A stretch of DNA of 42,365 nucleotides, from positions 1 to 42,365 of the forward strand of contig CANIFM010000004.1 in assembly GCA_947466955.1 (NCBI GenBank), written 5' to 3'. This document shows, piece after piece, positions 1-42,365 of the stretch. The notes beneath the pieces were generated by a model that ran no database searches, was not told the DNA's origin, and saw only the letters and a program-made list of their open reading frames with translations. This stretch comes from Bacteroidota bacterium. GTDB taxonomy: Bacteria; Bacteroidota; Bacteroidia; Flavobacteriales; Flavobacteriaceae. Numbering within the stretch: the stretch's first letter is position 1; the number at the start of each line of letters is the position of its first letter. A program made the translations under genes and the position numbers.

Positions 1-603
1 GAATTTCATTTTGACAGATACAATCCTGTTTTAAGTCCAAAAATACACAAAGAAACTGTCAATTCTGGTTCTGGGATTTTGAAGGATTTAGGACCGCATT
101 TAATAGATCAAGCCCTTCATTTATTTGGAATGCCAAAAAGTGTTTTTGCAGATATTAGAATCACAAGAAACCACTCTTTAGTTGATGATTATATTGATAT
201 TTTACTGTTTTATACCGATTTTAGAGTTCGATTAAAAGCAGGTTTTTTTGTTAGAGAAGCTATTCCTGCTTATGTAATTCACGGCAAAAAAGGTTCTTTT
301 TTGAAACAACGTGGTGATTTGCAAGAAGACGCTTTAAAATTGAGAGAAAAACCGAATCTAACAACTTGGAAATCAGAAAAAGAAGGAAACGAAGGGATTA
401 TTCACACCGAAACAAATGGAACTGTAGTTTACAAAAAAGTTCCATCACTTCTTGGAAATTATTACGACTATTTTGAAGGGATTTACCAATCCATTTCTGC
501 TAATTCTATCGAGCCCGTAACTGCTCAAGACGGAATTAACGTGATGCGAATTATCGAAGCGGCATTTGAAAGCAATACTCTTAAAAAGGTTATTCTTTTA
601 TAA
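1..603 (+). CDS. Gfo/Idh/MocA-family oxidoreductase, C-terminal part
   Basis: The reading frame is open from base 1, so the gene starts outside the window and only about 200 C-terminal residues are visible; the N-terminal Rossmann NAD(P)-binding domain is missing. The motif KDLGPHLIDQALHLFG matches the G-x-H-x-x-D helix of the Gfo/Idh/MocA substrate-binding domain, where His and Asp lie near the active site. The following beta-rich stretch and the C-terminal segment PVTAQDGINVMRIIEAAFES are usual for this family. Such enzymes oxidise or reduce sugars and related substrates with NAD(P); the substrate cannot be read from this fragment. The gene ends tail-to-tail with the M1 peptidase gene, the two overlapping by 14 bases. 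Confidence 0.85.
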   Translation, partial: EFHFDRYNPVLSPKIHKETVNSGSGILKDLGPHLIDQALHLFGMPKSVFADIRITRNHSLVDDYIDILLFYTDFRVRLKAGFFVREAIPAYVIHGKKGSFLKQRGDLQEDALKLREKPNLTTWKSEKEGNEGIIHTETNGTVVYKKVPSLLGNYYDYFEGIYQSISANSIEPVTAQDGINVMRIIEAAFESNTLKKVILL

Positions 604-2524
604 ACTTAAATTGTTTCGTTCCCTTATTTGTTTGGACACTTAAAAAATGAATTCCTGAAGTTAATGAAGAAATATCCCAATTTTTATCTGATTTAGTTTC
701 CATTATTTTTTGCCCTATAACGGTATAAAAAATGGCACTTTCAATTTCAATTCCTTCCTGCAAATCAATAGAAAGAGCATTTGAAGCTGGATTTGGATAA
801 ATTTGGATAGATTGATCAAAGTTGAAATCGGATGTTTCCAATGTTGCAGTACTTGATTTAGAAATAATATCTTTTTTTGGGTCAAATTGAACTCCAGTAA
901 CTGGAAATGGGACAGAAACTGTAAATTGTTCTCCGTTGACCGTGTTATTCACAACAACATCTTGAAAAACGCCACCAGCACCAGTTAAACGTATCGGAAC
1001 AGGCATTTCAAAAAAGGGCACTGACAAATCTGTAGTTGTTTGATTAACAGTTATTCCCGCTTGACCAACAGCACTATTCTGAACCGTTATGGTGTATTTT
1101 GGATACCCTTGATTATAAATCCAATCATTAAAGAATTCAGTCAAACTACTTCCGTAAACCGCTTCTAAATGGGCTTGTAAATTTGAGGTTATTGCATATT
1201 TATAAGCCAAATTCACATCTGCTAAATAATTTTTTATTCCTTGAAAGAAAATAGCATCACCTAATTTAAAACGAAGCATGTTCAGCACCATAGCACCTTT
1301 ATCATAAGATAGCCTTGGGTCAAATACTCTATTTACATCTAAAGCCTCAGTTTCTGTTAAGTAAACCGCACCATTTGGAGACGAAGTAATATTATTAATC
1401 ATATTTGTTTTTTCGGTAATAAATGCAGTAGAACCATCAAAATTCTCAATTACCAAAGAAGCTATATAGGTTGCAAAACCTTCATTTAGCCAAATATCTT
1501 TCCAAGTACCACATGTAATTTTGTCTCCAAACCATTGGTGTGCCATTTCGTGCGCTATTAATTGTCGTCCAAAACTTACCATAAATGAAACCGTTGTATG
1601 TTCCATTCCACCACCCCAACCAAATTGTGCGTGCCCATATTTTTCATTTGAAAAAGGATAGGTTTCTAAAAGATTGCTATATAAATCTAATATTAATGGT
1701 GTTTGAGCAAGCTGGGTTTGCAATGCTGGGGTATTACTTTCCGGATAAATATAGTTAACAATTGGATAAGTAACATTTGGAGTTGCTGCACTTGGCAATT
1801 GTGTATAAACATCATAATTGGTAACTGCCATACAAATTAAATAAGCTGGAATTGGATAACCATGATGAAAATGAGTTGTTTTTTGAGTGCCAAAAATAAC
1901 TGGCGCAGCCGGTTCTACGCCATTTGAAACACTAATGTATTCTGAAGGAGCAGTAATATAAACATCAATACTATCAATTTTATCATTCAAATCTTGTTTA
2001 CAAGGCCACCAATCTCTTGCTCCAAAAGGCTCAGATAAAGTATAAATTACTGGCACACCTAATCCATGCGTTGAACTTGAAAATGCAAAAAATCCATTTT
2101 GTGGAGGAGCACCGGAATAAGTTACTTCAATAGTAGCTTGTGTTCCAGATATTTGAGTTGTAGGTAACGCAATAATTAATTCACTTGTATTTTGTGAAAA
2201 AATAAGATTATTATTATTTATTTTTACAGAACTCACAGTCAAAGTGTTACTCAAATCGAATGTCAAAGTAGTCATGTTTGAAAGTGCTATATAGGTTGTG
2301 GTTATTTTCCCCGAAATAAAATAATTTGTAGGATTTACTGTAAATTCTAATTTATGGTAGATTACATCATAATTTTGAGTATTCGGATTTACAGCCAAAT
2401 TCATCAATTTTGCCGCTGAAGACTTTTCAGAATTTGCAATGTTTTCCTTTTCGGAAAATATATTTTGGGAAAAGGAAATCGTCGTTGTTAATAAAAGGGC
2501 TGTCAGGCGGAAAATCTTCATCAT
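590..2524 (-). CDS. Secreted M1-family metallopeptidase with T9SS type A C-terminal domain
   Basis: 644 residues. An N-terminal signal peptide (MMKIFRLTALLLTTTISFSQ) directs Sec export. The gluzincin zinc site is complete: HEMAH with H325 and H329, and the third ligand E348 in NEGFATY, giving HExxH-x18-E. The substrate loop reads GGGMEH, a variant of the M1 GxMEN motif. The last ~75 residues (from about FDQSIQIYPNPASNALSI to the end) form a Por secretion / type A sorting domain with the IYPNPA start typical of cargo passing the type IX secretion system. It is therefore probably a cell-surface or secreted aminopeptidase feeding peptide uptake. The gene stands alone on the minus strand. Confidence 0.93.
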   Translation of the reverse strand: MMKIFRLTALLLTTTISFSQNIFSEKENIANSEKSSAAKLMNLAVNPNTQNYDVIYHKLEFTVNPTNYFISGKITTTYIALSNMTTLTFDLSNTLTVSSVKINNNNLIFSQNTSELIIALPTTQISGTQATIEVTYSGAPPQNGFFAFSSSTHGLGVPVIYTLSEPFGARDWWPCKQDLNDKIDSIDVYITAPSEYISVSNGVEPAAPVIFGTQKTTHFHHGYPIPAYLICMAVTNYDVYTQLPSAATPNVTYPIVNYIYPESNTPALQTQLAQTPLILDLYSNLLETYPFSNEKYGHAQFGWGGGMEHTTVSFMVSFGRQLIAHEMAHQWFGDKITCGTWKDIWLNEGFATYIASLVIENFDGSTAFITEKTNMINNITSSPNGAVYLTETEALDVNRVFDPRLSYDKGAMVLNMLRFKLGDAIFFQGIKNYLADVNLAYKYAITSNLQAHLEAVYGSSLTEFFNDWIYNQGYPKYTITVQNSAVGQAGITVNQTTTDLSVPFFEMPVPIRLTGAGGVFQDVVVNNTVNGEQFTVSVPFPVTGVQFDPKKDIISKSSTATLETSDFNFDQSIQIYPNPASNALSIDLQEGIEIESAIFYTVIGQKIMETKSDKNWDISSLTSGIHFLSVQTNKGTKQFKFIKE

Positions 2525-2658
2525 TATTTTAAAATTTGAGCTAAATTAAATAATAATTATATAAATATAGAAAAACTACAATTAATTAACAATTTATCAC
2601 CCACAATCTTCAATATCGCAACTTTTATAATTTGCTTTATTTATAACAAACAAATGAT

Positions 2659-2666
2659 TAAATTTG
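2659..2666 (+). promoter_or_regulatory. Putative -7 element of serS promoter
   Basis: TAAATTTG matches the Bacteroidota -7 consensus TAnnTTTG, 45 bases before the serS start. No well-spaced TTG -33 box is visible (the nearest TTG is 24 bases upstream), so this is a partial match. Confidence 0.4.
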
Positions 2667-2710
2667 CGACTTAATCCTGAAATAAATTTGGGATTTATAA
2701 AAATTAAGAT

Positions 2711-3982
2711 ATGTTACAAATAGCATTTATTAGAGAAAATCAGGAAAAAGTAATCAAAGCATTGGCAAAGAGAAATATGGACGCCAAAGTTACAGTTGAT
2801 GAAGTTGTCCAATTAGATGAAAAACGAAGAGCTACGCAAGTAGAATTAGACAACATTTTATCCGAATCTAATAAATTATCCAAAGATATTGGCGATTTAA
2901 TGAAAGCTGGCGAAAAATCAAAAGCTGCTATATTAAAAGAAAAAACTGTAATTCTAAAAGAAAAAAGCAAAGATTTAGCTGAAAAAGCAGATGCTTTGGC
3001 ACACGAATTATTAGAAAAATTATATACTTTGCCGAATCTTCCTGCAGATAGTGTACCTGTTGGAAAAACCCCTGAAGAAAATGTAACCGTTTTTCAAGAA
3101 GGTGAAATTCCTGTTTTGCACGAAGGAGCTCAACCACATTGGGAATTGGTAAAAAAATACGACATCATAGATTTTGAATTAGGAAATAAAATAACAGGTG
3201 CTGGTTTTCCTGTATATAAAGGTAAAGGAGCAAAATTACAGCGGGCTTTAATCACTTATTTTTTAGATAAAAATACCGATGCTGGCTATAAAGAATACCA
3301 AGTTCCTCATCTTGTAAATGAAGCTTCGGCTTATGGAACGGGACAATTGCCAGACAAAGAAGGGCAAATGTATCACGATGCCACCGATAATTTATATTTA
3401 ATTCCTACGGCTGAAGTTCCTGTAACAAATTTGTTTCGCGATGTGATTTTGAACGAAAATGAATTGCCAGTTTTAGCAACTGCTTATACGCCTTGTTTCC
3501 GAAGAGAAGCAGGTTCTTATGGCGCTCACGTTCGTGGTTTGAACCGTTTGCACCAATTTGACAAAGTAGAAATCGTACGAATTGAGCATCCTGATAAATC
3601 TTATGAAGCTTTGGAAGGAATGGTAGAACACGTGAAAATGATTCTTCAAGAATTGAAATTACCTTACCGAATTTTGAAACTTTGTGGAGGTGATATGGGT
3701 TTTACCTCTGCTTTAACGTATGATTTTGAAGTGTTTTCAACTGCGCAAGATCGTTGGTTGGAAATTTCATCGGTTTCAAATTTTGAGACTTTTCAAGCCA
3801 ATCGTTTGAAATTACGTTTCAAAGATAAAGACGGAAAAAATCAATTGGCACATACTTTAAACGGAAGTTCATTGGCTTTGCCAAGAGTTTTGGCAGGAAT
3901 ATTAGAAAACTATCAAACGCCGGAAGGAATTGTAATTCCAGAGGTTTTGAGAAAATATACTGGTTTTGATTTGATTGACTAA
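2711..3982 (+). CDS. serS: Seryl-tRNA synthetase
   Basis: 423 residues, the usual length. The N-terminal ~110 residues form the long antiparallel coiled-coil arm (rich in K, E, A, L) that holds the tRNA-Ser variable loop. The class II catalytic core follows: TAEVPVTNLFRDVIL, motif 2 around CFRREAGSYGAHVRGLNRLHQF, and motif 3 around LNGSSLALPRVLAGILENYQ with the ATP-binding arginine. It charges tRNA-Ser (and tRNA-Sec where present) with serine in the cytoplasm. The start ATG gives the family N-terminus MLQIAFIRENQEKVIKAL. Essential single gene, no operon partner evident. Confidence 0.97.
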   Translation: MLQIAFIRENQEKVIKALAKRNMDAKVTVDEVVQLDEKRRATQVELDNILSESNKLSKDIGDLMKAGEKSKAAILKEKTVILKEKSKDLAEKADALAHELLEKLYTLPNLPADSVPVGKTPEENVTVFQEGEIPVLHEGAQPHWELVKKYDIIDFELGNKITGAGFPVYKGKGAKLQRALITYFLDKNTDAGYKEYQVPHLVNEASAYGTGQLPDKEGQMYHDATDNLYLIPTAEVPVTNLFRDVILNENELPVLATAYTPCFRREAGSYGAHVRGLNRLHQFDKVEIVRIEHPDKSYEALEGMVEHVKMILQELKLPYRILKLCGGDMGFTSALTYDFEVFSTAQDRWLEISSVSNFETFQANRLKLRFKDKDGKNQLAHTLNGSSLALPRVLAGILENYQTPEGIVIPEVLRKYTGFDLID

Positions 3983-3991
3983 AAATTTCAA

Positions 3992-4016
3992 CATATAAGG
4001 CATTTAAGGACATATA
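3992..4016 (+). repeat. Left 25-bp inverted repeat flanking the TPR lipoprotein gene
   Basis: Contains three iterations of a 9-mer: CATATAAGG, CATTTAAGG and, after one base, CATATAATT. Its reverse complement equals 4739-4763 with one mismatch in 25. It sits just after the serS stop. TTCAA directly precedes it. Confidence 0.8.
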
Positions 4017-4040
4017 ATTTTAGTAATAAAATAACAACTT

Positions 4041-4721
4041 ATGAAAATTAAAATCATTTTCTATTTATCACTAAATTTATTAATTGTTGGATGCGGAAAT
4101 TCACAAAAAAAGGATAGTGATGGTAATTATGAATTAAAACTAAATTCTCCGACCAAAAATGATGAAGCAGCAAAATATTATAATGATGGTTATGCGGAAT
4201 TTCATAAAGAGAATTATGAAGATGCAATCAAAAATTATAAAAAAGCCATAAAACTTGATTCTAGTTATACTGATGCAATTGATAATTGTGCATTGTCATA
4301 TCGTAGATTAAACAAATTAGACAGTGCTGAATATTATTACAAACTATCATTGAAAAAATTACCAACAAATGAACTTGCAATGAGTAATTTAGGTTTGGTT
4401 TATATGTTTAAAAATGACTTTAAAACTGCTAAATCAACTTTTAAAAAATTATTAAAAAATAATCCTAATTATGGAGATGGATTATACAGTTTGTCAGAAG
4501 TTTATTTGAGAGAAAATAAAAATGATTCCGCCATAATTTATAGTTTGAAAGCATACGAAGTTTGGAAAGATAATAATCCGGAATTTTCAGCGGATGCTTT
4601 ATATTATACAGGTCTTGCCTATCTTCATAAAGGAGATAAAAAGAAAGCAATGGATTATTTTGTTCGTGCAAATAAATTGGGTAAAAATATCCCTCCCGAA
4701 ATACAAAAACAACTAAAATAA
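4041..4721 (+). CDS. TPR-repeat lipoprotein
   Basis: 226 residues. The N-terminus MKIKIIFYLSLNLLIVGCGNS is a lipoprotein signal with the lipobox LIVGC, so Cys18 is the likely lipidation site and the protein is anchored to a membrane facing the periplasm or surface. From about residue 45 there are four to five tetratricopeptide repeats, for example AAKYYNDGYAEFHKENYEDAIKNY, spaced by 34 residues and carrying the usual small/aromatic pattern. TPR proteins bind partners; none is indicated here. The gene is boxed by a pair of 25-bp near-perfect inverted repeats and lies between serS and another TPR gene to which it is not closely similar. Function unknown. Confidence 0.85.
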   Translation: MKIKIIFYLSLNLLIVGCGNSQKKDSDGNYELKLNSPTKNDEAAKYYNDGYAEFHKENYEDAIKNYKKAIKLDSSYTDAIDNCALSYRRLNKLDSAEYYYKLSLKKLPTNELAMSNLGLVYMFKNDFKTAKSTFKKLLKNNPNYGDGLYSLSEVYLRENKNDSAIIYSLKAYEVWKDNNPEFSADALYYTGLAYLHKGDKKKAMDYFVRANKLGKNIPPEIQKQLK

Positions 4722-4738
4722 ATTAGTTTACCATTTCT

Positions 4739-4763
4739 TATATGACCTTAAATGCCTTATATG
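4739..4763 (-). repeat. Right 25-bp inverted repeat flanking the TPR lipoprotein gene
   Basis: Inverted copy of 3992-4016 (24 of 25 bases). Read on the minus strand it begins CATATAAGGCATTTAAGG. TTCAA recurs at 4765-4769, one base outside the repeat, as also found next to the left copy. The repeat contains an in-frame ATG (4742), which is why the downstream gene can seem to begin too early. Confidence 0.8.
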
Positions 4764-4771
4764 GTTCAAAA

Positions 4772-6550
4772 ATGAAAAAAATATTTCTACATATCGCATT
4801 ATTTTTCACTCTATTTGTTTTCTCACAAAACGAGCAATTGGCGCAGAATTATTTTGACAAAGGCGAATTTGAAAAAGCGCTAATTTCCTATCAAGAATTG
4901 TTGACTGCTCAACCTGGAAACGGCTATTATTTCCAAAAAACCATTGAATGCCAACAACAATTAAAACAATACGATGTTGCGGAAAAGGCAATTTTGAATC
5001 GTTTCGACAAATACAAACAAGCAGCACTTTTAGTAGAATTAGGTTCTAATTATCAATTGCAAAAAAACGAGGAAAAAGCCAAAAAATATTTCGAGCAAGC
5101 GTTAGATAAAATCAAAAAAAATCCAAGTGAGGTTTATGCGATTGCTGCCGTTTTTGAAAGAAAAGTATTAATAGATTATGCGTTGCAAGCCTATCAAATG
5201 GCACTTGATTTAGATAAAAATCTCAATTTTAATTTTCAAATGGCGTTGCTTTATGGTCAAAAAGGAGATTCGGATAAAATGATTGAAAAATTCCTGGAAG
5301 AATCGTTCAAAAATCCTCAAAACCTAATTGCAATTCAAAATCAGTTTTCAAGGTTTATGACTGAAAATGCCGATGTGAATTTTAATAATGCCTTGCGAAA
5401 AGCCTTATTACTTCGCACACAGCAAAACCAAGATGTGTTTTGGAATCAATATTTGAGTTGGTATTTTGTGCAACAAAAAGAATTCGGAAAAGCTTTTATT
5501 CAAGAAAAAGCAATTTATAAACGAAATCCTGAATCACTTTTTAATATTGTGAATTTGGCTCAAATTGCCATTGAAGAAGACGAAAAAGAAACGGCAAAAG
5601 AAATTTTGACTTTTGTTTTAGAGAATACTCAGGATATGGAATTGCAAATCCAGGCGCATTATTTTCTTACAGAAATGAAAATAAATAATCCGTTAGAAAA
5701 AGATTTGTCTTTAATCGAAACAGACTTAAATTCTTTGTTGAAACAATTTGGAATTACGCCTTATTCTTTAAAATTACAGATCTTGAAAGCGCATTTTGAT
5801 ACCTTTCAAATGAAAAATCCCGAGCAAGGAAAAGTCATTTTGAAAACCGCTTTAGATCTTCCTTTGAATGAATATCAAAAGGCAGATGTTAAAATGGAAT
5901 TGGCAGATATCTTTTTATTTGAAGAAAAATTCAACCAAGCCTCTTTGTATTATTCTCAAATTGAGGAAGATTTGAAGAATGACGTTGTTGGACACGAAGC
6001 AAGTTTGAAATCAGCAAAAACAAGTTATTTCAAGGCTGATTTCGTTTGGGCATTGAAACAATTCAAAGAGCTGAAATCGGTTTCATCGCAATTAATTGCC
6101 AATGATGCTTTGGAATATTTCCTTCTGATAAATGACAATACCGTTGCCGATTCTACGCAAACTGCTTTGAAACAATTTGCACGCGGAGATTATCTTTTGT
6201 ACCAAAATAAACCTCAAGAAGCATTACTTCAATTTCAAGACATTCTGAAAAATTTCAAAGGACAAGAAATTGAAAGTGTAACTATCTATAGATTGGGAAA
6301 AACATACGAAAAATTAGGAGATTATTCTTCGGCTTTAAGCCAATACCAAACCATTATAGACAAACATTCTGATGGAATTTATGTGGACGAAGCATTGTAT
6401 TTTTCGGCTGAAATTTATAATAAACAGCTGAAAGATACAGAAAAGGCAAAGCCACTTTATGAAAAATTAGTGTTCCATCACGAAGACAGTATTTATTTTG
6501 TAGATGCAAGGAGAAAATTTAGGGAATTGCGAGGAGACCTTGCCCCCTAA
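4772..6550 (+). CDS. Secreted tetratricopeptide-repeat protein
   Basis: 592 residues from ATG 4772. An in-frame ATG at 4742 lies inside the inverted repeat and would add MTLNALYGSK ahead of an otherwise normal signal peptide (MKKIFLHIALFFTLFVFSQ), so 4772 is preferred. The mature protein is all-helical TPR: an N-terminal set (AQNYFDKGEFEKALISYQELL), a long middle part, and a C-terminal set (YRLGKTYEKLGDYSSALSQYQTIIDKH, then YVDEALYFSAEIYNK) like the Bacteroidota YfgC/BamD-like TPR proteins. Predicted periplasmic scaffold; partner unknown. The final residues LAP and the stop codon lie within an interspersed CCCCCTAACCCC repeat, so the natural C-terminus may have been replaced. Confidence 0.85.
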   Translation: MKKIFLHIALFFTLFVFSQNEQLAQNYFDKGEFEKALISYQELLTAQPGNGYYFQKTIECQQQLKQYDVAEKAILNRFDKYKQAALLVELGSNYQLQKNEEKAKKYFEQALDKIKKNPSEVYAIAAVFERKVLIDYALQAYQMALDLDKNLNFNFQMALLYGQKGDSDKMIEKFLEESFKNPQNLIAIQNQFSRFMTENADVNFNNALRKALLLRTQQNQDVFWNQYLSWYFVQQKEFGKAFIQEKAIYKRNPESLFNIVNLAQIAIEEDEKETAKEILTFVLENTQDMELQIQAHYFLTEMKINNPLEKDLSLIETDLNSLLKQFGITPYSLKLQILKAHFDTFQMKNPEQGKVILKTALDLPLNEYQKADVKMELADIFLFEEKFNQASLYYSQIEEDLKNDVVGHEASLKSAKTSYFKADFVWALKQFKELKSVSSQLIANDALEYFLLINDNTVADSTQTALKQFARGDYLLYQNKPQEALLQFQDILKNFKGQEIESVTIYRLGKTYEKLGDYSSALSQYQTIIDKHSDGIYVDEALYFSAEIYNKQLKDTEKAKPLYEKLVFHHEDSIYFVDARRKFRELRGDLAP

Positions 6551-6563
6551 CCCCAAAAGTGGG
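6542..6563 (+). repeat. Interspersed G/C-run repeat (copy 1) overlapping the TPR gene stop
   Basis: GCCCCCTAACCCCAAAAGTGGG, a degenerate form of the copy at 12670-12692. The TAA inside it is the stop codon of the upstream TPR gene. Confidence 0.65.
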
Positions 6564-6603
6564 AAACTTAAGAATCGATACTATTAACGTTTATAGAATA
6601 AAA

Positions 6604-6915
6604 ATGATAATTTACAACGTAACTACCAACATTCACGAAAGTGTTCACGACCAATGGATGACTTGGATGCAAGAAAAACACATTAACGATGTTCTTGCAA
6701 CAGGAAAATTTTCATCGGCAAGAATGGTCAAAGTTTTAATTGAAGAAGAAATGGGTGGAGTTACCTATTCTATTCAATATGCAACGGAAAATAAAGAAAC
6801 ATTGCAACGTTATTACGATGAAGATGCGCCAAGATTAAGAGAGGAAGCAATGGCATTATTTGGCGATAAAATGTTGGCATTTAGAACGGAATTAGAATTG
6901 ATTTCGGAACATTAA
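6604..6915 (+). CDS. DUF4286 family protein
   Basis: 103 residues from ATG 6604; an in-frame upstream ATG at 6559 lies next to the interspersed repeat and would add an unrelated 15-residue stretch. The sequence begins MIIYNVTTNIHESVHDQWMTWMQ and contains WMQEKHINDVLATGKF, typical of the DUF4286 family, a ferredoxin-like alpha/beta fold common in Bacteroidota with no established function. It follows the TPR gene by 53 bases and may be co-transcribed with it. No signal peptide or membrane segment. Confidence 0.8.
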   Translation: MIIYNVTTNIHESVHDQWMTWMQEKHINDVLATGKFSSARMVKVLIEEEMGGVTYSIQYATENKETLQRYYDEDAPRLREEAMALFGDKMLAFRTELELISEH

Positions 6916-6931
6916 AGCGGTTCTATAGAAA

Positions 6932-6958
6932 CTTGATGTCGCAATTTGCGACATCAAG
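6932..6958. repeat. Palindrome 1 upstream of ORF6N gene
   Basis: 27 bases with perfect 13-base arms (CTTGATGTCGCAA on the left) around a central T. The inner core GTCGCAA-T-TTGCGAC is identical to that of the palindrome inside the ORF6N gene. Confidence 0.85.
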
Positions 6959-6974
6959 ATAGAATAAAAATACT

Positions 6975-7003
6975 ATTGGAGGTCACAAATTGTGACCTCC
7001 AAT
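6975..7003. repeat. Palindrome 2 upstream of ORF6N gene
   Basis: 29 bases with perfect 14-base arms (ATTGGAGGTCACAA on the left) around a central A. Its outer arms TTGGAGGTC match the palindrome inside the ORF6N gene; only one base per arm of the core differs (A for G, T for C). It ends 28 bases before the ORF6N start codon, a position where an operator could act. Confidence 0.85.
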
Positions 7004-7031
7004 TTAAGAAATACATCAAAACAATATAATT

Positions 7032-7520
7032 ATGAGCACCGAAATTTCGTTAATTCCAGATGATGTTATAATAAACAAAATTTACTTTATCAGAAATCAA
7101 AAAGTAATGTTAGATCGAGATTTGGCGGTACTTTACGGTGTTGAAACCAAAAGATTAAAAGAGCAAGTAAAAAGAAATTTATCAAGATTTCCTGAAGATT
7201 TTATGTTCGAATTGACCAAAGAAGAATTTGAAAATTGGAGGTCGCAATTTGCGACCTCCAATTCAGATAAGATGGGATTAAGGTACGCACCTATGGTTTT
7301 CACTGAACACGGAGTATTGATGCTTTCGAGTATATTGAACAGTGAAAAAGCGATTCAAACAAATATTCAAATTATGAGAATATTTACAAAAATCAGACAA
7401 ATGCTTGCTGAAACTACCGAATTACGTTTGGACGTGGAAACAATCAAAAAGAAAATTGAAAATCAAGGGAAAAATATTGAACTCGTTTTTCAATATCTTG
7501 ATGAATTAATCGAAAAATAG
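7032..7520 (+). CDS. ORF6N domain-containing DNA-binding protein
   Basis: 162 residues. Residues 8-95 form an ORF6N domain: IINKIYFIRNQKVMLDRDLA, then VETKRLKEQVKRNLSRFPEDFMFELTKEE, and MVFTEHGVLMLSSILNS. ORF6N is a DNA-binding-associated domain named from a phage protein and found in phage-derived and chromosomal genes of many bacteria. The C-terminal ~50 residues (MLAETTELRLDVETIKKKIENQGKNIELVF) are a predicted coiled coil, suggesting oligomerisation. The conserved stretch N68-N77 (NWRSQFATSN) is encoded by a perfect 31-bp DNA palindrome that recurs in related form twice upstream. Not surrounded by phage genes. Target and role unknown. Confidence 0.88.
   Translation: MSTEISLIPDDVIINKIYFIRNQKVMLDRDLAVLYGVETKRLKEQVKRNLSRFPEDFMFELTKEEFENWRSQFATSNSDKMGLRYAPMVFTEHGVLMLSSILNSEKAIQTNIQIMRIFTKIRQMLAETTELRLDVETIKKKIENQGKNIELVFQYLDELIEK
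7233..7263. repeat. Palindrome 3 within the ORF6N coding region
   Basis: 31 bases with perfect 15-base arms (AATTGGAGGTCGCAA on the left) around a central T. It encodes residues 68-78 of the ORF6N protein. It shares the TTGGAGGTC arm with palindrome 2 and the GTCGCAA core with palindrome 1. Confidence 0.9.
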
Positions 7521-7639
7521 AAACAAAAACGGAACGGGAAAGAATCGGATATAAGAAATAGTTCAATCATTAATTTATACTATTCAGATTATTTGTTGCA
7601 ACAAAAAAGTAAGCTGGCATTGCGCCTCACAATGATATT

Positions 7640-8419
7640 ATGGAAAAAGTAAAAGCAAAAAAACACCTTGGACAGCATTTCTTAAAAGACGAAAGTATCG
7701 CCGCAGCAATTGCCGATACTTTGAATTTTGAGGGCTATGAAGACGTGTTGGAAATCGGGCCAGGAATGGGAGTTTTGACAAAGTATTTATTGGAAAAGCC
7801 TATAACTACTTATGTTATTGAAATTGACACAGAATCGGTGACGTATTTAGACGAAAATTTTCCGAAATTAAAAGATAAAATCATTTCAAAAGATTTCTTG
7901 AGATACAATATAAATGAAACTTTTGAAGGAAAGCAATTTGGTATAATTGGGAATTTTCCTTACAATATTTCTACACAAATCGTTTTCCGAACTTTAGAAT
8001 ACCGCCATCAAATTCCAGAATTTGCAGGAATGTTTCAAAAAGAAGTTGCCGAAAGAATTTGTGAAAAAAAAGGAACTAAAGCGTATGGAATTTTATCGGT
8101 TTTGGTTCAGGCTTTTTATGATGCAGAATACCTATTCACGGTGGACGAACACGTATTTATACCGCCGCCAAAAGTAAAATCTGGAGTACTTCGATTACGT
8201 CGAAAAGCAGATTATAGTTTGCCTTGTGGTGAAAAATTATTCTTTACCGTAGTAAAAACTGCCTTTCAACAACGTCGAAAAACATTGCGGAACAGTTTAA
8301 AAACACTAAATTTGTCGGATAATTTGCGAGAAGACACTATCTTTGACCTTCGTCCAGAACAGTTGAACGTGCAACAATTTATCGAACTCACCCAAAAAAT
8401 AGAAGCCGATGCAGTTTAA
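7640..8419 (+). CDS. rsmA: 16S rRNA (adenine(1518)-N6/adenine(1519)-N6)-dimethyltransferase
   Basis: 259 residues, normal for RsmA/KsgA. It dimethylates two adjacent adenines in the 3' hairpin of 16S rRNA with S-adenosylmethionine during small-subunit maturation. Visible motifs: [15 protein letters not shown] at the N-terminus, SAM motif [13 protein letters not shown], the acidic end of strand 2 (VIEID), and catalytic motif IV NFPYNIS (N-x-P-Y/F). The C-terminal helical domain contains [15 protein letters not shown], typical for the family. The stop overlaps the start of the mgtE-type gene by 11 bases, indicating co-transcription. Confidence 0.97.
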
Positions 8420-9815
8420 AATCAGCAAAGATTTAATTCAACAAATAGTACAACTCATTCAATCCAAAAATAACCAGCAACTGGAAATATTATTGAATGA
8501 TATGCACCATGCTGATTTTGCTGAAATTCTTGATGAAGTTGGAATTGATGAAGCAACCTATATCTTTCAGGTTTTAGACAGTGAAAAAACCGCCGAAATC
8601 CTTCTAGAACTTGATGATGATTTACGGGAAAAAATATTAGGTCGTCTATCTTCCAAAGAAATTGCTGAGGAATTAGATGAATTAGAGACCAATGATGCTG
8701 CCGATATTATTGGGGAACTTTCCAAAGATAGAAAAGCGGAAGTAATCTCTGAGCTTCAGGATATTGAACACGCTAAAAGCATTGTCGATTTACTTCGGTA
8801 TCATGAAGATACTGCGGGTGGAATTATGCACAAAGAGTTGGTGAAAGTCAATGAAAATTGGAATGTTCTAACTTGTGTAAAGGAAATGCGAATTCAAGCC
8901 GAGAACATTTCCAGAGTACATTCTATTTATGTGGTTGATGATGAAAACAAACTTAAAGGACGTTTGTCTTTAAAAGATTTGCTAACAGCTTCAACAAAAA
9001 CACCCATTAAAGAGTTCTATATTAGCAAATTACATTTTGTAGATGTAGAAACCCCAGAAGAAGAAGTTGCCCGAATAATGGACAAATATGACTTGGAAGC
9101 CATTCCTGTTGTAGATGAATTAGGGCGATTAGTAGGGCGTATTACCATTGACGATATTATTGATGTTATAAAAGAAGAAATAGAAAAACGAGATACCGAA
9201 GACATTCAAAAGTTTGGGGGTTTGGAGGCACTTGATTTGCCTTATGTGCAAACACGACTTTTTGAAATGGTAAAAAAACGAGCAACTTGGCTTGTTGTTT
9301 TATTTCTTGGGGAATTATTTACAGCTTCAGCAATGGGCTTTTTTGAAGGAGAAATCAACAAAGCAATTGTTCTCACCATGTTCATTCCATTAATTATTTC
9401 CAGCGGTGGAAATTCAGGTTCGCAAGCCGCAACGCTTATAATCCGTGCCATGGCGTTAAAAGAATTAGACTTAAAAGATTGGTGGTACGTAATGAAAAAA
9501 GAAATCGCTTCCGGATTTTTATTAGGCTCAATCCTTGGAATTGTTGGCTTTATTAGAATCTTAATATGGCAGAATTTAGGAATTCATGATTACGGAATAT
9601 ATTGGCTTTTTATTGCAATGACAGTTGCTGTTTCTTTAGTTTTTATAGTTTTATGGGGAACACTTTCGGGTTCAATGATTCCATTTTTATTGAAAAAACT
9701 TAAATTAGATCCCGCAACATCATCGGCGCCTTTTGTGGCAACTTTGGTCGATGTAACAGGATTAATTATTTACTTTTCAATAGCGATGCTATTCTTGAAT
9801 GGAAAATTATTATAG
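8409..9815 (+). CDS. mgtE: Magnesium transporter MgtE
   Basis: 468 residues. Order of domains: N-terminal superhelical MgtE_N domain (to about residue 130, with repeated [11 protein letters not shown] and [15 protein letters not shown] units), two CBS domains (about 135-255), a linking helix, and five transmembrane helices (about 285-468). The pore signature is present in [21 protein letters not shown]. MgtE is a homodimeric Mg2+ channel gated by Mg2+ bound between the N and CBS domains. The start overlaps rsmA by 11 bases; the rsmA-mgtE pairing is translationally coupled here. Confidence 0.95.
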
Positions 9816-9955
9816 CCTTCAATAGATTAAAAGAACTAGATATCAAGGTTCCAAATGATTTCAGGTTTTCTCCCCAACTACTTGGTTTAAATCCCATATT
9901 ATTTAAATTCTAAAAATATTATTTTCAGAATAGTGAAATATTCTAGAATCCAAAC

Positions 9956-10411
9956 TTATACGAACTTCATGATTGACATAATCATACCAGTATGCACAGC
10001 TTCGTGGTAGTAATTAAAACACAAAGCGTCGTCAATGTTTCTCATTGTGAAACCTGATAATGAGGTAAATTCTTGAAAATTTTGGAATATTCCGTCATTA
10101 TAATCATTTTCTGTTTTGATTATTGTTTCAAATAAATGCGACTGAATTTCATCAATTTCAACTTGCATGACATCTTGTGATGGCTTGGTTCCTCGCATAT
10201 ATTTAGTTGTCATTTCATTAGAAATTAACATTGGCAAACCCGACAATTTGTAGGTTAACATTTGTTGTACCACAATAATATGCGCAATGTTCCAAATAAT
10301 ATTGTTGTTGAATCCCTCAGGAATTTTGTTGAGTTTATCTAAAGGAATTGTATCAAGGAAATGAGAAAGCGCTTTTCGGCTAGTTTTGGTAATTGCAAAT
10401 GTTTGGTGCAT
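9956..10411 (-). CDS. DinB-family protein
   Basis: 151 residues from ATG 10411, which gives the N-terminus MHQTFAITKTSRKALSHFLD; longer in-frame starts at 10438 and 10450 exist but add a segment of no family character. The fold is the four-helix bundle of DinB/YfiT-like enzymes. The three potential metal-binding histidines are in place: H44 (WNIAHII) and H136/H140 (YHEAVHTG). Members are metal-dependent thiol transferases or of unknown function; the substrate is not known. Divergent from the ArsC-like gene, the two starts 77 bases apart. Confidence 0.8.
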   Translation of the reverse strand: MHQTFAITKTSRKALSHFLDTIPLDKLNKIPEGFNNNIIWNIAHIIVVQQMLTYKLSGLPMLISNEMTTKYMRGTKPSQDVMQVEIDEIQSHLFETIIKTENDYNDGIFQNFQEFTSLSGFTMRNIDDALCFNYYHEAVHTGMIMSIMKFV

Positions 10412-10488
10412 CTTTAAATTTTCTATAAAAATAGTCATTTTCAGTGTCAAATGAATTTCCTTTGCAAAAATATTAAATGCTATTCATA

Positions 10489-10845
10489 ATGAACAAAATA
10501 TATTACCTGGCTTCGTGTGATACGTGTCGCAAAATTATAAAATCATTACCAAAAGGAAATGATTTGGTTTTTCGAGATATCAAGCAAAATCCAATTACGG
10601 AAGAAGAATTGAACGAAATGCACCAACTTTCAGGAAGTTACGAAGCACTATTCAGCAAAAAAGCAGTTTTATATAAATCGATGGATTTAAAAAACAAAGC
10701 ACTAGCGGGAGCCGATTATAAAAAATTAATATTAGAACATTATACGTTTTTAAGTCGCCCCGTTTTTGTGATAAATGGTGGCGTTTATATTGGCAACAGC
10801 CAGCAAAATATGCTTCAAGTAATGAAAGTTTTGAATAATGTCTAA
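10489..10845 (+). CDS. ArsC/Spx-family thioredoxin-fold protein
   Basis: 118 residues from ATG 10489 (an in-frame ATG at 10477 adds only MLFI). The N-terminus MNKIYYLASCDTCRKIIKSL carries C10-x-x-C13 of the ArsC/YffB group, followed by VFRDIKQNPITEEEL and LSRPVFVINGGVYIG near the C-terminus, which is the cis-Pro region. Members of this family include glutaredoxin-dependent arsenate reductases, but many, including the YffB type, have unclear substrates. No other arsenic genes are near, so arsenate reduction is not supported by context. Its stop overlaps the next gene by 8 bases. Confidence 0.82.
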   Translation: MNKIYYLASCDTCRKIIKSLPKGNDLVFRDIKQNPITEEELNEMHQLSGSYEALFSKKAVLYKSMDLKNKALAGADYKKLILEHYTFLSRPVFVINGGVYIGNSQQNMLQVMKVLNNV

Positions 10846-11755
10846 AAGAAATATTGCCTTAATTGGCGCAACGATTGTTTCCATAATTTACGGTGTAACT
10901 TTCACGATTGCAAAAGACGTAATGCCTAAATACATTGATGCTTACGGCTTTATTTTGTTGCGTGTGGGCGGTTCTGTACTTTTGTTTTGGGCAGTTTGGC
11001 TTGTAATGCGATTATTAAAAATCGGAACTATTGAAAAAATTGCAACCAATGATTTTCCTCGTATTATTGCGTGTGCTTTTTTTGGTGTTGCCTTAAATAT
11101 GCTTTCGTTTTTCAAAGGCTTGAGCTTGACTTCGCCCATTTCTGCGGCCGTGATTATGGTTTGTACGCCGTTAATAGTTTTGGTTTTATCGGCTATAATT
11201 ATCAAGGAGAAAATGCGAAAGAGAAAAGTTTTCGGAATCTTTTTAGGATTATTTGGCACCTCATTTTTGATACTTTACGGGAAATCAGTTGGCGATACTT
11301 CATCGGCAAGTTTGGGGAATTTTTTGGTTTTAATCAATGCTATTTCTTATGGCTTTTACCTTGTAATTGTAAAGAAATTAATGGATAAATACAATGCTTT
11401 TACTTTTGTAAAATGGATTTATTTATTTGGATTTATAATGGTTTTGCCTTTTGGCTGGAGCCAATTTCAATGCGTTGATTGGGCGATTGTTCCAATGGAT
11501 ATTTTATGGAAAATAGGCTTTGTTGTCGTGTTTTCAACCTTTTTTACCTATTTGTTGAACCTGCTTTCTATGCGAGAATTGAATCCTACTTTGGTAGCAG
11601 TTTTCGTTTATTTACAACCTTTATTCGCTACAATTTTCGCCATCAGTTTAGGCAAAGACGAATTGAATTGGGTGAAAATCGGTGCTGCAATTTTGATATT
11701 TTCAGGAGTTTATTTGGTAACCGCTAAGAAAAAGGAACAAACACAGAAAAATTGA
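10838..11755 (+). CDS. EamA/DMT-superfamily transporter
   Basis: 305 residues with about ten predicted transmembrane helices arranged as two EamA repeats (roughly 5-145 and 155-297), each ending in the usual pattern (for example TFLGxF-type and ILIFSGVYLVTA). Drug/metabolite transporters export amino acids, nucleosides or other small metabolites across the inner membrane; the substrate is not predictable. It starts inside the last codons of the ArsC-like gene, so the two are probably translated from one message. A Lys-rich cytoplasmic tail (KKKEQTQKN) ends the protein. Confidence 0.87.
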   Translation: MSKRNIALIGATIVSIIYGVTFTIAKDVMPKYIDAYGFILLRVGGSVLLFWAVWLVMRLLKIGTIEKIATNDFPRIIACAFFGVALNMLSFFKGLSLTSPISAAVIMVCTPLIVLVLSAIIIKEKMRKRKVFGIFLGLFGTSFLILYGKSVGDTSSASLGNFLVLINAISYGFYLVIVKKLMDKYNAFTFVKWIYLFGFIMVLPFGWSQFQCVDWAIVPMDILWKIGFVVVFSTFFTYLLNLLSMRELNPTLVAVFVYLQPLFATIFAISLGKDELNWVKIGAAILIFSGVYLVTAKKKEQTQKN

Positions 11756-11780
11756 AAACGACCACTGAAAAGTTTTTCAT

Positions 11781-11788
11781 TATCTTTG
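11781..11788 (+). promoter_or_regulatory. Putative -7 element of the YicC-family gene
   Basis: TATCTTTG, a perfect TAnnTTTG match 20 bases before the start codon. No clear -33 element at the expected spacing. Confidence 0.45.
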
Positions 11789-11807
11789 AATACATTTTAA
11801 ATAAATT

Positions 11808-12668
11808 ATGATACAATCGATGACGGGTTTTGGGAAAGCAACGTTGCAATTACCAACAAAAAAAATAACAGTTGAAGCCAAATCTTTAAACAGTAAAGGA
11901 TTAGATTTAAGCGTAAGAATGCCTTCACTTTACCGTGAAATGGAATTGGGTTTGCGCAATGAAATTGCTTTGGCATTAGAACGTGGAAAGATTGATTTCT
12001 CAATTTTTATTGAAAGTACTGCCGAACAAACTTCAACAAAAGTAAATGTGCCAATCGTAAAGGCTTATATAGCGCAACTTCGGGATGTTTATGCAAATGC
12101 AGATGAAACCGAATTAATGAAAATGGCGGTTCGGATGCCAGACGCTTTGAAAGTAGAACGTGACGAAATTGATGAAAATGATTGGGTTCAAATTCAAACT
12201 GTTATCAAAGAAGCACTTGCTAATATTTTGAATTTCCGTCAAGCGGAAGGGTTGTCGTTAGAAAAAGAATTTCAGTTGCGAATTGGAAATATTCGTCAAT
12301 ATATGAACGATGCTTTGGCGCTCGATCCAGAACGTGTTCAGGCAATAAAAGACCGTTTGCAAACTGCCATTTTCGAATTGAAAGTCAATGTTGATGAAAA
12401 CCGTTTTGAGCAAGAATTGATTTATTACCTTGAAAAATTAGATATTACCGAAGAAAAAGTTCGTTTGACAAATCACCTGGATTATTTCTTAGAAACGATA
12501 AAAGGAACAGAAGCCAACGGTAGAAAATTAGGTTTCATCACACAAGAAATGGGTCGAGAAATTAATACAATGGGTTCCAAATCAAACCACGCACAAATGC
12601 AAAAATTAGTCGTGATGATGAAGGATGAATTGGAGAAAATTAAAGAACAGGTTTTAAATGTTCTTTAA
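11808..12668 (+). CDS. YicC/YloC-family endoribonuclease
   Basis: 286 residues, full length. The N-terminal YicC_N domain starts MIQSMTGFGKATLQLP and continues with the conserved EAKSLNSKGLDLSVRMP. The C-terminal domain (DUF1732) holds RLTNHLDYFLETI, GRKLGFITQEMGREINTMGSKS and ends VMMKDELEKIKEQVLNVL. YicC homologues in E. coli and B. subtilis have been linked to RNA cleavage and small RNA turnover. It precedes gmk, a pairing seen widely (YicC beside guanylate kinase). The stop codon is followed within two bases by an interspersed repeat. Confidence 0.93.
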   Translation: MIQSMTGFGKATLQLPTKKITVEAKSLNSKGLDLSVRMPSLYREMELGLRNEIALALERGKIDFSIFIESTAEQTSTKVNVPIVKAYIAQLRDVYANADETELMKMAVRMPDALKVERDEIDENDWVQIQTVIKEALANILNFRQAEGLSLEKEFQLRIGNIRQYMNDALALDPERVQAIKDRLQTAIFELKVNVDENRFEQELIYYLEKLDITEEKVRLTNHLDYFLETIKGTEANGRKLGFITQEMGREINTMGSKSNHAQMQKLVVMMKDELEKIKEQVLNVL

Positions 12669-12669
12669 A

Positions 12670-12692
12670 GCCCCCTAACCCCCAAAGGGGGA
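12670..12692 (+). repeat. Interspersed G/C-run repeat (copy 2)
   Basis: Contains CCCCCTAACCCCCAAAGGGG and a following G. The inner part, CCCCC-AAA-GGGGG at 12679-12691, is a perfect hairpin. A degenerate copy ends the TPR gene at 6542-6563. Confidence 0.75.
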
Positions 12693-12756
12693 ATAAATCA
12701 GGGAGGTTTCAATATAAAATAGAGGGTGCGAATGCGTTTCTCGTAATGATTTTAAA

Positions 12757-13341
12757 ATGAAAAAAGGAAAATTAATAGTTTTTTCGGCACCTTCGGGTTC
12801 AGGAAAAACAACCATAGTTAGACATTTATTAGGAAAAGAAGATTTGAATTTAGAATTTTCTATTTCGGCTGCTTCCCGCGAACCTCGTGGCGAAGAAGTG
12901 AATGGAAAAGATTATTATTTTATTTCTACAGAAGAGTTCAAAAAACACATCAAAGGGGAAGATTTTTTAGAATGGGAAGAAGTATATCGGGATAATTTTT
13001 ACGGTACTTTGAAAAGTGAAATCGAACGCATTTGGGCTTTAGGGAAAAATGTGATTTTTGATATTGATGTGGCTGGGGGTTTGCGAATTAAACATAAATT
13101 TCCTGAGCAAACATTGGCAGTTTTTGTAAAACCACCAAGCATCGACGAGCTTAAAATCCGGTTAAAAAAACGTTCAACTGAAAGTGATGACAAAATCAAT
13201 ATGAGAATTGCAAAAGCCTCAGTAGAATTGGCGACAGCCCCACAATTTGATACAATCATTAAAAATTACGATTTGGATATCGCAAAAGAAGAGGCGTATC
13301 AATTGGTAAAAGCATTTGTAAACACAGATTCCACAAATTAA
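12757..13341 (+). CDS. gmk: Guanylate kinase
   Basis: 194 residues. It converts GMP and ATP to GDP and ADP. The P-loop SAPSGSGKTT (residues 10-19) is intact, followed by the GMP-binding region SAASREPRGEEVNGKDYYFI and the lid arginines in RLKKRSTESDDKINMRI. The start ATG 12757 places the P-loop at the usual distance. It follows the YicC-family gene by 88 bases that are filled with repeat sequence, and precedes nadD. The last seven residues, VNTDSTN, and the stop are encoded by an interspersed CACAGATT-type repeat, so the extreme C-terminus is not family sequence. Confidence 0.96.
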   Translation: MKKGKLIVFSAPSGSGKTTIVRHLLGKEDLNLEFSISAASREPRGEEVNGKDYYFISTEEFKKHIKGEDFLEWEEVYRDNFYGTLKSEIERIWALGKNVIFDIDVAGGLRIKHKFPEQTLAVFVKPPSIDELKIRLKKRSTESDDKINMRIAKASVELATAPQFDTIIKNYDLDIAKEEAYQLVKAFVNTDSTN

Positions 13342-13379
13342 CACAGATTTAATTTATGAAAATTTGTGAAATTTGTGTT
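13321..13379 (+). repeat. CACAGATT-type inverted repeat overlapping the gmk 3' end
   Basis: Left arm AACACAGATTCCACAAATT (13321-13339) and right arm AATTTGTGAAATTTGTGTT (13361-13379) are inverted copies with 2 mismatches in 19. The same family occurs at 31734-31793. The left arm codes for the end of Gmk. Confidence 0.75.
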
Positions 13380-13398
13380 ACATTAATAAAGAGAATTT

Positions 13399-14010
13399 AT
13401 GAAAATCGGACTTTATTTTGGAACGTTTAATCCCATTCACATTGGGCATTTGATTATTGCCAATCACGTGGCAGAATATTCTGATGTGAAGCAAGTTTGG
13501 ATGGTCGTAACGCCTCACAATCCACTAAAAAAGAAAGATACTTTACTCAAAGATTCTATTCGGTTGGAATTGGTTCATTTGGCTACAGAAGACTACCCAA
13601 AAATTAAACCTTCGGATATAGAATTTAAATTGCCGCAACCCAATTATACGGTAAATACCTTGGCTTATTTACAAGAAAAATACCCTGAGAATCAGTTTTC
13701 ATTAATTATGGGCGAAGACAATTTAAAGTCTTTTCACAAATGGAAAAACTACGAAGTGATTCTCCAAAATCACGATATTTTTGTCTATCCACGACTTGAT
13801 GAGAAAGACCGCACGAGTAAAATAACTCCTTCAAAAGTCAACTATTTAACTATCAAAAATCATCCTAAAGTTCATTATATAAATGCGCCAATTGTAGAAA
13901 TTTCGGCTACATTTATTCGGGAATCGATAAAAAACAAAAAGAATGTTCAGCCACTTTTACCTTATAAAGTGTGGGAATATATCGATCATAATAATTTGTA
14001 TAAAAAGTAA
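13399..14010 (+). CDS. nadD: Nicotinate-nucleotide adenylyltransferase
   Basis: 203 residues. It adenylylates nicotinate mononucleotide to deamido-NAD in NAD synthesis. The nucleotidyltransferase motifs are visible: GTFNPIHIGH at residues 8-17 (H14 and H17 of the HxGH signature) and ISATFIRESIKNKK near the C-terminus (ISSTxIR motif). LIMGEDNLKSFHKWKNYE is the conserved NadD substrate-binding stretch. It follows gmk by 57 bases of repeat sequence and converges with the large minus-strand surface protein gene. Confidence 0.95.
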   Translation: MKIGLYFGTFNPIHIGHLIIANHVAEYSDVKQVWMVVTPHNPLKKKDTLLKDSIRLELVHLATEDYPKIKPSDIEFKLPQPNYTVNTLAYLQEKYPENQFSLIMGEDNLKSFHKWKNYEVILQNHDIFVYPRLDEKDRTSKITPSKVNYLTIKNHPKVHYINAPIVEISATFIRESIKNKKNVQPLLPYKVWEYIDHNNLYKK

Positions 14011-14025
14011 TAAATCCAACATTAT

Positions 14026-17000
14026 TTATCGTTTCAAACAAAAATGGGCTTTAAATTCTTGATCGGCACCATTGAATTTATAAAAAACTTGAAACCAATA
14101 ATCCGTTGATGGAAGTGGAATTCCATTAAAGGTTCCATCCCAACCTTGACTTGTTGTGCTGAGTTGTTTCAAGAATTTACCGTAACGGTCATAAATATAT
14201 AGTTTTGCATCGGGCTGAAAGTCCAAATCAAAAATGTTCCAAGTATCGTGATAACCATCTTCATTTGGGGTGAAATAATTAGGATATTTTATTACATGTG
14301 CAAGTAGTGAAATTGCTCCACAATCGCCCTTGGTATCATTGATTATTATGCTGTGGGTTCCAGAGGCTACGTCATAAAACACATTATCAGTTTGAAATGC
14401 ACCATTATCAATTTGATATTCATAGGTTCCAAAACCATTTGTTACATTTACAATGATGTCAATAACTGATTGAAAAGCGGCAGAAACAGTTACCGTTGCT
14501 ACAGCTGGGCTTGATTTTTCAACAACAACTCTAGTTGCATTATAACCACAATCATTACCAATATTTGGAGTGATTTTGATAGGTATTACAGTATATGTAC
14601 CTTCTTCAGTTGCAGTATAATTCGTTCCAACACCCATTAACACGCCATTTAAATACCATTCAACTCTATATACTGATGGATTTAAACCCGAAACCAATTG
14701 ATATGATTGAAGTAATGCCCCAGTCTCACTATCTACACAAATTATTCCGCCATTAATTACTAATTCATTTAAAGGGTAAACGGTGATATTAAAATCATCT
14801 TCAGCGACACAATTTCCACTTCTATCTCCAAAAGCAACAATATAAATCAATTGATTTGAAGTAATGCTATCTCCATTAGAATACTGTGTGCCAGTTCCAT
14901 TAGGACCACTGAAATAAGTCCCCACAGACAACGTAGGCAATAGATACTTTTCGCAGGCCACAACATCAGAATGGCTAATTAATACTGGAGTATGAGTAAT
15001 ATTAACAGTAAAAAAAGCTTCATCAGAACATGTTATTCTTGTTCCTAATATTTCATATACATATACCGTTTGAGTGTTTGTAATAACGGTTCCAACGGGA
15101 AGTGGTCCAACTCCATTGGTTTGAGAATAGTAATTCCCAACATTTAATGTTGGTAAGACATAACTATCACAAGCATTTACGTTAGCAAAAGTTCCCACCT
15201 CAACCCCTCTAAATGCTAAATTAAAATATGTTTCACTATGGCAAGTTGTAAAATCGCTCCATTCGTTATAAATGTAAATCCTTTGATCTGTAGAAATCGC
15301 CGTACCTACAGGAATAATAGTTCCTGTTCCATGAGGTCCATTCGTAGCTGTATAATAAGTTCCATTTCTTAACGGTAGTAAAACATAATCTGTACAAGTT
15401 AGGATGTCGGTAAAGCTATCAACAAGTGGTAGCGGACGAATTTCGACTCTAAATGAGCTTTGATTTGTACATCCATTTATACCAGTTGAAAACACATAAA
15501 TTGTTTTTGTAGTTGTAATGATATCTCCAGCATTTAATTGCGTTCCACCACCATTAGTAGCTGTAAAATAATTTCCATTTGTTAATGCTGGTAAAGTATA
15601 ATTTTGACACTCTAATTTATTAGTTGGCGAGTCAACCAAGGGCAATGGTTTTATAGTTATATCATAATTCAAATTAATTGTACAATTTGGAAAGGTAGTT
15701 GTAACTGCATAATAATAAACTATTTGCGAAGTTGTAATTATGGTGCCTGATGGAATATTATTTCCTCCTCCAGAAGGTTGGTCTCGATAGGTTCCAAATG
15801 GAATGGCAGGTAAAGTATATGATCCGCATCGAATGATAGGAATGTAAAGAGATGTTTTTACAATATTTACCCTAAATGAACTTTGGTTTGGACAGCGACC
15901 ATCATAAGCATATATATATATCGTTTGACTAGTAGTAATTGAAGCCCCAGCAAATAAAGGCGCTCCCGTTCCGCCAGTTCCAGTAAAATAATTTCCATTA
16001 CTTAATATTGGAAGAACATAAGAATCACAAGTTAAAACATTCTGAAGTGTGTCAACTAAAGGTAGTGGGAAAACTGTTATGTCAAATGAGGTATCTCTAC
16101 AAACAGAGCCATCAATTATTGCATAATAATATATGGTTTGAGAGGTAGTCAAAAATGTTCCCGGTGTAAGCATACTTCCTGTTCCCGATGGACCTGTATA
16201 AAAATGACCCGCAGGTGGGGTTGGAATTTTATATTTTCCACAAGCTGTTAAAGGAAAAGTAATTTGATCAATTAAAGTTACAACAAAAGAACTTTGATTA
16301 GAACAGCCATTTGCATCAGGACCATTAAAAATGTAATAAGTGCCCAAAACAGTAATAATATCTCCAGCGTGAAGCATCGTTCCTGACCCATTTGAGCCTG
16401 TAAAGTAATTACCATTAGTTATTACAGGTAAAGTATAACTATGGCACTTCGTAACGCTCGGTAATGTATCTACTAAAGGTTTTGGAAACACGGTAATGTT
16501 AAAATTTACAACATCAAAACATCTATTGTTTAACACATCACTCATTCTAACCCAAACTGTTACTGGTGATTGAGAAAGCGCAATTTGAAATGAGCTAGGA
16601 TTTAAAATTGGATTTGTATTAGCTAAAGCATCTGCTTGGTTGTTAAAATAAGATAGTGTGAAATTTGCAGCTGGTTGTCCATTTAGAATAATTGGATTTT
16701 GAAGCGTCAAATTATACGTTAAGTTCCCTGTAGAAACATTACATAAGCTAACATTTGAAGGAACAGCAGCAATTACCGGTGGGTTTACAATTAAATGAAA
16801 TGAAATTACGTTGTCACAAATACTTCCGCCATTTGAAAGATGCTTTACTTTAATGTAAATCGTTGTACCACTTATACCTGAATATGATGATAATTGAGAA
16901 AGCGGAATCTGTGGACTATTTGCATTAGCATCTGCTAAACTAGCAAAATAAAGCAGCGAATAATCAGTAGGATTAAGTCCCAAGCTTATCAAATTATTTT

Positions 17001-18084
17001 GGGTTAAATTAAATTGGTAGGTAGTTTGACCCGAGTTGCAAACAGTAATATCGTTTACAGAGTTTGTAACTAAATTTGAAATAATAATTTCATCGGTAAT
17101 TCTGCAACCAGAGCCCGCAAGCGTTCCTATAACTCCATAGGTGCCTGGTTGAGTAACGACTAAAGTTGTTCCAATTTGCCCAACAATTGGAGCCCCATTT
17201 AATGTCCAAGTTGTTTGAAATGGTGGCAAAATACCACTGTTCAAAATTATATTTTCTCCCTGACAAATCATTTTATCTGGACCTAAATCCGTAGTGGTTG
17301 TAAAACTCCCACCTTTAATAAATACTGCGGAATCAAAATTACTATCCAAATAATCGCCAATTGCTAATTTTATTCGATAGGTTCTATTTGGAATTACAGG
17401 AGATGAAGCCTTTAGAAGTACAGTTTCGCCCCGCATATTTATAGGTGCTGTGGTTGGATTAGCAACATTATATCTTCCAAATAAATTAGGATTATTAGAC
17501 AGGCAAGCTGAATTGTTAGCGTCATCACGAATATTTTTCACGGTAACAGGAGTGGAAGTACCCGGAATAACTGCCAAATTAGTTTTGACATTAGTAGTTA
17601 AATCCGTTAATAAAAAAGCAAAAACATCACTAAAACCACATTGATATTGACCATATTCATTGGATGCAAAAAGAAAATCAAAACTAAAATTATTTGATAT
17701 TGGCGTAAAGTCAAATTGGATAAAACCAACATCCGTTATTGCAGCAGTTTGACCATTATTATTACTAATAGTTTGTAAATCTGTGTCGCCTGAAGTGTTA
17801 ATTATAGTGCTTTCGTTGCTCCCTGTATATGGCCCTTGAGTGAATTTAGCAATCCCATTCCGAATTAAAACTCCATTTGCAAAAGGAAAATTTGGATTTG
17901 TGTTTGTAAATTTGCCAATACCTTTATGAGATGAAAAAACAAAGTTGGTTTCATTAGAACAAGAATTCCCCATTAATACGGTATGAACTAATTGCGGAAT
18001 AGTCATAGAAGTAGTGTCTATAACAATTCCTTGCGAAAATGAAATCGAGGTGACAAAAAGCAGAAAAAAGAGGGACTTTTTCAT
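14026..18084 (-). CDS. Large T9SS type B surface protein with choice-of-anchor L domain and eight tandem repeats
   Basis: 1352 residues. Order: signal peptide (MKKSLFFLLFVTSISFSQ); a choice-of-anchor L-type domain (about 30-260) with NFPFANGVLIRNGIAKF and SFDFLFASNEYGQYQCGF; a PKD/Ig-like stretch (about 268-340); two longer beta modules to about 535; eight repeats of about 70 residues (about 535-1100), each opening with a Cys-x-x-Y-x-(L/I)-P motif and carrying a GNYF/GTYF turn; a linker; and a gliding-motility-associated C-terminal domain from about 1268 (YFTPNEDGYHDTWNIF) ending in KAHFCLKR. The last domain is the type B T9SS signal. Such proteins are large secreted or surface adhesins. Each repeat carries a second Cys, so disulfides are possible. 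Single gene, no partner adjacent. Confidence 0.92.
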   Translation of the reverse strand: MKKSLFFLLFVTSISFSQGIVIDTTSMTIPQLVHTVLMGNSCSNETNFVFSSHKGIGKFTNTNPNFPFANGVLIRNGIAKFTQGPYTGSNESTIINTSGDTDLQTISNNNGQTAAITDVGFIQFDFTPISNNFSFDFLFASNEYGQYQCGFSDVFAFLLTDLTTNVKTNLAVIPGTSTPVTVKNIRDDANNSACLSNNPNLFGRYNVANPTTAPINMRGETVLLKASSPVIPNRTYRIKLAIGDYLDSNFDSAVFIKGGSFTTTTDLGPDKMICQGENIILNSGILPPFQTTWTLNGAPIVGQIGTTLVVTQPGTYGVIGTLAGSGCRITDEIIISNLVTNSVNDITVCNSGQTTYQFNLTQNNLISLGLNPTDYSLLYFASLADANANSPQIPLSQLSSYSGISGTTIYIKVKHLSNGGSICDNVISFHLIVNPPVIAAVPSNVSLCNVSTGNLTYNLTLQNPIILNGQPAANFTLSYFNNQADALANTNPILNPSSFQIALSQSPVTVWVRMSDVLNNRCFDVVNFNITVFPKPLVDTLPSVTKCHSYTLPVITNGNYFTGSNGSGTMLHAGDIITVLGTYYIFNGPDANGCSNQSSFVVTLIDQITFPLTACGKYKIPTPPAGHFYTGPSGTGSMLTPGTFLTTSQTIYYYAIIDGSVCRDTSFDITVFPLPLVDTLQNVLTCDSYVLPILSNGNYFTGTGGTGAPLFAGASITTSQTIYIYAYDGRCPNQSSFRVNIVKTSLYIPIIRCGSYTLPAIPFGTYRDQPSGGGNNIPSGTIITTSQIVYYYAVTTTFPNCTINLNYDITIKPLPLVDSPTNKLECQNYTLPALTNGNYFTATNGGGTQLNAGDIITTTKTIYVFSTGINGCTNQSSFRVEIRPLPLVDSFTDILTCTDYVLLPLRNGTYYTATNGPHGTGTIIPVGTAISTDQRIYIYNEWSDFTTCHSETYFNLAFRGVEVGTFANVNACDSYVLPTLNVGNYYSQTNGVGPLPVGTVITNTQTVYVYEILGTRITCSDEAFFTVNITHTPVLISHSDVVACEKYLLPTLSVGTYFSGPNGTGTQYSNGDSITSNQLIYIVAFGDRSGNCVAEDDFNITVYPLNELVINGGIICVDSETGALLQSYQLVSGLNPSVYRVEWYLNGVLMGVGTNYTATEEGTYTVIPIKITPNIGNDCGYNATRVVVEKSSPAVATVTVSAAFQSVIDIIVNVTNGFGTYEYQIDNGAFQTDNVFYDVASGTHSIIINDTKGDCGAISLLAHVIKYPNYFTPNEDGYHDTWNIFDLDFQPDAKLYIYDRYGKFLKQLSTTSQGWDGTFNGIPLPSTDYWFQVFYKFNGADQEFKAHFCLKR

Positions 18085-18621
18085 AACTTATTAGATTAAC
18101 TTTTATAAAAGTATCGATTTATTTTAACAAAACCATTGTTATATTCTTAAAAAACACTTAATAACGACAAGACGTTTAATTTTGAAAATCAAGCGGTTTA
18201 CTTTCTTTTATGTTATTATCAATTTTACATTAACATGTTGCGGAAAAGTTGCATTTTGGGTTGAATTTTTTAAAAATTTGTGATTTTTTTAACAACTTTA
18301 AATACATTGTTTAAAAACGATTAATTGTCAAAAAATAACGATAAAATTAAAATGCTAAGCGTTAAATCAATAAATAAAGAACTTCAGTAAAGTTAAAATG
18401 CTAAAAAAATGTAAAATAAAGATTGAATTTTTTAAACAATAGAATCGTACAATATTGAGTTTTTATGGAAATTACTAATATTATCATGTTTGGAGGGATT
18501 TTTGGGAGTTGAGGCGGATATTCGTATTTTATTAACTTCATTAAAGCCAAATACTGAAATTTTATAATTCACCACTTTATTGATTCACCTTCGTATCTTT
18601 GTGAATTAGAATTACAAAAAA
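18085..18621. other. Long A/T-rich intergenic region between divergent genes
   Basis: 537 bases between the start of the large surface protein (minus) and rnpA (plus). It is strongly A/T-rich and holds no credible coding frame. A short direct repeat TTAAAATGCTAA occurs twice (about 18347 and 18394). It presumably contains promoters for both genes; apart from the -7 element of rnpA no clear site was identified. Confidence 0.6.
18594..18601 (+). promoter_or_regulatory. Putative -7 element of rnpA
   Basis: TATCTTTG, matching TAnnTTTG, 20 bases before the rnpA start. A matching -33 box is not clear. Confidence 0.45.
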
Positions 18622-19005
18622 ATGAAGTTTACTTACCCAAAAATCGAGAAATTAAAAAGTAAAACAACGATTGATTTACTTTTTTCAAAAGGGGCATCTG
18701 TTTCGAAATACCCTTTACGCTTAGTTTATATTTCTGGAGACTTTGGTGAAAATATACCAATTAAAATGGGCGTTTCAGTTTCTAAGAAACATTTTAAAAA
18801 TGCAGTTGATAGGAATTATTTCAAACGGGTACTTCGGGAAACTTATCGTTTAAACAAACACTTATTGTTAGATAATTTGAATACGCCTTATGCTTTTATG
18901 TTTTTATACCAAGCCAAAGACAGATTAACATATGAAGAAATCAACACCAAAACAATTCAACTCTTTGAAAAGTTTTTAGGAACAATAAAAAAAGAAACTC
19001 TTTAA
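18622..19005 (+). CDS. rnpA: Ribonuclease P protein component
   Basis: 127 residues, basic. It is the protein subunit that helps the RNase P RNA process tRNA 5' ends. The signature lies at AVDRNYFKRVLRETYRLN, corresponding to the RNR motif of the family, with K/R residues on the RNA-binding helix; an upstream MGVSVSKKHFKNAVDRN matches the conserved beta-alpha part. The gene is not next to rpmH here (no L34 gene is seen in the preceding 500 bases). Confidence 0.92.
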   Translation: MKFTYPKIEKLKSKTTIDLLFSKGASVSKYPLRLVYISGDFGENIPIKMGVSVSKKHFKNAVDRNYFKRVLRETYRLNKHLLLDNLNTPYAFMFLYQAKDRLTYEEINTKTIQLFEKFLGTIKKETL

Positions 19006-19087
19006 TTTACCCAAGCATTTCTGAGTAAATTTTGTTAATTACCTCTTTTAAAGTTAACCTTTTGCGAAAATTTGACTTTTACTCTCT

Positions 19088-19118
19088 TTGCAACTCTGCA
19101 ACTAAAAACATATCTTTG
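19088..19118 (+). promoter_or_regulatory. Bacteroidota-type promoter of the PfkB gene
   Basis: TTG at 19088-19090, a 20-base spacer, and TATCTTTG at 19111-19118. Both boxes match the consensus TTG-N19-TAnnTTTG. The kinase ATG lies 43 bases downstream. Confidence 0.65.
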
Positions 19119-19160
19119 TCCCTTAATTAGAGATTGCTTCAAATCTCGCAATGACAAATT

Positions 19161-20084
19161 ATGAATAAATTATTGATTGTTGGAACAGTTGCTTTCGACG
19201 CTATTGAAACTCCTTTTGGAAAAACAGATAAAATTTTAGGTGGAGCAGGAACTTATATTGGACTTTCAGCTTCTCATTTTAACCTTCAATCGGCTATTGT
19301 TTCTGTAGTTGGAGACGATTTTCCACAAGAATATTTAGACTTATTAACCGATAGAAATATAGATATTTCAGGACTTGAAATCGTAAAAGGCGGAAAAACA
19401 TTCTTCTGGAGTGGGCGTTACCATAACGATTTGAATTCAAGAGATACGCTTGATACACAATTGAATGTATTGGCTGATTTTCAACCAAAAGTACCTCAAA
19501 ATTTTAAAAATGCCGATGTTGTAATGCTTGGAAACTTGCACCCAATGGTTCAAAGCAGTGTCTTAGACCAAATGGAAGTACAACCTAAATTAGTAGTTTT
19601 AGATACGATGAATTTCTGGATGGATTGCGCATTAGAAGATTTATTGAATGTAATTAAACGTGTAGATGTAATTACAATCAACGATGAAGAAGCCCGTCAA
19701 TTGTCAGGGGAATATTCATTAGTGAAAGCGGCCGCAAAAATCCACACGATGGGTCCAAAATATGTAGTTATTAAAAAAGGTGAACACGGAGCACTTTTAT
19801 TTCACAATAAAGAGGTTTTCTTTGCACCAGCATTGCCATTAGAAGAAGTTTTTGATCCAACGGGAGCAGGAGATACTTTTGCAGGTGGATTTTCAGGATA
19901 TATTACGCAAAGCGAAAACATATCTTTTGAGAATATGAAAAATGCAATTATATATGGTTCTAATCTCGCCTCTTTTTGTGTCGAGAAATTTGGAACAGAA
20001 AGAATGGTTGGACTTAAAAGTGATGAGGTAACGGAAAGGTTGCAACAATTCAAATCTTTAACACAATTTGATATAGAAATATAA
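19161..20084 (+). CDS. PfkB-family carbohydrate/nucleoside kinase
   Basis: 307 residues. The ribokinase-type fold is indicated by an N-terminal glycine-rich strand-turn (GGAGTYIGLSASHFNLQ) and the C-terminal PfkB signature DPTGAGDTFAGGFSGYI, whose DTFAGG-proximal GAGD provides the anion hole and catalytic Asp. IKKGEHGALLF before it is the usual ATP-binding strand. The substrate is not evident from sequence; sugar or nucleoside kinases share this pattern. It has its own promoter upstream and a terminator immediately downstream, so it seems to be a single transcription unit ahead of the PurF-like gene. Confidence 0.92.
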   Translation: MNKLLIVGTVAFDAIETPFGKTDKILGGAGTYIGLSASHFNLQSAIVSVVGDDFPQEYLDLLTDRNIDISGLEIVKGGKTFFWSGRYHNDLNSRDTLDTQLNVLADFQPKVPQNFKNADVVMLGNLHPMVQSSVLDQMEVQPKLVVLDTMNFWMDCALEDLLNVIKRVDVITINDEEARQLSGEYSLVKAAAKIHTMGPKYVVIKKGEHGALLFHNKEVFFAPALPLEEVFDPTGAGDTFAGGFSGYITQSENISFENMKNAIIYGSNLASFCVEKFGTERMVGLKSDEVTERLQQFKSLTQFDIEI

Positions 20085-20093
20085 TAAATTTAT

Positions 20094-20118
20094 GCCTCGA
20101 AATTTCGGGGCTTTTTTT
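20094..20118 (+). terminator. Rho-independent terminator after PfkB gene
   Basis: GCCTCG and CGGGGC pair (one G-U) around an AAATTT loop, followed by seven Ts. It begins 10 bases after the kinase stop. Confidence 0.85.
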
Positions 20119-20225
20119 ATTAAGAATAACCGCAGATTCGCAGATTTTTTATTTGCAAACTGTATGAAAATAATACGAATTTACATAAATTGATTTTAAT
20201 AAATATTTACTAACTACATACCATA

Positions 20226-20262
20226 ATCTCTCCCATTCCTTTGGAAAGGGTCGGGGATAGGA
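20226..20262 (+). repeat. Interspersed repeat-like sequence before the PurF-like gene
   Basis: CTCTCCCATTCCTTTGGAAA followed by GGGTCGGGGATAGG. The centre CCTTTGGAAAGG is a near-palindrome and the whole has the G/C-run look of an interspersed repeat, unlike the flanking A/T-rich sequence. Only one copy is seen in this window. Confidence 0.45.
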
Positions 20263-20277
20263 ACAACAACAACTACA

Positions 20278-22176
20278 ATGAGCGATGCATTACAACACGA
20301 ATGTGGAATAGCCTATTTAAGACTTTTAAAACCGCTTGAATTTTACAAGGAGAAATACGGAACCGCTTTTTATGGTATCCAAAAAATGTATCTCTTAATG
20401 GAAAAACAGCACAATCGAGGTCAAGATGGCGCTGGTTTTGCAAGTATAAAATTAGACATGGAACCTGGCGAAAGATACATCAGCCGTGTGCGTTCAAATG
20501 ATCCGCAAGCCATTCAAGATGTGTTTTCTCAAATCAATGAACGGGTCAATGAAGAAATAGCTTCACACCCAGAATATGCTGATAATGTTGCGCTCCAAAA
20601 AAAACATATTCCTTATATCGGAGAAGTCTTTTTAGGTCACGTTCGGTATGGTACTTTTGGGAAAAATAGTATCGAAAGTGTTCACCCATTTCTACGTCAA
20701 AACAATTGGATGCACCGTAATTTAATTATTGCGGGAAATTTCAATATGACCAATGTAAAAGAACTTTTCAGTAGCTTAATTGAATTGGGGCAACACCCAA
20801 AAGAAATGGCTGATACCGTTACAGTAATGGAAAAAATTGGACATTTTCTTGATGATGAAGTAACTGATTTGTACCAAGAATGTAAAAATAATGGCTTGTC
20901 AAAAAGAGAAGCTTCGCCAGTAATAGCTGAAAAATTAGAAATCGCAAAAATTCTTCGTCGCGCCTCAAAAGGTTGGGATGGAGGCTATGCAATGGCTGGG
21001 CTTTTAGGACACGGCGACGCCTTTGTATTTAGAGATCCAGCAGGAATTCGTCCCGCTTATTTTTATCAAGATGATGAAATTGTAGTGGTGGCTTCGGAAC
21101 GACCTGTTATCCAAACGGTTTTCAATGTGGATTTTGACAAAGTTCAAGAATTACAACCAGGAAACGCCTTAATTATTAAGAAAAACGGAAAGGTGACTGA
21201 AGAAGAAATCATAACGCCAACAGTAAAAAAAGCGTGTTCTTTTGAACGAATTTATTTCTCAAGGGGAAGTGATGCAGAAATCTACCAAGAACGTAAAAAC
21301 CTTGGAAAATTGATTTTGCCAGCAGTTTTAGAAGCAATTGATAATGATACTGACAACACTGTTTTCTCTTATATTCCAAACACTGCCGAAACTTCATTTT
21401 ACGGAATTGTAGAAGCAGCTCAGGATTTTTTGAACCAACGAAAAAATAATTTTATTCTTCAAAACAGAGATACTTTGACAAAAGAGTCTTTACAGGAATT
21501 ACTTTCTGTAAAAATCAGAACCGAAAAAGTAGCTATTAAAGATGCTAAACTTCGAACTTTTATTACTGAAGACAGCAGCAGGAATGACTTGGTTGCCCAT
21601 ATTTACGATGTTACGTATGGCGTTATAAAACCTACGGACAACCTTGTAATCATTGACGACAGTATTGTTCGTGGAACTACTTTAAAAATGAGTATCATCA
21701 AAATGATGGATCGTTTGAAACCGAAAAGTATCATCGTAGTTTCATCGGCACCACAAATTCGTTATCCTGATTGTTATGGGATTGATATGGCAAAATTGGA
21801 AGGATTAGTGGCGTTTCAAGCGGCATTAGAATTACTAAAAGAACGAAATTTATACCGTATTGTTGAATCGGTTTATTTGAAATGCAAAGCACAAGAAAAT
21901 TTGAAAGATAGCGAAGTCGTAAACTTCGTAACAGAAATTTATGCACCTTTTCAACCGCAAGAAGTTTCAGATAAAATTGCTGAAATGCTCACAGATGTTT
22001 CTGTGAAAGCGGAAGTAAAAATCATATTCCAAACAGTAGAAAATTTGCATATAGCGTGTCCGAAAAATTTAGGGGATTGGTATTTCACTGGTGATTATCC
22101 AACGCCTGGTGGAAATCGAGTGGTAAATCGCGCTTTTATGAATTTCTATGAAGGAAAAGATGCAAGAGCATATTAA
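20278..22176 (+). CDS. PurF-like amidophosphoribosyltransferase, long form
   Basis: 632 residues, longer than the ~470-510 of ordinary PurF. The N-terminal class II glutamine amidotransferase domain has its nucleophile as Cys9 in MSDALQHECGIAYL, implying removal of an eight-residue propeptide after Glu8. HNRGQDGAGFASI and the GHVRYGTFG stretch are the other glutaminase motifs. The C-terminal phosphoribosyltransferase domain carries the PRPP motif LVIIDDSIVRGTTLK. PurF makes phosphoribosylamine from PRPP and glutamine, the first step of purine synthesis. A 50-residue insertion after the Cys region and the extra length mark it as a paralogous type. No purine genes adjoin, so whether it acts in purine synthesis is open. 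Confidence 0.87.
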   Translation: MSDALQHECGIAYLRLLKPLEFYKEKYGTAFYGIQKMYLLMEKQHNRGQDGAGFASIKLDMEPGERYISRVRSNDPQAIQDVFSQINERVNEEIASHPEYADNVALQKKHIPYIGEVFLGHVRYGTFGKNSIESVHPFLRQNNWMHRNLIIAGNFNMTNVKELFSSLIELGQHPKEMADTVTVMEKIGHFLDDEVTDLYQECKNNGLSKREASPVIAEKLEIAKILRRASKGWDGGYAMAGLLGHGDAFVFRDPAGIRPAYFYQDDEIVVVASERPVIQTVFNVDFDKVQELQPGNALIIKKNGKVTEEEIITPTVKKACSFERIYFSRGSDAEIYQERKNLGKLILPAVLEAIDNDTDNTVFSYIPNTAETSFYGIVEAAQDFLNQRKNNFILQNRDTLTKESLQELLSVKIRTEKVAIKDAKLRTFITEDSSRNDLVAHIYDVTYGVIKPTDNLVIIDDSIVRGTTLKMSIIKMMDRLKPKSIIVVSSAPQIRYPDCYGIDMAKLEGLVAFQAALELLKERNLYRIVESVYLKCKAQENLKDSEVVNFVTEIYAPFQPQEVSDKIAEMLTDVSVKAEVKIIFQTVENLHIACPKNLGDWYFTGDYPTPGGNRVVNRAFMNFYEGKDARAY

Positions 22177-22305
22177 TTTGTAGTAAAAAACGCACTTTAT
22201 CGATTTTTTATACACTTCATCTAAAATATTTAATAACGCTTCTTTATCGCTATACATTTGGTAAACCATAGCAATAGTAGGTAAAGTTAATGGTAGATTT
22301 GGGGC

Positions 22306-22335
22306 AAAAAGGGCGGAAGTAATTTCGCCCTTTTT
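22306..22335 (+). terminator. Rho-independent terminator after PurF-like gene
   Basis: AAAAAGGGCGGAA pairs with TTTCGCCCTTTTT (one G-U) around a GTAA loop, with a T-rich tail. It lies about 130 bases after the PurF-like stop, which is farther than usual. Confidence 0.75.
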
Positions 22336-23166
22336 ATTTTTGTTTCATAAATAATTCACTAAAATAGATTTAATCCAAAAAGATTAGATAATCTATATAA
22401 GAAAAAATTATTTTTTTTCTTACACTTATAAACTGCGTTCTGAATGCTTTAATTTTAGAACTAAAAGATTCTGCTTAAATATTTGTACGTCTATCATCAA
22501 AGTAGTTTAGTATTGATTGATAAAAAAATCACTTATCTGTTCATGCTTTTTTGATTTATGCAAAGTCAAGTAATAAAGTTGATTATGTGTTTTTTATTAT
22601 CTAGTTAACATATTGCCAACAAAACATCATCGTTAGATAAGTGAATTATTGTGTTAAATACTTTGTTGAAATAAGTATTTTTCACTTATATTTGAACAAT
22701 CATTTATCGCCGATTGTTATAAATAATAAGCGTTTTTTATGGGCGTAAACTTCCGAAGCAGATTTTTTAATAGGCTACGTAACGATAATAAAAAGTGGCT
22801 TTAGCTATACCATTTCAAAATCGGGGTCTTTAATCAATCAAAAAAATCCAAAATACACGAACAATGGAGCGTATTAACGTCACACCACTAAACAGAAGTT
22901 ACGCTTTTAAATAGTTAGTTTTTGCTTTAAAATATGGACGAATTAATTTTTAAAAAAATTTTATCAATTTGTTTTTTTAGTTCTAAGGTATTTACAGTTT
23001 AGGGTTTAAATATTTTCGACATTATGGTGTAGTTTTCTGATAATTCAAAAGATACAGATATTTTCTCTACAATATTTGCATAAGTTTCCCAAAAAACGAA
23101 ACTAAAATTATATCTTTTACTTCCAAAAAATAATGAGATTCACCTCCAATTATTTAATTTTTTTAG
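22336..23166. other. A/T-rich region without intact genes
   Basis: About 830 bases lacking any credible complete gene. Two open stretches have a protein-like look but no start codon: plus strand 22749-22877 (ending SYTISKSGSLINQ...NNGAY) and minus strand 22999-23139 (with FVFWETYANIVEKISVSFEL). At this base composition open frames of 45 codons occur by chance, so they are only candidate remnants. Together with the fragments that follow, the region looks like a degraded insertion site. Confidence 0.5.
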
Positions 23167-23340
23167 TTTCAAGTGCTTGTCACTAAGTTCAACAACGGTG
23201 GGTCACACGGTCCAGAAATTGGCGAAGCCACTGCGAAATTGCTTATCGAAAGACTCGAAAGTAAAGAAGAAGAAAATCCATACAAAACTACGGTTATTAA
23301 AACTGAATTACGAGAAAGAGAATCTTCGAGAAGGGTTTAG
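23167..23340 (+). pseudogene. Fragment resembling the C-terminus of a LacI-family regulator
   Basis: A 57-codon open frame with no start codon and a TAG stop. Its sequence EIGEATAKLLIERLESKEEE and then YKTTVIKTELRERESS has the shape of the LacI/GalR C-terminal end (xxG-AAxLLIERIE ... VIxTELxxRES). The base composition is richer in G/C than the surrounding DNA, as expected for a coding remnant. The N-terminal DNA-binding domain and most of the effector domain are absent. Family call is from motif memory only. Confidence 0.45.
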
Positions 23341-23341
23341 T

Positions 23342-23458
23342 TTAATTGTTAAAATCGTTAATCGCCTTTTGAATCGAAAATTTAATTTCATTCCAATCTA
23401 ATTTTTGAAAAAGAATTGGAATTACTTCACTTTCGGCATCTTCTTTAATAATTCCAGA
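23342..23458 (-). pseudogene. Fragment resembling the C-terminus of an AbiEii-type toxin
   Basis: Frame different from the DUF6922-type gene and running on from its end: SGIIKEDAESEVIPILFQKL then DWNEIKFSIQKAINDFNN and a stop. AbiEii/AbiGii nucleotidyltransferase toxins of Bacteroidota often end in a ...FEDAE..P.P.ml...W.eiK...... pattern, which this matches. The catalytic N-terminal domain is missing. Position directly after an antitoxin-like gene fits a toxin-antitoxin order. Recognition is from pattern only, so this is tentative. Confidence 0.4.
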
Positions 23459-23750
23459 AGTTCTGGTTGGATTGTTTGAGTTTGTAACATCTAAATTCTG
23501 ATTTATTGATATTAAAAATAGTAGCTAAAAAGGAAAGTGTAACTACATCCAAGTTTCGGAATTCTAAAGAAACTGCTTTAATTGTTTCTAAACTATATAT
23601 TTCTTTGATGATATTCAAATCCTTAATAAGTCCAAATTCTACTACTTTATTAATAATTTGTTCTTTTGAATTTTCAAAACTTAACATAGAAATATCCACA
23701 TCCCAAAATAGATGTTTTGACAAATCATTTACCGAATAGTTAGTTTTCAT
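23445..23750 (-). CDS. Small DUF6922-like protein, possible antitoxin partner
   Basis: 101 residues. Motifs seen are NDLSKHLFWDVDISMLSFENSK near the start and FRCYKLKQSNQNFWNY at the end, which I recognise as the DUF6922 pattern. In Bacteroidota such genes commonly sit beside a nucleotidyltransferase AbiEii toxin gene. Here the likely toxin has been reduced to a short C-terminal remnant overlapping this stop. The frame is intact, with an ATG start, so the gene may still be expressed. No characterised activity; no DNA-binding motif could be assigned. Confidence 0.7.
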   Translation of the reverse strand: MKTNYSVNDLSKHLFWDVDISMLSFENSKEQIINKVVEFGLIKDLNIIKEIYSLETIKAVSLEFRNLDVVTLSFLATIFNINKSEFRCYKLKQSNQNFWNY

Positions 23751-23815
23751 TTTTCAAAGTTAATGAAATTAGTTTATTTAAAATATTTCTGATTAACTCA
23801 GTTGGTTAAGTTCTT

Positions 23816-26671
23816 TTAATGCGCCGCCAACCAATCTTTCCCCTGCCCAATTTCAACAGTCAACGGAACATTTAATGTAAATGCATTTTCCATTTCATAC
23901 TTAATCATAGGTTGGATTTTTTCTAATTCAGAATTGTGAACATCAAAAACCAACTCATCGTGAACTTGCAAAAGCATTTTACTTTTCCAATTTTCATCCG
24001 TTAGTTTTTTATGAATATTAATCATTGCAATTTTGATAATATCGGCTGCGCTTCCTTGAATTGGAGCATTTACTGCATTTCGTTCTGCGCCACCACGAAC
24101 AATGGCATTTTGCGAATTTATATCTTTCAAATAACGGCGTCTTCCTAAAATAGTTTGCGTATATCCGTGTTCTCTCGCAAACTGAATTTGCTCATTAATA
24201 TAGGCTTTCAATCTTGGATAAGTTTGATAATATGCTTCAATCAATGCCGAACTTTCTGAACGAGAAAGCGACGTTTGATTGCTCAATCCAAAGGCAGAAA
24301 CCCCATAAATAATTCCAAAATTGACAGTTTTAGCGTGACTTCTTTGTTCGCGAGTAACTTCTTCCAAAGGCACATTGAAAACTTTTGAAGCCGTAGCCTT
24401 GTGAATATCTTCATTATTAAGGAACGAATGAATCATATTTTCTTCGCCACTTAAAGCCGCAATAATCCGAAGTTCTATTTGAGAATAATCCGCAGAAACC
24501 AAGGTGTAATTTTCATCACGAGCCACAAATGCTTTTCTAATTTGACGCCCTCTTTCTGTTCTGATTGGAATGTTTTGCAAGTTCGGATTATTAGAACTCA
24601 ACCTTCCAGTTGCCGCCACAGTTTGCATATAATCGGTGTGAATTCGGCGCGTAATGGCATCAACTTGGTTTGGTAACGCATCAACATACGTGTTTTGCAA
24701 CTTCACCAATTGACGCCAATCAAGAATTGCTTTTACAATTTCGTGCTCGTTTACCAAGTAATTTAATATTTCTTCGCCAGTAGCATATTGCCCTGTTTTT
24801 GTCTTTTTTTGTTTGGCGCCACCAATTTTTAATTTGTCAAATAAAATATCACCTAATTGTTTCGGTGAAGCCAAATTGAATTTTTCACCCGCAATTTCAT
24901 AAATGGTAGTTTCCAATTTTTTGATGTCATTTCCTAAATCGTGTGACAACGATTTCAAGAAGTCAATATCTACTCGAATCCCCTCTTTTTCCATATCGGC
25001 TAGAACTTTTACCAATGGAATTTCAATTTCTTCAAAGAGTTTTTTGGTTTCTGTTTTTTCTAATTCTAATGTAAAAATTTCTTTCAGTTGCAACGTTACA
25101 TCTGCATCTTCAACGGCATATTCTTTGATTTCTTCCAATGCCACATCGCGCATCGACCGTTGATTTTTACCTTTCTTTCCAATTAAATCTTCAATAGATT
25201 TTGGAGCATATTTTAAATAGGTTTCCGATAAAATATCCATATTATGACGCATATCAGGATTAATCAGATAATGCGCAATCATCGTGTCAAACAGTTTTCC
25301 CTTTACAGAAATTGCATAATTAGAAAGTATTTTTAAGTCGTATTTTAAGTTTTGACCAATTTTTTCTATGCTTTCATTTTCAAAAAACGGAATGAATTTA
25401 TTGACTAAAATTTGTGCTTCTTCTTGATTCTCTGGAAAGGGAACGTAAAATCCTTTTCCTTTTTCATAAGAAAATGAAATTCCCACTAATTCCGCGTGCA
25501 ACGCATCTAAGCCTGTAGTTTCAGTATCAAAACATACGGAAGTTTGGTTTTCTAAATTTTGCAATAGCAATTTCAATCCCAATTCACCTTGGATAATTTG
25601 GTAAAAATGAGTTGTATTTTCTAAAGTATTGTAATATTGATGGCGCGTTTCATCTGAAGTTTCATCGTGAAGCGTACTTCCGAAAAGGTCAAATTGTTCT
25701 TCGTTTTTAGTCCCGAGAGTCTTCGGGAGTGGTTTTTTGTATAATTTGGCTTCGTCAACGGGATTCATTTGTGTTGAAGTTCCGCCTTTTCTAAAAATAG
25801 CGTCAAATTGTTCCGCCATTCTTCTAAATTCCAATTCATTGAATAATGCATCTGTTTTATCAACATCTGGTGTCGATAATTCATAATCTGTTTCATCAAA
25901 AACAACTGGGCAATCCAAAAGAATTGTTGCCAATGTTTTAGACAGAATCCCTTTTTCCTTATTGGCTTCAATATTCTCTTTCATTTTCCCTTTTAGCTTA
26001 TCGGTATTAGCCAAAAGATTTTCCATCGTGCCAAATTCTTTCAATAATTTCTTGGCTGTAACTTCACCAACACCCGGAAGTCCAGGAATATTATCGGCTG
26101 CATCGCCCATCATTCCTAAGAAATCGATTACTTGGTCTGGTCTTTCAATTTCAAATTTTTCAAGAACTTCAGGAATTCCCCAAATCTCAATTCCATTTCC
26201 CATTCGGGCTGGTTTGTACATAAATATGTTTTCAGAAACCAATTGTGCAAAATCTTTATCGGGCGTAACCATAAAAACTTTATAGTTTTGTTTTTCCGCT
26301 TGTTTAGCAATTGTACCGATTAAATCATCCGCTTCATAGCCTTTTACCTCAATAATCGGAATGTGCATCGCCTTCAATAATTCTTGAATATAAGGAACTG
26401 CAATTTTAATAGCGTCAGGAGTTGCTTCGCGATGGGCTTTGTATTCTGGGAAAATCTCATTTCTCAATTGACTTCCGCCATTGTCAAATGCTACCGCCAA
26501 ATGATCTGGTTTTTCACGTTTTATCACATCCATCAACGAATTCATAAATCCCATAATTGCAGAAGTATCCAAACCTTTTGAATTTATTCTTGGGTTTTTT
26601 ATAAAAGCATAATAACCACGAAAAATTAAAGCATAAGCATCGAGGAGAAACAATCGTTTTTGAGCTGACAT
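23816..26671 (-). CDS. polA: DNA polymerase I
   Basis: 951 residues. It fills gaps and removes Okazaki primers. Three domains: 5'-3' exonuclease (about 1-290) with DFLGMMGDAADNIPGLPGVGEVTAKKLL; 3'-5' exonuclease (about 355-545) with all motifs kept, FDTETTGLD near residue 380, NLKYDLKIL and YAVEDADVTL, so proofreading should be active; and the family A polymerase (about 570-951) with TVNFGIIYGVSAFGL, NAPIQGSAADIIKIAMI and motif C VHDELVFDV. The linker near residues 300-345 is poorly conserved and carries an inverted repeat in the DNA at 25711-25728. Single transcription unit on the minus strand. Confidence 0.97.
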   Translation of the reverse strand: MSAQKRLFLLDAYALIFRGYYAFIKNPRINSKGLDTSAIMGFMNSLMDVIKREKPDHLAVAFDNGGSQLRNEIFPEYKAHREATPDAIKIAVPYIQELLKAMHIPIIEVKGYEADDLIGTIAKQAEKQNYKVFMVTPDKDFAQLVSENIFMYKPARMGNGIEIWGIPEVLEKFEIERPDQVIDFLGMMGDAADNIPGLPGVGEVTAKKLLKEFGTMENLLANTDKLKGKMKENIEANKEKGILSKTLATILLDCPVVFDETDYELSTPDVDKTDALFNELEFRRMAEQFDAIFRKGGTSTQMNPVDEAKLYKKPLPKTLGTKNEEQFDLFGSTLHDETSDETRHQYYNTLENTTHFYQIIQGELGLKLLLQNLENQTSVCFDTETTGLDALHAELVGISFSYEKGKGFYVPFPENQEEAQILVNKFIPFFENESIEKIGQNLKYDLKILSNYAISVKGKLFDTMIAHYLINPDMRHNMDILSETYLKYAPKSIEDLIGKKGKNQRSMRDVALEEIKEYAVEDADVTLQLKEIFTLELEKTETKKLFEEIEIPLVKVLADMEKEGIRVDIDFLKSLSHDLGNDIKKLETTIYEIAGEKFNLASPKQLGDILFDKLKIGGAKQKKTKTGQYATGEEILNYLVNEHEIVKAILDWRQLVKLQNTYVDALPNQVDAITRRIHTDYMQTVAATGRLSSNNPNLQNIPIRTERGRQIRKAFVARDENYTLVSADYSQIELRIIAALSGEENMIHSFLNNEDIHKATASKVFNVPLEEVTREQRSHAKTVNFGIIYGVSAFGLSNQTSLSRSESSALIEAYYQTYPRLKAYINEQIQFAREHGYTQTILGRRRYLKDINSQNAIVRGGAERNAVNAPIQGSAADIIKIAMINIHKKLTDENWKSKMLLQVHDELVFDVHNSELEKIQPMIKYEMENAFTLNVPLTVEIGQGKDWLAAH
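25711..25728. repeat. Small inverted repeat inside polA linker
   Basis: TCCCGAGAGTCTTCGGGA: TCCCGA pairs with TCGGGA around a six-base centre. It codes on the minus strand for part of KPLPKTLGTKN between the 5' nuclease and the 3'-5' exonuclease domains, a region tolerant of insertions. TCCCGAAG...TCGGGA-type elements are a common look for interspersed repeats in Bacteroidota. Confidence 0.45.
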
Positions 26672-26820
26672 ATATAATAAGGTATAATTTAATTTGTAAA
26701 AATAAACAAACGATTTCTAAAGTTGACTTCTACCGTTAAAATTTAATTAATTTATTTCAAAATAAAAATCAATGCTTCTATAAATGAATATTTTTACAAA
26801 GGTTTAAATCAAATTTTTAT

Positions 26821-27495
26821 ATGAATATTCTCATCGTTGAAGATTCCCAGGAATTAGCTATTGAAGTTTTAGATTATCTTTCTAAAAATGGCTACTTGTG
26901 TAAATGGGCGAAAAATTGTGAGGAAGCATTAGAGGAAATTAGCGTCAATAATTATGATGCAATGCTTCTTGATTTGTGCTTGCCCGACGGAAGTGGTTTT
27001 GATATTTTGAAAACTATCAGAAAAACAGAATCTAATATTGCGGTAATAATTTTGACTGCTCGTGGCGAATTGGACGATAGAATAAACGGGTTGCAACTTG
27101 GTGCTGATGATTATCTGACAAAGCCGTTCGCATTAACAGAATTGGGCGCTCGCTTGTTTGCAATTATCCGAAGAATGAGCGGTTTTACTATTAATGAGTT
27201 AAAAATTCACGGATTTGTTTTGCAAATGCAAGATTACAAAGTGAGTTTTAATGACATTCAGATTAAATTGACCAAGAAAGAATTTGATGTTTTTCAATAT
27301 TTAGTTTTGAATAAAAACCGAGTAATTACAAGATTACAATTAACAGAACATATTTGGGGCGACATTCTTGAAGTCAATTCTGATTCCAATTTTATTGATG
27401 TTCACGTTCGAAATCTTAGAAAAAAATTAGACAAACACACTTCATTAGAATGGTTTGAAACAGTTAGAAATGTAGGTTATAGAATTAACGTTTAA
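26821..27495 (+). CDS. OmpR-family response regulator
   Basis: 224 residues. Receiver domain with the acidic pocket (ED at residues 7-8), phosphoacceptor D51 in AMLLDLCLPDGSGF, Thr in ILTARGE and K101 in LTKPF. The C-terminal winged helix (about 130-224) shows KLTKKEFDVFQYLVLNKNRVIT and NFIDVHVRNLRKKLDK, the usual Trans_Reg_C pattern that binds direct repeats of about 11 bp phase. The sensor kinase gene starts 10 bases downstream, so the two form an operon. Probable target: the small secreted protein gene at 28945, whose promoter has an 11-bp-phased direct repeat. Confidence 0.95.
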   Translation: MNILIVEDSQELAIEVLDYLSKNGYLCKWAKNCEEALEEISVNNYDAMLLDLCLPDGSGFDILKTIRKTESNIAVIILTARGELDDRINGLQLGADDYLTKPFALTELGARLFAIIRRMSGFTINELKIHGFVLQMQDYKVSFNDIQIKLTKKEFDVFQYLVLNKNRVITRLQLTEHIWGDILEVNSDSNFIDVHVRNLRKKLDKHTSLEWFETVRNVGYRINV

Positions 27496-27504
27496 TCATT
27501 TATT

Positions 27505-28836
27505 GTGAAAATAAAACTTCAACTTGCTATATTTAATGCACTTACCCGATTAATCGTAATTTTAGTTTTATGGTTTACACTTCCAATATTAGTCGAAAAA
27601 GTAATTTATCACAATGCCAATAAAGATTTAATAGAAAAAAAGCAAAAATTCATTAGCCATTTAGATAAAGAAGAAATCAATGATTTTATTGAACGAAATG
27701 ACAAAACTGAAACGTATGCTAGTTTTTCAACTTTGCACAGTGAATTTCTTCAATTATCACGATTGCCAAAACAATTTGCCCCAAACAAAACCATTTTCAT
27801 TACTGAACCGCGCATAATTGAAGGGGAAGAAAATGATTATAGAATTTTGCAATATGATTTTATTTATGAAAAAATGGCGTACCGATTAGAAATCGGAAGT
27901 AGCTTGAGCGAAATTAAAGACCTTACTTTCACCATTCGATTTTTCATTCTAATTGTGCTTTTCATCATCTTGGTTGTTACTTTTTTGATGGATACTTTTT
28001 TCATTGAATACCTATTAAAACCATTTTATAAAATTATTGACACTAAAATAAGAAGAGTTAATGAACCCGATATTTTTGATCATACCCCAATAAAAACACA
28101 TTCGACAGATTTTCAAGAATTGGATTCGGTTTTGAATCAAATGATGTACAGAATTAGTGAACTTTTCAAAAAAGAAAAACAGTTTATTGCCAATGTTTCT
28201 CACGAATTATTGACGCCAATTGCCATTTTGAAAAACAAATTTGAAAACTTACTACAAAACAATTCTTTGGATGATGATGCAATTGATAAAATTGCAGGTT
28301 CGTTGAAAACATTAGATATGTTGAAGAAAATTATCAATAATTTGCTGCTTATTTCAAGAATTGAAAACCATCAATATGTTGCCAATGAAACCATAAATCT
28401 GAAGGAATTACTATTTGATTTAAAGGATGATTTAAAGGATAGAATCGAAGAAAATGAGTTGACTTTTTCAATGAATCTTGAATCTAATTTTGAATTTTTA
28501 GGCAACAAAACCTTAATTCATATCCTTTTATTTAATTTAATTGTCAATGCAATCAAATACAATAAAACCCAAGGAAGCATAAAAATAAGCGATGAATTTT
28601 CAAATGAAAACTACATTTTATCCATTTCTGACACTGGAATTGGGATGAATGAAAAGCAAATTAGTAAAATATTCAACCGATTTGCCCAAATCAATTCGGC
28701 ACAAGAGGGACACGGACTTGGTTTGGCTATAGCCGATAGTATTGCGCATTTTCATCACTTTAAAATTGAGGTAAATTCAATACCAAACGACGGAACTACA
28801 TTTCAATTAATTTTCCCAAAAAAGGCAAAATCATAA
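27505..28836 (+). CDS. Sensor histidine kinase
   Basis: 443 residues; the start is GTG at 27505, 10 bases after the regulator stop. Two transmembrane helices (about 10-32 and 145-172) bracket a sensor segment of about 110 residues without a recognised domain. After a HAMP-like linker, the dimerisation domain contains H233 in ANVSHELLTPIA, and the ATPase domain shows the N box (LFNLIVNAIKYN), G1 (ISDTGIGMNEKQISKIF), F box (NRFAQIN) and G2 (GHGLGLAIADSI). All catalytic motifs are present. Signal unknown. Confidence 0.95.
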   Translation: MKIKLQLAIFNALTRLIVILVLWFTLPILVEKVIYHNANKDLIEKKQKFISHLDKEEINDFIERNDKTETYASFSTLHSEFLQLSRLPKQFAPNKTIFITEPRIIEGEENDYRILQYDFIYEKMAYRLEIGSSLSEIKDLTFTIRFFILIVLFIILVVTFLMDTFFIEYLLKPFYKIIDTKIRRVNEPDIFDHTPIKTHSTDFQELDSVLNQMMYRISELFKKEKQFIANVSHELLTPIAILKNKFENLLQNNSLDDDAIDKIAGSLKTLDMLKKIINNLLLISRIENHQYVANETINLKELLFDLKDDLKDRIEENELTFSMNLESNFEFLGNKTLIHILLFNLIVNAIKYNKTQGSIKISDEFSNENYILSISDTGIGMNEKQISKIFNRFAQINSAQEGHGLGLAIADSIAHFHHFKIEVNSIPNDGTTFQLIFPKKAKS

Positions 28837-28867
28837 ACAAAAGTTAAACTTTTTTTCAAGGGCAAAT

Positions 28868-28886
28868 CTTCATTTAAACTTCATTT
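28868..28886 (+). promoter_or_regulatory. 11-bp-phased direct repeat, candidate response-regulator operator
   Basis: CTTCATTT occurs at 28868-28875 and 28879-28886, starts 11 bases apart, the phase favoured by OmpR-type regulators. The first copy overlaps the -33 region of the promoter at 28873-28902, and the site follows the two-component genes directly. Confidence 0.5.
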
Positions 28887-28902
28887 TACGAGCCTACATT
28901 TG
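28873..28902 (+). promoter_or_regulatory. Promoter of the Ala/Lys-rich secreted protein gene
   Basis: TTT at 28873-28875, 19-base spacer, and TACATTTG at 28895-28902 match the Bacteroidota -33/-7 pattern. This places transcription start after 28902 and excludes the in-frame ATG at 28900. Confidence 0.6.
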
Positions 28903-28944
28903 TATCATAAAATAATCAAATTATTAATTATTAAATCTTACATT

Positions 28945-29142
28945 ATGAAAAAAGTAATCATGTTAGTTGCTGTTCTTTTAGGAACAACTGTAATGGTAAA
29001 TGCTCAAACTGAACCAGCTAAAACTGCTCCTGCTAAAGAAGTAAAAGCTGCAAAACACGCTAAAAAAGCTAAAGCTGAGAAAAAAGCTGATGCTCCAAAA
29101 GCTGAAGCAACTAAAGTTGAAGCTCCAAAAGCAAAAAAATAA
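28945..29142 (+). CDS. Small Ala/Lys-rich secreted protein
   Basis: 65 residues from ATG 28945; the longer in-frame ATG at 28900 lies in the promoter. MKKVIMLVAVLLGTTVMVNAQ is a signal peptide. The mature part of about 44 residues is built almost only from Ala, Lys, Glu, Pro and Thr (AKTAPAKEVKAAKHAKKAKA, then EKKADAPKAEATKVEAPKAKK), so it is very basic and probably disordered. Its composition resembles the acid-shock protein Asr of enterobacteria, but I see no alignment that would prove homology. Its place behind a two-component system suggests that system controls it. A strong terminator follows. Confidence 0.75.
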   Translation: MKKVIMLVAVLLGTTVMVNAQTEPAKTAPAKEVKAAKHAKKAKAEKKADAPKAEATKVEAPKAKK

Positions 29143-29188
29143 TTAAAACCTTTTTTGCTGAGTTTACTCAAATAAAAGTTAATTATTG

Positions 29189-29223
29189 AAAAAGCTGGTA
29201 AAGAAATTTATCAGCTTTTTTTT
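29189..29223 (+). terminator. Rho-independent terminator after the small secreted protein gene
   Basis: AAAAAGCTGGTAAA pairs with TTTATCAGCTTTTT (one G-U) across a GAAA tetraloop, with three more Ts. It ends 110 bases before the metallophosphoesterase gene. Confidence 0.9.
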
Positions 29224-29333
29224 GTGGTATCTATTTGTATTATAAGGCTTAAGCTACAATTGGAGTTAATTTTTATTTAACAGAAGTATCTTTTTACTAA
29301 TTTAGTCGTTATTTTGTGTAAAATTTTATTTAA

Positions 29334-30569
29334 ATGGTTTTTCGCATACTTTTATTGTGTCTAATTTTATTGATTATCGACATTTACGCCTACCAAGCAT
29401 TACGAACTTTACTCAAGTTGAAATGGATGCTGGTTTCCTACCAAATTATCAGTTTTTTTCTTCTAATTTTTATCGTTTATTCCTTTATGCAATTCGACCG
29501 ATCCGTTGGTCAAACCAAGCAAACGATGTACACGATGGGACTTCTTTTATTAGTTTACATCCCAAAAATCGTAATGGCATTAGTATTAATGGGCGAGGAT
29601 ATTTTTAGAATTGGTGCGGGAACGGTGAATTATTTTTCAAATTATAACAGTGAAATTGATTTCCTTGCTTCAAGACGAAAATTCGTCAGTCAAATAGGTT
29701 TGGGATTGGCAGCAGTTCCTTTTTTATCATTAATTTATGCCGTTACAAAAGGAAAATACAATTATAAAGTAATCAAACAGCAAATTTTTTATCCCGATTT
29801 ACCAGATGCTTTTGATGGTTTCACAATTACTCAAATCTCGGATGTTCACAGCGGAAGTTTTGACAATCCCGATAAGATAAATTACGCTATTGATTTGGTA
29901 AACGAACAAAATTCGGATATGATTTTGTTTACAGGTGATATCGTAAATACAGATGCCAAAGAAATGCATCCTTGGATTGACACTTTCAATCGAATTAAAA
30001 AACACGAATATGGGAAATTTTCCGTTCTTGGAAATCACGATTATGGCGAATATGTAACTTGGCCAACAGAACAAGAAAAAGTTGATAATTTTGAAGCTAT
30101 TAAAGATTTATACGGACAAATTGATTTTAAACTTTTATTGAACGAGCATACATTTATCCAAAAAGGCGAAGATAAAATTGCCCTTGTAGGCGTTGAAAAT
30201 TGGGGTAATAATTTCAAAAAAGTAGGCGATATTAATTTGGCTTCCGCCAATTTGACTAAGGATGATTTCAAGATTTTAATGAGTCACGACCCGTCACATT
30301 GGGAATATGAAGTGAAAAATCACGAAAAACATTTTCATCTAACATTATCTGGACACACGCACGGAATGCAATTTGGTATTGAAATTCCAGGATTTATAAA
30401 GTGGAGTTTGGCGCAATATGTCTATAAACAATGGGCTGGTTTATACGAAAACAAAGGAAGATACGTTTATGTGAACAGAGGATTTGGTTTTCACGCTTAT
30501 CCTGGACGTGTTGGAATAATGCCAGAAATTACTGTTATAGAACTAAAAAAAGGAAAATATACAGTGTAA
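29334..30569 (+). CDS. Membrane-anchored metallophosphoesterase (YkuE/YaeI type)
   Basis: 411 residues. The N-terminal ~110 residues hold three to four transmembrane helices (MVFRILLLCLILLIIDIYAY onward), then a twin-helix segment near residue 130, then the calcineurin-like phosphoesterase domain. Metal ligands are visible in order: DVHSG, GDIVNTD, GNHDYGEY, and SGHTHGMQFG. This motif set matches membrane-bound phosphoesterases of the YkuE/LpxG group, whose substrates are phospholipids or lipid A intermediates. No substrate can be assigned here. It stands in its own transcription unit. Confidence 0.9.
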   Translation: MVFRILLLCLILLIIDIYAYQALRTLLKLKWMLVSYQIISFFLLIFIVYSFMQFDRSVGQTKQTMYTMGLLLLVYIPKIVMALVLMGEDIFRIGAGTVNYFSNYNSEIDFLASRRKFVSQIGLGLAAVPFLSLIYAVTKGKYNYKVIKQQIFYPDLPDAFDGFTITQISDVHSGSFDNPDKINYAIDLVNEQNSDMILFTGDIVNTDAKEMHPWIDTFNRIKKHEYGKFSVLGNHDYGEYVTWPTEQEKVDNFEAIKDLYGQIDFKLLLNEHTFIQKGEDKIALVGVENWGNNFKKVGDINLASANLTKDDFKILMSHDPSHWEYEVKNHEKHFHLTLSGHTHGMQFGIEIPGFIKWSLAQYVYKQWAGLYENKGRYVYVNRGFGFHAYPGRVGIMPEITVIELKKGKYTV

Positions 30570-30583
30570 TATGTTAAATTCCT

Positions 30584-30591
30584 TATATTTG
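30584..30591 (+). promoter_or_regulatory. Putative -7 element of the thioredoxin-like gene
   Basis: TATATTTG, matching TAnnTTTG, 52 bases before the start codon; no -33 TTG at the right spacing. Confidence 0.4.
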
Positions 30592-30642
30592 TACCGTATT
30601 ATCTCTATTCAGAAGTCTAAATTATATTAAATTTTTGGTTTT

Positions 30643-30939
30643 ATGTCAAAATTTGGAGAACTTATAAATACTCAATTGCCAGTGCTAATTGATTTTTACA
30701 CGGAATGGAACGAGCCATCGGTTTCTATGCATCCTGTTATTAGAGATGTGGCGGCAGCCCTTGGTGACAAAGCTAAAGTCATTAAAATTGACGTTGATAA
30801 AAATCAAGAATTAGCCGATGCTTTACGAATCAAAGGACTTCCAACTTTGATGATTTACAAAGAAGGTCAAATGGTTTGGAGACAATCTGGTGAGCTTGAT
30901 GCCAACACAATTATTGGTCTTGTTCAAGAGCAACTCTAG
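30643..30939 (+). CDS. Thioredoxin-fold protein lacking the redox cysteines
   Basis: 98 residues, the length of a single thioredoxin domain. The strand-loop-helix leading to the active site is clear (LPVLIDFYTEWNEPS), but the WCGPC motif is WNEPS: N23 and S26 stand in place of the two cysteines while W22 and P25 are kept. The cis-proline loop GLPTLMIYKEGQMVWRQSGE is intact, and the protein has no cysteine at all. It therefore cannot do dithiol exchange and is more likely a binding or chaperone-like protein. No signal peptide, so cytoplasmic. Context gives no partner. Confidence 0.88.
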   Translation: MSKFGELINTQLPVLIDFYTEWNEPSVSMHPVIRDVAAALGDKAKVIKIDVDKNQELADALRIKGLPTLMIYKEGQMVWRQSGELDANTIIGLVQEQL

Positions 30940-31037
30940 GCTCAAAAATTCCTTTTTAAGTATTAATTTACCTTTTATTTGAAAAAATAACCACTTTTTT
31001 CATTCTAATTCCCATTATTTTTTACTTTTTTTTAGAT

Positions 31038-31685
31038 TTATTCCAAAATAGCAAAGGAAAATCCTTTTTCTTTCAAGAATTCTAACGTTTTTGGTAACGC
31101 ATATTCTAAATTTCGGAACGCTTTTTTGCTATCGTGAAATACAATAATACTGCCTGTAGTTACATTTTTCAATACATTCTGCAAACATTTTTCTGGAGTT
31201 ACGTCAGCGTCAAAATCGGCAGTGAGAATGTCCCACATAATAATTTTATATGCCAAATTGCGTAATTCTTTCGCTTGCCTGCATTTTATTCTTCCGTAAG
31301 GCGGTCTGAAGATTTCAGGTTTTAGATTTTCTATTTTAGAATGTTTCGAAATTGCTTCCTGACAAAGCAGTACGTTTTCAACATACTCTTTAGCGGAAGT
31401 TTCCCAACCTTTCAAATGATTGAAAGTGTGATTTCCCACAGAATGTCCTTTTGAAAGTACCGAATTAAAGATTTCTGGAAACTTATTTATGTTGTCACCA
31501 ATGCAAAAAAAGGTGGCTTTGGCTTCAAATTTTTCTAATTGTGATAAAGTCCATTCGGTGATTTCTGGCGTTGGCCCATCATCAAAAGTGAGATATACTT
31601 TTTTTTCATTGTTCGGGACATCCCAAATGTATTTTGAGAATATTTTCTTAACTATGAAATTTGTTTTTATCCAATAGAAACTCAT
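31038..31685 (-). CDS. Polysaccharide deacetylase-family protein (NodB domain)
   Basis: 215 residues. NodB homology motifs in order: TFDDGPTPEITEW (motif 1, catalytic Asp and metal Asp), VGNHTFNH (motif 2, metal histidines), RPPYGR (motif 3), MWDILTADFDAD (motif 4) and IVFHDSKKA (motif 5, catalytic His). The enzyme removes acetyl groups from N-acetyl sugars such as those of peptidoglycan or exopolysaccharide. There is no clear signal peptide; the N-terminus MSFYWIKTNFIVKKIFSKYIW could be a weak membrane segment. Single gene, 140 bases of repeat-containing sequence separate it from the next minus gene. Confidence 0.92.
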   Translation of the reverse strand: MSFYWIKTNFIVKKIFSKYIWDVPNNEKKVYLTFDDGPTPEITEWTLSQLEKFEAKATFFCIGDNINKFPEIFNSVLSKGHSVGNHTFNHLKGWETSAKEYVENVLLCQEAISKHSKIENLKPEIFRPPYGRIKCRQAKELRNLAYKIIMWDILTADFDADVTPEKCLQNVLKNVTTGSIIVFHDSKKAFRNLEYALPKTLEFLKEKGFSFAILE

Positions 31686-31733
31686 AAAACTTGAATTTTA
31701 TTTAAAAAATAAGCCACGAAGCAAAAGTAGCAT

Positions 31734-31793
31734 AAACACAGATTTCACAAATTCACATAGAAAAATCTGTGCTAATCTGTGAAATCTGTGTTT
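31734..31793 (+). repeat. CACAGATT-type inverted repeat (second copy)
   Basis: AAACACAGATTTCACA (31734-31749) and TGTGAAATCTGTGTTT (31778-31793) are perfect inverted copies of 16 bases, with partial pairing inside. The same family as 13321-13379. It separates two minus-strand genes and could also act as a transcript-end hairpin. Confidence 0.8.
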
Positions 31794-31825
31794 AATTTAA
31801 TCTATATATTTGCTCAGAAATGCTT

Positions 31826-34800
31826 CTATTCATTATCACGACCAAATCGCTCAAACATTTTATTATACATATTGAAAACCTTTTTGTTTTCGTTGTAAAA
31901 TGATACGGCCTCATTATTTTTCATCACTTCCAATAAACTTCTGTAACGCTCAATATTAGTGACAACTTCCATTGCTACAGAACCTAAATCCGATGGTTTG
32001 TAAGTGCCATAATATTTCAGTTGCTCTTTGTATTTTGCCGTTAATTCATTAAGCAATTTACGTGCTTTTTCCTTTTTACCAATAGCATAATAACCACTTG
32101 CAAAAGGCTCAACCATAGTGTAATAATCGTAATATTTCAAAGGCATTTTTGCCATTCCCAAATCAATTACTTTTTCCGCCTTCGCAAATTTCCCTTCGTT
32201 AATTAGCTGTTCCATTAACCTTGAAATGTTGGTTCTGTAGGAAATACTATTTCTGCGTGTTTCAGGATCGTGGTAAATTTTTGAACTATCACCGTTGCCC
32301 CAATCCCATTTCATTATCAAATTGTACATAACATCTGAATCAATTGAACCCATATCATGTTGGCTCGCATCTTTTGGCAACGGCGTTTTTATAGGAACTA
32401 ATTTGTAAACCATTCCATCCAATTGAAGGTAATCTTTCATCCAAATATAATCATCATCGCCAAAGCTTCCAGGCGAAAAATAGATTGGTCGTTTCCAATT
32501 ATTATTGGCAACAATGTCTAACATCATCAAACGGTTTTTGTAAATCGCTCTTCCTTTTATGTCAATATCAATATAAGGAACGATGGAATCATAGAATTTT
32601 GGATTGACCACTTTGTTCTTAATGATGTTGTTTTTGTCAATTAGAAGTCGGATTTTATTGGTTGGATAAAAATGAACTTTTTGTCCATTTTGCATATCAA
32701 CAATTGTTTTTGGATCGTTGCTTTTTGCAAATTCCATAAAACTTTTAATGTCCCAACGCGCTTCCGTTAATTGATTGTAAACGATATAATCCAATTTATC
32801 TCCAACATATTGGTCGTGTGTAAACGAAATCGGCAAACCATCAGATTTATACGATTTGCTTTTCATTTGATCAATATACCAATCGGTCATAAACAAACTC
32901 GTATTTACAATTTTGATGTCCGTTCTCACATTCTCAATTTCTTGAGCGTACCAAAGTGGGAACGTATCGTTGTCGCCAATGGTAAATAAAATTGCATTTT
33001 TATCACAAGAATTCAGATAATTTTTTGCCAATGCAATCGCGGTATATTTTCCAGAACGGTCGTGATCATCCCAGTTTTGCGTTGCCATTAAAGCTGGCGC
33101 ACCAATCAAAGTTACAGCAAGAACAAGCGGTCCAGCAATTTTTGGTTGTAAATAATTCTTCAAATAATCGTAAATTGCAAATACGCCAATTCCAATCCAA
33201 ATGGCGAAAACATAAAACGAACCTACCAAAGCATAATCTCTTTCACGAGGTTCAAAAGGTCTTTCGTTCAAATAAACTTTCAATGCCAATCCTGTGAATA
33301 AAAACAAAACTAAAAGTACATAAAAACTCTTTTGGTCTTTTTTAGCGTGGTATAATAATCCGATAATTCCCAGTAAAAACGGAATGAAATAATAGACATT
33401 TCTACCTTTATTGTTCAATGTATCCGAAGGCAAATCTACTTGTGAACCTAAATGTGCTTCGTCGATAAAATTAATTCCGCTCAACCAATTTCCATCTATT
33501 GTATCATAATTTCCTTGATTGTCATTTTGACGACCCGTGAAATTCCACATTAAATACCTCCAATACATATATCCAAATTGGTATTCAAACATAAAGCTGA
33601 AATTATCAACTGTGGTTGGTTTTTCAATGATTAAGTAATCGCCATAACTTTTCAAGAAAGAAATATAACCTTCATTATCTATTTTTTTGGCAGCATAAGC
33701 AGCTCTAAATTCCGCAACAGTTTTCTCAACTTCATTGCGTAATTGCGCCGTTGCTTTTCCAACTTCTTCTTCGGTTAATTTATTTACATCGATTCCATAT
33801 TCGCCTAATTCGTCTTCATATGGATGATTTGGGTCGATTTTAAATTCTAACGGATGCGTAAAATTCATATAATTTTCTACGTGCTCCGTGCTCCATAATC
33901 GGGGTAAAATCGCTTTGTGATTGTCGTCACTGTTTTGTTCTGCGTTTTTAAAATTATTGGTAATGATATATTTTCCTGTTTTATAATCTCTTTCGTAATT
34001 GGGTGCTTTGTCTAAATAAGGGGTTTCTTTATCCAAACCTGCAAAAGTATCTGAGTATTGAGGTCCATAAAACAATGGGTTAACGCCGTATTGTTCTCTG
34101 TTATAATACGCTAAAACTTCTGCTGCATCTGATGGTTTATTTTCGTTGATTACGGTATTTGCATTAGCGCGAATGGGCAACATCATCCAAGTTGAAAAAC
34201 CAATGAAGATGAATAATATGCACAGAATTAAAGTGTTAATCTGAACATATCCTTTTGATTTTGTGTATTTAATTCCAAAATAAAACAAACTTATCAATAA
34301 TAATGTCACGAAAATAGTCCCAGAATCAAACGGCAATCCCATTTCATTGACCATAAAAATCTCCGCTTTTCCGAAAAATGCCATTGTCAAAGGCAATAAT
34401 AATTTGAAGATAAATAACAAAACGGCAACGACAACAACATTGGCAATGATGAAATTTTTAACCGTTACAGTTTTATAATTTTTGAAGAAATATAAAAATC
34501 CAATCGCAGGAATAGTCAATAATGCCATAAAGTGAACGCCGAAAGAAAGTCCAATTACCAATGAAATCAATAGCAACCATCTGTTTCCTCGTGGCGTATT
34601 CATATCTTGTTCCCATCGCAAACCGAGCCAAAACAACAATGCTATAAACAAAGTTGCCATTGCATAAACTTCCGCTTCAACGGCATTAAACCAGAAACTA
34701 TCTGAAAAAGTATATGCCAAAGCACCAATAAATGAACTTCCTAATATTACAATTGCATTATTTTTTGAGATTGGCTCTACCGCTTCATTTTCAGAATTTG

Positions 34801-35137
34801 AGTCAGAAATTGAAGAAACTATCTTTCTAATAAGTAATGTTGACGACCAAAACAGGAATAAAATTGTGAAGGCACTTGAGAAAACCGACATCATATTTAC
34901 CATTAGGGCAACGTGTTCTGCATCGGTTGCAAACATTGCAAAGAAAGCGCCAATCATCTGAAACAAAGGTGCTCCAGGTGGATGTCCGACTTCTAATTTT
35001 GCAGCTGTGGCGATATATTCCCCGCAATCCCAGAAACTCATAGTGGGTTCAACGGTGAGCGTGTAGGTTGTTAATGCTATTGCAAATGTGATCCAGCCTA
35101 AAATGGTATTCCATTTATTGAAGTTGAAGTTTGTCAT
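31826..35137 (-). CDS. DUF2723 (GT-C-type) integral membrane protein with C-terminal TPR region
   Basis: 1103 residues. The first ~400 residues contain a run of transmembrane helices of the DUF2723/TMEM260 type; the conserved acidic loop is TVEPTMSFWDCGEYIATAAK followed by GHPPGAPLFQMIGAFFAMFA. Further membrane helices follow at about 590-690, then a soluble C-terminal half with a TPR-like end (EKARKLLNELTAKYKEQLKY). Eukaryotic TMEM260 is a protein O-mannosyltransferase, and Bacteroidota members are assigned to GT117; the exact bacterial acceptor is not known to me. Because Flavobacterium glycosylates secreted proteins, a role in surface glycosylation is a reasonable guess. Confidence 0.88.
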   Translation of the reverse strand: MTNFNFNKWNTILGWITFAIALTTYTLTVEPTMSFWDCGEYIATAAKLEVGHPPGAPLFQMIGAFFAMFATDAEHVALMVNMMSVFSSAFTILFLFWSSTLLIRKIVSSISDSNSENEAVEPISKNNAIVILGSSFIGALAYTFSDSFWFNAVEAEVYAMATLFIALLFWLGLRWEQDMNTPRGNRWLLLISLVIGLSFGVHFMALLTIPAIGFLYFFKNYKTVTVKNFIIANVVVVAVLLFIFKLLLPLTMAFFGKAEIFMVNEMGLPFDSGTIFVTLLLISLFYFGIKYTKSKGYVQINTLILCILFIFIGFSTWMMLPIRANANTVINENKPSDAAEVLAYYNREQYGVNPLFYGPQYSDTFAGLDKETPYLDKAPNYERDYKTGKYIITNNFKNAEQNSDDNHKAILPRLWSTEHVENYMNFTHPLEFKIDPNHPYEDELGEYGIDVNKLTEEEVGKATAQLRNEVEKTVAEFRAAYAAKKIDNEGYISFLKSYGDYLIIEKPTTVDNFSFMFEYQFGYMYWRYLMWNFTGRQNDNQGNYDTIDGNWLSGINFIDEAHLGSQVDLPSDTLNNKGRNVYYFIPFLLGIIGLLYHAKKDQKSFYVLLVLFLFTGLALKVYLNERPFEPRERDYALVGSFYVFAIWIGIGVFAIYDYLKNYLQPKIAGPLVLAVTLIGAPALMATQNWDDHDRSGKYTAIALAKNYLNSCDKNAILFTIGDNDTFPLWYAQEIENVRTDIKIVNTSLFMTDWYIDQMKSKSYKSDGLPISFTHDQYVGDKLDYIVYNQLTEARWDIKSFMEFAKSNDPKTIVDMQNGQKVHFYPTNKIRLLIDKNNIIKNKVVNPKFYDSIVPYIDIDIKGRAIYKNRLMMLDIVANNNWKRPIYFSPGSFGDDDYIWMKDYLQLDGMVYKLVPIKTPLPKDASQHDMGSIDSDVMYNLIMKWDWGNGDSSKIYHDPETRRNSISYRTNISRLMEQLINEGKFAKAEKVIDLGMAKMPLKYYDYYTMVEPFASGYYAIGKKEKARKLLNELTAKYKEQLKYYGTYKPSDLGSVAMEVVTNIERYRSLLEVMKNNEAVSFYNENKKVFNMYNKMFERFGRDNE

Positions 35138-35241
35138 ATTTATAGTATGAATTTTACTTTGATTTTTAGATGTACAAAGAAAATGTTTTTTTGCTTAAAG
35201 AAATGCTAAATATTTATTTTTAATTTTTTTACCTAAAAAAT

Positions 35242-35271
35242 TTGTGGAACTTAAAATTTCGATTAAATTTG
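35242..35271 (+). promoter_or_regulatory. Promoter of tRNA-Gln
   Basis: TTG at 35242-35244, exactly 19 bases, then TAAATTTG at 35264-35271. This is a full match to the Bacteroidota promoter pattern. The tRNA 5' end lies 24 bases downstream. Confidence 0.8.
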
Positions 35272-35294
35272 CACTCGCTTAACAGCAACGGAAT

Positions 35295-35365
35295 TGGTCT
35301 ATGGTGTAATGGTAACACAACTGTTTTTGGTGCAGTCGTTCTAGGTTCGAGTCCTAGTAGACCAA
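35295..35365 (+). tRNA. tRNA-Gln (anticodon TTG)
   Basis: 71 bases, folds as a cloverleaf: acceptor TGGTCTA with TAGACCA and discriminator A at 35365; D stem GTGT with ACAC; anticodon stem ACTGT with GCAGT around loop TTTTGGT, anticodon TTG (35327-35329); T arm TAGG/CCTA with TTCGAGT. CCA is not encoded. A terminator follows at once, so it is transcribed alone. Confidence 0.95.
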
Positions 35366-35366
35366 C

Positions 35367-35398
35367 AAAAAACTCCTCAACAAATTGAGGAGTTTTTT
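35367..35398 (+). terminator. Rho-independent terminator after tRNA-Gln
   Basis: AAAAAACTCCTCAA pairs perfectly with TTGAGGAGTTTTTT across a CAAA loop. Being symmetric, it can also serve the convergent phospholipase D-family gene on the minus strand, whose stop lies 34 bases away. Confidence 0.9.
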
Positions 35399-35431
35399 TA
35401 TTTTGAGAAGGTTGTTATTTACTCTTTCAAA

Positions 35432-36601
35432 TTAAAACGATTTCAAAAACCTGTTTTTTGTAAAAAAAGTCATAATAATTACCACAATTCTTATGAAAAA
35501 ATAAGACAATAAGTTAGAATACCTTGTAAAAAAACCATCTCTCTTTTTTAATGTTTCTGGAGTTATTTTGGTGCATTGCACAATTATTTTATCTAAATCC
35601 AATAAAAATTTCTCAGAAAAAGATTCCGATTTAACTTCCACATTCATTTCGATACTTCCAAAAGAACTTAAATTATTCATATTAAAGGAGCCAATGGTTG
35701 TCCATTTTCTATCTATAACCGCTGCTTTTCCATGTAAAACCGATTTATTCCATTCGTATATTTCAATATTATATTTCAATAAAAGGGAATACAAATATAG
35801 GGAGGCGCTTCTTAAAAATGGTAAATCAGAAATTCCAGAAACTATCAATGTTATAGGTACGTTTCGCTTTGATGCTTTTTTTAATGCCCAAGCAATTTTT
35901 CTTCCTGGGAAAAAATAACTACCAACAATTACAATTTCTTTTTGAGCGTTTGAAATCGCTTTCACATATTCTTTTTGAACCTCATTTTTTCTATTCAACC
36001 AATCGTTTTGTAATATTCTAACAGCAATTGGTTCTTTATCAAAAATAGTAGCTTCAATTTTACTTTTCCGTACCTTTCTTTTTTTGAAATAAAAATTTCT
36101 GCAAATTTGTTGAACAGGTCTAGCCACTTTGCTTTCTATTTCAATTGCATAGTCAAGCCAAGGAGTTTCAAAGGAACTTGTATGGTATTTATCGGCAATA
36201 TTTATTCCTCCAATCAATACTTTTTTACCATCAGAAACGACTACTTTTTGATGCAATCTGCGTCCGATATAAAAAGAATTTAAAGAAAATAAAGGGGAAA
36301 AAAAACGAACATTTACACCGTAATATCGCAGTTCTTTTACAATATTTGATGAAAATGAGTTGGAACCAAATCCATCTAAAAGCAAATAGATTTTCACGTC
36401 TCGATTGGCAGCTTTTTTCAAGGCTTCAACGATTCTTAAACCCGTTGAATCGGTGTCAAAAATGTAAGTTTGTATGTGTAATTCCTTTTTGGATTCATTA
36501 ATTAATTCTTCTAATCGCAAGAAATAGTCATTGCCACTGTAAACCAATTCAATTGTTTTTTGAGGAGAACGTGTTTTTATTTCCTGTAATAACATAGTCA
36601 T
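35432..36601 (-). CDS. Phospholipase D-family protein (cardiolipin synthase-like)
   Basis: 389 residues with two HKD motifs: H117 in HQKVVVSDGKKVLIGG and H290 in HGKAAVIDRKWTTIGSFNMNN. The arrangement of two PLD domains is that of bacterial cardiolipin synthases and related phosphatidyltransferases, which join two phosphatidylglycerol molecules. The usual two N-terminal transmembrane helices of ClsA are absent, as in ClsB-type enzymes; a C-terminal hydrophobic stretch (FFIRIVVIIMTFF) may anchor it. Clusters with no other lipid gene. Confidence 0.87.
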   Translation of the reverse strand: MTMLLQEIKTRSPQKTIELVYSGNDYFLRLEELINESKKELHIQTYIFDTDSTGLRIVEALKKAANRDVKIYLLLDGFGSNSFSSNIVKELRYYGVNVRFFSPLFSLNSFYIGRRLHQKVVVSDGKKVLIGGINIADKYHTSSFETPWLDYAIEIESKVARPVQQICRNFYFKKRKVRKSKIEATIFDKEPIAVRILQNDWLNRKNEVQKEYVKAISNAQKEIVIVGSYFFPGRKIAWALKKASKRNVPITLIVSGISDLPFLRSASLYLYSLLLKYNIEIYEWNKSVLHGKAAVIDRKWTTIGSFNMNNLSSFGSIEMNVEVKSESFSEKFLLDLDKIIVQCTKITPETLKKRDGFFTRYSNLLSYFFIRIVVIIMTFFTKNRFLKSF

Positions 36602-36882
36602 TTAGGTTTTATTTAAAGTGAAATTTAATTGAATAAATAGGCTAGTTTCTTTGTAATAGAATCCCTTCTTTTAACGGTAACTTTTAAATTTATATTGTTT
36701 AATATATCAAGTTTAACTTTTTTATAAGTATATATAGTTATAAAAATAACATTTGTATTCTATTTAAAATATGTTTGATTAAATAAACCGATGAAAAGTA
36801 AATATCCCCGATAAAATGCATCTTTGACATTTGAACAAGCCCTTTCGATAAATTAATTTCAAAAACAATCATTAATAAAGAG
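36602..36882. other. Intergenic region between divergent PLD-family and malic enzyme genes
   Basis: A/T-rich with no coding frame. It must contain the minus-strand promoter of the PLD-family gene; no box pair with good spacing could be picked out. Confidence 0.55.
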
Positions 36883-36912
36883 TTTATAATTCAATTCTTA
36901 CTTTTATCTTTG
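36883..36912 (+). promoter_or_regulatory. Promoter of malic enzyme gene
   Basis: TTT at 36883-36885, 19-base spacer, TATCTTTG at 36905-36912. The in-frame TTG at 36910 lies in the -7 box, so translation must start later, at ATG 36934. Confidence 0.65.
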
Positions 36913-36933
36913 TATGTTAAAACTAACATTGAA

Positions 36934-39219
36934 ATGGATAATCACAATAAAAGAAGAGAAGCGTTATTATACCACGCCAAACCAACACCTGGGAAAATTC
37001 AAGTGGTTCCAACAAAAAAATATGCTACTCAAAGAGATTTGTCATTGGCTTATTCTCCAGGAGTTGCGGAACCTTGTTTAGAAATTGCAAAAGACGTTAA
37101 TAACGTTTATAAATATACTGCTAAAGGCAATTTAGTAGCCGTAATTACTAATGGAACTGCCGTTTTAGGTCTTGGTGACATTGGTCCCGAAGCTTCAAAA
37201 CCAGTGATGGAAGGAAAGGCTTTGTTGTTCAAAATATTCGCTGATATTGATGTTTTTGATATTGAAGTTGACACCAAAGATATTGAAGCTTTTATTGCAA
37301 CCGTGAAAAACATTGCGCCTACTTTTGGGGGAATAAACCTTGAAGATATTAAAGCCCCGGAATCTTTTGAAATTGAAAGACGTTTGGTTGAAGAGTTGAA
37401 TATTCCTGTAATGCATGACGATCAACACGGAACAGCGATTATTTCTTCGGCAGCTTTATTGAATGCATTAGAATTAGCAAAGAAGAAAATTGAAACTGTA
37501 AAAATTGTTATATCTGGAGCGGGTTCAGCAGCTTTGGCTTGTGCAAATTTATATGTTTTATTGGGCGTAAATCCTGATAAAATTATTATGTTTGATAAAG
37601 ATGGAGTTTTGTCAAGTGACAGAACTGACTTGTCCGATTTACAAAAAAAATATTCAAAAGGATTAAAAAACACAAATTTAAAAGAAGCTCTTTTGGGAGC
37701 AGATGTTTTCTTAGGACTTTCTGCAGGAAATATTTTATCGCCAGATATGTTACTCGGAATGGCAAAAGATCCAATTGTTTTTGCAATGGCAAATCCAATT
37801 CCAGAGATTGATTATGATGTTGCAATTGCCACAAGGAAAGATATAATTATGGCAACTGGGCGTTCAGATCATCCAAATCAAGTGAACAATGTACTTGGAT
37901 TTCCCTATATTTTCAGAGGTGCTTTAGATGTTCGAGCTACAAAAATTAATGAAGCTATGAAAATGGCGGCTGTGAAAGCATTGGCTGCCTTAGCAAAAGA
38001 ATCGGTTCCAGAGCAAGTGAATATTGCTTATGGAGAAACTAAATTAATTTTTGGGCGTGATTATATTATTCCAAAACCATTTGACCCACGGTTGATTTCT
38101 ACCGTTGCGCCAGCAGTAGCAAGAGCTGCAATGGAATCAGGAGTTGCGTTGCATCCCATTTTAGATTGGAAAAAATATGAAGAGGAATTATTAGACCGAT
38201 TAGGTTCTGACAATAAAATGGTGCGCCTTTTGGCAAATAGAGCGAAAACGGATCCAAAACGAGTTGTATTTGCGGAAGCTGATCATCTTGATGTTTTGAA
38301 AGCAGCTCAAATAGCTTATGAAGATAAAATTGCCTTTCCAATTTTATTGGGAAATAAAGAAATTATATTAGAATTAAAAGCAGAAATTGGTTTTGATGCA
38401 GACGTTCCGATATTTGACCCAAAAACAAATGGAGAAGATAAAAGAAGAAATCATTACGCCGATATTTTCTGGAAATCGAGACAGCGAAGAGGGATTTCCC
38501 TTTTAGATGCTCAAAAATGGATGCGAGAGCGTAATTATTTTGCTGCAATGATGGTCAATGAAGGCGATGCAGATGCTATGGTTTCTGGATATTCACGAAG
38601 TTATCCATCGGTTGTAAAACCTATTTTACAATTAATTGATAAAGCACCAGGTATTTCATTGGTTGCAACTACCAATATGATGATGACCAATCGAGGTCCT
38701 ATGTTTTTATCGGATACGGCTATAAATCCAAATCCATCTGCAGATGATTTAGCAAAAATTGCCTTGATGACTGTAAAAACAGTTCGAATGTTTGGCTTAG
38801 AGCCCGTAATTGCAATGATTTCTTATTCTAATTTTGGTTCTTCAACAAATGAAAGTGCTAATAAAGTTAGAGAAGCAGTTAAATTTTTACATGAAAATCA
38901 TCCTGAATTACAAGTTGACGGAGAACTTCAAGCCGATTTTGCTTTGAATCCAGAAATGCTAAAAGATAAATTTCCATTCTCAAAATTGGCAGGAAAAAAA
39001 GTGAATACTTTAATTTTTCCCAATTTAGAATCGGCAAATATTACCTATAAATTATTGAAAGAATTGTACAAAGTTGATTCTATTGGTCCAATAATGCTTG
39101 GAATGGATAAACCTGTTCACATTTTTCAACTCGGAGCAAGTGTCGAAGAAATGGTTAATATGGTTGCCGTTGCCGTAGTAGATGCGCAGGAAAAAGACAA
39201 GAGAAATAAAATAAAATAG
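36934..39219 (+). CDS. maeB: NADP-type malic enzyme with phosphotransacetylase-like C-terminal domain
   Basis: 761 residues from ATG 36934. The N-terminal malic enzyme part (about 1-430) shows SLAYSPGVAEPCLEIAKD, NGTAVLGLGDIGPEASKPVM, MHDDQHGTAIISSAALLNAL and the nucleotide-binding IVISGAGSAALACANLY. The C-terminal ~320 residues resemble phosphate acetyl/butyryltransferase, as in E. coli MaeB, where the domain is regulatory. The enzyme converts malate to pyruvate with NADP. It has its own promoter and lies 84 bases before ruvA. Confidence 0.95.
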   Translation: MDNHNKRREALLYHAKPTPGKIQVVPTKKYATQRDLSLAYSPGVAEPCLEIAKDVNNVYKYTAKGNLVAVITNGTAVLGLGDIGPEASKPVMEGKALLFKIFADIDVFDIEVDTKDIEAFIATVKNIAPTFGGINLEDIKAPESFEIERRLVEELNIPVMHDDQHGTAIISSAALLNALELAKKKIETVKIVISGAGSAALACANLYVLLGVNPDKIIMFDKDGVLSSDRTDLSDLQKKYSKGLKNTNLKEALLGADVFLGLSAGNILSPDMLLGMAKDPIVFAMANPIPEIDYDVAIATRKDIIMATGRSDHPNQVNNVLGFPYIFRGALDVRATKINEAMKMAAVKALAALAKESVPEQVNIAYGETKLIFGRDYIIPKPFDPRLISTVAPAVARAAMESGVALHPILDWKKYEEELLDRLGSDNKMVRLLANRAKTDPKRVVFAEADHLDVLKAAQIAYEDKIAFPILLGNKEIILELKAEIGFDADVPIFDPKTNGEDKRRNHYADIFWKSRQRRGISLLDAQKWMRERNYFAAMMVNEGDADAMVSGYSRSYPSVVKPILQLIDKAPGISLVATTNMMMTNRGPMFLSDTAINPNPSADDLAKIALMTVKTVRMFGLEPVIAMISYSNFGSSTNESANKVREAVKFLHENHPELQVDGELQADFALNPEMLKDKFPFSKLAGKKVNTLIFPNLESANITYKLLKELYKVDSIGPIMLGMDKPVHIFQLGASVEEMVNMVAVAVVDAQEKDKRNKIK

Positions 39220-39279
39220 TTTGTTTCAAAAAAGCACTATATATAATGACTAAGAATATTTTCAATTGAAGATTTTTCT

Positions 39280-39287
39280 TATATTTG
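39280..39287 (+). promoter_or_regulatory. Putative -7 element upstream of ruvA
   Basis: TATATTTG matches TAnnTTTG, 17 bases before the ruvA start; the -33 box is unclear. It would drive ruvA and sprA. Confidence 0.45.
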
Positions 39288-39303
39288 AAAATTACTTAAT
39301 AAA

Positions 39304-39885
39304 ATGATAGCACACTTACAAGGAAAATTAGTAGAAAAAACACCTACAGAAGTCATTATTGATTGCAATGGAGTAGGGTATCACGTCAATATTTCTTTGC
39401 ACACGTATTCCTTACTTCCCGCTTCAGAAGCTATAAAATTATTTACGTATCTTCAAATAAAAGAGGATTCCCATACACTTTTTGGATTTGTAGAAAAGTC
39501 GGAACGTGAAATTTTTAAAATGCTGCTTTCTGTTTCTGGAATTGGCGCAAGCATTGCAAGAACTATGTTGTCTTCATTGGAGCCAAAACAAATTATACAT
39601 GCAATTGCTTCCGCAGATGTAGTTACCATTCAATCTATAAAAGGCATTGGAAGTAAAACAGCGCAAAGAGTAATATTGGATTTAAAAGACAAAGTGTTAA
39701 AATTGTATGATTTAGACGAAGTTTCTATGAGTCAAAGCAATACAAATAAAGATGAAGCGTTATCTGCTTTGGAGGTTTTGGGTTTCATTAGAAAATCTGC
39801 CGAGCGAGTGGTGGAAAAAATCGTTAAAGAAAATCCTGATGCCACAGTGGAAAACATCATAAAATTAGCCTTAAAAAATTTATAA
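39304..39885 (+). CDS. ruvA: Holliday junction branch migration protein RuvA
   Basis: 193 residues. It binds four-way junctions as a tetramer and recruits the RuvB motor. Order: OB domain (MIAHLQGKLVEKTPTEVIID), domain II with two helix-hairpin-helix motifs (LLSVSGIGASIARTML and IQSIKGIGSKTAQRVILDLK), and domain III (DEALSALEVLGF ... ATVENIIKLALKNL) for RuvB contact. ATG 39304 fits the family N-terminus. sprA follows three bases after the stop, so the two are one operon. Confidence 0.97.
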   Translation: MIAHLQGKLVEKTPTEVIIDCNGVGYHVNISLHTYSLLPASEAIKLFTYLQIKEDSHTLFGFVEKSEREIFKMLLSVSGIGASIARTMLSSLEPKQIIHAIASADVVTIQSIKGIGSKTAQRVILDLKDKVLKLYDLDEVSMSQSNTNKDEALSALEVLGFIRKSAERVVEKIVKENPDATVENIIKLALKNL

Positions 39886-39888
39886 TAC

Positions 39889-42365
39889 TTGAAAACATTT
39901 TATATAAAAAATCTAAATTTACTCATAAAAACAAGTGTTTTCTTACTTGTTTTACTTTTTGATTTTACACTGCAAGCACAAGTTAACGAAGCGGTTCAAG
40001 ATTCAACTAAAATGGGATATTCAACGGGTCAAATAGGTATTCCAAATCCTCCTAGTGTTGTTAATTTATATGTTTATGATCCATTGACAGACCGATACGT
40101 TTTTACAAGTTCTGTTAGTGGGTTTTCAATTAATTATCCTGTAATTCTTACTCCAAAAGAATACAATGCGATGGTTTTGAAGGAATCGATGCGTACTTAT
40201 TTTAGAAAAAAATTAGATGCTATTGATGGGAAAAAGGAGGGGAGTGAAGCTGCTAAAAAAGATTTATTACCAAGATATTATGTGAATAATAGTTTTTTTG
40301 AAACCATCTTTGGAGGCAATACAATTGACGTTAAACCAACAGGTTCTGTAGAAATGGATTTGGGTGCACGATATACAAGACAAGATAATCCTTCCTTTTC
40401 TCCGAGAAATAGATCAAGTACTACTTTTGATTTTAATCAAAGAATAAGCATGAGTTTAATGGGAAAAGTGGGAACGAGATTGAGTGTAAATGCTAATTAT
40501 GATACACAATCAACTTTTGCTTTTCAAAACCTTATCAAATTGGAATACAATCACGATTTGAAAGCCAATGAAGATGATATAATTCAAAAAATAGAAGTTG
40601 GAAATGTCAGTATGCCTTTGAATACTTCTTTAATTCGAGGTGCTCAAAGTTTATTTGGTGTAAAAGCGCAACTTCAATTTGGCAAAACAACAGTTACGGG
40701 AGTATTTTCTGAACAAAAATCACAAACAAAATCGGTTACTTCTCAAGGTGGCGGAACCATTCAGAATTTTGAGTTATTTGCATTAGATTACGATGCGGAT
40801 CGTCACTTTTTCTTGTCTCAATATTTTAGAAACAAATACGATATATCACTAAAAAATTATCCTTATGTTGATAGTAGAGTTCAAATTACACGAGTAGAAG
40901 TTTGGATTACAAACCGACAAAATCGTGTTACAACTACCAATAATAATCTAAGAAATATTATTGCGCTTCAGGATTTAGGAGAATCCCAATTGACGGGGTT
41001 AAATGACAATGAAATTGTAGTTGTAAATCCATCTACAGGTTTTTTTATTAGCCCAACTAACTCGCCATCAGACAATAAAAATAATAAATATAATCCAGCA
41101 TTAATTGATAATGGAGGGTTTTTAAATGGGAATATTAGAGAAATTGTAACTGCAAGCTCAGGATTTAACGGCATTACGGTTAGTGAAGGTCAAGACTATT
41201 CTAAATTGGAAAATGCCAGAAAATTAAATGCTTCTGAATTTACATTTCATCCACAGTTGGGATACATTTCATTACAACAAAAATTAACAAACGATGAAGT
41301 TTTGGCAGTTGCTTACCAATATACTGTTGGGGATGTTGTTTATCAAGTTGGTGAATTTGGAACCGATGGAGTGCAAGCAACAGAAACAGGTGGAGTAACG
41401 CCAGGAAATACTCAGCCAACAACAATTACAACTCAAAGTTTAATTTTGAAACTGCTTAAAAGTAATTTGACAAGTGTTGAAAATCCAACAACTCATATTA
41501 CAAGACCTATTTGGAACTTGATGATGAAAAATATTTATCAAATTCCGGGTGCTTTTCAATTGCAACAAGCTGATTTTAAATTCAATATCCTTTATACGGA
41601 TCCATCACCTTTGAATTATATTAATATAGTTTCACCACTACCTCAACCTCAGGATTTAGTAACTTCTACCCCTTTATTAAAGGTTTTTAATGTTGATAAA
41701 TTAAATTCTAACAATGACCCACAAGCTGGCGGAGACGGATTTTTTGATTTTATCCCAGGACTTACAGTGGATTCTCAAAATGGTAGAATAATATTTACAA
41801 CAGTAGAACCTTTTGGAAAATATTTATTCGAGAAGTTAAGAGATGATAGTAATAGAGATTATAATGGAGATCCAAATAATATTTTAGACTATAATGCCAA
41901 TCAAAAGAAATATGTTTACAGAAATTTGTATCGTCAATCTCAAGCGACAGCATTGCAAGAAAGCGATAAAAACAAATTTCAATTAAAAGGAAAATTCAAA
42001 TCTTCTGGTGGAGAAGGAATCCCAATTGGTGCTTTCAATGTTCCAAAGGGTTCCGTTGTTGTAACTGCTGGCGGACGCGTTTTGGTTGAAGGTATCGATT
42101 ATAGTGTGAATTATCAATTGGGGCGTGTTCAAATTTTAGACGCATCGCTTCAAGCATCCAATACTCCAATTAATGTTTCTCTAGAAAACAATGCTGTTTT
42201 TGGGCAACAAACCCGGAGATTTATGGGTTTCAATGTGGAACATAAAATATCAGAAAAGTTTTTAATAGGTGCTACATTTTTAAAAATGACAGAAAAACCG
42301 TTTACTCAAAAATCGAGTTATGGTCAAGAATCTGTGAACAATACTATTTTTGGATTTAATACTAA
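39889..42365 (+). CDS. sprA: Cell surface protein SprA (T9SS/gliding outer-membrane translocon), N-terminal part
   Basis: Open from TTG 39889 to the window end (825 codons and two bases). No ATG precedes a usable signal peptide, while the TTG frame gives (M)KTFYIKNLNLLIKTSVFLLV and LLFDFTLQAQ, a good signal peptide; hence a TTG start. Family features are NLYVYDPLTDRYVF, LPRYYVNNSFFETIFGGNTI and DVKPTGSVEMDLGARYTRQD, with repeats of beta-strand character such as GKVGTRLSVNANYDTQSTFAFQNLIKLEY. SprA is the very large (over 2000 residues) beta-barrel translocon of the type IX secretion system needed for gliding. Start lies three bases after the ruvA stop. Confidence 0.94.
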   Translation, partial: MKTFYIKNLNLLIKTSVFLLVLLFDFTLQAQVNEAVQDSTKMGYSTGQIGIPNPPSVVNLYVYDPLTDRYVFTSSVSGFSINYPVILTPKEYNAMVLKESMRTYFRKKLDAIDGKKEGSEAAKKDLLPRYYVNNSFFETIFGGNTIDVKPTGSVEMDLGARYTRQDNPSFSPRNRSSTTFDFNQRISMSLMGKVGTRLSVNANYDTQSTFAFQNLIKLEYNHDLKANEDDIIQKIEVGNVSMPLNTSLIRGAQSLFGVKAQLQFGKTTVTGVFSEQKSQTKSVTSQGGGTIQNFELFALDYDADRHFFLSQYFRNKYDISLKNYPYVDSRVQITRVEVWITNRQNRVTTTNNNLRNIIALQDLGESQLTGLNDNEIVVVNPSTGFFISPTNSPSDNKNNKYNPALIDNGGFLNGNIREIVTASSGFNGITVSEGQDYSKLENARKLNASEFTFHPQLGYISLQQKLTNDEVLAVAYQYTVGDVVYQVGEFGTDGVQATETGGVTPGNTQPTTITTQSLILKLLKSNLTSVENPTTHITRPIWNLMMKNIYQIPGAFQLQQADFKFNILYTDPSPLNYINIVSPLPQPQDLVTSTPLLKVFNVDKLNSNNDPQAGGDGFFDFIPGLTVDSQNGRIIFTTVEPFGKYLFEKLRDDSNRDYNGDPNNILDYNANQKKYVYRNLYRQSQATALQESDKNKFQLKGKFKSSGGEGIPIGAFNVPKGSVVVTAGGRVLVEGIDYSVNYQLGRVQILDASLQASNTPINVSLENNAVFGQQTRRFMGFNVEHKISEKFLIGATFLKMTEKPFTQKSSYGQESVNNTIFGFNT

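Follow-up and report, generated by a model that had tools for sequence, protein, structure and literature searches.

In a Flavobacterium genome, the junction between serS and a gene for a 592-aa TPR protein is occupied by a lipoprotein gene that is enclosed by long inverted repeats, which raises the question of how this gene came to reside there and whether the repeats had any part in its arrival. The window, a stretch of 42,365 nucleotides, is a contig of this 2.66-Mb, 88%-complete genome.

A laterally acquired gene between paired arms

The inverted repeat, which a preliminary description had reported with one mismatch, was found to extend over 26 nt, 25 of which match (96% complementary), with 720 nt between the two arms (Table 1). 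The left arm reads CATATAAGGCATTTAAGGACATATAA, and the three words per arm that had been described were recovered as words of the CATATAAGG/CATTTAAGG type starting at positions 3992, 4001 and 4011, the last one being imperfect, with mirror words at 4755, 4746 and 4736. The gene for a 226-aa TPR lipoprotein is, as described before, the sole convincing gene between the arms; a longer frame of the 592-aa TPR gene opens at 4742, within the right arm, and differs from the conserved start. Neither arm of the window has a partner except the opposite arm. Single arms, with folding energies of 0 and -0.8 kcal/mol, do not fold, whereas the joined arms form a stem of -21.9 kcal/mol (z = -9.6), and the earlier proposal of a separate hairpin at each end was therefore abandoned. 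Since the arms pair with each other, the lipoprotein gene occupies the loop of a single large palindrome, a hairpin or cruciform. Random sequence seldom contains an inverted repeat that scores as high, yet it can do so (2 of 40 Markov windows reach the level of the window); a chance origin is excluded because the 26-mer recurs, with no more than two mismatches, in the same genome and in relatives. A search of eight loci against Rfam gave no match at the gathering score.

Table 1. Features at the serS-TPR junction of the window
Feature	Position	Strand	Remarks
serS	2711..3982	+	Left neighbour of the junction, conserved; Pfam tRNA-synt_2b and Seryl_tRNA_N
Left arm	3992..4017	+	CATATAAGG CATTTAAGG A CATATAA; 26-mer also at other sites of this genome and in relatives
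Passenger gene, 226-aa TPR lipoprotein	4041..4721	+	Foreign to the lineage; orthologues in 5 of 400 genomes
Right arm	4738..4763	-	Left arm inverted, 25/26; pairs with the left arm
592-aa TPR gene	4772..6550	+	Right neighbour, conserved

Palindromes also occur further downstream in the window, where three near-perfect ones (6932-6958, 6975-7003 and 7233-7263) accompany a 162-aa ORF (7032-7520). Two of them are located upstream of the ORF and the third, AATTGGAGGTCGCAATTTGCGACCTCCAATT, resides within the frame and is a near-repeat of the upstream TTGGAGGTCACAAATTGTGACCTCCAA; the protein encoded by this ORF has no NCBIfam match.

The lipoprotein gene and its arms were acquired laterally. A cassette-free form of the junction, which it had been suggested to look for, is present in the four nearest relatives, which have neither gene nor arms and possess a plain serS-TPR junction of about 83 bp with a terminator-like stem; in the tree, the 592-aa TPR protein of the window is the outgroup to these four relatives with a support of 100/99. 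A match to the TPR gene was identified in 139 of 150 Flavobacterium genomes, and among the 30 best loci the gap between serS and the TPR gene measures about 40-190 bp wherever both genes are seen, the window being the exception. Close orthologues of the lipoprotein are restricted to 5 of the 400 Flavobacterium genomes; presence of the gene at this locus in all relatives, which had been named as evidence against a mobile unit, was not observed. Apart from the window, the five comprise the Flavobacterium MAG G192, in which the gene likewise lies at the serS-TPR junction, there with the right arm only, and three genomes with integron-like cassettes. The lipoproteins of G192 and the window are 90% identical, the adjacent TPR proteins just 67%. 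In the window, the 14 nt that follow the start codon region of the TPR gene resemble the donor clade; they may, however, be ancestral, and a recombination breakpoint at the TPR start was for this reason not retained.

That two unrelated hairpins flank a native gene by chance is hardly credible for the window. Such an arrangement does exist in another genome (G007), in which trpS, at first considered a boxed gene, has on either side a repeat that pairs with a separate partner, so that two hairpins are formed; the arms of the window, however, pair only with each other, the gene is foreign, and the empty junctions refute the explanation. The three genomes with cassettes (G143, G283 and G184), two of which match F. 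pectinovorum and Flavobacterium sp. CF136 by contig, carry the lipoprotein gene among attC-like elements. In G283, at least 26 such elements were observed within 39 kb (C1, 3935000-3974000), all in the same orientation; most intervals measure 470-950 bp and contain small single ORFs, and the lipoprotein gene is among the cassettes; similar arrays were seen at three further loci. These orthologues, one of them from F. pectinovorum, would fit a cassette that an integron integrase had placed at a secondary site. Nonetheless, we consider this origin very improbable, as a search by sequence pattern and by eye revealed no attC-like sequence on either side of the gene in the window or in G192, and the arms are unrelated in sequence to the attC-like element.

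Dispersal of the arms and contents of the junction

The arms belong to a dispersed repeat family. The core CATATAAGNCATWTAAG is present in 211 of 400 Flavobacterium genomes with up to 46 copies per genome, while the reversed sequence, which served as control, yielded two hits in total in the same 400 genomes. With up to two mismatches allowed, further sites of the 26-mer in the window genome are a solo copy, a back-to-back hairpin and a tandem array of about 88 bp; relatives possess a perfect hairpin of it as well as arrays of about 130 bp. Throughout the genus, copies of the repeat are solitary, form hairpins or arrays, or lie round genes. Three intergenic loci have tandem arrays built from arms or from pairs of arms, with units of about 90-130 bp. 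The occurrence of single repeats without genes, which the preliminary description had named as speaking against its cassette, is thus a fact, and since the repeats also occur in this manner, the arms are not dedicated cassette ends.

Inverted ends that enclose a single gene, together with TTCAA near both of them (3987-3991 on the left and, one base off the right arm, 4765-4769), would be in line with a classical non-autonomous insertion element whose arms are terminal inverted repeats and whose transposase is encoded elsewhere. This explanation is improbable. The two TTCAA copies had been taken for a possible target duplication; however, across 60 similar units a direct repeat of at least 4 nt was present in 17% as compared to 8% of mis-paired controls, which is not a significant difference. 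The arms, moreover, occur alone and in tandem arrays. No transposase gene with these ends was found: 30 Y1/IS200-type loci, the class covered by this search as distinct from DDE transposases, had no copies of the repeat within about 1.5 kb and hence provide no link to HUH/RAYT enzymes.

The serS-TPR junction of other genomes holds further genes within the same arms, a search for which had been suggested in the earlier description. An Imm-NTF2-2 gene is located there in G227 and G175 and, with a decayed left arm, in G316, and a 64-aa membrane-protein-like gene in G161, G187 and G341; in G084, G252 and G261 the arms hold just a nested small palindrome, and several genomes possess a gene-free hairpin of the same words. 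Thus, the loop contents vary and the flanking genes remain constant. The serS junction is the only place at which passengers within CATATAAG arms, the word type of the window, were seen. In other clades, different palindrome families or different genes occupy the junction.

Several observations accompany this survey. At five loci, the small palindrome nested in CATATAAG arms at the serS junction is of the GTCATTTCGACGAAGGAGAAATC type. The junction is a general hot spot of gene insertion: at nine loci, other clades have unrelated genes without CATATAAG arms, which include conserved genes of about 670 bp and about 960 bp; the latter were rejected as boxed passengers for want of such arms. In other Flavobacterium genomes, Imm-NTF2-2 genes are flanked by inverted GTTTCAGGTTTCAAGTT-type words at two loci and less clearly at a third, which may be another instance of a passenger, here in arms of a different family.

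The variation at the junction may also be explained without any dedicated enzyme. In this case the arms would be the halves of an ordinary intergenic hairpin 3' of serS, a terminator or mRNA 3'-end structure, which came from another clade; genes would enter its loop by chance and be exchanged by homologous recombination via the conserved neighbours, and the GxxExxY genes described below would be frequent lodgers with no role in spread. The gene-free hairpins of the same words at this very junction, the other palindrome families at the same place in other clades, the terminator-like stem of relatives and the exchange of loop contents between constant flanks are all consistent with such a plain hairpin, and the 14 donor-like nucleotides at the TPR start, although possibly ancestral, would fit a recombination tract. 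We regard this explanation as a substantial possibility, while leaning against it on account of the frequency with which GxxExxY genes, unlike control ORFs, are boxed by inverted arms.

GxxExxY genes between word-repeat arms

To our knowledge, GxxExxY proteins are widespread and without known function, and we likewise know of no established cause for the intergenic word repeats (CACAGAG, CGCAAAG, CATATAAG) that recur in bacterial genomes. The family (TIGR04256/PF13366, PDDEXK_3) is nuclease-like as judged from its structural model (pLDDT 95.8), in which a PD-(D/E)XK-type core is predicted. The invariant residues are G28, G30, E33, Y36, D73, E83 and K85, the last three of which (numbered as in the CATATAAG-clade protein of G012) would be catalytic; the nearest solved folds are those of Cas4 SSO0001 and of an alkaline exonuclease, with weak E-values of 0.01-0.03, and a sequence search of the PDB with the family profile returned nothing significant.

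At the junction between sufE and DUF59, roughly one half of the genomes examined have a GxxExxY gene enclosed by CATATAAG arms, and in several genomes gene and arms are present or absent together. Where the gene is lacking, the junction may measure as little as 8-9 bp and be free of arms, or it contains another palindrome or, in the window genome, a single right-hand arm. This arm (C11, about 499-526) begins at the stop codon of sufE and appears to be what is left of a lost unit. The left arm of the window and the sufE-locus arms of G187 and G355 agree at 25 of 26 positions and have their word type and relative orientation in common, and G192, the donor-type genome, possesses a GxxExxY gene with CATATAAG arms. 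The window genome has two GxxExxY genes with perfect arms of 29 and 35 nt that belong to two other word types; no GxxExxY gene of the CATATAAG type was found in this 88%-complete assembly.

Counting an inverted repeat with a score of at least 15 between the 200-bp flanks as a box, we found 52 of 75 Flavobacterium GxxExxY genes to be boxed by inverted word repeats as compared to 1 of 66 control ORFs from the same loci, and this single control adjoins a GxxExxY unit. In other genera of the order, similarly, 8 of 25 GxxExxY genes and none of 24 controls are boxed. Of 84 GxxExxY genes, 83 are surrounded by word repeats of one family or another. These 84 genes represent about 18 gene neighbourhoods, 17 of which have words, and each main word type is found in five to six of them. 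Protein clade and arm type correspond well (11 changes versus 47.6 in shuffles), and the match survives thinning of the sufE locus to one row, with the remaining loci still being orthologous groups. However, as the genes share so few neighbourhoods and all 17 CATATAAG-armed genes sit at the sufE locus, the match largely reflects shared loci, and it was dropped as independent evidence. Independent support for the link comes from the 17 of 18 neighbourhoods and from other genera and phyla. Of seven GxxExxY genes carried on plasmids in other groups, those of Bacteroides, Bernardetia and Gemmatirosa are clearly boxed, the last one by perfect arms of 32 nt; the box in Treponema measures 11 nt, the Sphingomonas gene has words on one side only, and in Fusobacteria and Persicobacter the words, identified by eye, are in direct orientation. 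The arms of the three clear boxes consist of CACAGAG/CGCAGAG words.

Genomes with GxxExxY at sufE have a median of 12 repeat copies and those without it 6.5 (one-sided p = 0.02, in a biased sample and with no phylogenetic correction); some genomes with many copies, such as G172 with 46, lack GxxExxY at sufE. No report of the association between GxxExxY and repeats was found in the literature searched, outside of which most subscription papers lie, and this is not proof of novelty.

As the same kind of arms brackets GxxExxY genes in Flavobacterium and in several other phyla, GxxExxY is a testable candidate for the enzyme behind the repeats. That GxxExxY genes are boxed more often than control ORFs, and that this recurs in other phyla, favours such a role over the plain hairpin, though no more than moderately. 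While the search of Y1/IS200-type loci gave no transposase with these termini, GxxExxY at sufE-DUF59 is a candidate gene with the same arms.

A candidate mechanism and its relation to known systems

The most likely mechanism, as we infer it, is that the GxxExxY protein recognises arms of its word type when they are folded and then nicks, cuts or trims them; repair after cutting would copy the element, spread its arms or exchange the loop. Gene-free arms would in this manner come to lie between genes, whether solo, as hairpins or in arrays, and some loops would carry an accessory gene. The window copy may have arrived as a DNA segment from a G192-type relative that recombination swapped in between the two conserved genes, serS and the TPR gene. 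Copying events were not observed. On this view, the window unit would be non-autonomous and carry a passenger, as one of a family of palindromic word-repeat elements whose typical gene-bearing form contains GxxExxY, and we rate this reading as somewhat below an even chance. What the preliminary description had called a non-autonomous cassette or a gene mobilised in trans is retained as an acquired unit whose dispersed arms surround other genes as well and for which GxxExxY is a candidate gene in trans; a transposon with target duplications is not supported, and movement in trans is conceivable through the proposed enzyme. More broadly, and as a tentative suggestion that is rather more likely to fail than to hold, GxxExxY proteins might be the cognate enzymes of word-repeat palindromes across phyla (CATATAAG, CGCAAAG, CACAGATT, CACAGAG and similar), each type spreading its own arms between genes in the way that has been proposed for RAYTs and their REPs; such arms might also carry passengers in trans, of which the window unit would be one.

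The comparison with known systems underlines these points. The window unit shares with integron gene cassettes the lipoprotein gene itself, which is a cassette in relatives, and differs by its arms, which are another sequence, and by the lack of an attC-like site in the window. MITEs and passenger-carrying non-autonomous insertion elements likewise have inverted ends, no transposase inside and dispersed copies; in contrast to these, no significant target duplication was found, nor a parent transposase among the Y1/IS200-type loci, and the arms are also single and tandem. The arms are of the kind most often located round GxxExxY genes, including the CATATAAG arms at sufE-DUF59, with the TPR lipoprotein in place of GxxExxY, which the unit does not contain. 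The closest parallel is the REPtron, a RAYT (TnpA-REP) gene with its REP sequences (PMC2817692, PMC8266576). In both, the gene for a small nucleic-acid enzyme, here a putative one, lies between two inverted repeats at a fixed locus, and repeats that enclose no gene are scattered over intergenic sites. This likeness applies to GxxExxY genes as a class, as the counts of boxed genes indicate, whereas the window unit has an unrelated passenger instead. Further differences concern the enzyme, which is a predicted PD-(D/E)XK protein here and an HUH/Y1 tyrosine transposase in REPtrons, and the repeats, as the arms are runs of words of about 10 nt that pair across the gene and REPtron repeats are each a hairpin. 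Linking word repeats with GxxExxY gives each of them a testable role in a REPtron-like system on an unrelated nuclease fold, and if the arms also carry passengers, as the window suggests, they would provide a route for the transfer of small genes without a recognisable transposase or integrase. Thus, the window unit is best read as the passenger version of a GxxExxY/word-repeat system that would work like a REPtron without being one.
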